From Selaginella tamariscina (lineage: Eukaryota > Streptophyta > Lycopodiopsida > Selaginellales > Selaginellaceae), in contig PUQB01000181.1 in the NCBI GenBank assembly GCA_003024785.1, forward strand, positions 347,338-411,337: a stretch of DNA of 64,000 nucleotides, given 5' to 3'. Shown piece after piece: positions 1 through 64,000 of the stretch. The translations under genes were made by a program, and so were the position numbers. Positions within the stretch are counted from its first letter, which is position 1. Each line of letters opens with the position of its first letter. The notes below the pieces were generated by a model that searched no databases, was not told the DNA's origin, and saw nothing but the letters and a program-made list of their open reading frames with translations.

Positions 1-23
1 GCAGTCCTACTGACCGCAGAGAA

Positions 24-38
24 CTTGCTCCGATACCA
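24..38 (-). other. Primer-binding site of an LTR retrotransposon (initiator-Met type)
   Basis: On the minus strand, two bases after the LTR end at 41, the sequence reads TGGTATCGGAGCAAG. The first twelve bases match the usual plant initiator-Met primer site (TGGTATCAGAGC) except at one position. Its place directly after an LTR ending in TGACA indicates that the LTR at 41-976 is the 5' LTR of an element whose internal part lies left of the window. Confidence 0.65.
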
Positions 39-40
39 AT

Positions 41-976
41 TGTCAGAGTTTTTACCTGGTGCCACAAAGGCGGCTTGCCAGGTGCCAACCCTGGAATCCC
101 CTCTCTGGAAACCCCACGGAATCTGGTAAAATAACCCGTATTAGGAACCCAACCCCTAACTGACTAAGCCACGAACGAGACTCACCTTGTGAATCAGGAT
201 ACACGGACTAGCCGAGCTTTAGGTGTCGTTCCTAGCTTGGCGTGGTTGAGGCGGCCGGAGCAAGGCCTCAACCACTAGTTCTGCGGAACGTGAACTCGGG
301 CAATACCTTTGAGCTTGCGAGCAGGTTTTCGGACCAAGGAATCTGGCTAACTCCTTGGAAGTGACGTGCCCTTGTCTCAAAGGCAAGATCCTGCCAACGA
401 TAAGGATAGTCTAACCCTAGGGTGGGTTGTACCCCTGTCGTGTGGAAGTTTGGGCGGCACAACAGAGGGTTGCACCTTGACGACACAAGCTTAGCTTGCA
501 CCGGTAGGAGGTTAACGAGCTCTCTTTTGAACCCAGGAAGCCTCACTACATATACTCTACCTTATTTATGTGACGGACCCCCCCCCCCCGTTTACCTAAA
601 TGAGTAAGTGGGCTGGCACGGAAATGCCAGCCCTTAGAGAAAATGGTTGTCCTAACCTAACCCCTAGGGGGGGTATTAGGGTGGGGTTAGGGCAACCCTA
701 GGGTTAGGTCAACCCTAGGTGTCCCTAACCCTTATTTTGACAAGCTATACTTTATAACCTAGAACGTCAAACCGGGGGAGAGTTTCTAGAAGGTAAGTTC
801 TAGCTTCACCTAGAGTTTCCTGCAAATACCTAATGACACCCGGCCGGACCATCACCAGATACCCAAGTGCACTAAGTGGGCCTGTTTCCTACTACATCTA
901 GGGTTCGTCACACAACTCGGTAGGTAACAACAGTCAAACCCCAAAGTAAAGGGTTGAGTCATAGTAAAATATAACA
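41..976 (-). mobile_element. 5' LTR of an LTR retrotransposon, body outside the window
   Basis: Read on the minus strand, this block starts TGTTATA and ends CTCTGACA, so it has TG...CA ends, and a primer site follows it. It is homologous to the nested 1.8-kb LTR at 15,039-16,850 (shared stretches around 240-300, 455-560, 590-640 and 840-960), but is about half as long because it lacks the counterpart of roughly 15,090-15,950. It carries a poly-C run and many CCCTAA/CCCTAGGG words that resemble plant telomere repeats. No coding capacity is seen. It is a fossil LTR. The family is probably Ty3/gypsy or Ty1/copia, which cannot be decided because the pol region is off the window. Confidence 0.7.
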
Positions 977-1144
977 TTAAATTGGGTGCGCTATTGTTTA
1001 TAGGAAAGCACGGCGCCTTCAGTGCTGTATACAATATTATAAACAAATTTAAATATATTTATAAAGATTCACTCTCTTACATTCTCTCTTAAATTTTAGA
1101 ATTTAGGGATTTAGGAATGCATTAGGATTACAATATATTCTGTT
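977..1144. other. AT-rich spacer
   Basis: Short low-complexity AT-rich stretch between the LTR and the palindrome array. I see no gene or clear signal. Confidence 0.6.
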
Positions 1145-1862
1145 AGGGATTTATCCCGTTTAAATATACTTCTAACTTAATATTCTCGGTTAGCGGGGGC
1201 GGCGGGATTAATCCGGCCATTTTTTTTCACCACTTCGAAGAGGTGGCAGGATTAATCCCCACCATCTCTTTAATAGCTATGACAGAATTAGTCTGGGCAA
1301 TGCTTCTCCGCCTCTTAAGAAGAGCGGCGGGATTAATCCCGCCGATAACTCTCTCAATTGATAAAGAGATACTTGAATTTATTGAAAAGAGTTATCTACG
1401 GGATTAATCTCACCATCCATTTTAGGAGGCAGAGAAGGTGTGGCGGGATTAATCTCGCCATCACATTCCTGTTTTAAATATTTGTGGGCAGGATTCATCC
1501 CGAATTTCTTTAAATTATAATTTCAAAGAGAATTGTGGGCGGGATTAATCCCGCCGCTTATTCCCTGTCGTCAGAGTTGTGGGCGGGATTAATCCCGCTG
1601 CCTATTCTCCTTCGTTAGTGTTGTGGGCGGGATTAATCCCGCCCCTCTTCCTCGTCGAAGGGATTTGCGGCGGGATTAATCCCGCCGCCGATTCCCTCCC
1701 GCGAGGAAGAAGTGGCGGGATTAATCCCACCGATACTTCCTCGTCAGAGGGAGTCCACGGCGAGATTAATCCCGCCGCCTCTCTTAGACAAGGAAGAATC
1801 GGCGGATTAATCCCGCCCATCGTTCCTCGTCGGATGGAGTCGTGGGCGGGATTAATCCCGCC
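1145..1862. repeat. Regular array of an 18-bp palindrome, period about 44 bp
   Basis: About fifteen copies of GGCGGGATTAATCCCGCC, a perfect 18-bp palindrome, or close variants. The right half is very regular: copies start at 1538, 1582, 1626, 1669, 1714, 1759, 1801 and 1845, so the spacing is 42-45 bp. Older, more diverged copies begin near 1145, 1201, 1245, 1281, 1326, 1397, 1442 and 1487. The spacers of about 26 bp differ from each other, and several contain small hairpins of their own (for example CTTCCTC...GAGGAAG). The palindromes give open reading frames on both strands (GGINPA-type peptides), which I regard as a by-product. No match to a transposon end is evident. Confidence 0.85.
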
Positions 1863-2040
1863 CATCAATTGTATTAATAAAGCATGAGATATTATCTTTA
1901 TACATAATTATGTATTATTACACATGCATATTATTAAGCAACCGCAGTTATGATTTCTTAAAATATTGCATAAACAGATATCATAAATAACACAATTATT
2001 TATGTGCAGGACAATATGTATAATACTGAAGATATATGTC
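1863..2040. other. AT-rich lead-in to the transposase-like gene
   Basis: AT-rich sequence with no homology to the region before the second gene copy. A possible splice acceptor (TTATGTGCAG) near 2,000 could precede the first conserved block. Confidence 0.3.
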
Positions 2041-4961
2041 TTCTTCGGATAACGAGATAGTTGGCACTGGAACTGTGGAAGTTCGAGATGATAATGCATT
2101 ATGTCACAATATTGCCCAAGGATCTTGTGTGTACGTATGGGTGAACACCATTTTCAAGCATGTTGAGGTTCCGGAATGGAATTTGAGGAGGGTTCTCTTG
2201 TATTGTGGAATTTGAATGAAGTCAAGGCTGACATAGAATACAGAGTCACAAACAAACAGTAGCATGAGTTTTTTAGATGATGGCTTGCTTGCTATGATGG
2301 ATGAGGTGATTCTCTTTCTTCATGAGATTGAGGTTGGGAGAGGCATCATCACAGCTATAAATCCAATGGAAGCAGTGTCAGAAGAGAAACTAAGGTCCGA
2401 CTTCGTGGTGTAGTTGTGACAGAGGTTTCACCTAATGGCACTTTGCATCCTGGATCCCTCGTGAGGTGGCGAATATCTGAATTAAGACGGGAAGATGGTT
2501 CAACATATTCTGGGTTGAATTTCAATAACAACCTGGAAGAACAACTCATATTTGAAGAGGTTCTTTGCATTGGTCCTATTGTAAGAAAAAGGCGATTCAT
2601 GGGTTGTAGATCTTTCCCTGCAAGTTTCAGCAAGAGGGTCAAGATCGATCCTACATCTTCCGAAAGTGTTATGAGCATTTCCACGATTGATTGCTACAAG
2701 AAGAAGTGTTGTCAGATGGCAGACCGGAATGAAATTACCCAATGTAGACATGTCTTTCGTACGCTCACCCAAAAGCAAAGGCATGAGTTTGTATATGCAG
2801 CACTAACTGGGTGTATTGATGAAATGACCTCAGACACAGGTTATCAGAGTACATCCATGGTATTTAATAAGGTGGCCATCTGCTTCAAAGCTTGGTACAG
2901 TATATACGGGATCCCAAAGACCACGTTCTACCGTCGGAGGGATGAGTGGCTAGATGGAGCGCGAACCTCAGTACATGGGAACACTCGCTTGGTCAAAACC
3001 CGCTCTCACATTATGGCAGCCATAGAGATACTCAAGGCTTTTGTGAAAGCAAATGCAGACAGGATGCCTCACAAATGCCGAACCACAAATGCAGGGATCA
3101 GGGAAAATCTCAAGGTTTTCCTTCAATCTACACTCAATTGAAGCTGTGTGAACATGTGAACAAGTGCCTCAGTTTGATGGGGCTCCAAATAATCTGCATT
3201 GGTACCTTCAACAACATATGGAATACTCATTTTAAGGATGTGAAGATTGCAAAACACTCTAGCTTTTCCAAGTGTGACACTTGTAAATCATTGAAGGCTG
3301 CAGAGGCTTGTGCAAAAACCTTGGTGGAGATCACTACCATTCAAAAGAAGATGGAGGCCCACATGATTGCACAACAAACTTGCCGGTCTTGTACTATGCA
3401 CACCGCATGCTTTTTGTGTCACGCCCATCAGAGTACCTGTGCTTGATCCATGGCAAGATGGATCATTCAAAGACCAGCATTCCAAAGCTCGTTGCAACAC
3501 CAAAGTGCCTTGGAAATGTCATGAAACTTCCGATTTCATTGACATGTGTGCTAACACATGGACACGGTTGTGAGTCATATGGACACTTTTCACTTCCACA
3601 TTGGTCTAGTGACTCCAATTTCACTATTGGGTCGTTAGCCATGTGTTTCAGAAACCTTGAAGCCCACTCACAGACAAGTCCTATCAGTGATCTCAAAGTG
3701 AAGAAACAACACCTTCAACCTTTACATAATGCTCTCATGAACACGTCTGCACTTGAGGCTACTTGGGAATATGAGAGGCATTGTCAGCAGCCTGCACAAA
3801 AAACAGATGGCCTGTTGAGAGTTCTGGTTTAGTGGAGGGATCTAGCTCAAATAGTGTACATATGTCCTCAACATCAAATAAGCTTCCTCGTCATTTGCTT
3901 TTACAGATGGATAATTGTGCAAGCGAGAACAAAAATAGGTAAATCATTTTACTTAAGGGTTTCTCAAGCTCATACTTACTTTTATTATTTTCTAGATATG
4001 TGCTAGCATACTTGTCAATGCTTGTTGCCAAAGGTGTGTTTGAGACAATCATGCTCAGTTTCTTTGGTTGGTCACACTCATGAAGATATTGATGCGTTCT
4101 TCAGCAAGGTCTCCAACTCTACAAAAAGGACAAGTGCACTTACCTTACTGCATATGATGAATCTTTTTGAAAACTGCATCTCCAAAAAAAGTTGTGCTTT
4201 GCTTGTGACTGAGGTGCCAGACTTCAAAAAATTTCTCAAGGAGTATATAAAAGAGGGAGTGATTCTTTAGTTGGTCACCTTGTGCCGCTACAATTCTTAG
4301 ATGGTATACCTATTATGCAGTACAAGTTACGGCCATCAGAGCATGAGTGGTTACAAAAGAGGGGTTAATGCTCTTCAAAAGTGAGAGCATGAAAAGCACT
4401 TCTCCCAGAAGGACAACCAGACCCTATTCCATTGAGTGCCCAACTCAAGGAACAAGAGGTTATTATTGATGGCATCAAAAAATATGTGGCATGGGTTCAA
4501 AAATCGATGCCAAAGAATTCTGATAAGGCAACTGGTTACTCAGAACTATATAAGCATGTGGTCGACTATTGGGAGACTGTTGTTCGAGAGTTGGAAGGGC
4601 CTACTGTCACAAGTACAAATTGCAACACCTTTTTGGCCTAAAACAAGGTGGCGAGAGGAGATTGAAATGACATCACTAACACAGACGACATAGAAGCTGT
4701 AGTGATGTGGAAGTGCAAACCCCACACTTTGTTGGACAAAGGAACCAAAAACCTAAAGCATACTTTGATTGTTGCCAGGATCTTCAAAAACTAATGATGG
4801 TTCTCATTACTCCAGATGCGTCATATAATCAGCCTATTTGGATGGGTCAAATTATCGACACACCTGAAGTAATCACAAAAAATAGTATTGTTAAGGTTGC
4901 ATGGTTCAAACCACAAAAAAGGCGACACGAGAAGGAGAGCAAAGATATAATGGATGCCTAG
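2041..4961 (+). pseudogene. Transposase-like gene, copy A (resembles DUF7869-type proteins)
   Basis: First of two tandem copies; the other is at 5,604-8,460. Open pieces lie at 2,416-3,139, about 3,130-3,446, 3,308-3,832, 4,022-4,270, 4,432-4,641 and 4,707-4,961, in different frames, so the gene is decayed. Recognisable blocks in order are TFYRRRDEWLDGAR (about 2,923), a Cys pair in FSKCDTCKSLK (about 3,265), MDHSKTSIPK (about 3,459), QMDNCASENKNR (about 3,905) and VGHTHEDIDAFFSK (about 4,062). A 57-bp intron (3,939-3,995; GT...AG) joins NKNR to YVLAYL in frame. The spaced acidic residues in MDHSK, MDNC..EN and HEDID look like an RNase H-fold transposase core. From memory the blocks resemble proteins annotated DUF7869, which occur in several eukaryotic lineages. 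The mobile role is inference. The C-terminal piece has an IVKVAWFKPQKRRHEK motif that recalls chromatin or reader-type tails. Confidence 0.6.
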
Positions 4962-5019
4962 AGAAACATGGTCTCCCAATCAAAAAGACCCAGCATGTTT
5001 TATAAATGTTAAATCCATT

Positions 5020-5595
5020 CGATATGGTGGATGTCAAGAAGCATTGATAAAGTTACAATTAAAAAACTGCAAGGGAATGTATGTTTTCTGAAGCTTAAAC
5101 AATTACAAAATTATAAAATATTATATTTAATATTCATAATTATTATAAACTCTTTAATAATAGTACCAAACTGTTTACTTAACTATATAAATTTAAAAAA
5201 TGATATGGAAGATTGACTATATTATTATAGGATTTTATATATATATTATTACTACACAAATTTTAATTAATAATGTTATATTTAAATATTAATATTTTAA
5301 TAACAACATCAATATTTATATATGTACCTCTTATGCTCTTCCTTAATTGTTATATTAGGCAATATATTATATAATTTAATACCTTTTACTTTTATAATGT
5401 TATTAATTTTTGTTCAATGAATGCTATAATTTATTAAGGGTCGAATACAAAATAGAATATTCTAAATAATATTCTGTTTTCAAACATATATTCTAAAAAG
5501 AATATTCCTTTAATATTAGAAAATGCTAATTAAATAGCTAAATTGCTAATTATTAGGAAATGGCTATAGCCATGCCATTTTAGTTACAACATGCA
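5020..5595 (+). repeat. Tail of copy A, inverted repeat arm 1
   Basis: This AT-rich tail downstream of copy A recurs as the reverse complement at 8,686-9,250. Its outer end holds a 14-bp perfect palindrome ATGGCTATAGCCAT (about 5,563) followed by TTTTAGTTACAAC. The sharp end near 5,595, where copy B then starts, suggests this is the 3' terminus of the mobile unit that carries the transposase-like gene. Confidence 0.7.
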
Positions 5596-5603
5596 TGTAT
5601 GTT

Positions 5604-8460
5604 TTTCTTCGGAACAACGAGATAGTTGGCACTGGAACTGTGGAAGTTCGAGATGATAATGCATCATGTCATAATATTGCCCAAGGATCTTATGTGTACG
5701 TTTGGGTGAACGACATTTACAAGATTCCGGGAATGGAATTTGAGGAGGTTCTCTTGTATTGTGGAATTTGGATGAAGTCAAGGCTGGCACAGAATATGCA
5801 GAGTCACAAACAAATAGTAGCACGAGTTCACTAGATGATGACTTGTCTGCTGTGATGGATGAGGTGATTCTCTTTCTTCATGAGATTAAGGTTGGGAGAG
5901 GCATCATCACAGCTTTAAATCCAATGGAAGCAGTGTCAAAGAGAAACTAGGGGCTGACTTCGCGGGTGTAGCTGTGACAAGGTTTCACCTAATGGCACAT
6001 TGCATCCTGGATCCCTCGTGAGTGACAAACATCTGAATTAAGCGACAAGATGGTTCAACATATTCTAGATTGGATTTCAATAATAACAACTACCCATATT
6101 TGAAGAGGTTCCTTGCATTGGTCCTATTGTAAAAAAGGCGATTCATGGGTTGCAAATCTTCCCCTGCAAGTTTCAGCAAGAGGGTCAAGATGGATCCTAC
6201 ATCTTCCAAAAGTTTACGAGCATTACTACTGCAAGGAAGTGTTGTCAAATGGCAGACCGGAATGAAATTACCCAATGTAGACATGTCTTTTGTACTCACC
6301 CAAAAGCAAAGGCATGAGTTTGTATATTTTGCACTAACTGGGTTATTGATGGATGGCTTTAGACACAGGTTATCAGAGTACATCCATGGTATTTAATAAG
6401 GTGACCATCTGCTTCAAAGCTTGGTACAGTATATACGGGATCCCAAGACCACATTCTATCGTTGGAGGGGATGAGTGGCTAGATGGAGCGCGAACCTCAG
6501 TTCATGGGAACACTCGCTTGGTCAAAACCCGCTCTCACATTATGCAGCCATAGAGATACAAGGCTTTTGTGGAAGCAAATGCAGACATGATGCTCACAAT
6601 GCCAACCACAAATGTAGAGGTCAGGGAAAATCTCAAGGTTTTGCCTTCAATCTACACTCAATTGAAGATGTGTGAACATGTGAACAAGTGCCTCAGTTTG
6701 ATGGGGCTCCAAGTAATCTGCATTGGTACCTTCAACAACATATGAATACTCATTTTAAGGATGTGAAGATTGCAAACACTCTAGCTTTTCCAAGTGTGAC
6801 ACTTGTATACATTGAAGGCTGCAGAGGCTTGTGCAAAAACCTTGGTCGATATCACTATTCAAAGAAGATGGAGGCCCACTGATTGCACAACAAACTTGCC
6901 GGTCTCAATACTATGCACACCGCATGCTTTCGTGTCACGCCCATCAGAGTACCTGTGCTTGATCCATGACAGATGAATCATTCAAAGACCAGCATTCCAA
7001 AGCTCGTTGCAACACAAAGTGCCTTGGAAATGTCATAAAACTTTCGATTTCATTGACATGTGTGCTAACACATGGACACGGTTGTGAATCATATGGACAC
7101 TTTTCATTTTCACATTGGTTAGCAACTCCAATTTCACTATTGGGTCATTGCCATGTGTTTTAGAAACCTTGAAGCCCACTCACAACAAGTCCTATCATGA
7201 TTTCAAAGTGAAGAAACACACCTTCAACCTTTACATAATGCTCTCATAAACACATTTACACTTGAGGCTACTTGGGAATATGAAGCATTGTCAGTAGCCT
7301 GCAAAAACAGATGGCCCTGTTGAGAAGTTTGGTTTAGTGGAGGGATCTAGCTCAAATAGTGTACATATGTCCTCAACATCAATAGCTTCCTCATCATTTG
7401 CTTTTACAGATGGATAATTGTGTAGGCGAGAACAAAATAGGTAAATCATTTTACTTAAGGGTTTCTCAGCTCATACTTACTTTTATTTTAGATATGTGCT
7501 AGCATACTTGTCAATGCTTGTTGCCAAAGTGTGTTTGAGACAATCACGCTCAGTTTCTTTATGGTTTCACACTTATGAAGATTTGATGCTTCTTCAGCAA
7601 GGTCTCCAACTCTACAAAAAGGACAAGTGCACTTACCTTACCGCATATGATAATCTTTTTGAAAACTGCATCTCCCAAAAAAGTTGTGCTTTGCTTGTTT
7701 GATTAGGTGCCAGACTTCAAAAAATTTCTCAAGGAGTATATAAAAAGGGGAGTGATTCTTTAGTTGGTCACCTTGCCGTTACAATTTTTTTTTCCATATG
7801 AGATGGTATACCTATTATGCAATACAAGTTACGGCCATCAAAGCATGAGTGATTACTGAAAGAGGGCTTAATGCTCTTCAAAAGTGGAGAGGATGGAAAG
7901 CCACGTCTCCTAGAAGGACAACTAGACCCTATTCCATTGAGTGCCCAGCTCAAGGAACAAAGGTTATTATTGATGGCATCAAAAAATATGTGACATGGGT
8001 TCAAAATCGATACCAAAGAATTCTGATAAGGCAACTGGTTTACTCAGAACTATATAAGCATGTGGTTAACCATTGGGAGACTGTTGTTCGAGAGTTAGAA
8101 GGGCCTATTGTCACAAGTACAGAATTGCAACACCCTTTTTGGCCTAAAACAAAGTGGCGAGAGGAGATTGAATGACATCACTGAGCACAAACGACATGAA
8201 AGCCAGTAGTGATGTGGAAGTGCAAACCTCACACTTAGGAATTAAAAACCTAAAGCATACTTTGATTGATCAAAGATCTTAAAAAACTAATGATGGTTCT
8301 CATTACTTCAAATGTGTTATATAATCAGCCTATTTGGATGGGTCAAATTATTGACACACCTTAAGTAATCACAAAAAATAGTATGATTAAGGTTGAATGG
8401 TTTAAACCACAAAAAAGGCGACACGAGAAGGAGAGCGAAAGATATAGGATTGCTTAAAGA
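5604..8460 (+). pseudogene. Transposase-like gene, copy B (more decayed)
   Basis: Same orientation and order as copy A, starting at the shared block CTTCGGAACAACGAGATAG (2,049 in copy A). Most differences from copy A are short deletions, often one base, scattered along the whole length, so no long reading frame survives. The longest pieces are 5,595-5,834, 6,145-6,396 and 7,849-8,175. The motifs still recognisable are the HGNTRLVKTRSH block (about 6,500), the MDN..GEN region near 7,410, the same short intron near 7,440-7,492, and the THED-like block near 7,565. Being a tandem duplicate with a matching tail, it is probably a second insertion or a duplication of copy A. The deletion-heavy pattern could also reflect poor base-level assembly. 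Confidence 0.6.
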
Positions 8461-8685
8461 AACATGGTCTCCCAATCAAAAAGACCCAGCATGTTTTATA
8501 AATGTTAAATTCATTCGATATGGATGGATGTCAAAAGCATTGATAAAATCATGATTAACAAAACTGTAAAGCAATTATAAAATTATAAAATTATAAAATA
8601 TCGTATATTTAATATTCATAATTATTATAAACTCTTTAATAATAGTACCAAATGTTTACTTAACTATATAAATTTATAAACAATA

Positions 8686-9250
8686 AAGGATGCAAGTTGT
8701 AACTAAAATGGGCATGGCTATAGTCCCATTTTCCTATAATTAGCAATTTTAGCTATTTAATTAGCATTTTCTAATATTAAAGGAATATTCTTTAGAATAT
8801 ATGTTTGAAAGAGAATATTCTTTAGAATATTCTATTTTGTATTCTACCCTTTAATAAATTATAGCATTCATTAAACAAAAATTAATAACATTATAAAAGT
8901 AGAAGGTATTAAATTATATAATATTTGCCTAATATAACAATTAAGGAAGAGCATAAGAGGTACATTATATAAATATTGATGTTGTTATTAAAATATTAAT
9001 ATTTAAATATAACATTATTAATTAAAAATTTATAGTAGTAATAATATATATATAAATCCTATAATAATATAGTCAATCTTCCATATCATTTTTTAAATTT
9101 ATATAGTTAAGTATACAATTGGTACTATTATTAAAGAGTTTATAATAATTATGAATATTAAATATATGATATTTTATAATTTTGTAATTGCTTTAAGCTT
9201 CAGAAAACATACATTCCCTTGCAGTTTTGTTAATCGTGACTTTATCAGCG
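8686..9250 (-). repeat. Inverted tail, repeat arm 2
   Basis: Reverse complement of 5,020-5,595, ending where the copy A tail begins (TTCTTGACATCC near 9,250). It follows a shorter forward tail of copy B (about 8,465-8,685). This looks like the end of a third, inverted copy whose coding part is missing. Past 9,250 the sequence is unrelated. Confidence 0.7.
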
Positions 9251-9261
9251 CTTCTTGACAT

Positions 9262-9990
9262 CCAACACACATAAAACACACACGTACAGTTATGCAACTC
9301 ACATATAATGCATGTATATACCTGTGTGAGTTGGAGCACTCGTACATATGTTTTTATACTCATACGTCTATCGTTGACATGGCAGTCTTTTTGCCGTCGA
9401 TTAGCCTGCCATATGCAACAAATAACAACGTTTATACGTGTGTTAAAATTTTTCAAATTGATTAGAGTGTTAATTATTAGGAAGCTCATTTTATCAGTTT
9501 ATAAAAGCTTGTGAACGAATTTTATGTTTAGCAAACATTTAAAACCAACTAGAGACCTCCAAAACGACACTTATGTTTTTGAATGCTTTACATAAATTTA
9601 ATAAGATACTATTAATCAACTCAGACACTTGCAAACCATCCTCTTATTTTTTATTTTCTTTCTATTAAACTTTCATAAATTAGCGAGTCTTCAATTTGTA
9701 ATTTTCTGTTTTGCGTCTTATTTTGCTAGTATGAACATAACACACTCACTCGAGTGCACGTGTGTGTGTTTGTGAGATACTTACCCCATTTTATTTACAT
9801 AATGCGGACATATAAAATATAGCTGCATTTATTAAAAATGTATTTTGTGTAGAATAAATTTTAAATGAATTACCTAACCATTCTATTCTATTAAGTTAAA
9901 CTCTTTAATGTTATTTAAAAATTTAATAATTAATTACTGAATCTTTAGCAAAATATGTTTCTTTTAATAATTCTATTTTCTAATATTTGA
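9262..9990. repeat. Inverted repeat arm, left (pairs with about 11,290-12,075 and 35,000-35,735)
   Basis: Segments here are reverse complements of the right part of the non-coding stretch of unit I. Shared anchors are AGGCTAATCGA..GGCAGAAAGACT (11,930), CAACTCACACAAGTACATAC (about 12,024) and TGAGTGCGTGTGTTATATTC (about 11,475). The match continues to ACTGTACGTGTGTTTTATG (35,703) in unit II, which copy I lacks. This makes a large imperfect palindrome across the left edge of the segmental duplication. There is no coding content. Confidence 0.65.
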
Positions 9991-10105
9991 CATATTAATA
10001 TTATATTTTATATTTGTTTTTGAAAGAAGTTTCGTTTTAAGAAAAGAGACAAGTGATTATATTGAAGGTGGGGAGAATAACTAAATTATGAACATCGAAA
10101 ATACG

Positions 10106-10107
<2 letters not shown>

Positions 10108-10150
<43 letters not shown>
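10108..10150. repeat. (AT)n microsatellite
   Basis: Uninterrupted TA repeat just left of the start of duplication unit I (10,183). Confidence 0.95.
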
Positions 10151-10153
<3 letters not shown>

Positions 10154-10190
10154 CTTATGCAATAATTAAATACAAAACTGTAGCTTTATT

Positions 10191-12298
10191 ACTATCATGT
10201 TATGCAAATTTCGATATCAATACGATCTCTATGAATGTGTCTTCCCATTAATACAATAGGGTGCACTCAAAATATATATATATATATATTGGGCCATTCA
10301 CACTAACATTTAATTTAACTTTTCTACCTAAGTGGAAAGGGTTCAGAGTAATCCTTTTCACATTAATTTTTTAACTTAAAGTTTAAGTAAGTGAATATAT
10401 TCAATTTTAAATTTAAAATTAAGTTAAGAGCATGTCATTCACACATAATCCTTTAATTTAATTTCACAAGTGCGAATAAAAAGCTAATATTTGAAGTGAC
10501 TTCCAAAGCTTATTGTATATCACTTAATTTTAATTTATTTTTTCAAAGTAAGAAATTGGTGAATTTAATAGTCAAAACCTGTAAATTTTTCGAAAGGGTG
10601 TGAATGCCCCTACATATGTAATGTAGCTTGTACATATACGCAATAATAGTTGTGTGTGTGCGCGTTCGTGTGCCCATGAAGCTATATACACGAGTCCATG
10701 TTCTTTTCATGCAAAGTTCAAACACCCCTAGTATAGATTAGTTATGTATATGTATTGCAATACTTTTATTGTTTTGTGATTACTTTTAAACTTATAAAGA
10801 CTACTTAAGTGTTAAAATCTCTCTCTGAATATATATATATATATATAATATATATATATATATATTACAATACAGGAGTTTATTACTAATAATAACATTA
10901 ATGTAGAATCTGTAGACAAGTTTAAGTTATAATAGCCATAATAATTTAAATAAATAATAGTTTACTGTATACTATCAAATATGTCTTGTGTATATACATA
11001 TAAATATCATGTACATATGTTTTCTCGTGTGCATTTCTTATATATTATTCTGTTTCGTTTGGATTAAAAAAAGCAAAGACACGTATCCATACAGTAAAAG
11101 GTAAAAATGCGCACGCGCACACACACGTATGTGTGTACATATGTATATATTAATATAACTAACTCTTGTTAATTTTTTATATGTGATAATGTATATATAT
11201 ATAGTTAACAAGGTAGATATATTTTCTGAAGAGAATACAAATACATTTTTTACAATTTTTTGAAAGTGAAAGTGGATATATTTTGCTAAAGTTTCAGTAA
11301 TTAATTATTGAATTTCGAAATAACATTAAAAAATCTAAAAGTTTAACTTAGTATATCGTTTACGGTAATTCATTTAAATTTAAATTCTACACATAAAATA
11401 ATGTATGTCATTTTTAATAAATGCAGCTATATTTATAGGTTAAGTATCTCACAAACACACACACACGTTCACTTGAGTGCGTGTGTTATATTCATACTAG
11501 TAAAATCAGACGCAAAACATTAAAGACTAGTTTTTTGAATGTTATCATATCTAGAGCACTTCTGAAAAAATTTATGAAAATTTAATAAAAGGAAAATCGA
11601 AATAAGAGGATGGGTTTGATAATGTCGGGCTGATTAATTATAACATCTTATTAAATTAATAAATCTGTAAAGTTTAAAAGCATAACTTTCGAGTCTTGAT
11701 GTTTCAAGTTGGTTTTAAATGTTTGATTGAATGAAATTCTTTATTAATGAGTGATATAATGAGCCTCCCACAAAATATCAAATTGAAAGTTTTGTATGTT
11801 TTTGTTTTATGAACGACTTAAATAAGATTTTTTAAATTTAAAATAAATTATTCTTTGCTAGATATTTTAACACACAGATAAACTTTGTTATTGACATCAT
11901 TTATATCAATCGTTATTATTGCATATGAAGGCTAATCGATGGCAGAAAGACTGCCCTGTCAAAGATGGACGTATGAGATTTAATCTTATTTGCGTTGAGA
12001 GAGAACATGCGTACGAGTGGTCCAACTCACACAAGTACATACATGCATTATGTCGAGTCGCATAAACAAACAAACATTTATACATACGTATATATACATT
12101 AATCGTTCGTGGGTCTATATATATATATATATATATATATTCATATGTGTATAGCACACGAATTGACAAAGGACCAAAAGATTCGGAAACCATATGATAA
12201 TCTAATTGATTAAAAATTAAATCGTTTGATCAAACGGAATTTTAAATTTTAATTCTTTAAATTTTTAGTAAGAATTTAATAATTAATATAAAATTTTT
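10191..12298. other. Non-coding microsatellite-rich stretch (unit I)
   Basis: About 2.1 kb of AT-rich DNA with (AT)n runs near 10,275, 10,835-10,866 and 12,117-12,140. It matches 33,865-35,980 with small indels. I see no gene. The last 780 bp are the right arm of the inverted repeat that starts at 9,262. Confidence 0.7.
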
Positions 12299-12303
12299 AA
12301 AGT

Positions 12304-12492
12304 TGAAGAGCAGATATATATTCAGAAATGTTAGATGTATTCAGCTACAAAAACCCGGCTTATATACAGGAGACCCTCTGCCACGTGGCACTGACACATG
12401 GGAGCCAGATCACCACCCATGTGTCACTACACATGTGTGTATATACACATGCGTATATACAGTATGTTATATATATACAGTATTTACATTAT
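12304..12492 (-). repeat. 3' LTR of the Ty3/gypsy element
   Basis: Starts TGAAGAGCAGATATATATTC and ends TATTTACA in plus orientation. It lies after the integrase end in element orientation. It lacks a short stretch of about 17 bp that is duplicated in the other LTR. Confidence 0.85.
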
Positions 12493-15038
12493 CCTCCCCT
12501 TTGCGGCTGTGTAAATGGTGATGGATCTGATGGTTTGGATTCATGTGAGTTGGGCCATCTAAGGTATGATCAAATGTACTTAACGAGTCTCGAACGACAA
12601 ACCGTTTCATTCGAACCACGTGAACTATCTCAACCTCATGAGATCCCACCAATTGTACTTGATATACCTGAGGACTAACCTTTCGGAGTACTCGGTAGGG
12701 ACCAAACCACTTATGTAATAAAACCAGTTGCAAGCTCATGTGCAGTTAGTTTAGGAAAATGTACCAGGACTAAGTCACTGTCAGCAAAATCTGGTGGAAT
12801 TGATGTCGTGCATTGTAAAAAGATTGCTGCCGCATTTGAGCTCGACCAAGATGTTCAACAGACTCTGCACGTAGAAGAGGCAAAACAACATTCAAATGTC
12901 GAGCCTACATCTTTACATCCTCTACACATGGCAGATTCGATGATAACCCAATTCACTAGGCAACTTAGGATCATATCCATACAATGCCTTGAATGGAGAG
13001 ATACCAATCGAACTCTGAATGCCTGTTACATAAGCAAATCTCAAACATCGCAAATACCAATTCCAGTCCGTGTGATTGAAATTCACATACTTCGAAATCA
13101 TACCCTTGAGGTCCGATTCAATCGCTCTACTAAACCATCATTTTGTGGATGATATGAAGAGGCAAATGAATGTTTTACCCTACCTCTCACACAACACTCG
13201 GAATACCTTTGCATTAAAAGCGGGGCCATTGTCTGATAACATCCGCTCTGGACAAGAATGCTGCAAACCACATTATCGAACAGAAACAAAGCTGTTGACA
13301 TGGCAGTTGCATTTGGAGAGCACCAACCTCCACCCATCAAGTTAAGTAATCGGATATAACAATGATGTACTGGTTACCGTGAGAAGAACGTGGAAAAGGT
13401 CCCATTAAATCCACTGCAATTAACTCAAAAGGGCGAGAGACATTGATGGATTCCAACACCCCTATGGCCCGAGTCGTAAAGGAATTCCAAGTTTGACAAG
13501 TGGGATAGCTTTGAATATACCTGATCACATCACCACGCATGCTGGGCCAATAAAATGATCGGTGCAGCTTCTCCAACACTCGTTGGTGACCAAGATGACC
13601 TCCAACAATAGGTGAATCATGATATGCTCGAAGAAGGTGTGGAACATATGTACAGGGTACATCCAAACGCCATCTGTCATGCGGATTTGTCCCAATAAAA
13701 TACAATAAACCATCTGAAGTCGAAACTGAGCATGATATTGTCAAAATCGAGGTCGAAAGACGGATTTGCAAACGCATCGTGTAATTGCCTCGTCCATGGT
13801 TCATGTTTTTGAACATCCTGCCACTATTACAAGGATGGTAAGTCAACATCGAATACCTGAGGGGCTTGTATCAAATCGAACGCTGCAGCTACTGCATGAG
13901 CAGGCAAGGTGGAATCGAAGAGGGGTGCTCGAGAAAGTGCATCCGCATCCACCATTGTTCGCCCAGGCCTGTGCACCACCTTAAAGTTATATACCTGGAG
14001 ACGTAATGCCCATTTGGCTACGCGACCCACTAAATTCTTCCGTTTTAATAAGGAAGTGACAGCAGCATGACCACACTCCAAAAGTGTTTCACCTCCCATG
14101 TAAGTAGGCATGAAGTCGTTCAAAACTCCAAACAGCAGTAAGGCATTCTTTTTCAGTAGTGGAATAATTCCGCTCAGCCGGCGTGAGTACTCGACTAATG
14201 TAAGTCACCGGGTGTCAAATTGAAGAATCCACAGCATCAGCTTGCATCAATACACCACCAATACCAACATCTGAGGCATCTACTCGTAAAATGAACGGAC
14301 GAGTAAAATTTGGGTATTGAAGCAATGGAGGAGTTGTCAGGAACTCTTTTAACTGGTCAAATGCCTGCTGACACCTGCGAGTCCACTTGAAAGATACATG
14401 TGGATGAACTAACTCCCGAAGAGGCGATCAGTGAGATGATCAATGAATCGACCCAATATTGCACCTTTCCCAAGAAACGCTGGACTTCATGTACTGTATG
14501 GGGACGAGGGAACTCTCGAACATCTCGCAACTTCATTGAATCCACTTGTAAACCCTCTCGAGATATACGGTAACCCAAGTAAGTGTGTCGGTCGAACCAA
14601 ACACACACTTTTCAAGTTTCAACTTCAAGCCAACTTCTTGAAATCGATCAAGAACGCGCCGTACATCACGAATGTGATCCTCCCAAGAACCAGACCCATA
14701 AATGAGCACATCGTCGATAAAATCGGCAGTGATATTAGGCATATCGGAAAGAAGCTCATCCATCATGCGTTGAAAGGTGGCAGGAGCTGAAGTCAATCCA
14801 AAAGGCATGACCAAAAACTCGTAAAGACCAAATGGTGTCCGGAAGGCTGTTTTGGAATATCCTCCTCAGCCATAGGAACCTGCCAATATCCTGATGCCAA
14901 TCCAACTTAGTAAACCATCGATTTTGACTCAAACGATCTAATAGATCAGCAGAGTTCGGAAGTGGATAGACATCTTTGATGGTAACATCGTTAGAGGTCG
15001 GTAATCCACACAAAATCGTAAAGATCCATCAGGCTTGG

Positions 15039-16850
15039 TGTCAGAGTTTTAACCCAAAGGGCCAACACGTGGCAACACGTGGCTGCCAGATGGCCATTCG
15101 GCATCATCACCCTGTGTGAGCAACGCTAAGTTTCCCAGAACAACCCCAACGACCCCTAGGGTTAGACTCTAATGCCCAAGTGGACAAGAGACTTAGGGTT
15201 TAGCCTAAGTCTCCCTGAGAATGTCTGGCCCCCAGAACCCTTGAGGGATAACCCTAGTTGACTTAGGGTTTTAGAGTGTCTACCCCCAAAACCCTTGAGG
15301 GATAACCCTAGTTGACTTAGGGTCTTGCCCTAGAAGACCTAGACAGGCTCATGCCCTAACCCCATCATGGAGACGTGTGTTCCACACATACCCCCGTGAC
15401 AGAGCTAAGGCATTGTCACTTACCCCTTGAGGAATCACCCTCATCCGGGAGTACAACCCCTTTAGGGCAACAGGGGTACCCTGAACCACGACTAACCCCT
15501 AAGGGTTTTGATGGCCAAGTCATACCCTAGACCTAGGGTTAGTACTTAGTGAGGACACGAGTGTGCGCCGTAGGCGGACATGAGTGTTCTACTAAGCAAA
15601 ACTCCCTAAGGCTAGGTTTGGAATAACCCTAAGCACATGACCTTGCGAGTGCCTCACGAAAGGGCTTCTGCTAACATGTTCAGGTTGTTCAACCCTTGAA
15701 TTCCAAGGAGAACACTCCCCTAGCCAAATGTGCCAAAGCACACCTAGTTATGAGACCTAACCTCCCTTGAGCAAATGCCCAAGGCTTAGCACCCTAGTGC
15801 GAGCACAAGCATGTCTATTTGCTAAAGTATCCAACCCCTTGGGACAAGCCCATGACATAACCCAAAGGGCGGCCTCAGGCATTGTAACCATGTGACGTTT
15901 AGCCCATTGTCACATCTTCATGTGACACTGCCTTCCCCAATGTGGTATCATGCATAGCCCTTAGATTCAAGAGTTGCACCAAGTGCCACAAACGTGGCTC
16001 CTAAATGCCGACTCTAGAACCCCTCAATGAACCCTCAGGAACAAGTAATGAACCTGTCAAACAAGATCCCACGCTCACAGTTGGACAAGGACACGGATGT
16101 GCCTTGCTTGGCCGTGAGTGCTACACCTAGCTTGACGTGGAGGAGGAGGCTGGAGCGAGCCTCAACCTCTGCCTCTTGGAACGTGCATTCCGACAAGACC
16201 TCCTAGGCACGGATTCGCCAACGTTAAGGGTAAGCTACCCCGAAGGTGGGACGTACCCCTGGCATCTAGAAGTTAGGGCGGACAACAGAGGGTTGTACCT
16301 TAACGACACAAGCTGAAGCTTGCACCGACAGAAGAGCAACGAACTCATTCATGAACCCAGGAGCTCTCCTACGTATACTCTACCTTATTTATGTGACGGA
16401 GCCCCCCCCCCCTCTTTCCTGTTTGTATTAGTGGGCTGGCACTGAATTCTAGCCCCTTAGATAAATTAGCAATATGAGCCTATAACTCACCCTTACTCCT
16501 ACCCCTAAACCCTACCCAAGGGGGTGGGTTTTTAGGGCGTGGGTTAGGGCAACCCTAGGGTTAGGTCAACCTAGGGGTGTTCCTAACCCTACTTAACCGC
16601 CAACTCATCTGCAACAACCAATCATCCTATTCGGGACGTCAAAATTGGGGGTGGGTTTTCTAGATGGAATGCTAGCTTCGCCAGAGTTTCCTTGCAAATA
16701 CTTAATGACACCCGGCTGGACCATCACTAGATATCCAAGTGCACTAAGCGGGCCTGTTTCTTCTACACCTAGGGCTTATCAACATAGTACAGTAGGTAAC
16801 AACAGTCAACATCCAAAGTAAAGGGTCGAGTCATAGTAAAAACTATGACA
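15039..16850 (-). mobile_element. Solo LTR nested in the Ty3/gypsy element
   Basis: Inserted in the reverse transcriptase region. Its ends are TGTCA...TGACA, flanked on both sides by the 5-bp target duplication CTTGG (15,034-15,038 and 16,851-16,855). Its 1,812 bp hold no coding sequence. It is homologous to the LTR at 41-976, which is followed by a primer site, so I read this as a solo LTR of the same family left by LTR-LTR recombination. It contains repeated AGGGTTTAG/CCCTAA words and two near-identical stretches (about 15,225-15,260 and 15,280-15,315). It is younger than its host element. Confidence 0.85.
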
Positions 16851-18797
16851 CTTGGGAACCAAATGAGGTTCACATGCCCATGGACTCCATGATGGACGAC
16901 ACACCCGCTTACCAATCATATCTGTAACAGCTGTTCGCATAGCTGATAACTCTTTTGGTGACCTGCGTCGAACCGGGACTTTGAAAGGCTTTGCATTGCC
17001 CGTGGGTATACATTGTCGATTCTTCACACGTGCACCTTGGGACAGATCAAATTTGAACAAACTTGCATACTGCTACTTAAGTTGTTCGATGCATTGTGCT
17101 CGATACTCTGGTGATGGATCCGACATTTGAACCTATTGAGATGAACACCACCCCAAGACTGGAATCAAAGGAGCTGTATGTGTGATACAAACAGCAACAA
17201 GCTTCTCTAGACGTAAAGGAACAGACTGCAGAGACACAGACTCCAAGCGTAATATAGGAGGAGAGAGTGAAAAATCACACATACCTTTCGACTGCTTCAA
17301 CCAATCACATCCCAGAATAATGTTTTTGACCTAGGAAGGGACAACCCTAAGAGACCCAGAGGGAAACTTACGATTGTCACCCAAAACCAGCATAGTCGAA
17401 GTGGTGTATTGTGATACTGCACGAGACTATCCATTACCATATAAAATGTGCAAGACCTTATATGCACGTCTTAAGGGTAACGAGCACCGATGCGCTAGAG
17501 AAGTAGTTATGGAAGACATACTGGATCCTGTATCCACAAGCACTGTGACTGAAAGATCATTCACTCGTGCAGAAAATGTGAAAACTGGATGATCTGGTGG
17601 AACTTGCAAACCTTGATATGCATAGCGAAAAAGCATGGAGGTGAAGTCTCCATCGCACGGATCCCTCCGTCGCCCGTACGATTACTGGTTTTCCGCAACA
17701 AATCCATCTGCAAGAGAGGCTTCGTCATCTGGAAGCTCATCATCAGACATAATGGCTGCCACAGGCACACCATCCGGAACATATGGTCGCTAGCCTGGAT
17801 GTGGTGGACACCAATCAGGATACACATCGCATGCCCGCCAAGTATGTCCAGGCGCCCAACAAGCCCAACAATGAACTTGATTGGGTCGACCTGCATTGTT
17901 CCGATTCCTCCTGTCACGAATCCATGGATTTTGACCACCACGAGCAGGTACTGGAGCAGGTGCAGGATGATTTCGTGGAGGTGGTCCACGGGGTGGGCCC
18001 TGAGGTCGACCATGAAAGGCTTGCCGTGCGGGCACATATGCAGCAGCACCAACCTCCATTGCATCAGCACGCTGAACAAGAGGAGCAGGTAACCCAAGGG
18101 GACCACGGCCCTCACTAGGCACTAACTCAAAACGTTGAGCTAGTGCAAAAGCTTCCTCCAACGTGGTAGGACGAAGAGCCCGAATGAATCGAACAAGTTC
18201 GGGTCGCATAGTTAGCTTAATGGGCTCAGGCATGTTAGGATATGCACATCGAACTAAATCCCCGAACCTAATACTGAACCGCATAACAGACTCACCAGGA
18301 TGTTGTCGTATCACATGCAGTTGTTGGAAAGCATCATCTGAATCCTCAACTTTGCCAAACGTACGTTTGAAGCATTCCGTCAACTGATTACTATTGATTT
18401 GAATCTCCACAGCCAATCCATTATACCACTTGAGCGCAGGGCCTTCCAAACATGTAAGGAATTCTCTAAGAGCACGGGCCTCATCCCAACCATGGTAACG
18501 AATAATGACTTGGAAATGATCAAACTAGTGATATACATCATCTCCCGGATCACCACAAAGATCGGGTCGAACCTTCAGATTTGTGGCTTGTGAAGAAGAT
18601 GAAGGAGTACTAGAAGCAGATCCCTCGGCATGAGGCTCAGGCGGGGAAGAGGAGGACGGACCCTCAACAAAAACACTCCAACAACTTAGTTGTGCATCAA
18701 TAGCAGTAGCAATAATGTTAAAAGCCGTCTCCATGTTCATTGTCATGAAAACAAGAAAAGGAAAAGGCGGAAAAGGGATACCCAACTTCTCCACCAA

Positions 18798-18992
18798 TGA
18801 AAGAGCAGATATATATTCAGAAATGTCAGATGTATTCAGCTACAAAAAACCCTGTTTATATACAGGAGACCCTTTGCCACATGGCACACATGCGCACGTG
18901 GCACTGACACATGGGAGCCAGATCACCACCCATGTGTCACTACGCATGTGTATATATACACATGCGTATATACATATATACAGTATCTTACA
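18798..18992 (-). repeat. 5' LTR of the Ty3/gypsy element
   Basis: Starts TGAAAGAGCAGATATATATT and ends ATCTTACA in plus orientation. In element orientation it precedes Gag. It carries a short internal duplication (ACGTGGCA-type) absent from the other LTR. Confidence 0.85.
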
Positions 18993-19819
18993 AAGTCAAT
19001 TTCTGAAAAATGTGCTAATTCACTAATTCATATTACGATGGTTGAGGATCTGAACCGTCCATTATATAAATATTCATTATTTTTATGGCATCAAATAGAT
19101 AATGCGATAGCCTGATTTCGGTATAAAAAAATTAATGACAATGTGTTTTGGAATTTGAAAACTAATTTTGTCTAAGTAATTTTTATATTTTAATAGTCAT
19201 TATAAGTACATTTGATATAGCCTTAGCTTTTGTGTATATATAAATATGCACAGATATTATGTGTGTATACTTGTAAATACACTAAATGGTAAAATTTTAA
19301 TAATTATGTAGAAAATACTTTTTATATAGGTAAATTGAATATTAATTATTGATCGATTAAAATTTTTTTAAACCTAAGAATATATTTAGAATAGCGTTGT
19401 TAATGTAAAGATTTTACATATAAATGATTGTCCTCTTATAAGCATTTGATGATTGAGATAATCTGACGAGTTTAAACGAGATATTCAAACTTTAATGAAC
19501 TATGTAAGAAATTAGATATTTCACGTTATTTTGTTCTGAATCTAAATGTTTATATACTGATTTGTTACTAAATCTTAAGAAGAAAACAAAATCAAAATTA
19601 ATTAAAATTGTTATTATGTATATCATTATTTGTTCTTATATGCAGACACACGTACTCATGGCTGTTATAACTTAATTTCATCTACGGATTTTACATTTAA
19701 TGTAATACTAAACTCTGTGTTATATAGTTTAAGATATATGTAGAGAAGGTACTTTTACTTATAAAGTTATAATAACTAGTAATCGATGGTATATACAATT
19801 CTTCATGTAAGCTTACTTG
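18993..19819. other. AT-rich non-coding stretch after the element (unit I)
   Basis: Continues the duplicated non-coding sequence and matches 35,982-36,650 in unit II, with small indels. I see no gene. Confidence 0.6.
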
Positions 19820-20420
19820 ATTACAAATGTCCTGGCACCATCAACGCTACGAGGTCTGACAGGAAGAACAGAAATTTTAAACGCTATGGTTTCCTCGCAG
19901 AGCCGAGACGTGAGGACTGGAGACTAGTCGGACTTATGTGGCTCCCGGGGAAAGGGAAAAGCCACTTTCGTCTCCAAATAACTTGACAATGACTACCCCG
20001 TTTGTCCAGTTCCACTATCCACATAGACACTAGAACCGAACGATAATTGAATTAAAAAACGAAAAAACAAAGATATAAAAATATTTTGTATGCTAAACTA
20101 TATATTATCTCCAAGATATCAAAGAATATTCAAAAAATATCCTATATACTTTGAAAGCTCGAGCTCACAGATACCCAGTTTTATCATGTTTCCAATTTTA
20201 TCATGCTTTATCATGCTTCAGACCTTTACTAATTTCCTCGATGTCGGAATACTGTTGCATGCCGGTCCATAAACCAGTCCACATAGACACTAGAATCGAT
20301 GCTTGCCTTGGGTGATTCCATTGGTCACTGACAATGACCACCCTTAAACTGGATGCTTGCCTTGTAGTTGATTCAATAGAAGAGATGTTGCAGTTAACAA
20401 AATCCTTTTTAATCTCACAA
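19820..20420 (+). pseudogene. Gene Y fragment, copy 1 (unknown function)
   Basis: Decayed copy of the unknown plus-strand exon best preserved at 46,305-46,607. Shared blocks are TGRTETLN-like (about 19,857), EDWRLVGLMWLPGKGKSH (about 19,913) and an ACLVV..IEEMLQ end (about 20,340-20,395). The middle is expanded and rearranged, and no single frame spans it. It lies convergent with the CRN-like gene to its right, as do all four copies. Confidence 0.45.
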
Positions 20421-20429
20421 CCTGCCAAA

Positions 20430-20690
20430 GCTGACTCAGATGGAGGACCCCGCTCCCCTGCCTCTCCTCCACCCCCTCCTCCGCTGCTGCCTCCCCTCCA
20501 CCGCCACTGCTTCCAGCTGCCCCTCCCCCGCTGCTGCCTCCCCTTCACTGCTGCTGCCTCCTCCAGCCCACTTTGTTCTTCTTTGTTGCCTCCAGCTTTG
20601 TTCTTCTTTGTTGCACTGCTGCTGCCTCCTCCAGTTGTGTCTCTCTCCCGTTTTGCTCCCTATGAATATTAAATGGAGGTGGTAGTCCCA
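20430..20690. repeat. CT/CTG-rich low-complexity tract
   Basis: Pyrimidine-rich stretch built of CCTCC, CTGCTGCC and TTCTTCTTTG repeats. It gives proline-, serine- and leucine-rich peptides in all plus frames. A shortened form is at 37,275-37,440 in unit II and another at 46,680-46,760. It is probably an expanded simple repeat. Confidence 0.6.
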
Positions 20691-21123
20691 ACAACAAACT
20701 CAAAGCCGTGGTATGTCCTCCTCCTGAAATATCTCCCTGACCCGACTTGCAAAGTACCGGCGTTGAGTGTTAGGGCCAACTTCCTCCTCCCCATCTTTTA
20801 CTGTTATGGTAGAGTGTCAAAGCTAGTTGTCACCAAGAAAGAAAATACATTTACCTTTCGATATGCACAGGTGCTGGTAATAACCTTCTTCCGACATGCA
20901 CTGGAGGTCCTGGTAATAACCTTTTTTCATTATCTCTTTCATTCTCCGGCATGCGAGCAGGTGCGCCAGTTGGCTGCGTTCCTGTTCTTCCAGACAACAA
21001 ACGGCCTCAAGCCCGTCTAACCAATATGCCGCCTGAGTGGAGGACATCTGCCTCTTCACCCATTGCTTCTTGTTGAGATTAGCACGAGCACCTTCCACTC
21101 TCTCTATAGCAGAAGCTTGAGAC

Positions 21124-23305
21124 TTAGGCATTACCCGAGGATGAACCTGAGGGCAGACAACAGTATCACAATCATGACAAAGAAGAAAAACAACAGACCT
21201 GGAGTAGCACAGTGACGAACTTCGGAAACTCACCAATGCCTGCCAACAAAGGGTCCATGTACTCTCCACCTTCTGATTCAAAGTTTTTCTCATCCTTGTA
21301 GCTCTTGAATTGCAGGCCCAGCATCGACAACCCGTCCTGTCCCATCATAGGTACTATCACATCGAAGCGGCTCTGCAAGGGCTTGCAGATGAGCGCCTTT
21401 CTCAGAAGGTAAGCTTCCTTTAGATGACCGTCCTGCGGCGTAAACTCGATTGGCATGAACGAGTCGAAATTGAGCTTATAGCCCTTGCCAACCTCAGCAG
21501 CAGCCTTGATACTCGGGTCATCATTACCCATAAAATCCGGGCCCATCAACTGTGTTAGAAAATCTTCCACAGTCGCACTTCCATCGCCCTTCTCTGCTCG
21601 GTCCCTAGCTAGCATGATGATGTACCGGCCAACCAGTTCCCCACTTTTGCCCTCGTCAATCAGATAGTCCTGACAAGCCTTCACTACATGCTCCAGTGCT
21701 TTGAGTCGAAACTTTTCACTTTCGAAGACATACTTTGCAGCAGAGGATAACACTGGATCCCACACATCCATAATTGTCACCGAGGTCCTGTCGTCAGATA
21801 TGTCGATCAGCGGACTCATGTACCCGCCTCCGAGGGCTGATGCCAAGTAGCTCTGGGGAACTACAGCCAGGGACAAGCGAGCACTCAACACAGCCATAGC
21901 AGCCTTCAACGTAACATCCCCTTTTTTAACCTGCGCCACCCCTGCCTCAGAGGTACCACCCAAAAGCTTGCGCACTGCCAATGTCTTCAATTTCTCTACA
22001 CTTGTATTTGCCTCAAGCAGCGCAGTCCACAGTGGCCTACCAAACTTGTATAACTCTTCCAGAGTTAAATCTTCTTTTCCGTCGTCCACGCTCAGCCTCG
22101 GCCTGTAAATTGTCTTGACCTGAAAATACAGAGGTATCGGCGACTTCGCACCAGACACGATCGACAAACTCGGATCCAGAGATGCTTCTGAAACAACCAC
22201 GGGTATCTGAGCTTTGGTGTCCACAACCGCGCAGAAGAGTCCTGGTATATGTTGGAAACACCTCCTTATATAATAAGCACTTGATAACCCTGATGAGTCC
22301 CTGAATAGAACAGTGCTGTCATCCAGCACAAAGAGCACCTTCAGCCACTCGCTCCCATTCCCCTTTCTGAACTCGTCCAGTGTCCCCAGTCTCTTCCAGA
22401 CCTTCTTCACCTTTTTCAAAGTTGAGGCTGGTTCTTTCGTCCATTTTCCGTGCCAGCTAGCACCCACCTTCGATTTATGTCCTCGAGACAGCCCACCTGA
22501 TCCGCAGTCCATGCCGAGGAAATGGACTTACCTGTCTCCATTTGAAGCGTCTCCTTCCTATCCTGCTTGCTTGCTACTTCCTCCTCCTTCTCTCGTCTTT
22601 GCTTCTTCTTTTCTCGTATTTTTTGTCGTATTTTACTTCGTTTCAGAGCTGTTTCCTCCTTCGATTTCCTCGCTTTCAGCTTATCAACTCTGTTCCTCAG
22701 AGACTGCAGTGCCGCCGTCAGAGACCGCAGATCCGCCGTCAGAGACCGCAGATCCGCCGTCAGAGACCGCAGATCCGCCGTCAGAGACTCCAGCTCCTTG
22801 CGCTTCTCGAGTTGCATCTTAATATATTCCTCGAGTTGGGTCAAGACCGCCAACAGGAACCCGTAGCCCTCCTCTTCGTTCTTGATGCTGAAGTTATCCG
22901 CTTCCTTGGACCGCAACGGATACCCAGCACCCTTGTTATCCTGAAGGTTCATGTAGAAAACGAAAACCCCTTCTTGGAAAGTTCGACCAAGGACCTTGTC
23001 TTCCCGAAACCGCTGGACTGAACGATGGCAGTGAAAAAGGAATAGATTTGCACACCTTTCGCTTTGTTGATCCATTCGTCAAACCAAGTCAGGAGCCCTT
23101 CGCGAAACTCCCCTCTGTAAGGGACAGTAAACCCAGTTTCGTAGACGGCCAGATCGTCATCCTTAAGCGGCGCGTCGACTCCTCCCTCTTCGCCGCTTAT
23201 CTCAGCGCTCACCTGTGCATAAGTCTTATCGAAAGAATCCTCATCCACCACCGTTTTATTCTGAATCAGACGTTCACGAAGAAGATGAATCACCGCACTA
23301 TTCAT
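21124..23305 (-). pseudogene. CRN-like P-loop NTPase gene, copy 1 (broken)
   Basis: Minus strand. Parts: an N-terminal region with DDDLAVYETGFTVPYRG (about 23,160); a P-loop in VQSSGFGKTRSL (about 23,010); then VFYMNLQDNKGAGYPLRS; a coiled coil with four SLTADLR heptads (about 22,800-22,680); a very basic stretch; and a long C-terminal domain (22,512-21,172) with FGRPLW and a VKTIYRPR strand. A GTGAGT...CAG intron (21,147-21,233) precedes a short last exon ending in SSSGNA. The SSGxGKTR P-loop plus GRPLW region recalls the large NTPase families linked to Crinkler (CRN) proteins of oomycetes, fungi and some plants. The protein would be an ATPase-type regulator or effector, probably intracellular. 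The copy is broken a small number of times. Function is inferred from motifs only. Confidence 0.6.
22680..22800 (-). repeat. 21-bp (one-heptad) tandem repeat in the CRN-like coiled coil
   Basis: In-frame 21-bp unit encoding SLTADLR. There are four units here, two in the copy at about 30,165-30,225 and three in the copy at about 42,130-42,215. Each unit is exactly one coiled-coil heptad, so copy-number change lengthens the coil without breaking its register. Confidence 0.85.
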
Positions 23306-23498
23306 ATGGCAAGAACTGCTTCTAACCCCAGAAAACGAGAGAACAACAGGAAAACAAAGGAGCTGCTAAACCCTCCGCCTTAGGGTTAGGTTAGCCATCG
23401 TACATTCATTTTACAAGGTAGAGTTCTATCGAACACACCTCTAACACCCGCATTTTCTGTACACATCTACCGGTGTGTTTGCCACAAAGGTCTCTCGA

Positions 23499-23841
23499 TC
23501 AACCCCACATTCTCTCGCTTGTTCGTGAATAGCGAGCGTTTTCTCTAAACACACGTGCTAATGAGCTTTCCCCATTCTCCACGTATCCCATAATGAGACT
23601 TGTCCAGAGAACAACGTCCCGATGAGCCACGCTATTGAACACGTCAAGAGCGTGGACCATACACCCGCACTTGCTGTACATATTTGCTACGTACCTGTTT
23701 GTTTCGCACCCAGAATCGACTGGCTTTCCCTCTTTGTAAATCTCTTCTTTTGGTGCATGCTGGAACTCTCTTGCCAGTATCTCTTCTTCTAGTGGCTCTG
23801 TAACGTGTCCTGCTTCCTGCATATGCATGTTCTACTTGCAT
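23499..23841 (-). pseudogene. PPR protein remnant, copy 1
   Basis: The minus strand encodes VANMYSKCGCMVHALDVFN followed by HRDVVLWTSLIMGYVENGE. These are the plant PLS-class pentatricopeptide motif signatures (MYSKCG, A..VF, RDVV.W..LI.GY..NG). Plant PPR proteins bind organellar RNA and act in its editing and processing. Only about one to two repeats remain out of the usual ten or more, and flanking frames are broken, so it is a remnant. It sits upstream (in gene direction) of the CRN-like copy, and the same pairing recurs at 42,801-43,256 and about 30,800-31,040. Confidence 0.75.
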
Positions 23842-23924
23842 CCGTTCTCCCTCCTGTTACACACAGAGAAAGCTTAAATTGCTGCTTTGAATTGAATTCG
23901 ACTTATAGTTCTATATGCTTATCA

Positions 23925-24003
23925 CACCACACACACACACACACACACATTGTGTGTAATTTACATATTACACACACACACACACTCTCTCTCTCTCTCT
24001 CCA
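23925..24003. repeat. (CA)n and (CT)n microsatellites
   Basis: Two CA runs and one CT run separating the PPR remnant from gene X. The unit II counterpart is near 43,328-43,390. Confidence 0.9.
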
Positions 24004-24234
24004 CACACGCACACACGACTCTAGCCAAAAATGTGGTAATATGTCCCAGCGTGTATTATACAGAGTTACTATAAGAATCTCTCTCTCGCACGCACGCACA
24101 CACACACGCTGTATGATGCGTGTGTATGCGATATACCAATATGAACAGTGCGATAAAAAACTGATAAACCCTAAGCCTCTGCGACGGAATATTTCGGGAA
24201 TCTGGGGTTTTTGAAACCCTACTGCGAGGGAGGA

Positions 24235-25574
24235 AATGATGCGGCAGAGGATTATTCGCGGGCTGTTCAGGAATGCGTACTGCTCATCATGTTCAAAGTG
24301 CTTCATCGATCTATTTCATCAGTTTCGTCACCAGAAGGTACAAATTTGCATAATGCAGTGAAGATATCCATAAATCCGTGGAAATTCTTGCATTTGTAGT
24401 CATAATACGTGAAAATTCATGAAATGTAGTGAAATCTTGTTCATTAATTGATATAAATTTATGAAAATTTGTCAAAGTGTGGATCGGTTTGTAAGTTCGT
24501 AAAAATCATCTAATTAATCGCATTTTTGTTATACATACCCACATGTATTTCTACACACATATACAAGCTGTAGTACACATCACATACACATTGATTATAT
24601 ATGTGTGTGTGTGTGTGTGTGTGCGCGTTAACTAATACAATAACACATACACGTGTGTGAATATTTATATAGCATACTTATAATATTATAATATTATATG
24701 TACATCTGTCTGCTTAGAGAGAGAGGGAGTGAATATGACTACTTATATCCTTAATATATACTGATTGATATCAGTGTGTTTCAGGAGACAAATCAACGGT
24801 TCTTCCAACTTCTTCATGAGTACTTAAACATCGCCAAAGGCAACCACCAAAACTCTACAGTCCCTGTTTACAAGTTTGAGTTTTACATACAACATCAACA
24901 ACAGGTTAAGTGTGTGTATGTGTGTTGTGCATACATCCATATCAAAAGCGGCTTAATGCATATAAACACATATATATTCAGGAACCATCTCTCTCTCTCT
25001 CATATGTTGGTTTTCTTCTAGCAGCAAAACAATGACGAGCTATTTATGAAGAAAGTGGAGCTTTCACTCCCTGCTCCTCAAAAAGCATATTATGGAGCTG
25101 AGATGCTTCTTTCAACACGATCTGCATTAAGCCGCCTGGTAATTCATCACCATATATATGTATATGTGATATCATATTATATTTCCTAAATCAATATAAG
25201 AGATTATTTTTTAGCTCTCTGCATTTGGTTTATCGGCTGACTTTTCGGGAAGTCTTGTTGGGGTGATATGTGCGGAGGAAGGGTTAAATTATCGGAACTT
25301 TTCCAGCAGGCCTCTGAGCTTCAAAGACAGAATGAAAGCACTGTCCTGGGAATCGAACAGCGAATGATTATCGTCAGAAATGCCTTATATATATTTTGTA
25401 TAGCATATTTACTTTTTTTTTAATTCATGTGTATATATAATTGCCTGTATGTTTATCTGCATTTGTGGGCACAGACACACATGCATACGTGTTGTATTGT
25501 AAGAAACGTGTGCATGTAGTGTCTATAGCATTATTCTGTTAGCATATATGTGCATGTTTCTTTGCAATGTGCGA

Positions 25575-25636
<62 letters not shown>

Positions 25637-26777
25637 TGTCTGAAAATACAATAAATGCTTTAATTTGTATTAGTTTACTACTGATTTCAATATTCCAGAG
25701 TAGGACGAGGAGTGACTCCTTGGTTTGAAAAGCACTTAGTGATGATAAACAGCTCGAAACTCTATACAATTTAGCTCGGGCTCTCGATAATGCTCCTAAA
25801 GTCGAACTCAGAGGGTATGCAGAACATAAGATACACACACGTGTGTGTGCGTGTGCGTATACTTGTGTATATTAGATCTACAGTTATTGGAGGAGTTCAT
25901 ATTTCAATCATAAAGATGATGATGTATGTTGTCTGCATTGATACATGCACACACACGTAGGCACAAACACACACACATCCTGAAGTCTATTATAAAATGT
26001 ACATATACATGTATAACATCTATCATATTTTTGTGTGTTCTGTTTGCATTCTGTATAGGACACAAATTTGAATATAAATTATGTAACCTGTCACGCACAC
26101 ACACCTCTGACATGTTCATAGATCAACGGTTATGATTGGAGATGACTGTGGAGTAGACGGCTTTGGAAACCTATGGATAAACCACGAAGACAGCACCGAG
26201 TTATGGTCCACATTCTTTAGGCAGCTTGACGTAAACACACTAAACACAAGACGAATTGCACACAAGGACGAAGGTTAAAAGAGTTTAGAGCAGCCTGTCT
26301 AATGGAGGTGGAAATGATATTCACTGAAGACTCTATATCCCTGAAGGAGGAATATCCTGTGTTCCTAGATAGGCTTGCAGAAGACGCTGATGCACGGGGA
26401 GCTGTGGGAGATGGTAAGTTTCATGATCTGGGGAACTGAGTTTCCATGAGAAAATGGGTATATTAATGTACCTCTTTCTCAAAATATTGAGGATATATAC
26501 AGGTATGCATATATATATGTGTATGTACAATATTCCAGTATGTATCAGTATATATGGGCATTAGCTATATGAATAGTTAAATGAAAGTATATAGTATTAG
26601 TAACTACATACACAAATTAAATCACTCGAAATCATATAATGATGTATAGTGCTGTACATAACTTGTGTGTGTTTTATGTCATATAATAATGATTTACATG
26701 GCTTAATGAGAATGATTATATATATTTAGGTCCGAAATACCTATGTTCATTTATTCATAAACTTTTGTTACGCTTGT

Positions 26778-26823
<46 letters not shown>

Positions 26824-27340
26824 TGTGTGTGTGTGTGTGTGTGTGTTCTATAATTATATATTATCATTATGTTTATTGAAAAGGTACAGATATATTGCAC
26901 GATTTGGTTCTGATGCCATGAAGAGAAGAATGGCCTTTAAAGCAGAGGAAGAAAGAATGGTAAATCTTAACAGTCATGTGAGGAAGAAACTGCGTTTAAG
27001 GAATCTCAAATTCGATGAGAAGCTGGATACCGAGCAGGTTCCTTTTTAAGAATTAGTTCTTAATTAACTAAAACTATATGTGACATATATTATGTAAACA
27101 AGCTCATATATATACGAGTGCTTGCATGCATATACATGATGTGTGTGTGTGTGTTCATAGTTTAATATATGTGATGTTACAGGTTTGATCAGCATGTATG
27201 AGATTGCTTACACATGCTACAAAGCTTAGGGTGTTCACTGAGGGATTGTCTATATGTATTTCCAACGAGTATCGACTTCCAATAAGGAGTTTAATGCATC
27301 TCAAGTGGAATTTCACCATGGCAGAACTTTAGAAGGTTTA
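24235..27340 (+). CDS. Gene X, unknown multi-exon gene, probably decaying
   Basis: Plus-strand exons inferred from GT/AG sites: 24,235-24,338 (MMRQRIIRGLFRNAYCSSCS, donor AAG|GTACAA); about 24,784-24,903 (ETNQRFFQLLHEYLNIAKG, acceptor TTTCAG); about 25,024-25,139 (NNDELFMKKVELSLPAPQKA); about 25,215-25,370 (LSAFGLSADFSGSLVGVICA); about 25,697-25,815 (LETLYNLARALDNAPKVELRG); about 26,120-26,410 (VMIGDDCGVDGFGNLWINHE and EVEMIFTEDSISLKEEYPVF); and 26,884-27,036 (IARFGSDAMKRRMAFKAEEE, then a basic stretch). Later sequence near 27,183-27,340 is shared with unit II but has stops. Some exons also contain stops, for example near 25,728 and 26,276. I do not recognise the family. Exons are acid- and Leu-rich and look soluble, with no obvious membrane segment. 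Unit II keeps only the last exons (44,369-45,060). Confidence 0.45.
25576..25637. repeat. (CT)n(CA)n microsatellite in gene X intron
   Basis: Compound dinucleotide repeat inside the inferred intron between the fourth and fifth exons. Confidence 0.95.
26778..26848. repeat. (TA)n(TG)n microsatellite in gene X intron
   Basis: Two TA runs followed by a TG run. The unit II counterpart at 44,842-44,870 has TA only. Confidence 0.95.
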
Positions 27341-27457
27341 TATCACAAATATATATAATGTTGTGTGTGAACATATGCATATGTAACTGATGTCCAGTTT
27401 GGACTATCAACTTATACAAACATCTACTTATGTGTATGTGTATTATATACATATTCA

Positions 27458-27510
<53 letters not shown>

Positions 27511-28320
27511 AGTGTGTACTATATTTTGTAACATACGTATGTACATAAGCTTATATTTTGTAATTATGTTAACAAATTATAATACTGTAATACTGTTATT
27601 TATTAAATAAATAAATTCTGTTATCACATATATATTAATATACAGATAGAAGAGGGATTGTCTATAATTATGTGTGGTTATATATTAACTTGTTTAATAT
27701 TGTCATACAAATACATAAGAGTTGTGTATGTGTGCGCCTCTTTCATTGTATTTAACGCATAACGTAAGTATTATAGTCTTTTATATATATGTTTTGATTA
27801 TTTCCATTCAGCAGGTTAAGAAATTGTAAATCTTCCGGTGGGCAATGGGTTATTGTAACATATAATTCTGTACCTGTAAGAAAGAAAAAAACCATTTTTA
27901 AATTCATAATGACTATATTTTATTTAATCAAAATATAATAATTCAGTTTTAATTACGGTAATTATATCGTTTAGAAGATGTAATAACAGTAATATAAGTA
28001 GAATAAAAATGACATTATAGTTTTACTAGTTAATTATTTATACGACATGCAGTATATAAATTCTTATTTTTCTTTTATTTTACTTATATTACTGTTATTA
28101 CATCTTTTAAAAGATATATATAAACATATAATATATATAACTCATTATATTGCTCTGATAGAGATATTTATGTAATGATATATGATTAAAATTGAATTGA
28201 AAAAATAAAAATCTTAGAGTACATTAAGTCTCTTTACAATATCCTTTTTGTATACTTCAGCAGTAAAAAATTACACACACACACATATATTATCTCTGTG
28301 TGCGTGTGTGTATGTCTCTA
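27341..28320. other. AT-rich spacer with a hairpin repeat
   Basis: No gene seen; shared with 45,355-46,300. At 27,974-28,113 an inverted repeat has arms of about 35-40 bp (AGATGTAATAACAGTAATAT and its complement) around a core of about 55 bp. In unit II (45,966-46,095) the right arm is shorter. This may be an old MITE, but I could not find a target duplication. Confidence 0.6.
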
Positions 28321-28324
28321 TCTT

Positions 28325-28446
28325 GGCACCATCAACGCTACGAGGTTTCAAGGATCTGACAGGAAGAACAGAAACCTTAAACGCGATGGTTCCATCGCAG
28401 AGCCACGACGAGCAAGAAAGCTGTGAGGACTGGAGACTAGTCGGGT
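28325..28446 (+). pseudogene. Gene Y fragment, copy 2 (truncated)
   Basis: Encodes RGFKDLTGRTETLNAMVPSQ and then EQESCEDWRLVG, matching the start of the exon at 46,305-46,607. It stops abruptly and joins the 3' flank of the CRN-like copy 2. Compared with 46,305-46,900, the rest of the exon and the CT-rich tract have been deleted. Confidence 0.5.
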
Positions 28447-28720
28447 AGTGTCAAAGCTAGTTGTCACCAAGAAAGAAAATACATTTACCTTTCGATATGG
28501 ATATGCACTGGAGGTGCTGGTAATTAACCTTTTTTCATATATCTCTTCATGCGAGCAGGTGCGCAGTTGGCTGCGTTCCTGTTTTTCCAGGCAACAAACG
28601 GCCTCAAGCCCGTCTAACCAATATGCCGCCTGAGTGGAGGACATCTGCCTCTTCACCCATTGCTTCTTGTTGAGATTAGCACGAGCACCTTCCACTCTCT
28701 CTATGGTAGAAGCTTGAGAC

Positions 28721-30798
28721 TTAGGCATTACCCGAGGATGAACCTGGGGCAGACAACAGTATCACAATCATGACAAAGAAGAAAAAACAACAGACCTGGA
28801 GTAGCACAGTGACGAACTTCGGAAACTCACCAATGCCTGCCAACAAAGGGTCCATGTACTCTCCAGCTTCTGATTCAAAGTTTTTCTCATCCCTGTAGCT
28901 CTTGAATTGCAGGAGCCTGTTGTCCTGTCCCATCATAGGCACTATCGATCGAAACGGCTCTGCGAGGGCCTGCAGATGAGCGCCTTTCTCAAAAGGTAAG
29001 CTTCCTTTAGATGACCGTCCTGCGGCGTAAACTGGATCGGCATGAAGGAGTCGAAATTGAGTTTATAGCCCTCGCCGACCTCGGCAGCAGCCTTGATACT
29101 CGGGTCATCATTACCCAAAAAATCCGGGCCCATCAACTGTGTTAGAAAATCTTCCACAGTTGCACTTCCATCGCCCTTCTCTGCTCGGTCCCTAGCTCGC
29201 ATGATGATGTACCGGCCAACCAGTTCCCCACTTTTGCCCTCATCAATCACAAGTCCTGACAAGCCTTCACTACATGCTCCAGTGCTTTGAGACGGAATTC
29301 TTCACTGTCGAAAACATACTTTGCAGCAGAGGATAACACTGGATCCCACACATCCATAATTGTCACCGAGGTCCTGTCGTCGGATATGTCGATCAGCGGA
29401 CTCATGTACCCGCCTCCGAGGGCTGATGCCAAGTAGCTGTGGGGAACTACAGCCAGAGACAAGCGAGCACTCAACACTGCCATAGCAGCCTTCAACAAAA
29501 CATCCCCGTTTTTAACCTCCACCACCCCATCCTCAGAGGTACCACCCAAAAGCTTGCGCACTGCCAATGTCTTCAATTTCTCTACACTTGTATTTCCCTC
29601 GAGCAGCGCCTTCCACAGTGGCCTACCAAACTTGTATAACTCCTCAAGAGTTAAATCTTCTTTTCCGTCGTCCACGCTCGGCCTCGACCCGAAAATATGG
29701 AGGTATCGACTAGGATCCAGAGATGCTTCAGAAGCAACCACGGGTATCTGAGCTTTGGTGTCCAACAACCGCACAGAAGAGTCCTGGTATATGTTGGAAA
29801 CACCTCCTTATATAATAAGCACTTGATAACCCTGATGCGTCCCTGAAGAGAACGGCGCTCCCATTCCCCTTTCTGAACTCGCCCAGTTCCCCGAGTCTCT
29901 TCCAGACCTCCTTCACCTTTTTCAAAGTTGAGGTTGGTTCTTTCCTGCCAGCTAGCACCCACCTTCGACGTATGTCCTCGAGACAGCCCCATGATCCGCA
30001 GTGGAAATGGACTTATCTGTCTCCATTTCAAGCGTCTCCTTCCTCTTCCTCTTTCCTTGCTACTTCCTCCTCCTTCTCTCGTATTTTTCGTCGTATTTTA
30101 TTTTGTTCCAGAGCTGTTTCCGCCTTCGATTTCCTCGCTTTCAGCTTATCGACTCTGTTCCTCAGACACTGCAGTGCCGCCGTCAGAGACTGCAGATCCG
30201 CCGTCAGAGACTCCAGCTCCTTGCGCTTCCCGAGCTGCATCTTAATATATTCCTCGAGTTGGGTCAAGACCGCCAACAGGAACCCGTAGCCCTCCTCTTC
30301 GTTCTTGATGCTGAAGTTATCCGCTTCCTTGGACCGCAACGGATACCCAGCACCCTTGTTATCCTGAAGGTTCATGTAGAAAACGAAAACCCCCTTCTTG
30401 GAAAGTTCGACCAAGGACCTTGTCTTCCCGAAACCGCTGGACTGAACGATGGCCGTGAAAAAGGAATCACCTCGATTCGCTTTGTCGATCCAGTCGTCAA
30501 ACCAAGTCAGGAGCCCTTCGCAAAACTCCCCTCTGTAAGGGACAGTAAACCCAGTTTCATAAACGGCCAGATCGTCATCCTTAAGCGGTGCCCTTCCGGC
30601 GCTTACCTCAGCCTTCACCTCTGCATAACACCGATCAAACAAAGCCGCAAGCGCCGGATATTTCTGAAACCAGACGTGTACGAAAAAGACGAATCTGCTG
30701 GCTATCCATACGGCAAGAACTGCCCAGAACAACAGAACCTTACGAAAACGCCCTTGTCTTTTTACAAAAATCTTGCTAGTGGCTCTGTAACTTCGCAC
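28721..30798 (-). pseudogene. CRN-like P-loop NTPase gene, copy 2 (broken)
   Basis: The same gene family as copy 1 (21,124-23,305). The N-terminal part is open over 30,798-30,028 (256 codons): a hydrophobic first segment (VLLFWAVLAVWIASRFVFFV) that could be a membrane anchor or signal and is not clear in copy 1, DDDLAVYETGFTVPYRG, the P-loop VQSSGFGKTRSL, and a coiled coil with only two SLTADLR-type heptads. The C-terminal domain continues to 28,721 with FGRPLW and the same 3' intron. It is broken several times and has lost some internal pieces. A gene Y fragment is convergent at its 3' side. Confidence 0.6.
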
Positions 30799-30799
30799 C

Positions 30800-31040
30800 C
30801 AGAATCGACTGCGTTCAGATGAAAGGCTTTCCCTCTATATAAATCTCTTCTTTTGGTGCATTCTTTGAGTGCAAGAAGTAATGCTGGAATGTGTCTCTTC
30901 TTCTAGTGGCTCTATAACGTGTCCTTTTTCCTGCATATGCATGTTCTATTTGCATCCGTTCTCCTCCTGTTACAAGTGTGTGCGTGTGTATATGTGATAA
31001 GCATATAGAGCTATAAGTCGAGTTTAGCTGTATTTTCAAC
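30800..31040 (-). pseudogene. PPR-module leader remnant, copy 3
   Basis: Shares with the two PPR remnants the segment around APKEEIY.EGKP and a leader with HAYAG.RTRYRATRRRDT, but not the PPR motif itself. It lies upstream of the CRN-like copy 2 in gene direction. Its outer edge (about 30,985-31,020) is an inverted match to 23,895-23,925. Confidence 0.45.
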
Positions 31041-31933
31041 AGGAGGTGGCAGTTTAGAGATATCTTTTTTCTTTCTCCCTAGTGTACAGTAAGCTTGGTT
31101 TTTTTTAGTATCATGTACATAGTGTTAGGAAGAAACATATATAAAAATATTAATAATCACTATTTTAAAATAATATATAATTTATGTTTTTATTTGTAAT
31201 TTTTTGTTAAAAATATGTTTACATTTTAGTAAAATAATAATAAATATACTGACAATAGTTTAATTTTGACTCAGATTTAAAGATAAAATTAAGGATTTGA
31301 TACAAATATATTTCAATATGTTTCACTTATTTAACTACTTAAATGTAGGATCCTTATTACACTAAAGTTTAATAAATGAAGGGAAGACATTTATTTATTA
31401 TTAATAGATTAATAGGTTAATTTAGATTAAAGTACCAGGAATTACTTGTTAATCTATAGTGAACGTAAGTACATATTTCAGTTATACATATTATAATTAT
31501 TAAATACATTATAAGCTAAAATAAATATAAATATGGTACATATATACATATATATACAGTAGAGCCTATCCAAATTAATTACTTTAAATAATTAGACTTT
31601 ATAATTTTAAATTAATCATCAATCATAAAATTCTTACTAAAATTAAAGATTAAAAATTAACATTATCTTTGATCAAACGATTTATTTTTTAAGCATTTAA
31701 ATTATCATATCATTTCTAAATCTGTTGGTCCTTTTTCAATTCATCTCTATACACACGTACATATATATATTTGAAGGAGGCGAATATACACTTAACCGCT
31801 AATGTGGTTATGGTATATACTATACATTTAATCTGGTTTTAAGTTTTAGAACTATCTACATGAACATCACACGCACACACACATTAAGTTTTTCAACAAT
31901 GTACAAGATCCAAATAATGTAGATTAATCTCAC
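31041..31933. other. AT-rich intergenic spacer
   Basis: No gene seen. It corresponds in unit II to the pieces 56,545-56,880, 58,047-58,137 and 62,660-63,026, which there are separated by two transposon insertions. Confidence 0.7.
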
Positions 31934-33490
31934 TTAGAGAGCTTGAATTATTCCCAGTTCCATGAGCATATGTAGAACATTGGCAGGACTTCTTTTCGAT
32001 ACCAACCCTTCCGAGAATCCCATCAGCATCATACTGTTCACTCCTTTAATTGCATCTAAAACCACAAATATAGACACATGATATGTGTGTGTGTGTGTGT
32101 ACCTTAGCACAATCAACACCGTCCAGTACATCCAAAAGACTATGAAGCCCAGCTATTTTCTGCGAGAATACTCCCACTGTGGATGTATAAGGTGTCAATA
32201 TTTGGTCCTTGACTAGGAATAACATGGTTCTGATTGCTGCATCCTCACTTGCCAAAGCTCCCAAGGTGCCAGCTACCAACTGAAACAATGTATTCATTTG
32301 GTGTGTGTGTGTGTGTGTGTGTTAATAAAGAGCATATATACCATTCGTGCATTCTTATCTTCAAGCTCAGGGAGTATGCTTGCTGCAAGACAGGGAGCTA
32401 AAGGAGAAATGATAAAGGATGTCAAGAGTATATTCTTGGGGAGTGGAGAAGGGATGGAATGGTGGCACCATCTCCTCTCCGAATGCAGCATTTAGCACTG
32501 TTGAAAATACGTTCTTCTTAAGGTTAACCATAGGCCTCCCCGACGTATGCTGCTTGAGGAATGCTGCTATTGCACTGCATATATGTCATGAACATTTAGT
32601 TGATGTCAATAGTTTATGAATGGCAAACCTGATTTGTTTGAGTTGATGAGCGGTAAACTCGATCATCATTTGCTTGACTGGAGGAGCATCCGATTCATTG
32701 GCGCGAAGATCCGTGGCAAAGGCATCAACACTGTCTCCAAATGCTGCAGAGACATAGAACTGAGCCAGCGTATGTTCCACCTTGAGAAGCATGTTCAAGA
32801 GCTCTACATCCTTGCTGCTCAACTCTGCGGTAGACTCCAACGCTGGGCATTTTCCTGAAGGGATTGTGCCAGTGGATATGCTCTGTGTGGGAGGTGAGAG
32901 CGATGGTGCTGCAGATGGCATTAGAGATGGAGAAGTATATGTAACTTCTGCTGGCGGAGGTGCAGTGGTGTATATTGGCGATGTAGGTGGTGTAACTACT
33001 GGTGGAGGCTGTTGGGGAGGCAATGTGTATGATAAAGGTGAAGGTGTCAAAACAGAATAGGCTGGTGAGGGAGTTGGGGCAACAGGCACACTGTATGTAA
33101 CTGGTGGCGGGGGAGATTGCATGCCATATGTGGCAGACGGTGATGGAGGCAACAGTGTAGGCGCAGGAGGTGGTGGAACTGAATATACCAGTGGAGGAGG
33201 TGGTGTACCATGCACCGTTACCGGTGAAGGTGGTGAGGGTGCCGGAGATGGAGGCTGCACAGGTGAGGGTGCCGGAGAGGGGGGCTGCACAGGTGAGGGT
33301 GCCAGAGAGGGGGACTGCCAGGTGACGGTGCCGGAGACGGAGATGATGTAGGTACAACACCATAACTGAGAGGTGGAGGCGGAGGTGGACTTGTGTACGA
33401 AGTAACGTTAGGATCGTCACCATTCTGAGCACTGTAACAGCAGATTATTGACACTAAACAAATAAGTTTAAGCGTGATGTTCAACCCCAT
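31934..33490 (-). CDS. Desiccation-related protein (PCC13-62 / ferritin-like) with Pro-rich N-terminus, copy 1
   Basis: Four exons on the minus strand: 33,490-32,629, 32,574-32,342, 32,279-32,103 and 32,055-31,934, all with GT/AG borders. The protein starts MGLNITLKLICLVSIICCYS (signal peptide). A long Pro-rich segment (PPSPAPSP, VTYSVP) follows, then a ferritin-like helical domain: LSSKDVELLNMLLKVEHTLA, FYVSAAFG, FTAHQLKQI; then FIISPLAPCLAASILPELED and AGTLGALASEDAAIRTMLFL. These match the desiccation-related proteins PCC13-62, which are secreted or wall-associated and accumulate on drying. The Pro-rich extension suggests anchoring in the cell wall (inference). Compared with copy 2, this copy carries one-base indels near 33,318, 32,438 and 32,103, which shift the frame. 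They could be real or assembly errors. The start was chosen because the signal peptide begins there, 71 bp after a TATA box. Confidence 0.75.
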
Positions 33491-33560
33491 TGTGGACAAC
33501 AAGTGACTTAACAGTTGAATGTGATGAATGCGCAACAAAGAAAGAGGCTGAGTTATGGAC

Positions 33561-33579
33561 TATTTATAATGCTCATTGG
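33561..33579 (-). promoter_or_regulatory. TATA box and CCAAT box of the desiccation-related gene
   Basis: On the minus strand, CCAAT (33,579-33,575) is followed by TATAAATA (33,568-33,561), about 71 bp before the start codon at 33,490. A 23-bp stretch covering the TATA box is repeated in inverted orientation at 33,832-33,854. Confidence 0.65.
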
Positions 33580-33599
33580 TTCAACATGCACAAGCACAA

Positions 33600-33855
33600 A
33601 ACTTGAGTTTACCAGATATACCCAGGAATTCCCGATTTGGTTAAAGTGCAAACTTACTTTTTAATTTTGAACCGACTTTATTACTTTGTATATATATGGA
33701 TTCTATATACATACATACACATGCTAAACATAAAATCCATATATGTATATAGATTTGGTATATATACATGCTATATACATGATAGTAATAAAGCATGTGT
33801 ATGTATGTATATAGATTTGGTATACACAGTTATGAGCATTATAAATAGTCCATAT
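33600..33855. other. Junction region between duplication units
   Basis: Contains two pairs of inverted repeats (33,555-33,577 with 33,832-33,854; 33,778-33,796 with 33,854-33,872) and a short direct repeat (GTATATAGATTTGGTATA at about 33,746 and 33,808). Unit II begins at 33,856. Confidence 0.75.
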
Positions 33856-33864
33856 GCTTTATTA

Positions 33865-34523
33865 CTATCATGTTATGCAAATTTCGATATCAATACGATC
33901 TCTATGAATGATGTCTTCCCCATTAATACAATAGGGTGCACTCAAAATATATATATATATATATATTTTGGGCCATTCACACTAACATTTAATTTAACTT
34001 TTCTACCTAAGTGGAAAGGGTTCAGAGTAACTCCTTTTCACATAAGTTAAAAATTAATGTTAAGTTTAAGTAAGTAAAATATATTCAACTTTAAATTTAA
34101 AATTAAGTTAAGAGCATGTCATTCACACATAATCCTTCAATTTAATTTCACAAGTGCGAATAAAAAGCAAATATTTGAAGTGACTTACAAAGGTTACTTA
34201 AAGAAAAGTCTTTTTGGTGTATAGCACTTAAGTTATTTTTTCAAAGTAAAGAAATTGGTGAATTTAATAGTCAAAACCTGTAATTTTTTCGAAAGGGTGT
34301 GAATGCCCCTACGTATATATGTAATGTAGCTTGTACATATACGCAATAATAGTTGTGTGTGTGTGTGCGCGTTCGTGTGCCCGTGAAGCTATATACACGA
34401 GTCCATGTTCTTTTCATGCAAAGTTCAAACACCCCCTACATATAGTTATGTATATGTATTTGCAATACTTTTATTGTTTTGTGATTACTTTTAAAACTTA
34501 TAAAGACTACTTCAGTGTTAAAA

Positions 34524-34579
<56 letters not shown>

Positions 34580-35793
34580 CAATACAGGAGTTTATTACTA
34601 CAATAATAACATTAATGTAGAATCTGTAGACAAGTTTAAGTTATAATAGCCATAATAGTTTAAATGAATAATAGTTTACTGTATGCTATCAAATATGTCT
34701 TGTGTATATATACATATAAATATCATGTACATATGTTTTCTCGTGTGCATTTCTTATATATTATTCTGTTTCGTTTGGATTAAAAAAAGCAAAGACACGT
34801 ATCCATACAGTAAAAGGTAAAAATGCGCACGCACACACACACGTATGTGTGTACATATATTAATATAACTAACTCTTGTTAATTTCTTTATATGTGATAA
34901 TGTATATATATATAGGTAGATATATTTTCTGAAGAGAATACAAATACATTTTTTACAATTTTTTGAAAGTGAAAGTGAATATATTTTTGAATTTCGAAAT
35001 AACATTAAAAAATCTAAAAGTTTAACTTAATATAATCGTTTACGGTAATTCATTTAAATTTAATTCTACACATATGTCATTTTTAATAAATGCAGCTATA
35101 TTTATAAGTTAAGTATCTCACAAACACACACACACGTTCACTTGAGTGCGTGTGTTATATTCATACTAGTAAAATCAGACGCAAAACATTAAAGACTAGT
35201 TTAGGGTTTCGAATGTTTTTCATATCTAGAGCACTTCTAGAAAATAAAAGGAAAATCGAAATAAGAGGATGGGTTTGATCTGATTAATTATAGCATCTTA
35301 TTAAATTAATAAATCTGTAAAGTATTAAAACCATAACCCTCGAATTTTGATGTTTCAAGTTGGTTTTAAATGTTTGATTGACATAAAATTCTTTTATTAA
35401 TGAGTGATAAAATGAGCCTCTCAACAAGATCAACTTGAAAGTTTTATATATTTTTATTTTATGGAAGACTTAAATAAGATTTTTTAACTTTAAAATAAAT
35501 TATTCTTTGCTAGATATTTTAACACACAGAATTGACATCATTTATATCAATCGTTATTATTGCATATGAAGGCTAATCGACGGCAGAAAGACTACCCTGT
35601 CAAAGATGGACGTATAAGATTTAATCTTATTGCGTTGAGAGAGAACATGCGTACGAGGTCCAACTCACACAAGTACATACATGCATTATGTCGAGTCGCA
35701 TAACTGTACGTGTGTTTTATGTGTGTCACATATGTATTGAATAATAGACAAACAAACATTTATACATACGTATATATATACATTAATCGTTTC

Positions 35794-35834
<41 letters not shown>

Positions 35835-36650
35835 TTCATATGTGTATAGCATACGAATCGACAGAGGACCAAAAGATTCCGAAACCATATGATAATCTAA
35901 TTGATTAAAAAATAAAATCGTTTGATCAATTTTAAATTCTTTAATATTTTAGTAAGAATTTAATGATTAATATAAAATTTTAAAGTCAATTTCTGAAAAA
36001 TGTGCTAATTCATATTATGATGGCTGAGGATCTGAACCGTCCATTATATAAATATTCATTATTTTTATGGCATCAAATTAAAATATGCACAGATATTATG
36101 TGTGTATACTTGTAAATAAATTTTTTAATAATTATGTAGAAAATACTTTTTATATAGGTAAGTTGAATATTCATTATTGATCGATTCAAATTTTTTGAAA
36201 CCTAAGAATATATTTAGAATAGCGTTGTTAATGTAAAGATTTTAAATATAATGATTGTCCTCTTATAAGCATTTGATGATTGAGATAATCTGACGAGTTC
36301 AAACGAGATATTCAAACTTTAATGAACTATGTAAGAAATTAGATATTTCAGGTTATTTTGTTCTGAATCTAAATGTTTATATACTGATTTGTTACTAAAT
36401 CTTAAGAAGAAAACAAAATCAAAATTAATTAAAATTATTATTATGTATATCATTATTTGTTCTTATATGCAGACACACGTACTCATGGCTGTTATAACTT
36501 AATTTCATCTACGGATTTTACATTTAATGTAATAATAAACTCCTGTGTTATATAGTTTAAGATATATGTAGAGAAGGTACTTTTACTTAAAAAGTTATAA
36601 TAACTAGTAATCGATGGTATATACAATTCTTCATGTAAGCTTACTTGATT
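33865..36650. other. Non-coding microsatellite-rich stretch (unit II)
   Basis: Matches 10,191-12,303 joined directly to 18,993-19,820, so it is the empty site for the Ty3/gypsy element (junction near 35,980). It holds (AT)n at 34,532-34,577 and 35,806-35,830. No gene seen. Confidence 0.75.
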
Positions 36651-36654
36651 ACAA

Positions 36655-37240
36655 ATGTCCTGGCACCATCAACGCTACGAGGTCTGACAGGAAGAACAGA
36701 AACCTTAAACGCTATGGTTTCCTCACAGAGCCGAGACGTGAGGACTGGAGACTAGTCGGACTTATGTGGCTCCTGGGGAAAGGGAAAAGCCACTTTCGTC
36801 TCCAAATAACTGACAATGACTACCCTGGCTGTCCAGTTCCAGTATCCACATAGACATTAGAATCGAACGATAATTAAATTAAAGCACGAAAAAACAAAGA
36901 TAAAAAATATTTCGTATGCTAAACTATATACTATCTCCAATATATCAAAGAATATTTAAAAAAATATCCTATATACCTTGAAGTCTTGAACTTGAAAACT
37001 CGAGCTCGCAGATACTCAATTTTATTATGCTTCAGACCTTTATTGATCTCTTTCAATGTCAAGATACTATTGCATGCCGGTCCATAAACCAGTCCACATA
37101 AACACTAAAATCAATGCTTGCCTTAGGTGATTCCATTGGTCACTGACAATGACCACCCTTAAACTGTCTACATAGACACTGAAATCGATGCTTGCCTTGT
37201 AGTTGATTCAATAGAAGAGATGTTGCAGTTAACAAAATCC
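36655..37240 (+). pseudogene. Gene Y fragment, copy 3
   Basis: Counterpart of 19,820-20,420. It keeps EDWRLVGLMWLLGKGKSH and then ITDNDYPGCPVPVST, one base closer to an open frame than copy 1. The same rearranged middle and IEEMLQ end (37,215-37,235) are present. Function unknown. Confidence 0.45.
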
Positions 37241-37702
37241 TTTTTAATCTCACAACCTGCCAAAGCTGACTCAGCTGGAGGAGCCTCCCCTCCCCGCTCC
37301 CCTGCCTCTCCTCCACCCCCTCCTCCGCTGCTGCCTCCCCTGCCTCCTCCAGCCCACTTTGTTCTTCTTTGTTGCCTCCAGCTTTGTTCTTCTTTGTTGC
37401 ACTGCTGCTGCCTCCTCCAGTTGTGTCTCTCTCCCGTTTTGCTCCTGTGAATATTAAATGGATGTGGTAGTCCCAACCATACTTACTGCCGAACTTCCGA
37501 ACGTTGCATACGTACGTGTTACAAACGGCGTTACGAACGGCAAATTTTCATTCGAACGCAACGTTTAGTTTCAAACCAACCGAACGTGAGAAACCCTAAA
37601 GAAAGTGGAAAGAAATCTTTAAAACTTGAAACTTAAACAAAGAAATTCACTCCAAACCAAACACAAAACAAAAGAAACACACCAAATCATAGCCAAGCTT
37701 TG

Positions 37703-39408
37703 TCATTCCTCTTCCTCCATGGAGTCTAAGAACTTCTCAAATTCCTCCATGCGCTCCTGTATGTCAAGCAGTCTTTGCCATTGAGCTTCCAAGTTGATGT
37801 CATCAATATCAACTTCCATAAGCTGCATGCCTCGGTCTTCTATAGTTCTCATCAGCCTCAAGTTGGTGTAGCAATAAACAAGCTTTTCCATGTTCTCAGG
37901 CTTGAGACGCATCCTTCTCTTTGACTGAACCATGTCATACACACTCCAGTTTCTCTCTGTAGCAGAGACGGACACAGGTTGACTAAGAACTCGTAGTGCC
38001 AGCTGCTGTAACTCAGGAAGTTGAGAACATATTCACTCCACCACTGTACACCCTTCAAGCGCATAGCTCGATCTCTAGCCAATGGCGGCACATATCACTT
38101 AATGCATGTTTCCGAAATTGTATATACTGCAAAGTCAGCTTCCTCTGTTTTTCCAAGTCATCGGGAGCAAGAGTTCAACATAGTCATGGAAATCTATCTT
38201 TACCTCAGCATCTTCAGGATCATCCATCCACAGAGGATGCAAACAATGACCAACACTCTGTAGCTTGTTGTGCATCATCACCCAGCGATTCTTACTTGAA
38301 GATGCTGACTGCTCTTCCATAAGGCCATCCTCAAGTAGCTCATCCTCAGCCTCAACGTCCTCCAGCCTCTACCTCAGAGTTTTCATAGATGAAGTTCAAG
38401 ATGGTTGAGACTCTGTCATGATCACACCATCAGTAGACAGTTTCTCCAAGCTTTCTTGCATGCGATCCATCAGCTCAAAGACAAGTCCCATAGTTGCTCT
38501 TGTCTTATCAGCAACTCGTAGTACTTTGAGAATAGGACCCATTAGCACAAGCAGTTGCTGACATTCCATCCAAAAACTTGAGTTCTTGATTAAAGCAGCA
38601 ACTTCATTAGCTCTTGGAACTTTATTCCATTGTGCATACCAGTCATCACTCACCACAAACTGTTGCATGCATCGTATCATCTTTTCTTCAAGAAACTGGC
38701 TTATAACTAGAAAGTTATAAGCAAAACGAGTATAAGCAGGACGAACAAGATCTCTATGTGCAAGCTGTCGAAAAGCAGCAAGAAGCTTGGGACTCCGGTA
38801 GAAGAATGAGACAAGCATCTGACAACCTCTCACTAGGGGAGTGACCCAGTCCAGCTTCCCAATGTCTTCTAGTAGCAAATCCAAAACATGACAAACACAT
38901 CGTCCATGCACAATATGGGGAAAGTCTCTAGTCACATACTTTCCCATTTTGATGCAGTTCCCAGCATTGTCAGTAACAAATTGCACAACGTTTTCTGGTC
39001 CAACATCTTCAAGGACAGGCTTCAACTGATCATATAGCCACTTCCCACTCTTTGTGTGATGAGAAGCATCAATCGACTTCAAGAAGACACAACCATGAAT
39101 ACTAGCAACAATGAAGTTGATAATGGCTTTCCCTCTTCCGCACTGCCAACCATCAGAGATAATAGTGCAACCGTACTTCTTCCATCCGTCTCTCAGTAGT
39201 TGCATTCGATCATGCAAGCTCATGCACTCATCATTCAAATGTTGCACACGCAAGGCTTCATACTTCATCATGACTGAAGCATATCCCGTTCTAACCGCTC
39301 CAACCACATGAAGCAAATCTTTCAAGAACGGCGATCGAACAAGGTTGAAAGGTAATGCATTAGCATAGATGAAGCGTCGAAGAGCTACATCACAAGCTTA
39401 TATCTCTC
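37703..39408 (-). pseudogene. hAT transposase: catalytic and dimerisation parts
   Basis: The minus strand starts at ACDVALRRFIYANALPFN (about 39,408) and is open over 39,325-38,396 with the DUF659-type core: GCTIISDGWQ, INFIVASIHGCVFLKSID, VVQFVTDNAGNC and HGRCVCHVLDLLLEDIGKL. The first Asp lies in SDGW and the second in TDNA. The C-terminal dimerisation region is present near 38,090-37,703 (QWWSEYVLN, then ATERNWSVYDMVQSKRRMRL). Frames change around 38,390 and 37,975, so it is not a single open frame. The expected N-terminal BED finger is not upstream on this strand; it is on the plus strand at 39,424-39,897. Confidence 0.8.
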
Positions 39409-39423
39409 ATTTAAGAATGGCTT

Positions 39424-39897
39424 CATGCTATTGAAGGTGAAGCATATGCAAATGGCAAAGGAAATAAACAATGGATCTGCCGCTACTGCAACAAAGGACT
39501 CGGTGGTAGCTTGAAAAGGCTAAAAGCACACCTTGGGCATATGCAAGGAGAGGGAATCCAACCTTGTGAAGCTGTTGCTGACTCGCTGAAACTAGAGTTC
39601 AAGACAATGTTTGAGAAGGACTATGGTTCGGCAGTTGCCCAGATAGGGCAATCAGCACAAGCGACAGCAAATGCTAGTGCTTCAGCATTTGCCCAGAATG
39701 GGCAAACATCACAACAAGCTGGAGTGATACCTAGTAGTGCCAGTGTTACCCAGGGTGATTCTTCTAGCATGGCTAGTATGTCTGGAGCATCTAGTAGCTT
39801 TGTGCAACATACAACTGGCTCTACTAGTGTTCATGTTTCACATCTTATGCCTACGAATGCCCAACTGACAGCAAGTGCCCAGAGAGGGCATTTGTAA
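39424..39897 (+). CDS. BED-type zinc finger ORF of the hAT element, inverted
   Basis: The plus strand encodes WICRYCNKGLGGSLKRLKAH and LGH, a BED finger (Cys-x2-Cys ... His-x3-5-His) of the type found at the N-terminus of hAT transposases. A Ser/Ala/Gln-rich linker (FAQNGQTSQQAGV, MASMSGASSSF) follows, with a stop at 39,895. It points away from the catalytic part, which begins about 15 bp to the left on the other strand. The simplest reading is an inversion of the 5' part of the transposase gene inside the element. A bidirectional two-gene layout is the alternative. Confidence 0.65.
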   Translation, partial: HAIEGEAYANGKGNKQWICRYCNKGLGGSLKRLKAHLGHMQGEGIQPCEAVADSLKLEFKTMFEKDYGSAVAQIGQSAQATANASASAFAQNGQTSQQAGVIPSSASVTQGDSSSMASMSGASSSFVQHTTGSTSVHVSHLMPTNAQLTASAQRGHL

Positions 39898-40550
39898 CAA
39901 ACAACAATACAAAGCTTCCCACAAAGGTTCTTTCCTCTTGGAATCGTAATGAATAATAAACCTAGCTTAATGATAAACTTAATTTAAATTCATGAAAAGA
40001 TTCAAATCTTTAAAAAGACATGACTCAAACCCGAACGTGTGTTACAAACGCGACATTACAAACGTGTTACTAACGGCAAATTTTCACCGAACGCGTTATT
40101 TAGTAACTATGGTCCCAACAACAAACTCAAAGCCGTGGTATGTCCTCCTCCTGAAATATCTCCCTGACCCGACTTGCAAAGTACCGGCGTCGAGTGTTAG
40201 GGCCAACTTCCTCCTCCCCATCTTTTACTGTTATGGTAGAGTGTTAAAGCTAGTTGTCACCAAGAAAGAAAATACATTTACCTTTCGATATGCACAGGTG
40301 CTGATAATAACCTTCTTCCGACATGCACTGGAGCTCCTGGTAATAACCTTTTTTCATTATCTCTTTCATTCTCCGGCATGCGAGCAGGTGCGCCAGTTGG
40401 CTGCGTTCCTGTTTTTCCAGGCAACAAACGGCCTCAAGCCCGTCTAACCAATATGCCGCCTGAGTGGAGGACATCTGCCTCTTCACCCATTGCTTCTTGT
40501 TGAGATTAGCACGAGCACCTTCCACTCTCTCTATGGTAGAAGATTGAGAC

Positions 40551-42712
40551 TTAGGCATTACCCGAGGATGAACCTGGGGCAGACACAGTATCACAATCAT
40601 GACAAAGAAGAAAAACAACAGACCTGGAGTAGCACAGTGACGAACTTCGGAAACTCACCAATGCCTGCCAACAAAGGGTCCATGTACTCTCCACCTTCTG
40701 ATTCAAAGTTTTTCTCATCCCTGTAGCTCTTGAATTGCAGGCCCAGCATCGACAGCCTGTTGTCCTGTCCCATCATAGGCACTATCGCATCGAAACGGCT
40801 CTGCAAGGGCCTGCAGATGAGCGCCTTTCTCAAAAGGTAAGCTTCCTTTAGATGACCGTCCTGCGGAGTAAACTCGATCGGCATGAACGAGTCGAAATTG
40901 AGCTTATAGCCCTTGCCGACCTCGGCAGCAGCCTTGATACTCGGGTCATCATTACCCATAAAATCCGGGCCCATCAACTGTGTTAGAAAATCTTCCACAG
41001 TCGCACTTCCATCGGCCTTCTCTGCTCGGTCCCTAGCTCGCATGATGATGTACCGGCCAACCAGTTCCCCACTTTTGCCCTCGTCAATCAGATAGTCCTG
41101 ACAAGCCTTCACTACGTGCTCCAGTGCTTTGACTCGAAACTTTTCACTGTCGAAAACATACTTTGCAGCTGCAGATAACACTGGATCCCACGCATCCATA
41201 ATTGTCACCGAGGTCCTGTCGTCAGATATGTCGATCAGCGGACTCATGTACCCGCCTCCAAGGGCTGATGCCAAGTAGCTCTGGGGAACTACAGCCAGAG
41301 ACAAGCGAGCACTCAACACTGCCATAGCAGCCTTCAACGTAACATCCCCTTTTTTAACCTCCGCCACCCCTGCCTCAGAGGTACCACCCAAAAGCTTGCG
41401 CAGCGCCAATGTCTTCAATTTCTCTACACTTGTATTTGCCTCGAGCAGCGCAGTCCACAGTGGCCTACCAAACTTGTATAACTCTTCGAGAGTTAAATCT
41501 TCTTTTCCGTCGTCCACGCTCGGCCTCGGCCTATAAATTGTCTTGACCTGAAAATACAGAGGTATCTGCGACTTCGCACCAGACACGATCGACAAACTCG
41601 GATCCAGAGATGCTTCTGAAGCAACCACGGGTATCTGAGCTTTGGTGTCCACAACCGCGCAGAAGAGTCCTGGTATATGTTGGAAACACCTCCTTATATA
41701 ATAAGGAGGTGATAACCCTGATGCGTCCCTGAATAGAACAGTGATTTCATCCAGCACAAAGAGGACCTTAAGCCACTCGCTCCCACTCCCATTCCCCTCT
41801 CTGAACTGGTCCAGTTCCCCGAGTCTCTCCCAGACCTCCTTCACCTTTTCCAGAGTTGAGGCTGGTTCTTTCGTCCATTTTCGTGCCAGCTAGCACCCAC
41901 CTTCGATTTATGTCCTCGAGACAGCCCCACCTGATCCGCAGTCCATGCCGAGGAAATGGACGTACCTGTCTCCATTTGAAGCGTCTCCTTCCTCTCCTGC
42001 TTGCTTGCTACTTCCTCCTCCTTCTCTCGTCTTTGCTTCTTCTTCTCTCGTATTTTTTGTCGTATTTTACTTCGTTCCAGAGCTGTTTCCTCCTTCGATT
42101 TCCTCGCTTTCAGCTTATCAACTCTGTTCCTCAGAGACTGCAGTGCCGCCGTCAGAGACCGCAGATCCGCCGTCAGAGACTGCAGATCCGCCGTCAGAGA
42201 CTCCAGCTCCTTGCGCTTCTCGAGTTGCTTCTTAATATATTCGTCGAGTTGGGTCAAGACCGCCAACAGGAACCCGTAGCCCTCCTCTTCGTTCTTGATG
42301 CTGAAGTTATCCGCTTCCTTGGACCGCAACGGATACCCAGCACCCTTGTTATCCTGAAGGTTCATGTAGAAAACGAAAACCCCCTTCTTGGAAAGTTCGA
42401 CCAAGGACCTTGTCTTCCCGAAACCGCTGGACTGAACGATGGCCGTGAAAAAGGAATAGATTTGCACACCTCGATTCGCTTTGTCGATCCATTCGTCAAA
42501 CCAAGTCAGGAGCCCTTCGCAAAACTCCCTCTGTAAGGGACAGTAAACCCAGTTTCGTAGACGGCCAGATCGTCATCCTTAAGCGGCGCGTCGACTCTTT
42601 CCTCTCCGCCGCTTGTCTCAGCCTTCACCTCTGCATAAGTCTGCTCAAAAAATCCGCATCCGCCGGCCGTTTCTAACAGACGTGCATGATAAAGACGAAA
42701 ATCCTTACTCAT
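40551..42712 (-). pseudogene. CRN-like P-loop NTPase gene, copy 3 (most complete, still broken)
   Basis: Counterpart of copy 1 in unit II. Long open stretches are 42,467-41,841 (P-loop VQSSGFGKTRSL, VFVFYMNLQDNKGAG, coiled coil with three heptads, basic region) and 41,844-40,597 (415 codons, the whole C-terminal domain with FGRPLW and GRYIIMRARDRAE), which abut. An N-terminal piece lies at 42,712-42,506. The same 3' intron and short last exon are present. There are about two breaks, fewer than in the other copies. Read with copies 1 and 2, the family architecture is N-domain, P-loop NTPase, coiled coil, basic linker, C-terminal domain of about 400 residues. The CRN-type assignment rests on motif memory. 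Confidence 0.6.
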
Positions 42713-42800
42713 ATGGCAAGAACACCAGAAAACGAGAGAACAACAGGAAAAAAAAAGGAGCTGCTAAACCCTACGAAATCGCCGCCGCCTTAGGGTTAGG

Positions 42801-43256
42801 TTAGCATCGTACATTCATTTTACAAGGCCGTCGTGCCACGTCCAGTGTCCATGAGACAACGTCTCTGTACGCCACGCTATCGAACACACCTCTAACACCC
42901 GCATTTCTGTACACTCTACCGGTGTGTTTGCCACAAAGGTCTCGATCAACCCACATTCTCTCGCTTGTTCGAGCGTTTTCTCTAAACACACGTGCTAATG
43001 AGCTTTCCCCATTCTCCACGTATCCCATAATGAGACTTGTCCAGAGAACAACGTCCCGATGAGCCACGCTATTGAACACGTCACCATACACCCGCACTTG
43101 CTGTACATATTTGCTACGTCTGTTTGTTTCGCACCCAGAATCGACTGGCTTTCCCTCTTTGTAAATCTCTTCTTTTGGTGCATGCTGGAACTCTCTTGCC
43201 AGTATCTCTTCTTCTTTAGTGGCTCTGCTTCCTGCATATGCATGTTCTACTTGCAT
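42801..43256 (-). pseudogene. PPR protein remnant, copy 2
   Basis: Counterpart of 23,499-23,841. It shows VANMYSKCGCMV, HRDVVLWTSLIMGYVENGE and a further VFDSVAYRDVVSWTLDV, so two PPR-type units are traceable. Small deletions relative to copy 1 break the frame. It is upstream (in gene direction) of the CRN-like copy 3. Confidence 0.7.
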
Positions 43257-43326
43257 CCGTTCTCCCTCCTGTTACACACAGAGAAAGCTTGCTTTGAATG
43301 AATTCGACTTATAGTTCTATTGCTTA

Positions 43327-43327
<1 letters not shown>

Positions 43328-43360
<33 letters not shown>
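43328..43360. repeat. (CA)n microsatellite
   Basis: CA run matching the one at 23,925 in unit I. Confidence 0.95.
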
Positions 43361-43361
<1 letters not shown>

Positions 43362-43556
43362 TGTGTAATTTAATATTCACACACACTCTACACACGCACA
43401 CACGACTCTAGCCAAAAATGTGGTAATATGTCCCAGCGTGTATTATACAGAGTTACTATAAGAATCTCTCTCTCGCACGCACGCACACACACACACGCTG
43501 TATGATGTGTGTGTATGCGATATATCAATATGAACACAATTAGGCCACTTTCCACT

Positions 43557-44353
43557 AGCGGGTGGTTATTTGGCGGGTGATAAATTAAAATAATGCCATG
43601 TTATTAATTATTATTATCATTGTTGCTTTTTTATTAGAGTGGTTAATTGAATTAAAAAATAAATTAGTAGTGCATAATTTTTATTTAATTGATTATTATA
43701 AACATATATATATTACACATACATATGTAATAAATGTGCACCTTACTCAATATTTTTAATTAAAAAAATATATTAAAACTCCAACTTTTCATTGTTATTT
43801 TTTCATATAGAATCGTTAATTATAGTTTACTAATGTCTTTTATATGTATGTGTATAACAATGTATATACACATACACACACACACACATATATATATATA
43901 TTATACACAAACATGAGTGTGTTTAGAGAAAGAGAGATCTACAATAACTTATATTCTTTCTACAAATAAGTATATCAATTAATGTGTCTATATATATATA
44001 TAATATTCTTACATGTAAATGAGTAATATTTATTAAATCTCATGTTTGCTTTTTATTTTAAAGTTCTAATTTATTTGTTTTTCATTAATTTTTTTAAAAT
44101 TAAAAAGAATATAACTTAATTTCATTAATCTTGATACATGTGTCATTCAATTATGCTTGGTACCTATAAAACCGGGCAAAATTGCCTGGTTATTAGGCTA
44201 CCACCGAAAAAAAATTATATAATCACCGTATAAGTGCCACGTAGGTGCCATATATATTATAAATTATAAATAATTAACAAGTGAAAAATTAATTTCATAG
44301 TAAAATAAATAATTTCTTTTATTTGGATTGGTCCAGGCAATTAACCACCTGCT
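43557..44353. mobile_element. Small TIR element (MITE-like) replacing the front of gene X
   Basis: About 0.8 kb, AT-rich, with imperfect terminal inverted repeats GCGGGTGGTTATTTGGCGG (left) and GCAGGTGGTTAATTGCCTGG (right, read on the minus strand). It sits between CTA and TAG. A TA target duplication is possible, but the flank in unit I is different because about 2.1 kb of gene X (24,150-26,288) is missing here. No coding sequence. Confidence 0.5.
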
Positions 44354-44368
44354 AGAGCAGCCTATATA

Positions 44369-45060
44369 ATGGATGTGGAAATGATATTCACTGAAGACTC
44401 TATATCCCTGAAGGAGGAATATCCTGTGTTCCTAGATAGGCTTGCAGAAGACGCTGATGCACGGGAGCTGTGGGAGATGGTAAGTTTCATGATCTGGGAA
44501 CTGAGTTTCCATGAGAAAATGGGGTATATTAATGTACCTCTTTCTCAAAATATTGAGGATATTACAGGTATGCTATATATGTGTATGTACAATATTCCAG
44601 TATGTATCAGTATATATGGGCATTAGCTATATGAATAGTTAAATGAAAGTATATAGTATTAGTAACTACATACACAAATTAAATCACTCGAAATCATATA
44701 ATGATGTATAGTGCTGTACATAACTTGTGTGTGTTTTATGTCATATAATAATGATTTACATGGCTTAATGAGAATGATTATATATGTTTAGGTCCGAAAT
44801 ACCTATGTTCATTTATTCATTCATAAACTTTTGTTACGCTTGTATATATATATATATATATATATATATGTTCTATAATTATATATTATCATTATGTTTA
44901 TTGAAAAGGTACAGATACATTGCACGATTTGGTTCTGATGCCATGAAGAGAAGAATGGCCTTTAAAGCAGAGGAAGAAAGAATGGTAAATCTTAACAGTC
45001 ATGTGAGGAAGAAACTGCGTTTAAGGAATCTCAAATTCGATGAGAAGCTGGATACCGAGC
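44369..45060 (+). pseudogene. Gene X, truncated copy in unit II
   Basis: Keeps the exon with EVEMIFTEDSISLKEEYPVF (44,369-44,478, donor ATG|GTAAGT) and the exon with IARFGSDAMKRRMAFKAEEE (44,908-45,060). The first of these is in a better frame than in unit I (ADARELWEM rather than a shifted ADARGAVGD). Exons upstream are missing and the MITE-like element sits at the break. Function unknown. Confidence 0.5.
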
Positions 45061-45065
45061 AGGTT

Positions 45066-46300
45066 CCTTTTTAAAGAATTAGTTCTTAATTAACTAAAAC
45101 TATATGTGACATATATTATGTAAACAAGCTCATATATATATGAGTGCTTGCATGCATATACATGTGTGTGTGTGTGTTCATAGTTTAATATATGTGATGT
45201 TACAGGTTTGATCAGCATGTATGAGATTGCTTACACATGCTACAAAGCTTAGGGTGTTCACTGAGGGATTGTCTATATGTATTTCCGACGAGTATCGGCT
45301 TCCAACAAGGAGTTTAATGCATCTCAAGTGGAATTTCACCATGGCAGAACTTTAGAATTTATATCACAAATATATATAATGTTGTGTGTGAACATATGCA
45401 TATGTAACTGATGTCCAGTTTGGACTATCAACTTATACAAACATCTACTTATGTGTATGTGTATTATATACATATTCGTGTGTGTGTGTGTGAGAGAGAG
45501 AGAAAGAGAGAGAGGTGTGTACTATATTTTGTAACATACGTATGTACATAAGCTTATATTTTGTAATTATGTTAACAAATTATAATACTGTAATACTGTT
45601 ATTTATTAAATAAATAAATTCTGTTATCACATATATATTAATATACAGATAGAAGAGGGATTGTCTATAATTATGTGTGGTTATTAACTTGTTTAATATT
45701 GTCATACAAATACATAAGAGTTGTGTAGTGTGCGCCTCTCATTGTATTTAACGCATAACGTAAGTATTATAGTCTTTTATATATATGTTTTGATTATTCC
45801 ATTCAGCAGGTTAAGAAATTGTAATCTTCCGGTGGGCAATGGGTTATTGTAAATATAATTCTGTACCTGTAAGAAAGAAAAAACCATTTTTTAAATTCAT
45901 AATGACTATATTTTATTTAATCAAAATATAATAATTCAGTTTTAATTACGGTAATTATATCGTTTAGAAGATGTAATAACAGTAATATAAGTAGAATAAA
46001 AATGACATTATAGTTTTACTAGTTAATTATTATACGACATGCAGTATATAAATTCTTATTTTTCTTTTATTTACTGTTATTACATCTTTTAAAAGATATA
46101 TATAAACATATAATATATATAACTCATTATATTGCTCTGATAGAGATATTTATGTAATGATATATTGATTAAAATTGAATTGAAAAAATAAAAATCTTAG
46201 AGTACATTAAGTCTCTTTACACATTATCCTTTTTGTATACTTTAGTAAAAAATTACACACACACATATATTATCTCTGTGTGCGTGTGTGTATGTGTCTC
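45066..46300. other. AT-rich spacer (unit II)
   Basis: Counterpart of 27,050-28,320, including the shortened hairpin repeat at 45,966-46,095 and small (GT)n and (GA)n runs near 45,480. No gene seen. Confidence 0.6.
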
Positions 46301-46304
46301 TATC

Positions 46305-46607
46305 TTGGCACCACGAGGTTTCAAGGATCTGACAGGAAGAACAGAAACCTTAAACGCGATGGTTCCATCGCAGAGCCACGACGAGCAAGAAAGCTGTGAG
46401 GACTGGAGACTAGTCGGACTTATCTGGCTCCCGGAGAAAGGGAAAAGCCACGGTCGTCTCCAAATAACTGACAATGGATGTCCAGTGTCTACACCCTTCC
46501 ACTGTCACACTAGAACCTTCATAGACACTGAAATCGATGCTTGCCTTGTAGTTATTTGTATGGCTGCTCATGGATATATCCCAGTGGCGATAGAAGAGAT
46601 GTTGCAG
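46305..46607 (+). CDS. Gene Y exon, best copy, unknown function
   Basis: Open over the whole stretch: RGFKDLTGRTETLNAMVPSQ, EDWRLVGLIWLPEKGKSHGR, LQITDNGCPVSTPFHCHT, FIDTEIDACLVVICMAAHGY and IPVAIEEMLQ, ending at a consensus donor CAG|GTAACA (46,607). Four related fragments exist (19,820; 28,325; 36,655; here), each convergent with a CRN-like copy, so the pair was duplicated together. I do not recognise the family. The reading frame extends left into a (CA)n tract, which is unlikely to be coding. No further exon could be assigned. Confidence 0.4.
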
Positions 46608-46899
46608 GTAACAAAATCCTCTTTAATTGGAGATTAAAAAGAAGCAACAGTAGCAAAGCTGAGTAACTCAAAAAGGTCACTACTCAGCTGCTGCTGCCTC
46701 CAGCTTTGTTCTTCTTTGTCTGCCTCCTCCACCGCTGCTGCCTCCTTTAGTTGCGTCTCTCTTCCATTTTGCTCCCTATGGAGGTGGACGTCCCAACAAC
46801 AAACTATACCTTCTGTGGCATCTCCTCCACCTGAAATATCTCTCTGACCCGACTTGCAAAGTCCTTCCCATCTTTTACTGTTATGGTAGTGTCAAAGCT

Positions 46900-47652
46900 A
46901 GTTGTCACCAAGAAAGAAAATACATTTACCTTATGCACTGGAGGTGCTGGTAATAACCTTTTTTCATTATCTCTTTCATTCTCCGGCATGCGAGCAGGTG
47001 CCAGTTGGCTGCGTTCCTGTTTTTCCAGACAACAAACGGCCTCAAGCCCGTCTAACCAATATGCCGCCTGAGTGGAGGACATCTGCCTCTTCACCCGTTG
47101 CTTCTTGTTGAGATTAGCACGAGCACCTTCCACTCTCTCTATGGTAGAAGCTCGAGACTAGGCATTACCCGAGGATGAACCTGGGGCAAGACAACAGTAT
47201 CACAATCATGACAAAGAAGAAAAACAACAGACCTGGAGTAGCACAGTGACGAACTTCGGAAACTCACCAATGCCTGCCAACAAAGGGTCCATGTACTCTC
47301 CAGCTTCTGATTCAAAGTTTTTCTCATCCCTGTAGCTCTTGAATTGCAGGCCCAGCATCGACAGCCTGTTGTCCTGTCCCATCATAGGCACTATCGCGTC
47401 TAAGCGGTTCTGCGAGGGCCTGCAGATGAGCGCCTTTCTCAAAGGTAAGCTTCCTTTAGATGACCGTCCTGCGGCGTAAACTCGATCGGCATGAACGAGT
47501 CGAAATTGAGTTTTATAGCCCTGTCGTCAGATATGTCGATCAGCGGACTCATGTACCCGCCAGAACTACAGCCAGGACAAGCGAGCACTCAACACTGCCA
47601 TAGCAGCCTTCAACAAAACATCCCCGTTTTTAACCTCCGCCACCCCATCCTC
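46900..47652 (-). pseudogene. CRN-like P-loop NTPase gene, copy 4, 3' part (broken)
   Basis: Matches the 3' end of copies 1-3 (LGLQFKSYRDEKNFESEAGE, the 3' intron, the short last exon) and a shortened part of the C-terminal domain, with internal pieces missing. The gene is cut at 47,659 by the 8.6-kb composite satellite and resumes at 56,289-56,540. The P-loop half is absent. Confidence 0.6.
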
Positions 47653-47659
47653 AGAGGTA
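47653..47659. repeat. Target-site duplication (left) of the composite satellite
   Basis: AGAGGTA. It is repeated at 56,289-56,295 on the other side. The undisturbed site reads CAGAGGTACCACC in copies 1-3 (for example near 29,535). Confidence 0.75.
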
Positions 47660-47674
47660 TTGGAAAACGGATCT

Positions 47675-47745
47675 GGACAGGCCGGGGATTGAACCCGAGA
47701 CCTCTCACACCGGTGTCAAGTGCTCTACCACTGAGCTACCTACCC
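47675..47745 (-). other. tRNA-like sequence (SINE-type head), left
   Basis: The minus strand folds as a tRNA: acceptor GGGTAGG/CCTGTCC (two wobble pairs), D arm TAGCTCAGTGGTAGAGC (Pol III box A), and T arm with GGTTCAATCC (box B). The anticodon stem is imperfect (CTTGA/GTGAG) and position 33 is A, not the invariant U, so it is probably not a working tRNA. It is typical of the tRNA-derived part of a SINE. Confidence 0.65.
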
Positions 47746-47749
47746 GGGT

Positions 47750-49290
47750 TGTGTGCATATTGAGCTACCTGCCTGGGTTGTGTGCATTATTCATATTTCA
47801 GCTTAGTTTTAACCACTCCCCGGGTTGTGTGCATATTCCAGCTTAGTTTTTAAACACTCCCCTCCTAGCTGAACACACCACACATCCCTACCTGCCAGTC
47901 GGGCCTACCACAGGCTATGGTTGGGGCAGGTGTGTGCATATTTAGCTTAGTTTTAACACTCCCCCGGGTTGCATATTCAGCTTAGTTTTAACACTCCCCT
48001 CTGAACACACCACACATCCCTACCTGCCAGTCCGGGCCTACCACAGGCTATGGTTGGGTAGGTTGTGTGCATATTCAGCTTAGTTTTAACACTCCCCCGG
48101 GTTGTGTGCATATTCAGCTTAGTTTTAACACTCCCCTCCTAAGCTGAACACACACACATCCCTACCTGCCAGTCCGGGCCTTAGTTTTAACACTCCCCCG
48201 GGTTGTGTGCATATTCAACTTAGTTTTAACACTCCCCTCCTAAGCTGAACACACCACACATCCCTACCTGCCAGTCCGGGCCTACCACAGGCTATGGTTG
48301 GGGCAGGTTGTGTGCATATTCAGCTTAGTTTTAACACTCCCCCGGGTTGTGTGCATATTCAGCTTAGTTTTAACACTCCCCTCCTAAGCTGAACACACCA
48401 CACATCCCTACCTGCCAGTCCAGGCCTTAGTTTTAACACTCCCCCGGGTTAAGCTGAACACACCACACATCCCTACCTGCCAGTCCGGGCCTTAGTTTTA
48501 ACACTCCCCCGGTTGTGTGCATATTCAACTTAGTTTTTAACACTCCCCTCCTAAGCTGAACACACACACATCCCTACCTGCCAGTCCGGGCCTACCACAG
48601 GCTATGGTTGGGGCAGGTTGTGTGCATATTCAGCTTAGTTTTAACACTCCCCGGGTTGTGTGCATATTCAGCTTAGTTTTAACACTCCCCTCCTAAGCTG
48701 AACACACCACACATCCCTACCTGCCAGTCCGGGCCTTAGTTTTAACACTCCCCCGGGTTGTGTGCATATTCAGCTTAGTTTTAACACTCCCCCCTAAGCT
48801 GCCCTACTGCCAGTCCGGGCCTTAGTTTTAACACTCCCCCGGGTTGTGTGCATATTCAACTTAGGTTTTAACACTCCCCTCCTAAGCTGAACACACCACA
48901 CATCCCTACCTGCCAGTCCGGCCTACCACAGGCTATGGTTGGGGCAGGTTGTGTGCATATTCAGCTTAGTTTCCCTACCTGCCAGTCCGGGCCTACCACA
49001 GGCTATGGTTGGGGCAGGTTGTGTGCATATTCAGCTTAGTTTTAACACTCCCCCGGGTTATGTGCATATTAGCTTAGTTTTAACACTCCCCTCCTAAACT
49101 GAACACACCACACATCCCTACCTGCCAGTCCGGGCCTTAGTTTTAACACTCCCCCGGGTTGTGTGCATATTCAGCTTAGTTTTAACACTCCCCTCCTAAG
49201 CTGCCCTACCTGCCAGTCCGGGCCTTAGTTTAACACTCCCCGGGTTGTGTGCATATTCAACTTAGTTTTAACACCCCCTCCTAAGCTGAA
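47750..49290. repeat. Satellite sub-array A
   Basis: Tandem units built of TGTGCATATTCAGCTTAG, TTTTAACACTCCCC, CCTAAGCTGAACACACCAC and ACCTGCCAGTCCGGGCC, with unit length roughly 110-200 bp and many partial units. It resumes at 50,330-50,780. Confidence 0.8.
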
Positions 49291-50330
49291 CACACCACAC
49301 ATCCTACCTGCCATCCACCACCAGGCCGGGGATTGAACCCGAGACCTACCTGCCAGTCCGGGCCTTAGTTTTAACACTCCCCCGGTTGTGTGCATATTCA
49401 ACTTGTGTGCTACCGATCTGGACAGGCCGGGGATTGAACCCGAGACCTACCTGCCAGTCCGGGTCTGGACAGGCCGGGGATTGAACCCGAGACCTACCTG
49501 CCAGTCCGGGTTGTGTGCATATTCAACTTGGTGCTACCGATCTGGACAGGCCGGGATTGAACCGAGAGCTACCGATCTGGACAGGCCGGGGATTGAACCC
49601 GAGACCTACCTGCCAGTCCGGGCTTAGTCCCGCCTGCCCAGAACCCGAGACCTACCTGCCAGTCCGGGTCTGGACAGGCCGGGGATTGAACCCGAGACCT
49701 ACCTGCCAGTCCGGGTCTGGACAGGCCGAAGATTGAACCCGAGACCTACCTGCCAGTCCGGGTTGTGTGCATATTCAACTTGTGTGCTACCGATCTGGAC
49801 AGGCCGGGGATTGAACCCGAGAGCTACCGATCTGGACAGGCCGGGGATTGAACCCGAGACCTACCTGCCAGTCCGGGCCTTAGTTTTAACACTCCCCCGG
49901 GTTGTGTGCATATTCAACTTGTGTGCTACCGATCTGGACAGGCCGGGGATTGAACCCGAGACCTATCTACCGATCTGGACAGGCGGGGACAGGCCGGGGA
50001 TTGAACCCGAGACCTATCTACCGATCTGGACAGGCCGGGGATTGAACCCGAGATGTGCATATTCAACTTGTGTGCTACCCCCGGGTTGTGTGCATATTCA
50101 ACTTGTGTGCTACCGATCTGGACAGGCCGGGGATTGAACCCGAGACCTACCTGCCAGTCCGGGTTGTGTGCATATTCAATTGTGTGCTACCGATCTGGAC
50201 AGGCCGGGGATTGAACACGAGACCTACCTACGATCTGGACAGGCCGGGGATTGAACCCGAGACCTACTTGCCAGTCCGGGGATTGAACCCGAGACCTACC
50301 TGCCAGTCCGGGTTGTGTGCATATTCAGCT
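49290..50330. repeat. Satellite sub-array B with repeated Pol III box B
   Basis: Tandem units of about 60-100 bp containing GATCTGGACAGGCCGGGGAT, TGAACCCGAGACC and CTACCTGCCAGTCCGGG. On the minus strand each unit carries GGTTCAATCC, the box B and T arm of the terminal tRNA-like sequence, without box A. About fifteen copies lie within 1 kb. Confidence 0.8.
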
Positions 50331-50779
50331 TAGTTTTAACACTCCCTCCTAAGCTGAACACACCACACATCCCTACCTGCCAGTCCGGGCCTTAGTTTTA
50401 ACACTCCCCCGGGTTGTGTGCATATTCAGCTTAGTTTTAACACTCCCCTCCTAAGCTGCCCTACCTGCCAGTCCGGGCCGGGGGAGTGTTAAATGTGCAT
50501 ATTCAGCTTAGTTTTAACACTCCCCTCCTAAGCTGCCCTACCTGCCAGTCCGGGCCTTAGTTTTAACACTCCCCCGGGTTGTGTGCATATTCAACTTAGT
50601 TTTAACACTCCCCCGGGTTGTGGCATATTCAACTTAGTTTTAACACTCCCCCGGGTTGTTGCATATTCAACTTAGTTTTAACACTCCCCCGGGTTGTGTG
50701 CATATTCAACTTAGTTTAACACTCCCCCGGTTGTGTGCATATTCAACTTAGTTTTAACACTGGTCACAGGCCATCATCC

Positions 50780-52345
50780 CTACCTGCCAGTCCGGGTTGT
50801 GTGCATATTCAACTGTGCATATTCAACTTAGTTTTAACACTGGTCACAGGCCATCATCCCTACCTGCCAGTCCGGGCCTAGGTTGTGTGCATATTCAACT
50901 GTGCATATCAACTTAGTTTTAACACTGGTCACAGGCCATCATCCCTACCTACCTGCCAGTCCGGGCCTACCACAGGTCACAGGCCATCATCCCTACCTAC
51001 CTGCCAGTCCGGGCCTACCACAGGTCACAGGCCATCATCCCTACCTGCCAGTCCGGGCCTACCACAGGTCACAGGCCATCATCCCTACCTGCCACACCAC
51101 ACATCCACACATCCCTACCACAGGTCACAGGCCATCATCCCTACCTGCCACACCACACATCCACAATCCCTACCTGCCAGTCCGGGCCTAGTCCGGGCCT
51201 ACCACAGGTCACAGGCCATCATCCCTACCTGCCACACCACACATCCACACATCCCTACCTGCCAGTCCGGGCCTAGTCCGGGCCTACCACAGTCACAGTC
51301 CGGGCCTACCACAGGTCACAGGCCATCATCCCTACCTGCCAGTCCGGGCCTACCACAGGTCACAGGCCATCATCCCTACCTGCCACACCACACATCCACA
51401 CATCCTACCTGCCAGTCCGGGCCTAGTCCGGGCTGCCAGTCCGGGCCTAGTCCGGGCCTACCACAGGTCACAGGCCATCATCCCTACCTGCCACACCACA
51501 CATCCACACATCCCTACCTGCTAGTTCGGGCCTAGTCCGGGCCTACCACAGGTCACAGTCCGGGCCTACCACAGGTCACAGGCCATCACCCTACCTGCCA
51601 GTCCGGGCCTAGTCCGGGCTGCCAGTCCGGGCCTAGTCCGGGCCTACCACAGGTCACAGGCCATCATCCCTACCTGCCCACCCACATCCACACATCCCTA
51701 CCTGCCAGTCCGGGCCTAGTCCGGGCCTACCACAGGTCACAGTCCGGGCCTACCACAGGTCACAGGCCATCATCCCTACCTGCCAGTCCGGGCCTAGTCC
51801 GGGCCTACCACAGGTCACAGTCCGGGCCTACCACAGGTCACAGGCCATCATCCTACCTGCCAGTCCGGGCCTACCACAGGTCACAGGCCATCATCCCTAC
51901 CTGCCACACCACACATCCACACATCCCTACCTGCCAGTCCGGGCCTACCACAGGTCATCCAACCATAGCTCTGATACCGGGTCTACCACAGGTCACAGGC
52001 CATCATCCTACCTGCCACACCACACATCCACACATCCCTACCTGCCAGTCCGGGCCTAGTCCGGGCCTACCACAGGTCACAGGCCATCATCCCTACCTGC
52101 CAGTCCGGGCCTACCACAGGTCACAGGCCATCATCCCTACCTGCCAGTCCGGGCCTACCACAGGTCACAGACCATCATCCCTACCTGCCACACCACACAT
52201 CCACCACAGGTCACAGGCCATCATCCCTACCTGCCAGTCCGGGCCTACCACAGGTCACAGGCCATCATCCCTACCTGCCACACCACACATCCACCACAGG
52301 TCACAGGCCATCATCCCTACCTGCCAGTCCGGGCCTACCACAGGA
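50780..52345 (+). repeat. Satellite sub-array C, forward
   Basis: Unit of about 46 bp: ACAGGTCACAGGCCATCATC, CCTACCTGCCAGTCCGGG, CCTACC. Interspersed with CACACCACACATCCACACAT blocks. Confidence 0.85.
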
Positions 52346-53812
52346 GCTATGGTTGGATGACCTGTGGTAGGCCCGGGCTGGCAGGTAGGGATGATGGCTG
52401 TGACCTGTGGTAGGATGGCCTTGACCTGTGGTAGGCCCGGACTGGCAGGTAGGGATGATGGCCTGTGACCTGTGGTAGGCCCGGACTGGCAAGTAGGGAT
52501 GATGGCCTGTGACCTGTGGTAGGCCCGGACTGGCAGGTAGGGATGATGGCCTGTGACCTGTGGTAGGCCCGGACTGGCAGGTAGGGATGATGGCCTGTGA
52601 CCTGTGGTAGGCCCGGACTAGGCCCGGACTGACAGGTAGGGATGATGGCCTGTGACCTATGGTAGGCCCGGACTGGCAGGTAGGGATGATGGCCTGTGAC
52701 CTGTGGTAGGTCCGGCCTAGGGATGATGGCCTGTGACCTGTGGTAGGCCCGGACTAGGCCCGGACTGGCAGGTAGGGATGATGGCCTGTGACCTGTGGTA
52801 GGCCCGGACTGGCAGGTAGGGATGATGGCCTGTGACCTGTGGTAGGCCCGGACTAGGCCCGGACTGACAGGTAGGGATGTGTGGATGTGAGCTATGGTTG
52901 GATGACCTGTGGTAGGCCTAGACTGGCAGGTAGGGATGATGGCCTGTGACCTGTGGTAGGCCCGGGCTGGCAGGTAGGGATGATGGCCTGTGACCTGTGG
53001 TAGGATGATGGCCTGTGACCTGTGGTAGGCCCGGACTGGCAGGTAGGGATGATGGCCTGGACCTGTGGTAGGCCCGGACTGGCAGGTAGGGATGATGGCA
53101 TGTGACCTGTGGTAGGCCTGGACTGGCTTGTAGGGTGGATGGCCTGACCTGTGGTAGGCCCGGACTGGCAGGTAGGGATGATGGCCTGTGACCTGTGGTA
53201 GGTCCGGGCCTAGGGATGATGGCCTGTGACCTGTGGTAGGCCGGACTAGGCCGGACTGGCAGGTAGGGATGATGGCCTGTGACCTGTGGTAGGCCCGGAC
53301 TGGCAGGTAGGAATGATGGCCTGTGACCTGTGGTAGGCCCGGACTGGCAGGTAGGGATGTGTGGATGTGAGCTATGGTTGGATGACCTGTGGTAGGCCCG
53401 GACTAGGCCCGGACTGGCAGGTAGGGATGATGGCCTGTGACCTGTGGTAGGCCGGACTAGGCCCGGACTGGCAGGTAGGGATGATGGCCTGTGACCTGTG
53501 GTAGGCCCGGACTGGCAGGTAGGAATGATGGCCTGTGACCTGTGGTAGCCGGACTGGCAGGTAGGGATGTGTGGATGTGAGCTATGGTTGGATGACCTGT
53601 GGTAGGCCCGGACTAGGCCCGGACTGGCAGGTAGGGATGATGGCCTGTGACCTGTGGTAGGATGATGGCCTGTGACCTGTGGTAGGCCCGGACTGGCAGG
53701 TAGGGATGTGTGGATGTGAGCTATGGTTGGATGACCTGTGGTAGGCCCGGACTGGCAGGTAGGGATGTGTGGATGTGAGCTACGGTTGGATGACCTGTGG
53801 TAGGCCCGGTAC
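52346..53812 (-). repeat. Satellite sub-array C, inverted
   Basis: The same 46-bp unit on the opposite strand. The switch is at CCTACCACAGG|AGCTATGGTTGGATGA|CCTGTGGTAGG (about 52,334-52,371), so the two arrays form a palindrome of about 3 kb with a 16-bp centre. Confidence 0.85.
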
Positions 53813-55760
53813 CTAAACCCTACCTGCCAGCCCGGGCCTACCACAGGTCACAGGCCATCATCCCTACCTGCCAGCCCGGGCCTACCACAGGTCACAGGCC
53901 ATCATCCCTACCTGCCAGCCCGGGCCTACCACAGGTCACAGGCCATCATCCAACCATAGCTCACATCCACACATCCCTACCTGCCAGTCCGGGCTGGTAG
54001 GCCCGGACTGTGTGGATGTGCGGGTAGGGTTTAGGTACCGGGCCTACCACAGGTCACAGGCCATGATGTGCGGGTAGGGTTTAGGTACCGGGCCTACCAC
54101 AGGTCACAGGCCATCATCCCTACCAGCCCGAGCCTACCACAGGTCACAGGCCATCATCCAACCATAGCTCACATCCACACATCCCTACCTGCCAGTCCGG
54201 GCCTACCAGCAGGTCACAGGCCATGATGTGCGGGTAGGGTTTAGGTACCGGGCCTACCACAGGTCACAGGCCATCATCCCTACCAGCCCGGGCCTACCAC
54301 AGGTCACAGGCCATCATCCAACCATAGCTCACATCCACACATCACAGGCCATCATCCAACCATAGCTCACATCCACACATCCCTACCTGGGGCCTACCAC
54401 AGGTCACAGGCCATCATCCCTACCTGCCAGCCCGGGCCTACCACAGGTCACAGGCCATCATCCAACCATAGCTCACATCCACACATCCCTACCTGCCAGT
54501 CCGGGCTGGTAGGCCCGGAATGTGTGGATGTGCGGGTAGGGTTTAGGTACCGGGCCTACCACAGGTCACAGGCCATGATGTGCGGGTAGGGTTTAGGTAC
54601 CGGGCCTACCACAGGTCACAGGCCATCATCCCTACCGGCACAACAGAAGGTTGCACTTTAACGACACAAGCTAAAGCTTGCACCAATAAAAGAGCAACGA
54701 ACTCAGTCTTAGGTACCGGGCCTACCACAGGTCACAGGCCATGATGTGCGGGTAGGGTTTAGGTACCGGGCCTACCACAGGTCACAGGCCATCATCCCTA
54801 CCAGCCGAGCCTACCACAGGTCACAGGCCATCATCCAACCATAGCTCACATCCACACATCCCTACCTGCCAGTCGGGCCTACCAGCAGGTCACAGGCCAT
54901 GATGTGCGGGTAGGGTTTAGGTACCGGGCCTACCACAGGTCACAGGCCATCATCCCTACCAGCCCGGGCCTACCACAGGTCACAGGCCATCATCCAACCA
55001 TAGCTCACATCCACACATCCCTACCTGCCAGTCCGGGCTGGTAGGCCGGACTGTGTGGATGTGCGGGTAGGGTTAGGTACCGGTGCGGGTAGGGTTTAGG
55101 TACCGGGCCTACCACAGGTCACAGGCCATCATCCCTACCTGCCAGCCCGGGCCTACCACAGGTCACAGGCCATCATCCCTACCGCTGGTAGGCCCGGACT
55201 GGCAGGTAGGATGTGTGGATGTGAGCTATGGTTGGATGACCTGTGGTAGGCCCGGTACCTAAACCCTACCTGCCAGCCTGTGGTAGGCACAGGCCATCAT
55301 CCCTACCTACCAGCCCGGGCCTACCACAGGTCACAGGCCATCGCACAGGCCATCATCCCTACCATAGCTCACATCCACACATCCCTACCTGCCAGTCCGG
55401 GCTGGTAGGCCCGGACTGTGTGGATGTGCGGGTAGGGTTTAGGTACCGGTGCGGGTAGGGTTTAGGTACCGGGCCTACCACAGGTCACAGGCCATCATCC
55501 CTACCTGCCAGCCCGGGCCTACCACAGGTCACAGGCCATCATCCCTACCGCTGGTAGGCCCGGACTGGCAGGTAGGGATGTGTGGATGTGAGCTATGGTT
55601 GGATGACCTGTGGTAGGCCCGGTACCTAAACCCTACCTGCCAGCCTGTGGTAGGCACAGGCCATCATCCCTACCTACCAGCCCGGGCCTACCACAGGTCA
55701 CAGGCCATCGCACAGGCCATCATCCCTACCTACCAGCCCGGGCCTACCACAGGTCACAGG
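53813..55760. repeat. Satellite sub-array of mixed orientation
   Basis: Blocks of the 46-bp unit alternate in direction and are joined by GGTAGGGTTTAGGTACC, TGTGTGGATGTGAGCTATGG and their complements. A higher-order repeat of about 370 bp is visible (55,080-55,440 against 55,450-55,760). Some junctions are short palindromes (for example around GGCCCGGTACC). Confidence 0.8.
54637..54706. mobile_element. LTR fragment captured in the satellite
   Basis: About 70 bp (GGCACAACAGAAGGTTGCAC onward) matching the LTR family at 455-520 and 16,280-16,350. It interrupts the satellite after CATCCCTACC. It is a fossil scrap of the solo-LTR family. Confidence 0.8.
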
Positions 55761-56180
55761 CCATCATCCCTACCTGCCACAGGTCACCACACATCATCCC
55801 TACCTGCCACACATCACATCCACCACAGATCTCCATCCACATCATCCCTACCTGCCACACCACACATCCACCACAGATCTCCATCCACATCATCACCACA
55901 CATCCACCACAGATCTCCATCCACATCATCCCTACCTGCCACACCACACATCCACCACAGATCTCCATCCACATCATCCCTACCTGCCACACCACACATC
56001 CACCACATCATCCCTACCTGCCACACCACACATCCACCACAGATCTCCATCCACATCATCCCTACCTGCCACACCACACATCCACCACATCATCCCTACC
56101 TGCCACACCACACATCCACCACAGATCTCCATCCACATCATCCCTACCTGCCACACCACACTCCACCACAGCTCTGATGG
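55761..56180 (+). repeat. Satellite sub-array D
   Basis: Units of about 46 bp: CATCCACCACAGATCTCCAT, CCACATCATCCCTACCTGCC, ACACCACA. They are more uniform than the other arrays, suggesting recent expansion. Confidence 0.85.
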
Positions 56181-56186
56181 AGATCT

Positions 56187-56257
56187 GGACAGGCCGGGGA
56201 TTGAACCCGAGACCTCTCACACCGGTGTCAAGTGCTCTACCACTGAGCTACCTGCTC
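56187..56257 (-). other. tRNA-like sequence (SINE-type head), right
   Basis: Same as 47,675-47,745 except in the 5' acceptor (GAGCAGG). Boxes A and B are intact. Same orientation as the left copy, which makes the pair terminal direct repeats. Confidence 0.65.
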
Positions 56258-56288
56258 GGTTGTGTGCATATTCAGCTTAGTTTTAACA

Positions 56289-56540
56289 AGAGGTACCACC
56301 CAGAAGCTTGCGCACTGCCAATGTCCTACAGTCCTACACTTGTATTTCCCTCGAGCAGCGCCTTCCACAATGGCCTACCAAACTTGCATAACTCCTCAAG
56401 AGTTAAATCTTCTTTTCCGTCGTCCACGCTCGGCCTCGGCCTGTGAATTGTCTTGACCCGAAAATACGGAGGTATCGGCGACTTCGCACCAGACACGATC
56501 GACAAACTAGGATCTAGAGATGCTTCTGAAGCAACCACGG
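56289..56540 (-). pseudogene. CRN-like copy 4, remaining part after the satellite
   Basis: Continues the C-terminal domain of the CRN-like gene (FGRPLWKALLEGNTSV, then EASLDPSLSIVSGAKSP). It ends at 56,540, where AT-rich spacer sequence like 31,135 onward begins. It opens with the right-hand target duplication of the satellite (56,289-56,295). Confidence 0.65.
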
Positions 56541-56544
56541 ATCC

Positions 56545-56885
56545 TAATTATAAAAATATATTAATAATCACTATTTAAAAAATAATATATAATTTAAATT
56601 TTTTTGTTAAAAAATATGTTTACATTTTAGTAAAATAATAATAAATATACTGACAATAGTTTAATTTTGACTCAAATTTAAAGATAAAATTAAGGATTTG
56701 ATACAAATATATTTCAATATGTTTCACTTATTTAACTACTTAAATGTAGGATCTACCCTAAATCCTTATTACACTAAAGTTAAATAAATGAAGGGAAGAC
56801 ATTTATTTATTATTAATAGATTAATAGGTTAATATAGATTAAAGTACCAAGAATTACTTGTTAATCTATAGTGAACGACATAGTA
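56545..56885. other. AT-rich spacer
   Basis: Counterpart of 31,135-31,460 in unit I. No gene. Confidence 0.7.
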
Positions 56886-57667
56886 ACGGCCTTATTATAT
56901 GGAATTATTTGCACCGGTTTTATCTCTCATCAAAAACCTTTCAAAAATCAGCAACGTGGACATAAGTTTATAAAAATTATGCCACGTCATAAAAAAGATT
57001 CTTTCACCATATAATAAGCACCAACAGATTTATGCCGGTTTTTTAGTAGTCCTAATTTATGCCGGTTCGGCTTGCAACATATTCTACATTCGTTCTTGGA
57101 GGTATATACACGCAATATAATGTATGTGGCTAGAGCGTGTGTGTATGTATATATTTGTGTGTAAGAATTCCTGTCTGCGTAATCATATATATGCACATCA
57201 TCTTATTGTGTTATGTATGTGTCTATGTGTGTATGTATAAGTCTCTGTGCGATACACATCGAAATTGTTTGAAACAGTAGCTTGGGTACCTCTGTTACGT
57301 GTGTTGGTGTGTGTGTATTTAAGCTGTATTATATATATAGATATGCCGTGTCATATGTAAAAGTGTCCATGTATAATGTGTTGTGTGTGCGTGTGTGTGT
57401 GTTCTTTGTATATATGTATGGAGATATCCATATATAATGTGTGTGTGTGTGTTCTTTATATATACGGAATATTTGTGTTAATATTGTGCTTATATATATA
57501 CTATGCGCTTTCGTGTGTGTGAGTGTGTGATTCAGATAGAAATCCCTGCGTATTCCTTCATATATTCCCAAGCACGTCTGTATATATATACGTATGTGTG
57601 TGTTCAAGTTGTTGAACACCTGAATGTTAACATATAGATAAGTGTATGTTCATAAGCTGTGTATGTA

Positions 57668-57730
<63 letters not shown>

Positions 57731-58046
57731 TATATATAGGATTGGCATGGGTGCTGTACATGATGGATCCGTTTTCCTCCAAGACGGAGCAGTACAATTG
57801 GTCAATGTTTTCTGGTCAACTTCATAAATATCGTGAAAGAACGAGAATCCCTTCTCTCTCGACGCCTCAAGGGCGTCGAGAATGGGATGATTTATAAGGT
57901 GCAGTTATTGCAGAGAGAAGGTGTCACATAAGCCTTCACTCTCCTAATCAGCATTGCCTATGTGGCACAAGAATTCTTTACAAATCCCTTACACATACGT
58001 CGACTTTTGAAAAACCCTTGTAAATACTTCCATATAATAAGGCCGT
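56886..58046. mobile_element. TIR element of about 1.2 kb (non-autonomous, Mutator-like?)
   Basis: Ends are ACGGCCTTATTATATGGAA and its complement, extending imperfectly to about 38 bp. The flanks ACGACATAGT / ACGTACATAT may be a worn 9-10-bp target duplication, which would fit a Mutator-like element. Unit I lacks the insertion (near 31,465). The interior holds (CT)n(AT)n at 57,672-57,738 and a short open stretch 57,740-57,897 (MMDPFSSKTEQYNWSMFSGQ) of unknown nature, possibly a captured fragment. Confidence 0.6.
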
Positions 58047-58734
58047 ACGTACATATTTCAGTTATACATATTATAATTATTAAATACATTATAAGCTAAA
58101 ATAAATATAAATATGGTACATATATATGGGTCGTTTCGCACCACACTTAACTTAACTTAAGTAGGCTTAAGTAAGGGAAAATGAATTCGTAATCGCCCTT
58201 AAGTTGAGACTTAACTTTTAAAGGGTTAATCACTAAGGGCATTGAATTCGCACCTGCCCTTAACTTAAGATTTTTTAAGGGTTTGACCACTAAGGGCAGT
58301 GATTTCGCAATCTTCCCTTAACTTAACTTAATTTAAGGGATCAGTGAAAATTTGCAAAGAAAATTTAAGGGATCCCTTGGCCACCCTTAATGACTCACGA
58401 GCTCGCCACCTTTTTCGCCAGCTTCTTTAAAAATAAAATAAAAAATAAATTTTTACATGCGTAATGTGCATTTTTATATGTAAATATATATTTTTATTTT
58501 AACATATAAATTAAAATTAAAAAAATAATAATATGAATTTCTCATTATTCTTAGTATATTCTAAGTATATTCACCTTCTACCCTAATTTCTGTAGGTTTT
58601 GCGCATCGGGAGAGAAGAATTCAGAAGAAATCAAGAGAGAATGGCAAAAGAGCAAGCAGATCAGGTAGTCTTCTTTCCTTTCTTCTTCTTTTCTTGCATT
58701 CATTTGCATTCATTTGCATCAGGAGGCGGCCAAA

Positions 58735-59410
58735 GAGACTACTAGGTTCACCCGAGCTCAAGGGGCACCCAAAGCCCGATTGCAACTGCTGTCGGGCTTT
58801 CAGCCGCCCCTAGCTGGGATGGCATGAGCTCGGCCAGCATTGGCCAAGCTCATGGGCCAGCCGAAAGCCCGGCAGCAACTGTTGCCGGGCTTCTGCCCAC
58901 CATAGCTATGCTGGCTTGAGCTCGGCCAATGCTAGCCGGGCTCATGGGCTGGCCGAAAGCTCGGCAACAACTGTTGCCGGGCTTTTTGCCGATTATGGCT
59001 GGGCTGGCTTGAGCTCCTCATGGGGCAGTAGAAAGCTTGGCAGCAACTGCTGTCGGGCCCTAGTTGGGCTGGCTTGAGCTCGACCGCATTAGCGGAGCTC
59101 ATGGGGCAATAGAAAGCCCAGCAGCAACTGCTGCCGGGCTTTCTGCCACCCTGGTTGGGCTGGCTTGAGCTCAGCCAGCATTGGCCGAGCTCATGGGGCA
59201 GCCCAAAACCTGGCAGCTACTGCTGCCAGGCTTTCTGTCGCCCTGTTGGACTGGCTTGAGTTCAGCCAGCATTGGCTGAGCTCATGGGGCAGCAAAAAGC
59301 CCGGCAAAACTGTTGCCGCGCTTTCTGCCACCCTTGGCTGGGCTGGCCAAGCTCATGGGGCGGCCCAAAGCCCCGCAGCAACTGCTACTGGGCTTTCTAC
59401 CTCCCTGGCC
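58735..59410 (+). repeat. GC-rich tandem repeat in the Harbinger element
   Basis: About six imperfect units of 90-120 bp, each with GGCTTGAGCTCGGCCAGCAT, GAGCTCATGGGGC and a hairpin-forming GCAGCAACTGCTGCCGGGCT. The composition contrasts strongly with the AT-rich element around it. It lies just upstream of the Myb-like ORF and may be a captured sequence that expanded. Confidence 0.75.
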
Positions 59411-59419
59411 ACCCACGAA

Positions 59420-59971
59420 GCCCAGCAGCAAGTGAAAGAACTTGGGCTAGGTCAGCTAGGTATGTCCGGTCAAAGAAACAACAATCTTCAAGGGTGGTGG
59501 GCGAAACAATTGACATTGGTGAAAATGAGGGCGAGGGCCAGGGTTTTGGAGAAACTTCACATGAGATTGAGGGGCAAGCAAGAAGCAAACAACCTCGGTC
59601 TCGGAATTGGACAATGGACGAGACAAAATGCTTGTGGAGTTGAAATGACAAAAGTTCATGGCTAGGTTACAGATGTCAACTAGGCAACTTGTCAGTGTAA
59701 CAGCAAATGCACGTTGGAGACAGATTGCAAAAGAAATGCAAGCACAAGGTTTTCGACGATCGTGATGAGAACAATGTCATAAGAAGTGGGAGAATTTGAT
59801 CAACGATTATAAAGTTATTCACGACCACAACAGGAAGTCGGGAGTTGCTGCATATTCGAGCTTGTTGAATCTAGAGAAACGACGCCTTGGATTGCCAAAC
59901 ATGGACTTGGACTTGTTTGATTTATTGGATTTATTTCAAGGTGACAACTTACATGCACCCATGCTAATCTA
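59420..59971 (+). pseudogene. Harbinger Myb/SANT-like DNA-binding ORF, N-terminal part
   Basis: Encodes a leader (VVGETIDIGENEGEGQGFGE), then a trihelix/Myb-like domain in two frames: SRNWTMDETKCL (about 59,600), VSVTANARWRQIAKEMQAQG (about 59,690), CHKKWENLINDYKVIHDHN (about 59,775) and SSLLNLEKRRLGLPNMDLDL (about 59,855). In PIF/Harbinger elements this protein brings the transposase to the nucleus and to element ends. Stops occur near 59,641 and 59,762, so this copy is broken. The expected C-terminal part is on the opposite strand at 59,969-60,230. Confidence 0.65.
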
Positions 59972-60230
59972 GTCTTTGTTGCCCTGTCCACAAATGTGAT
60001 CAGCAATTCCTGTCATAGCCAATGCGAACTTCTCAATAGAAGCATTCTTTTCCCTCCTCAACTCTAATGTCCTCTCAAATTGGCGGCTCCTCATCTCAAC
60101 CTGGGCTCAAAGTACATTTGTACCTTCATTAACCGCTTCAACCAAACTAGACTTTCCCTTCTTCGCTTGCCTTCTTGTCGCAGTGACACCATCTCCATCA
60201 TCATTTGAGTGATCAGCAGTCAAAGGTGCA
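59969..60230 (-). pseudogene. Inverted C-terminal part of the Myb/SANT-like ORF
   Basis: The minus strand reads HSNDDGDGVTATRRQAKKGK, then MRSRQFERTLELRREKNASI and EKFALAMTGIADHI. This has the coiled-coil, Arg/Glu-rich character of the C-termini of Harbinger Myb-like proteins (R.FER..ELRRE). It continues the sense of 59,420-59,971 but on the other strand, as if a segment of about 260 bp had flipped inside the element. One in-frame stop is seen near 60,112. Confidence 0.5.
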
Positions 60231-60430
60231 CTTGTGGAAGTTTGTTTGTGAAACTGGAGTCATCGGTGGATCATTTTCAGAGTTGTTTACATGTTGGGGT
60301 GTCATGTAGCTTTGGCATTATATTTATCATTTGCAAGCTTTATTTGGATTATGTTAATGCATTTTGTTTGTTATTTATAATATCGATTATATTATTTTTT
60401 CAGGACCGTTTAATAGGATTAGCCTCGACC

Positions 60431-61802
60431 ATGGCTGGAGATTTTTTTGTTCAATTCATCATGAACGACTCGGATTCTGATTCGGATGCTGAAGATGAAG
60501 AACGTGACAATTCAGATGATGATGATGCAGTAGTTCAGTACATGCGGAGGTCAACACAAGCTGCAATTGATAGGTCTTCTCCTTCACAGTGGGTTCGACT
60601 ACGGAGTGAGGCATGGTGGGACACTTTTATGATGTCACACTACGATGATGAGAGGTGGATAAAACTTCTTCGAATGTCACGGAGAACCTTTGTTATGATT
60701 TGTAATGTATTAGAGGATGACATCTCAAGGGGATACCCACTACAGAGAAGCTGTACGAGTGGATATTAGAGTTGGAGCTACACTTTGGAAGATGGTGAGA
60801 AACAGTGACTACATGGACATTGGTGAGAGGTTTGCTATTGGAACTTCGACTGTTATGGCTGTGTTTGTAGAGACAGCAGCTATTTGTCGACGTTTCTGGT
60901 ATAAGGTGGCATTTCCATCGACGGAAAATGAGGTTCGTGAGATGGCACATGAGTTCCAAGATGTGACACACACTCATTTACCAAATGTTGTGGGGGCCAT
61001 AGATTGCACACATGTGGAGATACTTCAACCTTCTACAAATGACCGGACGGACTACTTTGACAGGAAGCAACGGAATAGCATCATTGTGCAAGGGGTTGTT
61101 GATGCACGTAAGAGGTTTATAAATGTGAATGCTGGATGGCCAGGTGAGCAAGTTACATTCATTTTGATTATGTTTGTGTAATGTTTTGGTATTTGCAGGT
61201 AGCGTGCATGATATGCGAGTTTGGAAGAATTGCTCACTTCATCAAAAGATCATTGATGGGGTTTATCTTCATGGACCTTTGGAGGCTGCTCATGTTGATT
61301 TCGTGAAGCCTTATATTGTGGGTGATAAAGGATACCAATTACAACCATTTTTAATGGTCCCATACACAGGCATGTAAAGTTAATATATTTATAACATATT
61401 TAACTTAGTTTTTATAGGTATCTTAATCTTGGTCAGGAGACTTTCAACAAGGAGCTTACTAAAGCACGATTGGTGGTTGAGCAAGCATTTGGCCTTTTAA
61501 AGCAAAAATTTCGTTGCCTTGATTATAAGTTGAGAGTCCACCTTCCACACATTCCGAATACTGTGAGTGCTTGTGTTATTCTCCACAATATCCTCATTGA
61601 TGAGGGCGAAGTGAATTATGAGGCAACTTTACGAGCAAGGGAGCGAAGAATTCGGCGACGTCAAGAAAGAGGAGATTGGGTGGAGTATGATGATCCTTCA
61701 CAAGATCCTCGAGAACTTGGTGAGGTAACTACACATGCTCGCACTATTAGATCAGCTCTTGAAGCTCATCTTATTTTTGGGACGCCATTTGTTAGGCATT
61801 AA
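60431..61802 (+). pseudogene. PIF/Harbinger transposase (DDE_Tnp_4), nearly intact
   Basis: Three exons: 60,431-61,143, 61,199-61,373 and 61,418-61,802, with short GT/AG introns (55 and 44 bp). Start chosen at MAGDFFVQFIMNDSDSDSD, followed by an acidic region. Catalytic residues visible are Asp in VVGAIDCTHVEI, Asp in GSVHDMRVWKN (the intron is just before it) and Glu in LVVEQAFGLLKQKFRCLDY. The helix-turn-helix-like GERFAIGTSTVMAVF precedes them. One frameshift near 60,730-60,738, in a run of four G, separates the first 100 residues from DTHYREAVRVDIRVGATLW. Otherwise the frame is open to the stop. The enzyme would cut and paste the element ends in the nucleus. Confidence 0.85.
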
Positions 61803-62637
61803 TTTGGAAATTGTTAATTTATGTTTTTTTTATTATTTTTTGTTTTACCACAATAAATATCATGTGTTAAAGATAAACGTGAAATATGAAAAAGGATGTA
61901 TACTAGAAATAGAATATATTTAGTATTTTTTTTTAAATAAATAAAAATATGAAATGCAAATACATGTATACACACATGTTAACGCACATGCATATGTATA
62001 TATAATATTTTTCATGAAGTTTTTACTTGTTTAAACATATCCAAAATATATAAAATTTAATTATCTATAGAATGTACCCATATACAATATTATATATAAG
62101 TATATAATTTCATCTCACCATATTTTTTATTTTTTATAATAAGTAAAATTACTTTAAATGTTAATAAAAATTAAGGATGCACATATTATTTAAATAATAA
62201 ATATTAAATATATTTTAAAGTGGTTAAAAATATTTATTACAAATTGAAAATTATTTAAAATATTTATTATAACTTGACATAATAATGTTATATGAAATGT
62301 AGATATGTTAAGTTCATTAAAAATAATTAAGTTAATAATCTTAACTTAAATGTAAATATAAATATATTATATTAAGGGCAATATTCGAATTCATGGCCCT
62401 TAATATTTTTACTTAAGTATCTATGCGAATCCATTGCCCTTAACACAATCCCTTAATTTAAGTAAAAAGGTTAAGGGTTTGAGTGCGAATCAATTGCCCT
62501 TAAAAATTCCTTAATTTAAGTTAAGGGTTGGTACGAATCCAAAACCCTTAACTTCTCTTTTTAAGGGAGCAAATGCACCCTTAACTTTTACTTAACTTAT
62601 GCATGCTAAGTTAAGTTGAGTGTGGTGCGAAACGACC
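61803..62637. other. AT-rich 3' region of the Harbinger element
   Basis: No gene. Contains a possible polyadenylation area after the transposase stop and the right sub-terminal repeats (62,370-62,610). Confidence 0.7.
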
Positions 62638-62638
62638 C

Positions 62639-62669
<31 letters not shown>

Positions 62670-63026
62670 CACACAGTAGAGCCTATCCAAATTAATTACT
62701 TTAAATAATTAGACTTTATAATTTTAAATTAATCATCAATCATAAAATTCTTACTAAATTAAAGATTAAAAATTAACATTATCTTTGATCAAACGATTTA
62801 TTTTTCAAGCATTTAAATTATCGGTCCTTTTTCAATTCATCTCTCTATACACACGTACATATATATATTTGAAGGAGTTAGAGGCGAATATACACTTGAT
62901 CCAGTTTAACCGCTAATGTGGTTATGGTATGGTTTTAAGTTTTAGAACTATCTACAGGAACATCACACACACACGATTAAGTTTTTCAACAATGTACAAG
63001 ATCCAAAGAATGTAGATTAATCTCAC
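62639..63026. other. (TA)n tract and spacer
   Basis: (TA)n at 62,639-62,662, then the counterpart of 31,555-31,933. No gene. Confidence 0.75.
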
Positions 63027-64000
63027 TTAGAGAGCTTGAATTATTCCCAGTTCCATGAGCATATGTAGAACATTGGCAGGACTTCTTTTCGATACCGAGA
63101 ATCCCATCAGCATCATACTGTTCACTCCTTTAATTGCATCTAAAACCACAAATATAGACACATGATATGTGTGTGTGTGTGTGTACCTTTAGCACAATCA
63201 ACACCGTCCAGTACATCCAAAAGACTATGAAGCCCAGCTATTTTCTGCGAGAATACTCCCACTGTGGATGTATAAGGTGTCAATATTTGGTCCTTCACTA
63301 GGAATAACATGGTTCTGATTGCTGCATCCTCACTTGCCAAAGCTCCCAAGGTGCCAGCTACCAACTGAAACAATGTATTCATTTGGTGTGCGTATGTGTG
63401 TTGTGTGTGTGTGTGTGTGTTAATAAAGAGCATATATACCATTCGTGCATTCTTATCTTCGAGCTCAGGGAGTATGCTTGCTGCAAGAGAGGGAGCTAAA
63501 GGAGAAATGATAAAGGATGTCAAGAGTATATTCTGGGGAGTGGAGAAGGGATGGAATGGTGGCACCATCTCCTCTCCGAATGCAGCATTTAGCACTGTTG
63601 AAAATACGTTCTTCTTAAGGTTAACCATAGGCCTCCCCGACGTATGCTGCTTGAGGAATGCTGCTATTGCACTGCATATATGTCATGAACATTTAGTTGA
63701 TGTCAATAGTTTATGAATGGCAAACCTGATTTGTTCGAGTTGATGAGCGGTAAACTCGATCATCATTTGCTTGACTGGAGGAGCATCCGATTCATTGGCG
63801 CGAAATCCGTGGCAAAGGCATCAACACTGTCCAAATGCTGCAGAGACATAGAACTGAGCCAGCGTATGTTCCACCTTGAGAAGCATGTTCAAGAGCTCTA
63901 CATCCTTGCTGCTCAACTCTACGGTAGACTCCAACGCTGGGCATTTTCCTGAAGGGATTGTGCCAGTGGATATGCTCTGTGTGGGAGGTGAGAGCGATGG
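63027..64000 (-). CDS. Desiccation-related protein (PCC13-62 / ferritin-like), copy 2, 5' end off window
   Basis: Exons on the minus strand: >64,000-63,726, 63,671-63,440, 63,364-63,187 and 63,139-63,027. Exons 2-3 are fully open: FLKQHTSGRPMVNLKKNVFS, VPPFHPFSTPQNILLTSFII, AGTLGALASEDAAIRTMLFL. The exon 3-4 junction AAAG|AT restores AKDAIKGVNSMM, so copy 1's one-base differences look like losses. Exon 1 here has two small deletions near 63,807 and 63,832 that break the helical AAFGDSVDAFATDLRA stretch of copy 1, and exon 4 has a 9-bp in-frame deletion. The Pro-rich part and signal peptide lie right of the window. Function as for copy 1: a secreted drought-associated ferritin-like protein. 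Confidence 0.75.

Follow-up and report, generated by a model that had tools for sequence, protein, structure and literature searches.

The window, which is the whole 64,000-nucleotide stretch of Selaginella tamariscina DNA that we analyzed, carries an insert at 47658-56288 (8,631 bp as assembled) within one copy of a paralogous gene. The heptamer AGAGGTA occurs once at the homologous site in each of three paralogous copies of that gene (at 21949, 29535, and 41377) and twice around the array, at 47653 and 56289, and the same gene carries on in both flanks. An initial annotation had described a single insertion spanning 47660..56288. The target duplication, the terminal repeats, the empty site in three paralogues, and the gene continuing on both sides bear out a single insertion, of which the annotated right end is kept and the left end moves to 47658. 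The features are as follows:

47653..47657, no strand: target-site duplication, left copy (AGAGG), from the three empty sites
47658..47813, minus strand: 3' LTR, about 156 bp (family norm 120 bp), ending CAATA, from sequence and the family LTR alignment
47674..47745, minus strand: tRNA-like block of the 3' LTR with A box and B box (ARAGORN, Rfam, box scan)
47814..49312, minus strand: LTR 5'-end and polypurine-tract pieces mixed with internal-domain pieces, borders drawn by eye
49313..50310, minus strand: block rich in LTR B-box pieces, with 14 B boxes and 0 A boxes (ARAGORN, box scan)
50311..50760, minus strand: LTR 5'-end pieces in a 38-39 bp unit (sequence, repeat analysis)
50761..52344, minus strand: satellite of internal-domain pieces, with a 44-bp unit and longer composites (repeat analysis, word search)
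52345..53810, plus strand: inverted block of internal-domain satellite of the 50761..52344 type, its junction also present (by eye) in the second copy of the locus
53811..55757, minus strand: internal-domain satellite with the private word GCGGGTAGGGTTTAGGTACC (word search)
54636..54708, no strand: fragment captured from an unrelated dispersed repeat of high copy number (sequence comparison)
55790..56170, no strand: 48/82-bp sub-array with the private word GATCTCCATCCACATC (repeat analysis, word search)
56171..56177, minus strand: primer-binding-site remnant, TCAGAGC of TGGTATCAGAGC, by eye, the intact form being found in short copies
56182..56288, minus strand: 5' LTR, starting TGTTAAAACTAAG at 56288, its last bases lost (sequence, end comparison)
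56186..56257, minus strand: tRNA-like block of the 5' LTR (ARAGORN, Rfam, box scan)
56289..56293, no strand: target-site duplication, right copy (AGAGG), from comparison with the paralogues and with other family insertions

The array had been read as bracketed by a 7-bp duplication, AGAGGTA. The repeat and the uninterrupted site in three paralogues are real, but the true duplication is shorter. Exact 5-bp duplications flanked 13 distinct family insertions; the LTR of every one ended in CAATA (rows tallied by eye), whereas a host TA preceded the duplicated bases in just 3 (by eye). Given these counts, we assign the TA of AGAGGTA to the LTR and conclude that the target duplication is the 5-bp AGAGG, the extra TA being the LTR terminus, which matches by chance. 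The insert integrated by the LTR-element route, with its 5-bp target duplication, into a stretch that is an open reading frame in the three sister paralogues.

Both ARAGORN and Rfam called a tRNA at each end of the insert on the same strand (46.9 bits at 47674-47745 and 41.6 bits at 56186-56257), and the two end blocks were identical at 93 of 97 positions, confirming that both ends carry the same tRNA-like block in the same orientation. A GGGGAG-type purine tract precedes the 3' LTR, in which part of the LTR sequence is, by eye, duplicated internally. When we compared the block with 18 tRNA genes of the genome, a Cys gene and two Lys genes tied at 54/72 identities, and we assigned none as its source. 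The AAAAC common to both termini had suggested a DNA transposon with short inverted ends, a reading that we abandoned in view of the LTRs and primer-binding site.

Between the LTRs, at least 68.5% of array bases were matched by short copies of the family, whereas coverage was 0% both when the array was reversed and for a single flank of the same length. Most of the array consists of pieces of the element itself, drawn from its internal domain, purine tract, and LTR; they roughly follow the order of the element, and one block is inverted. The initial count of four array types is fair, although for the most part the types consist of fragments of a single short element in rearranged form. The A box plus anticodon segment occurs only twice across the insert, both times in the terminal LTRs, while B boxes number 16 at the insert and 23 in a second copy of the insertion. 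Short inverted patches lie near 55.2-55.6 kb inside the block at 53811..55757. ARAGORN also called a tRNA-Leu at 49796-49879, which falls inside the B-box-rich block and which we took as spurious.

The short relatives of this insert in the genome are elements of about 0.33 kb with 120-bp terminal repeats (TGTT...CAATA) and a short noncoding internal part, which measures 79-88 bp in both arms of L022, in L023, in both arms of L024, and in L043; in the expanded copy, the internal part is about 8.4 kb. The terminal repeats of the short copies contain a tRNA-like block that includes an A box, a B box, and a T4 run. The first LTR is immediately followed by an initiator-Met-type primer-binding site, and the second is immediately preceded by a purine tract. 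ARAGORN called a tRNA-like gene in 20 of the 35 family loci scanned. Across 43 aligned LTRs, the 120-bp length, the A and B boxes, and the T4 run were retained; however, the alignment gives no sign of promoter selection, because the two boxes are conserved no better than much of the remaining LTR.

The initial annotation had proposed searching the genome for short copies and for further loci flanked by duplications, and both were found. Exact 5-bp duplications flanked 19 of 83 end pairs, representing 15 of 31 loci and 13 distinct sites, whereas a shifted control (9/3,320) predicts 0.2 among 83 pairs; chance is thus contradicted as an account of the AGAGGTA match. The other 16 of the 31 loci tested showed no exact 5-bp duplication, perhaps through sequence decay, nesting of arrays, or mispairing of the ends. 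None was found at the array ends of C73 and C473 within the fetched stretches, and a C849 element of about 5.9 kb, flanked by CAACC and CAACA, was left out of the count for its one mismatch.

This anatomy is that of a named group. Helenus (Kojima 2024, PMC10886601) comprises terminal-repeat retrotransposons in miniature (TRIMs) with tRNA-derived sequence in the LTR, a primer-binding site, a purine tract, and, in plants and fungi, 5-bp duplications, and the available text of that paper reports a single plant member, Helenus-1_SMo from Selaginella moellendorffii. That member and the S. tamariscina family both have a 120-bp LTR, with internal parts of 85 bp and 79-88 bp, respectively, a comparison of lengths. 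Measured against the description of Helenus/TRIMp3, the 8.6-kb insert has two direct LTRs, tRNA-derived A and B boxes within the LTR, and a 5-bp duplication; the primer-binding site and polypurine tract are present in the short copies, while 7 of 12 primer-binding-site bases are left in the expanded copy, and the short noncoding internal part is found in the short copies but not in the expanded one. The earlier statement that no named element has this layout is thus contradicted, as far as the available text of PMC10886601 goes. What differs is the species and the size, 8,631 bp here against 1,263 bp for the longest family in that text, where tandem arrays appear in a passage on zebrafish LTR-11_DR and the word "satellite" occurs zero times. 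The element is therefore of a known kind, a Helenus TRIM, and what is unusual is its extreme size, a multikilobase satellite made from a miniature element; a second Selaginella species with Helenus is probably also added.

Tandem growth has precedents, again as far as the available parts of the sources describe them. Cassandra (PMC7215508) shares a Pol III promoter within the LTR and tandem growth of a TRIM, although its LTR holds 5S rRNA rather than tRNA sequence, and its arrays alternate single LTRs with internal domains, whereas here there are two LTRs only and sub-fragments are repeated. TRIMs have been reported in S. moellendorffii (Genome Biol 2016, 17:7, PMC4717578), and tandem structures are common among TRIMs; those arrays have at least three LTRs alternating with internal parts, unlike the insert, in which the A box plus anticodon segment is found in two places. 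Satellites derived from tandem repeats of LTR retrotransposons (PMC7004042; review, PMC12628747) likewise arise at some insertions of a dispersed element, through expansion of its short internal array, but these short arrays are mostly linked to Ogre-type Ty3/gypsy elements. In our family, the internal part is about 85 bp, the short form lacks an array, and the segments amplified differ between loci.

We searched the 300.7-Mb assembly (300,702,823 bases) for three diagnostic repeat words, allowing up to three mismatches. The 44-bp unit had 43 matches, of which 28 were at the insert, 15 in the second copy (C1267), and 0 elsewhere, and the two other words were confined to the 8.6-kb insert (6/6 and 12/12 matches). 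The words are thus private to the insertion site and its second copy, which lies at the same site and holds a shorter, rearranged array of 7.1 kb. Other family copies hold private arrays of their own. Segments were amplified in 13 of the 44 family loci examined; the internal part was involved in 11 of these 13 and B boxes in 5, leaving a B-box focus of amplification unsupported. Across 108 internal units, the nearest relative was a unit of the same locus in 73%, versus 13% when shuffled, although the units of L010 showed no clustering by locus (0.08). The LTR end and target duplication were repeated three times in C486 and twice in C449, in each case with host flanking DNA, and twice in C947; the duplication of host flank in C486 and C449 must be later than insertion.

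Taken together, these results make it highly probable that the insert represents a single Helenus-type TRIM that expanded after integration. In its short form, such a TRIM is a nonautonomous LTR retrotransposon of ~0.33 kb, each of its 120-bp LTRs enclosing a tRNA-derived Pol III-type unit. Given that the diagnostic words are private to the site and its second copy, that other copies have private arrays, and that two have duplicated host flank, the satellite most likely arose by growth in situ, in which an insertion of ~0.3 kb reached 8.6 kb. The TRIM inserted into the gene copy, producing the AGAGG duplication; small duplications within the ~85-bp internal part and the adjoining LTR may then have seeded tandem copies, which could have expanded through slippage, unequal exchange, and repair-type template switching. 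The idea of a tRNA-like mobile element that inserted and then expanded thus remains the best reading, with a TRIM and not a SINE as its source.

Alternatively, the array may be real but owe part of its length and fine order to the assembly of noisy long reads. By eye, many short runs differ in length by a single base among the units, as in uncorrected long reads, but two contigs carry arrays at the one site that share an inversion junction and differ in their private blocks, with LTRs and duplication in both, and we regard this as unlikely. Still less probable is that the same element was wholly or mostly expanded in a donor, then reverse-transcribed and inserted at multikilobase size, with only later length change here. 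An 8.6-kb RNA is within the length reach of an LTR element, and an exact 5-bp duplication around the insert is equally expected. However, the word search of the 300.7-Mb assembly at up to three mismatches revealed no donor, the primer-binding site of the 8.6-kb copy is broken, and the host-flank duplications in other copies postdate insertion.

The initial proposal, insertion of a tRNA-derived SINE followed by expansion, would explain the tRNA-like block at each end and the target duplication, yet it is refuted by short copies with direct LTRs, an initiator-Met-type primer-binding site, a purine tract, 5-bp duplications, and no 3' A/T tail. Solo LTRs with a duplication (L015 and L026) and the ~30 bp 5' of the tRNA part, sequence that a SINE promoter is not expected to copy, also argue against it, and we give it almost no weight. 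A mobile satellite, moving as a unit by way of, for example, an extrachromosomal circle, would fit a duplication bracketing the array but is contradicted by the privacy of the diagnostic words, including the 44-bp satellite, to this insertion and its second copy, and by LTR ends that already explain the duplication, and is just as improbable.

For the Helenus-type TRIM expanded in place, the significance lies in how satellites start. Their origins usually escape view, since arrays tend to be ancient and ubiquitous. At this locus the beginning can be linked to one insertion of a ~330-bp element whose empty site is known; the grown array exists in two versions, and several sister insertions have private arrays of their own, so that satellite birth is testable in a 300-Mb plant genome. 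A miniature element has become a multikilobase locus, most likely without further movement. The LTR would be transcribed by Pol III, and we speculate, with considerable doubt, that the Helenus family may act as a satellite nursery in which the Pol III unit, through TFIIIC at B boxes and transcription-replication collision, provokes local breaks and re-copying, so that any insertion could develop a private satellite. If so, TFIIIC could bind the clustered B boxes, 16 at this site and 23 in the second copy, which might then serve as a chromatin boundary of the extra-TFIIIC type.

In the available text of PMC10886601, Helenus/TRIMp3 elements depend for their movement on autonomous LTR elements, which in fungi are of the Copia type. 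The S. tamariscina family may similarly have been mobilized in trans by a Ty1/copia element using the same initiator-Met-type primer-binding site. At one locus, C58 (= L050), we observed by eye a Copia-type coding end and 3' LTR fused at the primer-binding site to a Helenus-type internal part and LTR.

The 8,631-bp insert at 47658-56288 is a known kind of element in an extreme state: a TRIM of the Helenus type. The anatomy described in the initial annotation, a single insertion with a flanking duplication and tRNA-like ends, was a real observation.

Features of the insert and its surroundings in the window
About 20.6-23.0, 28.4-30.8, 40.1-42.5 and 46.6-56.6 kb: a gene present as four tandem paralogues
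21172-22527, 29247-29807 and 40597-41889: frames open across the insertion site in three paralogues
21949, 29535 and 41377: AGAGGTA, one occurrence at the homologous site in each of these three
47653 and 56289: AGAGGTA on either side of the array in the fourth, with gene sequence continuing beyond both
47658-56288, minus strand: insert, 5' LTR at right end, 3' LTR at left end
49329-50279: 14 B boxes on one strand, no A boxes
About 52345-53810: inverted block within the array
54636-54708: 73-bp piece of an unrelated high-copy repeat within the array
455-719 and 16282-16576: matches to that piece, each followed by GGGTTAGGGCAACCCTA in tandem
58755-59347: separate minisatellite, unit 91-92 bp

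The array thus lies, as initially proposed, at a site that is uninterrupted in three related gene copies. Since these are open across the site, the element probably interrupts former coding sequence in the fourth. The label "CRN-like" for this gene was not confirmed, as a Pfam scan of frames 21172-22527 and 30028-30834 returned no family. A GFGKTRS motif occurs in frames of at least two of the four paralogues, and the insertion-bearing one is missing about 300 bp found in the other three.

We searched the assembly (300,702,823 bases, 1,391 contigs) with the left terminal block, which gave at least 55 matches (best 40 of 127 candidates scored), and read 35 regions fetched around them. The short, unexpanded copies that the initial annotation had proposed seeking were present. 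In the tRNA sense, their first repeat starts with TGTTAAAACTAAG and ends with TTTTCCAATA, TGGTATCAGAGC follows immediately, and the internal sequence closes with a GGGGGAG-type tract before the second repeat. In four loci (both arms of L022 and of L024, L023 and L043) the internal part is 79-88 bp long; in other loci it is longer and amplified. We take TGGTATCAGAGC to be the plant initiator-Met primer-binding site. An identical string is contained in the Cassandra search pattern, in the portion of PMC7215508 consulted. Where the LTR end meets the primer-binding site, the junction sequence had 145 matches at ≤3 mismatches versus 2 for the reversed pattern, the 145 including other LTR families that share this site; a 35-base LTR stretch had 64 versus 0 for its control.

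Alignment of 43 LTRs gave a length of 120 bp, with per-position conservation of 93-98% in the A-box stretch TAGCTCAGTGG, 91-100% in the B-box stretch GGTTCAATCC and 93-100% in a T4 run close to the LTR end; because much of the remaining LTR is also kept, this alone is no proof of promoter selection. Both ends of the window copy carry the tRNA-like block on the minus strand, in agreement with the initial annotation, and are alike at 93/97 positions; its two LTRs differ by 3 substitutions and one gap over 97 bp. Of 35 loci scanned with ARAGORN, 20 gave a tRNA-like gene call (that of L044 solely within its array); the anticodon was undefined in 13 of the 25 calls. The block resembles a relic with a promoter more than a functional tRNA; nearest to it among 18 fetched tRNA genes were one Cys and two Lys genes, tied at 54/72.

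We next consider the target-site duplication, pairing LTR starts without a preceding purine tract with LTR ends without a following primer-binding site. Excluded were tRNA loci, loci sharing places with others (L001-L008, L012), L058 (within L031's place) and L044-L046, L044 and L045 being represented as the joined contig C1267, which holds a second copy of the window insertion. An exact 5-bp duplication flanked 19 of 83 testable end pairs, in 15 of 31 loci, versus 0.2 pairs expected from a shifted-right-flank control (9/3,320); the other 16 loci had none, with 4/5 bases matching in L013. Because the window copy and C1267, and likewise L038 and L039, are one site each on two contigs, the 15 loci represent 13 distinct insertions, the shortest being solo LTRs (118 and 120 bp) and the others reaching 1,451 bp, apart from the window copy at 8,631 bp. 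Flanking duplications at other copies, anticipated at 7-15 bp, are 5 bp long. The AGAGGTA duplication itself stands, although not its length of 7 bp: CAATA ends the LTR in 13/13 insertions, while host TA precedes the duplication in only 3/13 (by eye), so the true duplication is 5 bp and the TA is the LTR terminus with a chance host match.

The defining trait of Helenus elements is a TRIM structure with tRNA-derived sequence in the LTR, and the only plant case in the part of PMC10886601 (Kojima 2024) available to us, Helenus-1_SMo, has a 120-bp LTR, an 85-bp internal part and 5-bp duplications. Our family shows the defining features that were testable, and is likened to Helenus-1_SMo by description, not sequence; the window copy is one such element lengthened about 26-fold.

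Within the insert, Tandem Repeats Finder reported arrays that overlap one another and whose periods run from 11 to about 400. Short family copies covered 68.5% of array bases, versus 0% of the reversed array and 0% of one equal flank, and most of the remainder consists of finer shuffles of the same words (by eye). Block order is broadly that of the element, from the 5' LTR (right) through internal-domain repeats and then LTR-start, purine-tract and B-box repeats to the 3' LTR (left). The captured 73-bp piece has at least 40 genome matches (best 40 of 1,665 candidates); by sequence, 455-719 and 16282-16576 are probably two copies of one dispersed repeat. The B-box pattern matched 16 times in the whole 64-kb window, 14 in the block and two in the LTRs, and the second copy has a block of 22 (C1267:38110-39767); such a block could be a candidate TFIIIC-binding site.

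Three array words were searched genome-wide at ≤3 mismatches. All matches to GCGGGTAGGGTTTAGGTACCGGGCCTACC (12/12) and CACAGATCTCCATCCACATCATCCCTACC (6/6) fell at the window site, and the 43 to the 44-bp internal-domain unit fell there (28) or on C1267 (15). With flanks 97-98% identical and the insertion placed identically, C1267 represents on this comparison either an allele of the window locus or a recent duplication of it. Its insert is 7.1 kb and shares the inversion junction (by eye), while both private words are absent from it at ≤3 mismatches. Both the inversion and the 44-bp unit therefore probably existed before the two versions diverged; the private blocks are probably a later gain in one or a loss from the other.

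Amplified segments occurred in 13 of 44 loci (12 distinct sites), a set that includes some second copies of one site and is not a random sample, because loci were chosen via best matches and word matches. The internal part was amplified in 11 of the 13; LTR tail and primer-binding site were most amplified in C1059, and the anticodon and B-box part in C486. Among 108 internal units, 73% were nearest to units from their own locus, whereas shuffling the locus labels 30 times gave 13% on average and 20% at most; the own-locus fraction was 0.79-1.0 in the four longest arrays and only 0.08 in L010. In C486 three LTR ends, and in C449 two, each precede identical target-duplication and host-flank sequence, and in C947 the target duplication is repeated; these duplications can only have arisen after insertion. 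For the window copy too, growth in place is thus the reading that fits best, although an unexpanded state was not seen at that site.

In tandemly arrayed TRIMs (PMC4717578) and in Cassandra arrays (PMC7215508), as described in the passages seen, it is LTR and internal units that recur, whereas A-box and anticodon segments of the window copy are confined to its two end LTRs. LTR elements are known to give rise to satellites from within, with Ogre elements supplying most cases in PMC7004042 (in part), and the subject is reviewed in PMC12628747 (likewise in part). Within the literature searched, in the portions accessible, we came across no description of a locus-private satellite grown from a copy of Helenus or any other TRIM. 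At this locus the birth of a satellite can be followed comparatively within a single insertion, in a TRIM with a Pol III-type promoter in its LTR.

At C58 (L050, near 117158), a Copia-type coding end (identified visually rather than through a domain search) and 3' LTR are joined exactly at the primer-binding site to the family's internal part and 3' LTR. This junction fits template switching between co-packaged RNAs and, as one locus, suggests a Ty1/copia partner for the family. In the part of PMC4717578 seen, the large relative of one S. moellendorffii TRIM is Ty3/gypsy, an argument against presuming a Copia partner for every TRIM in Selaginella.

Two further insertions have inverted structures. 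L022 (C971:238750-240208) and L024 (C706:161124-162616) are one insertion of 1.46-1.49 kb on two contigs, with two family arms whose LTR 3' ends point outward, a flanking duplication TTGAC and, in the middle, a captured gene-like piece, itself inverted (by eye in L022). L009/L063 (C512:75354-79321) is a 3.97-kb family insertion with an internal array and a flanking 5-bp duplication, AAAAC; an LTR 5' end (TGTT) stands at each of its two outer ends, the two being oppositely oriented.
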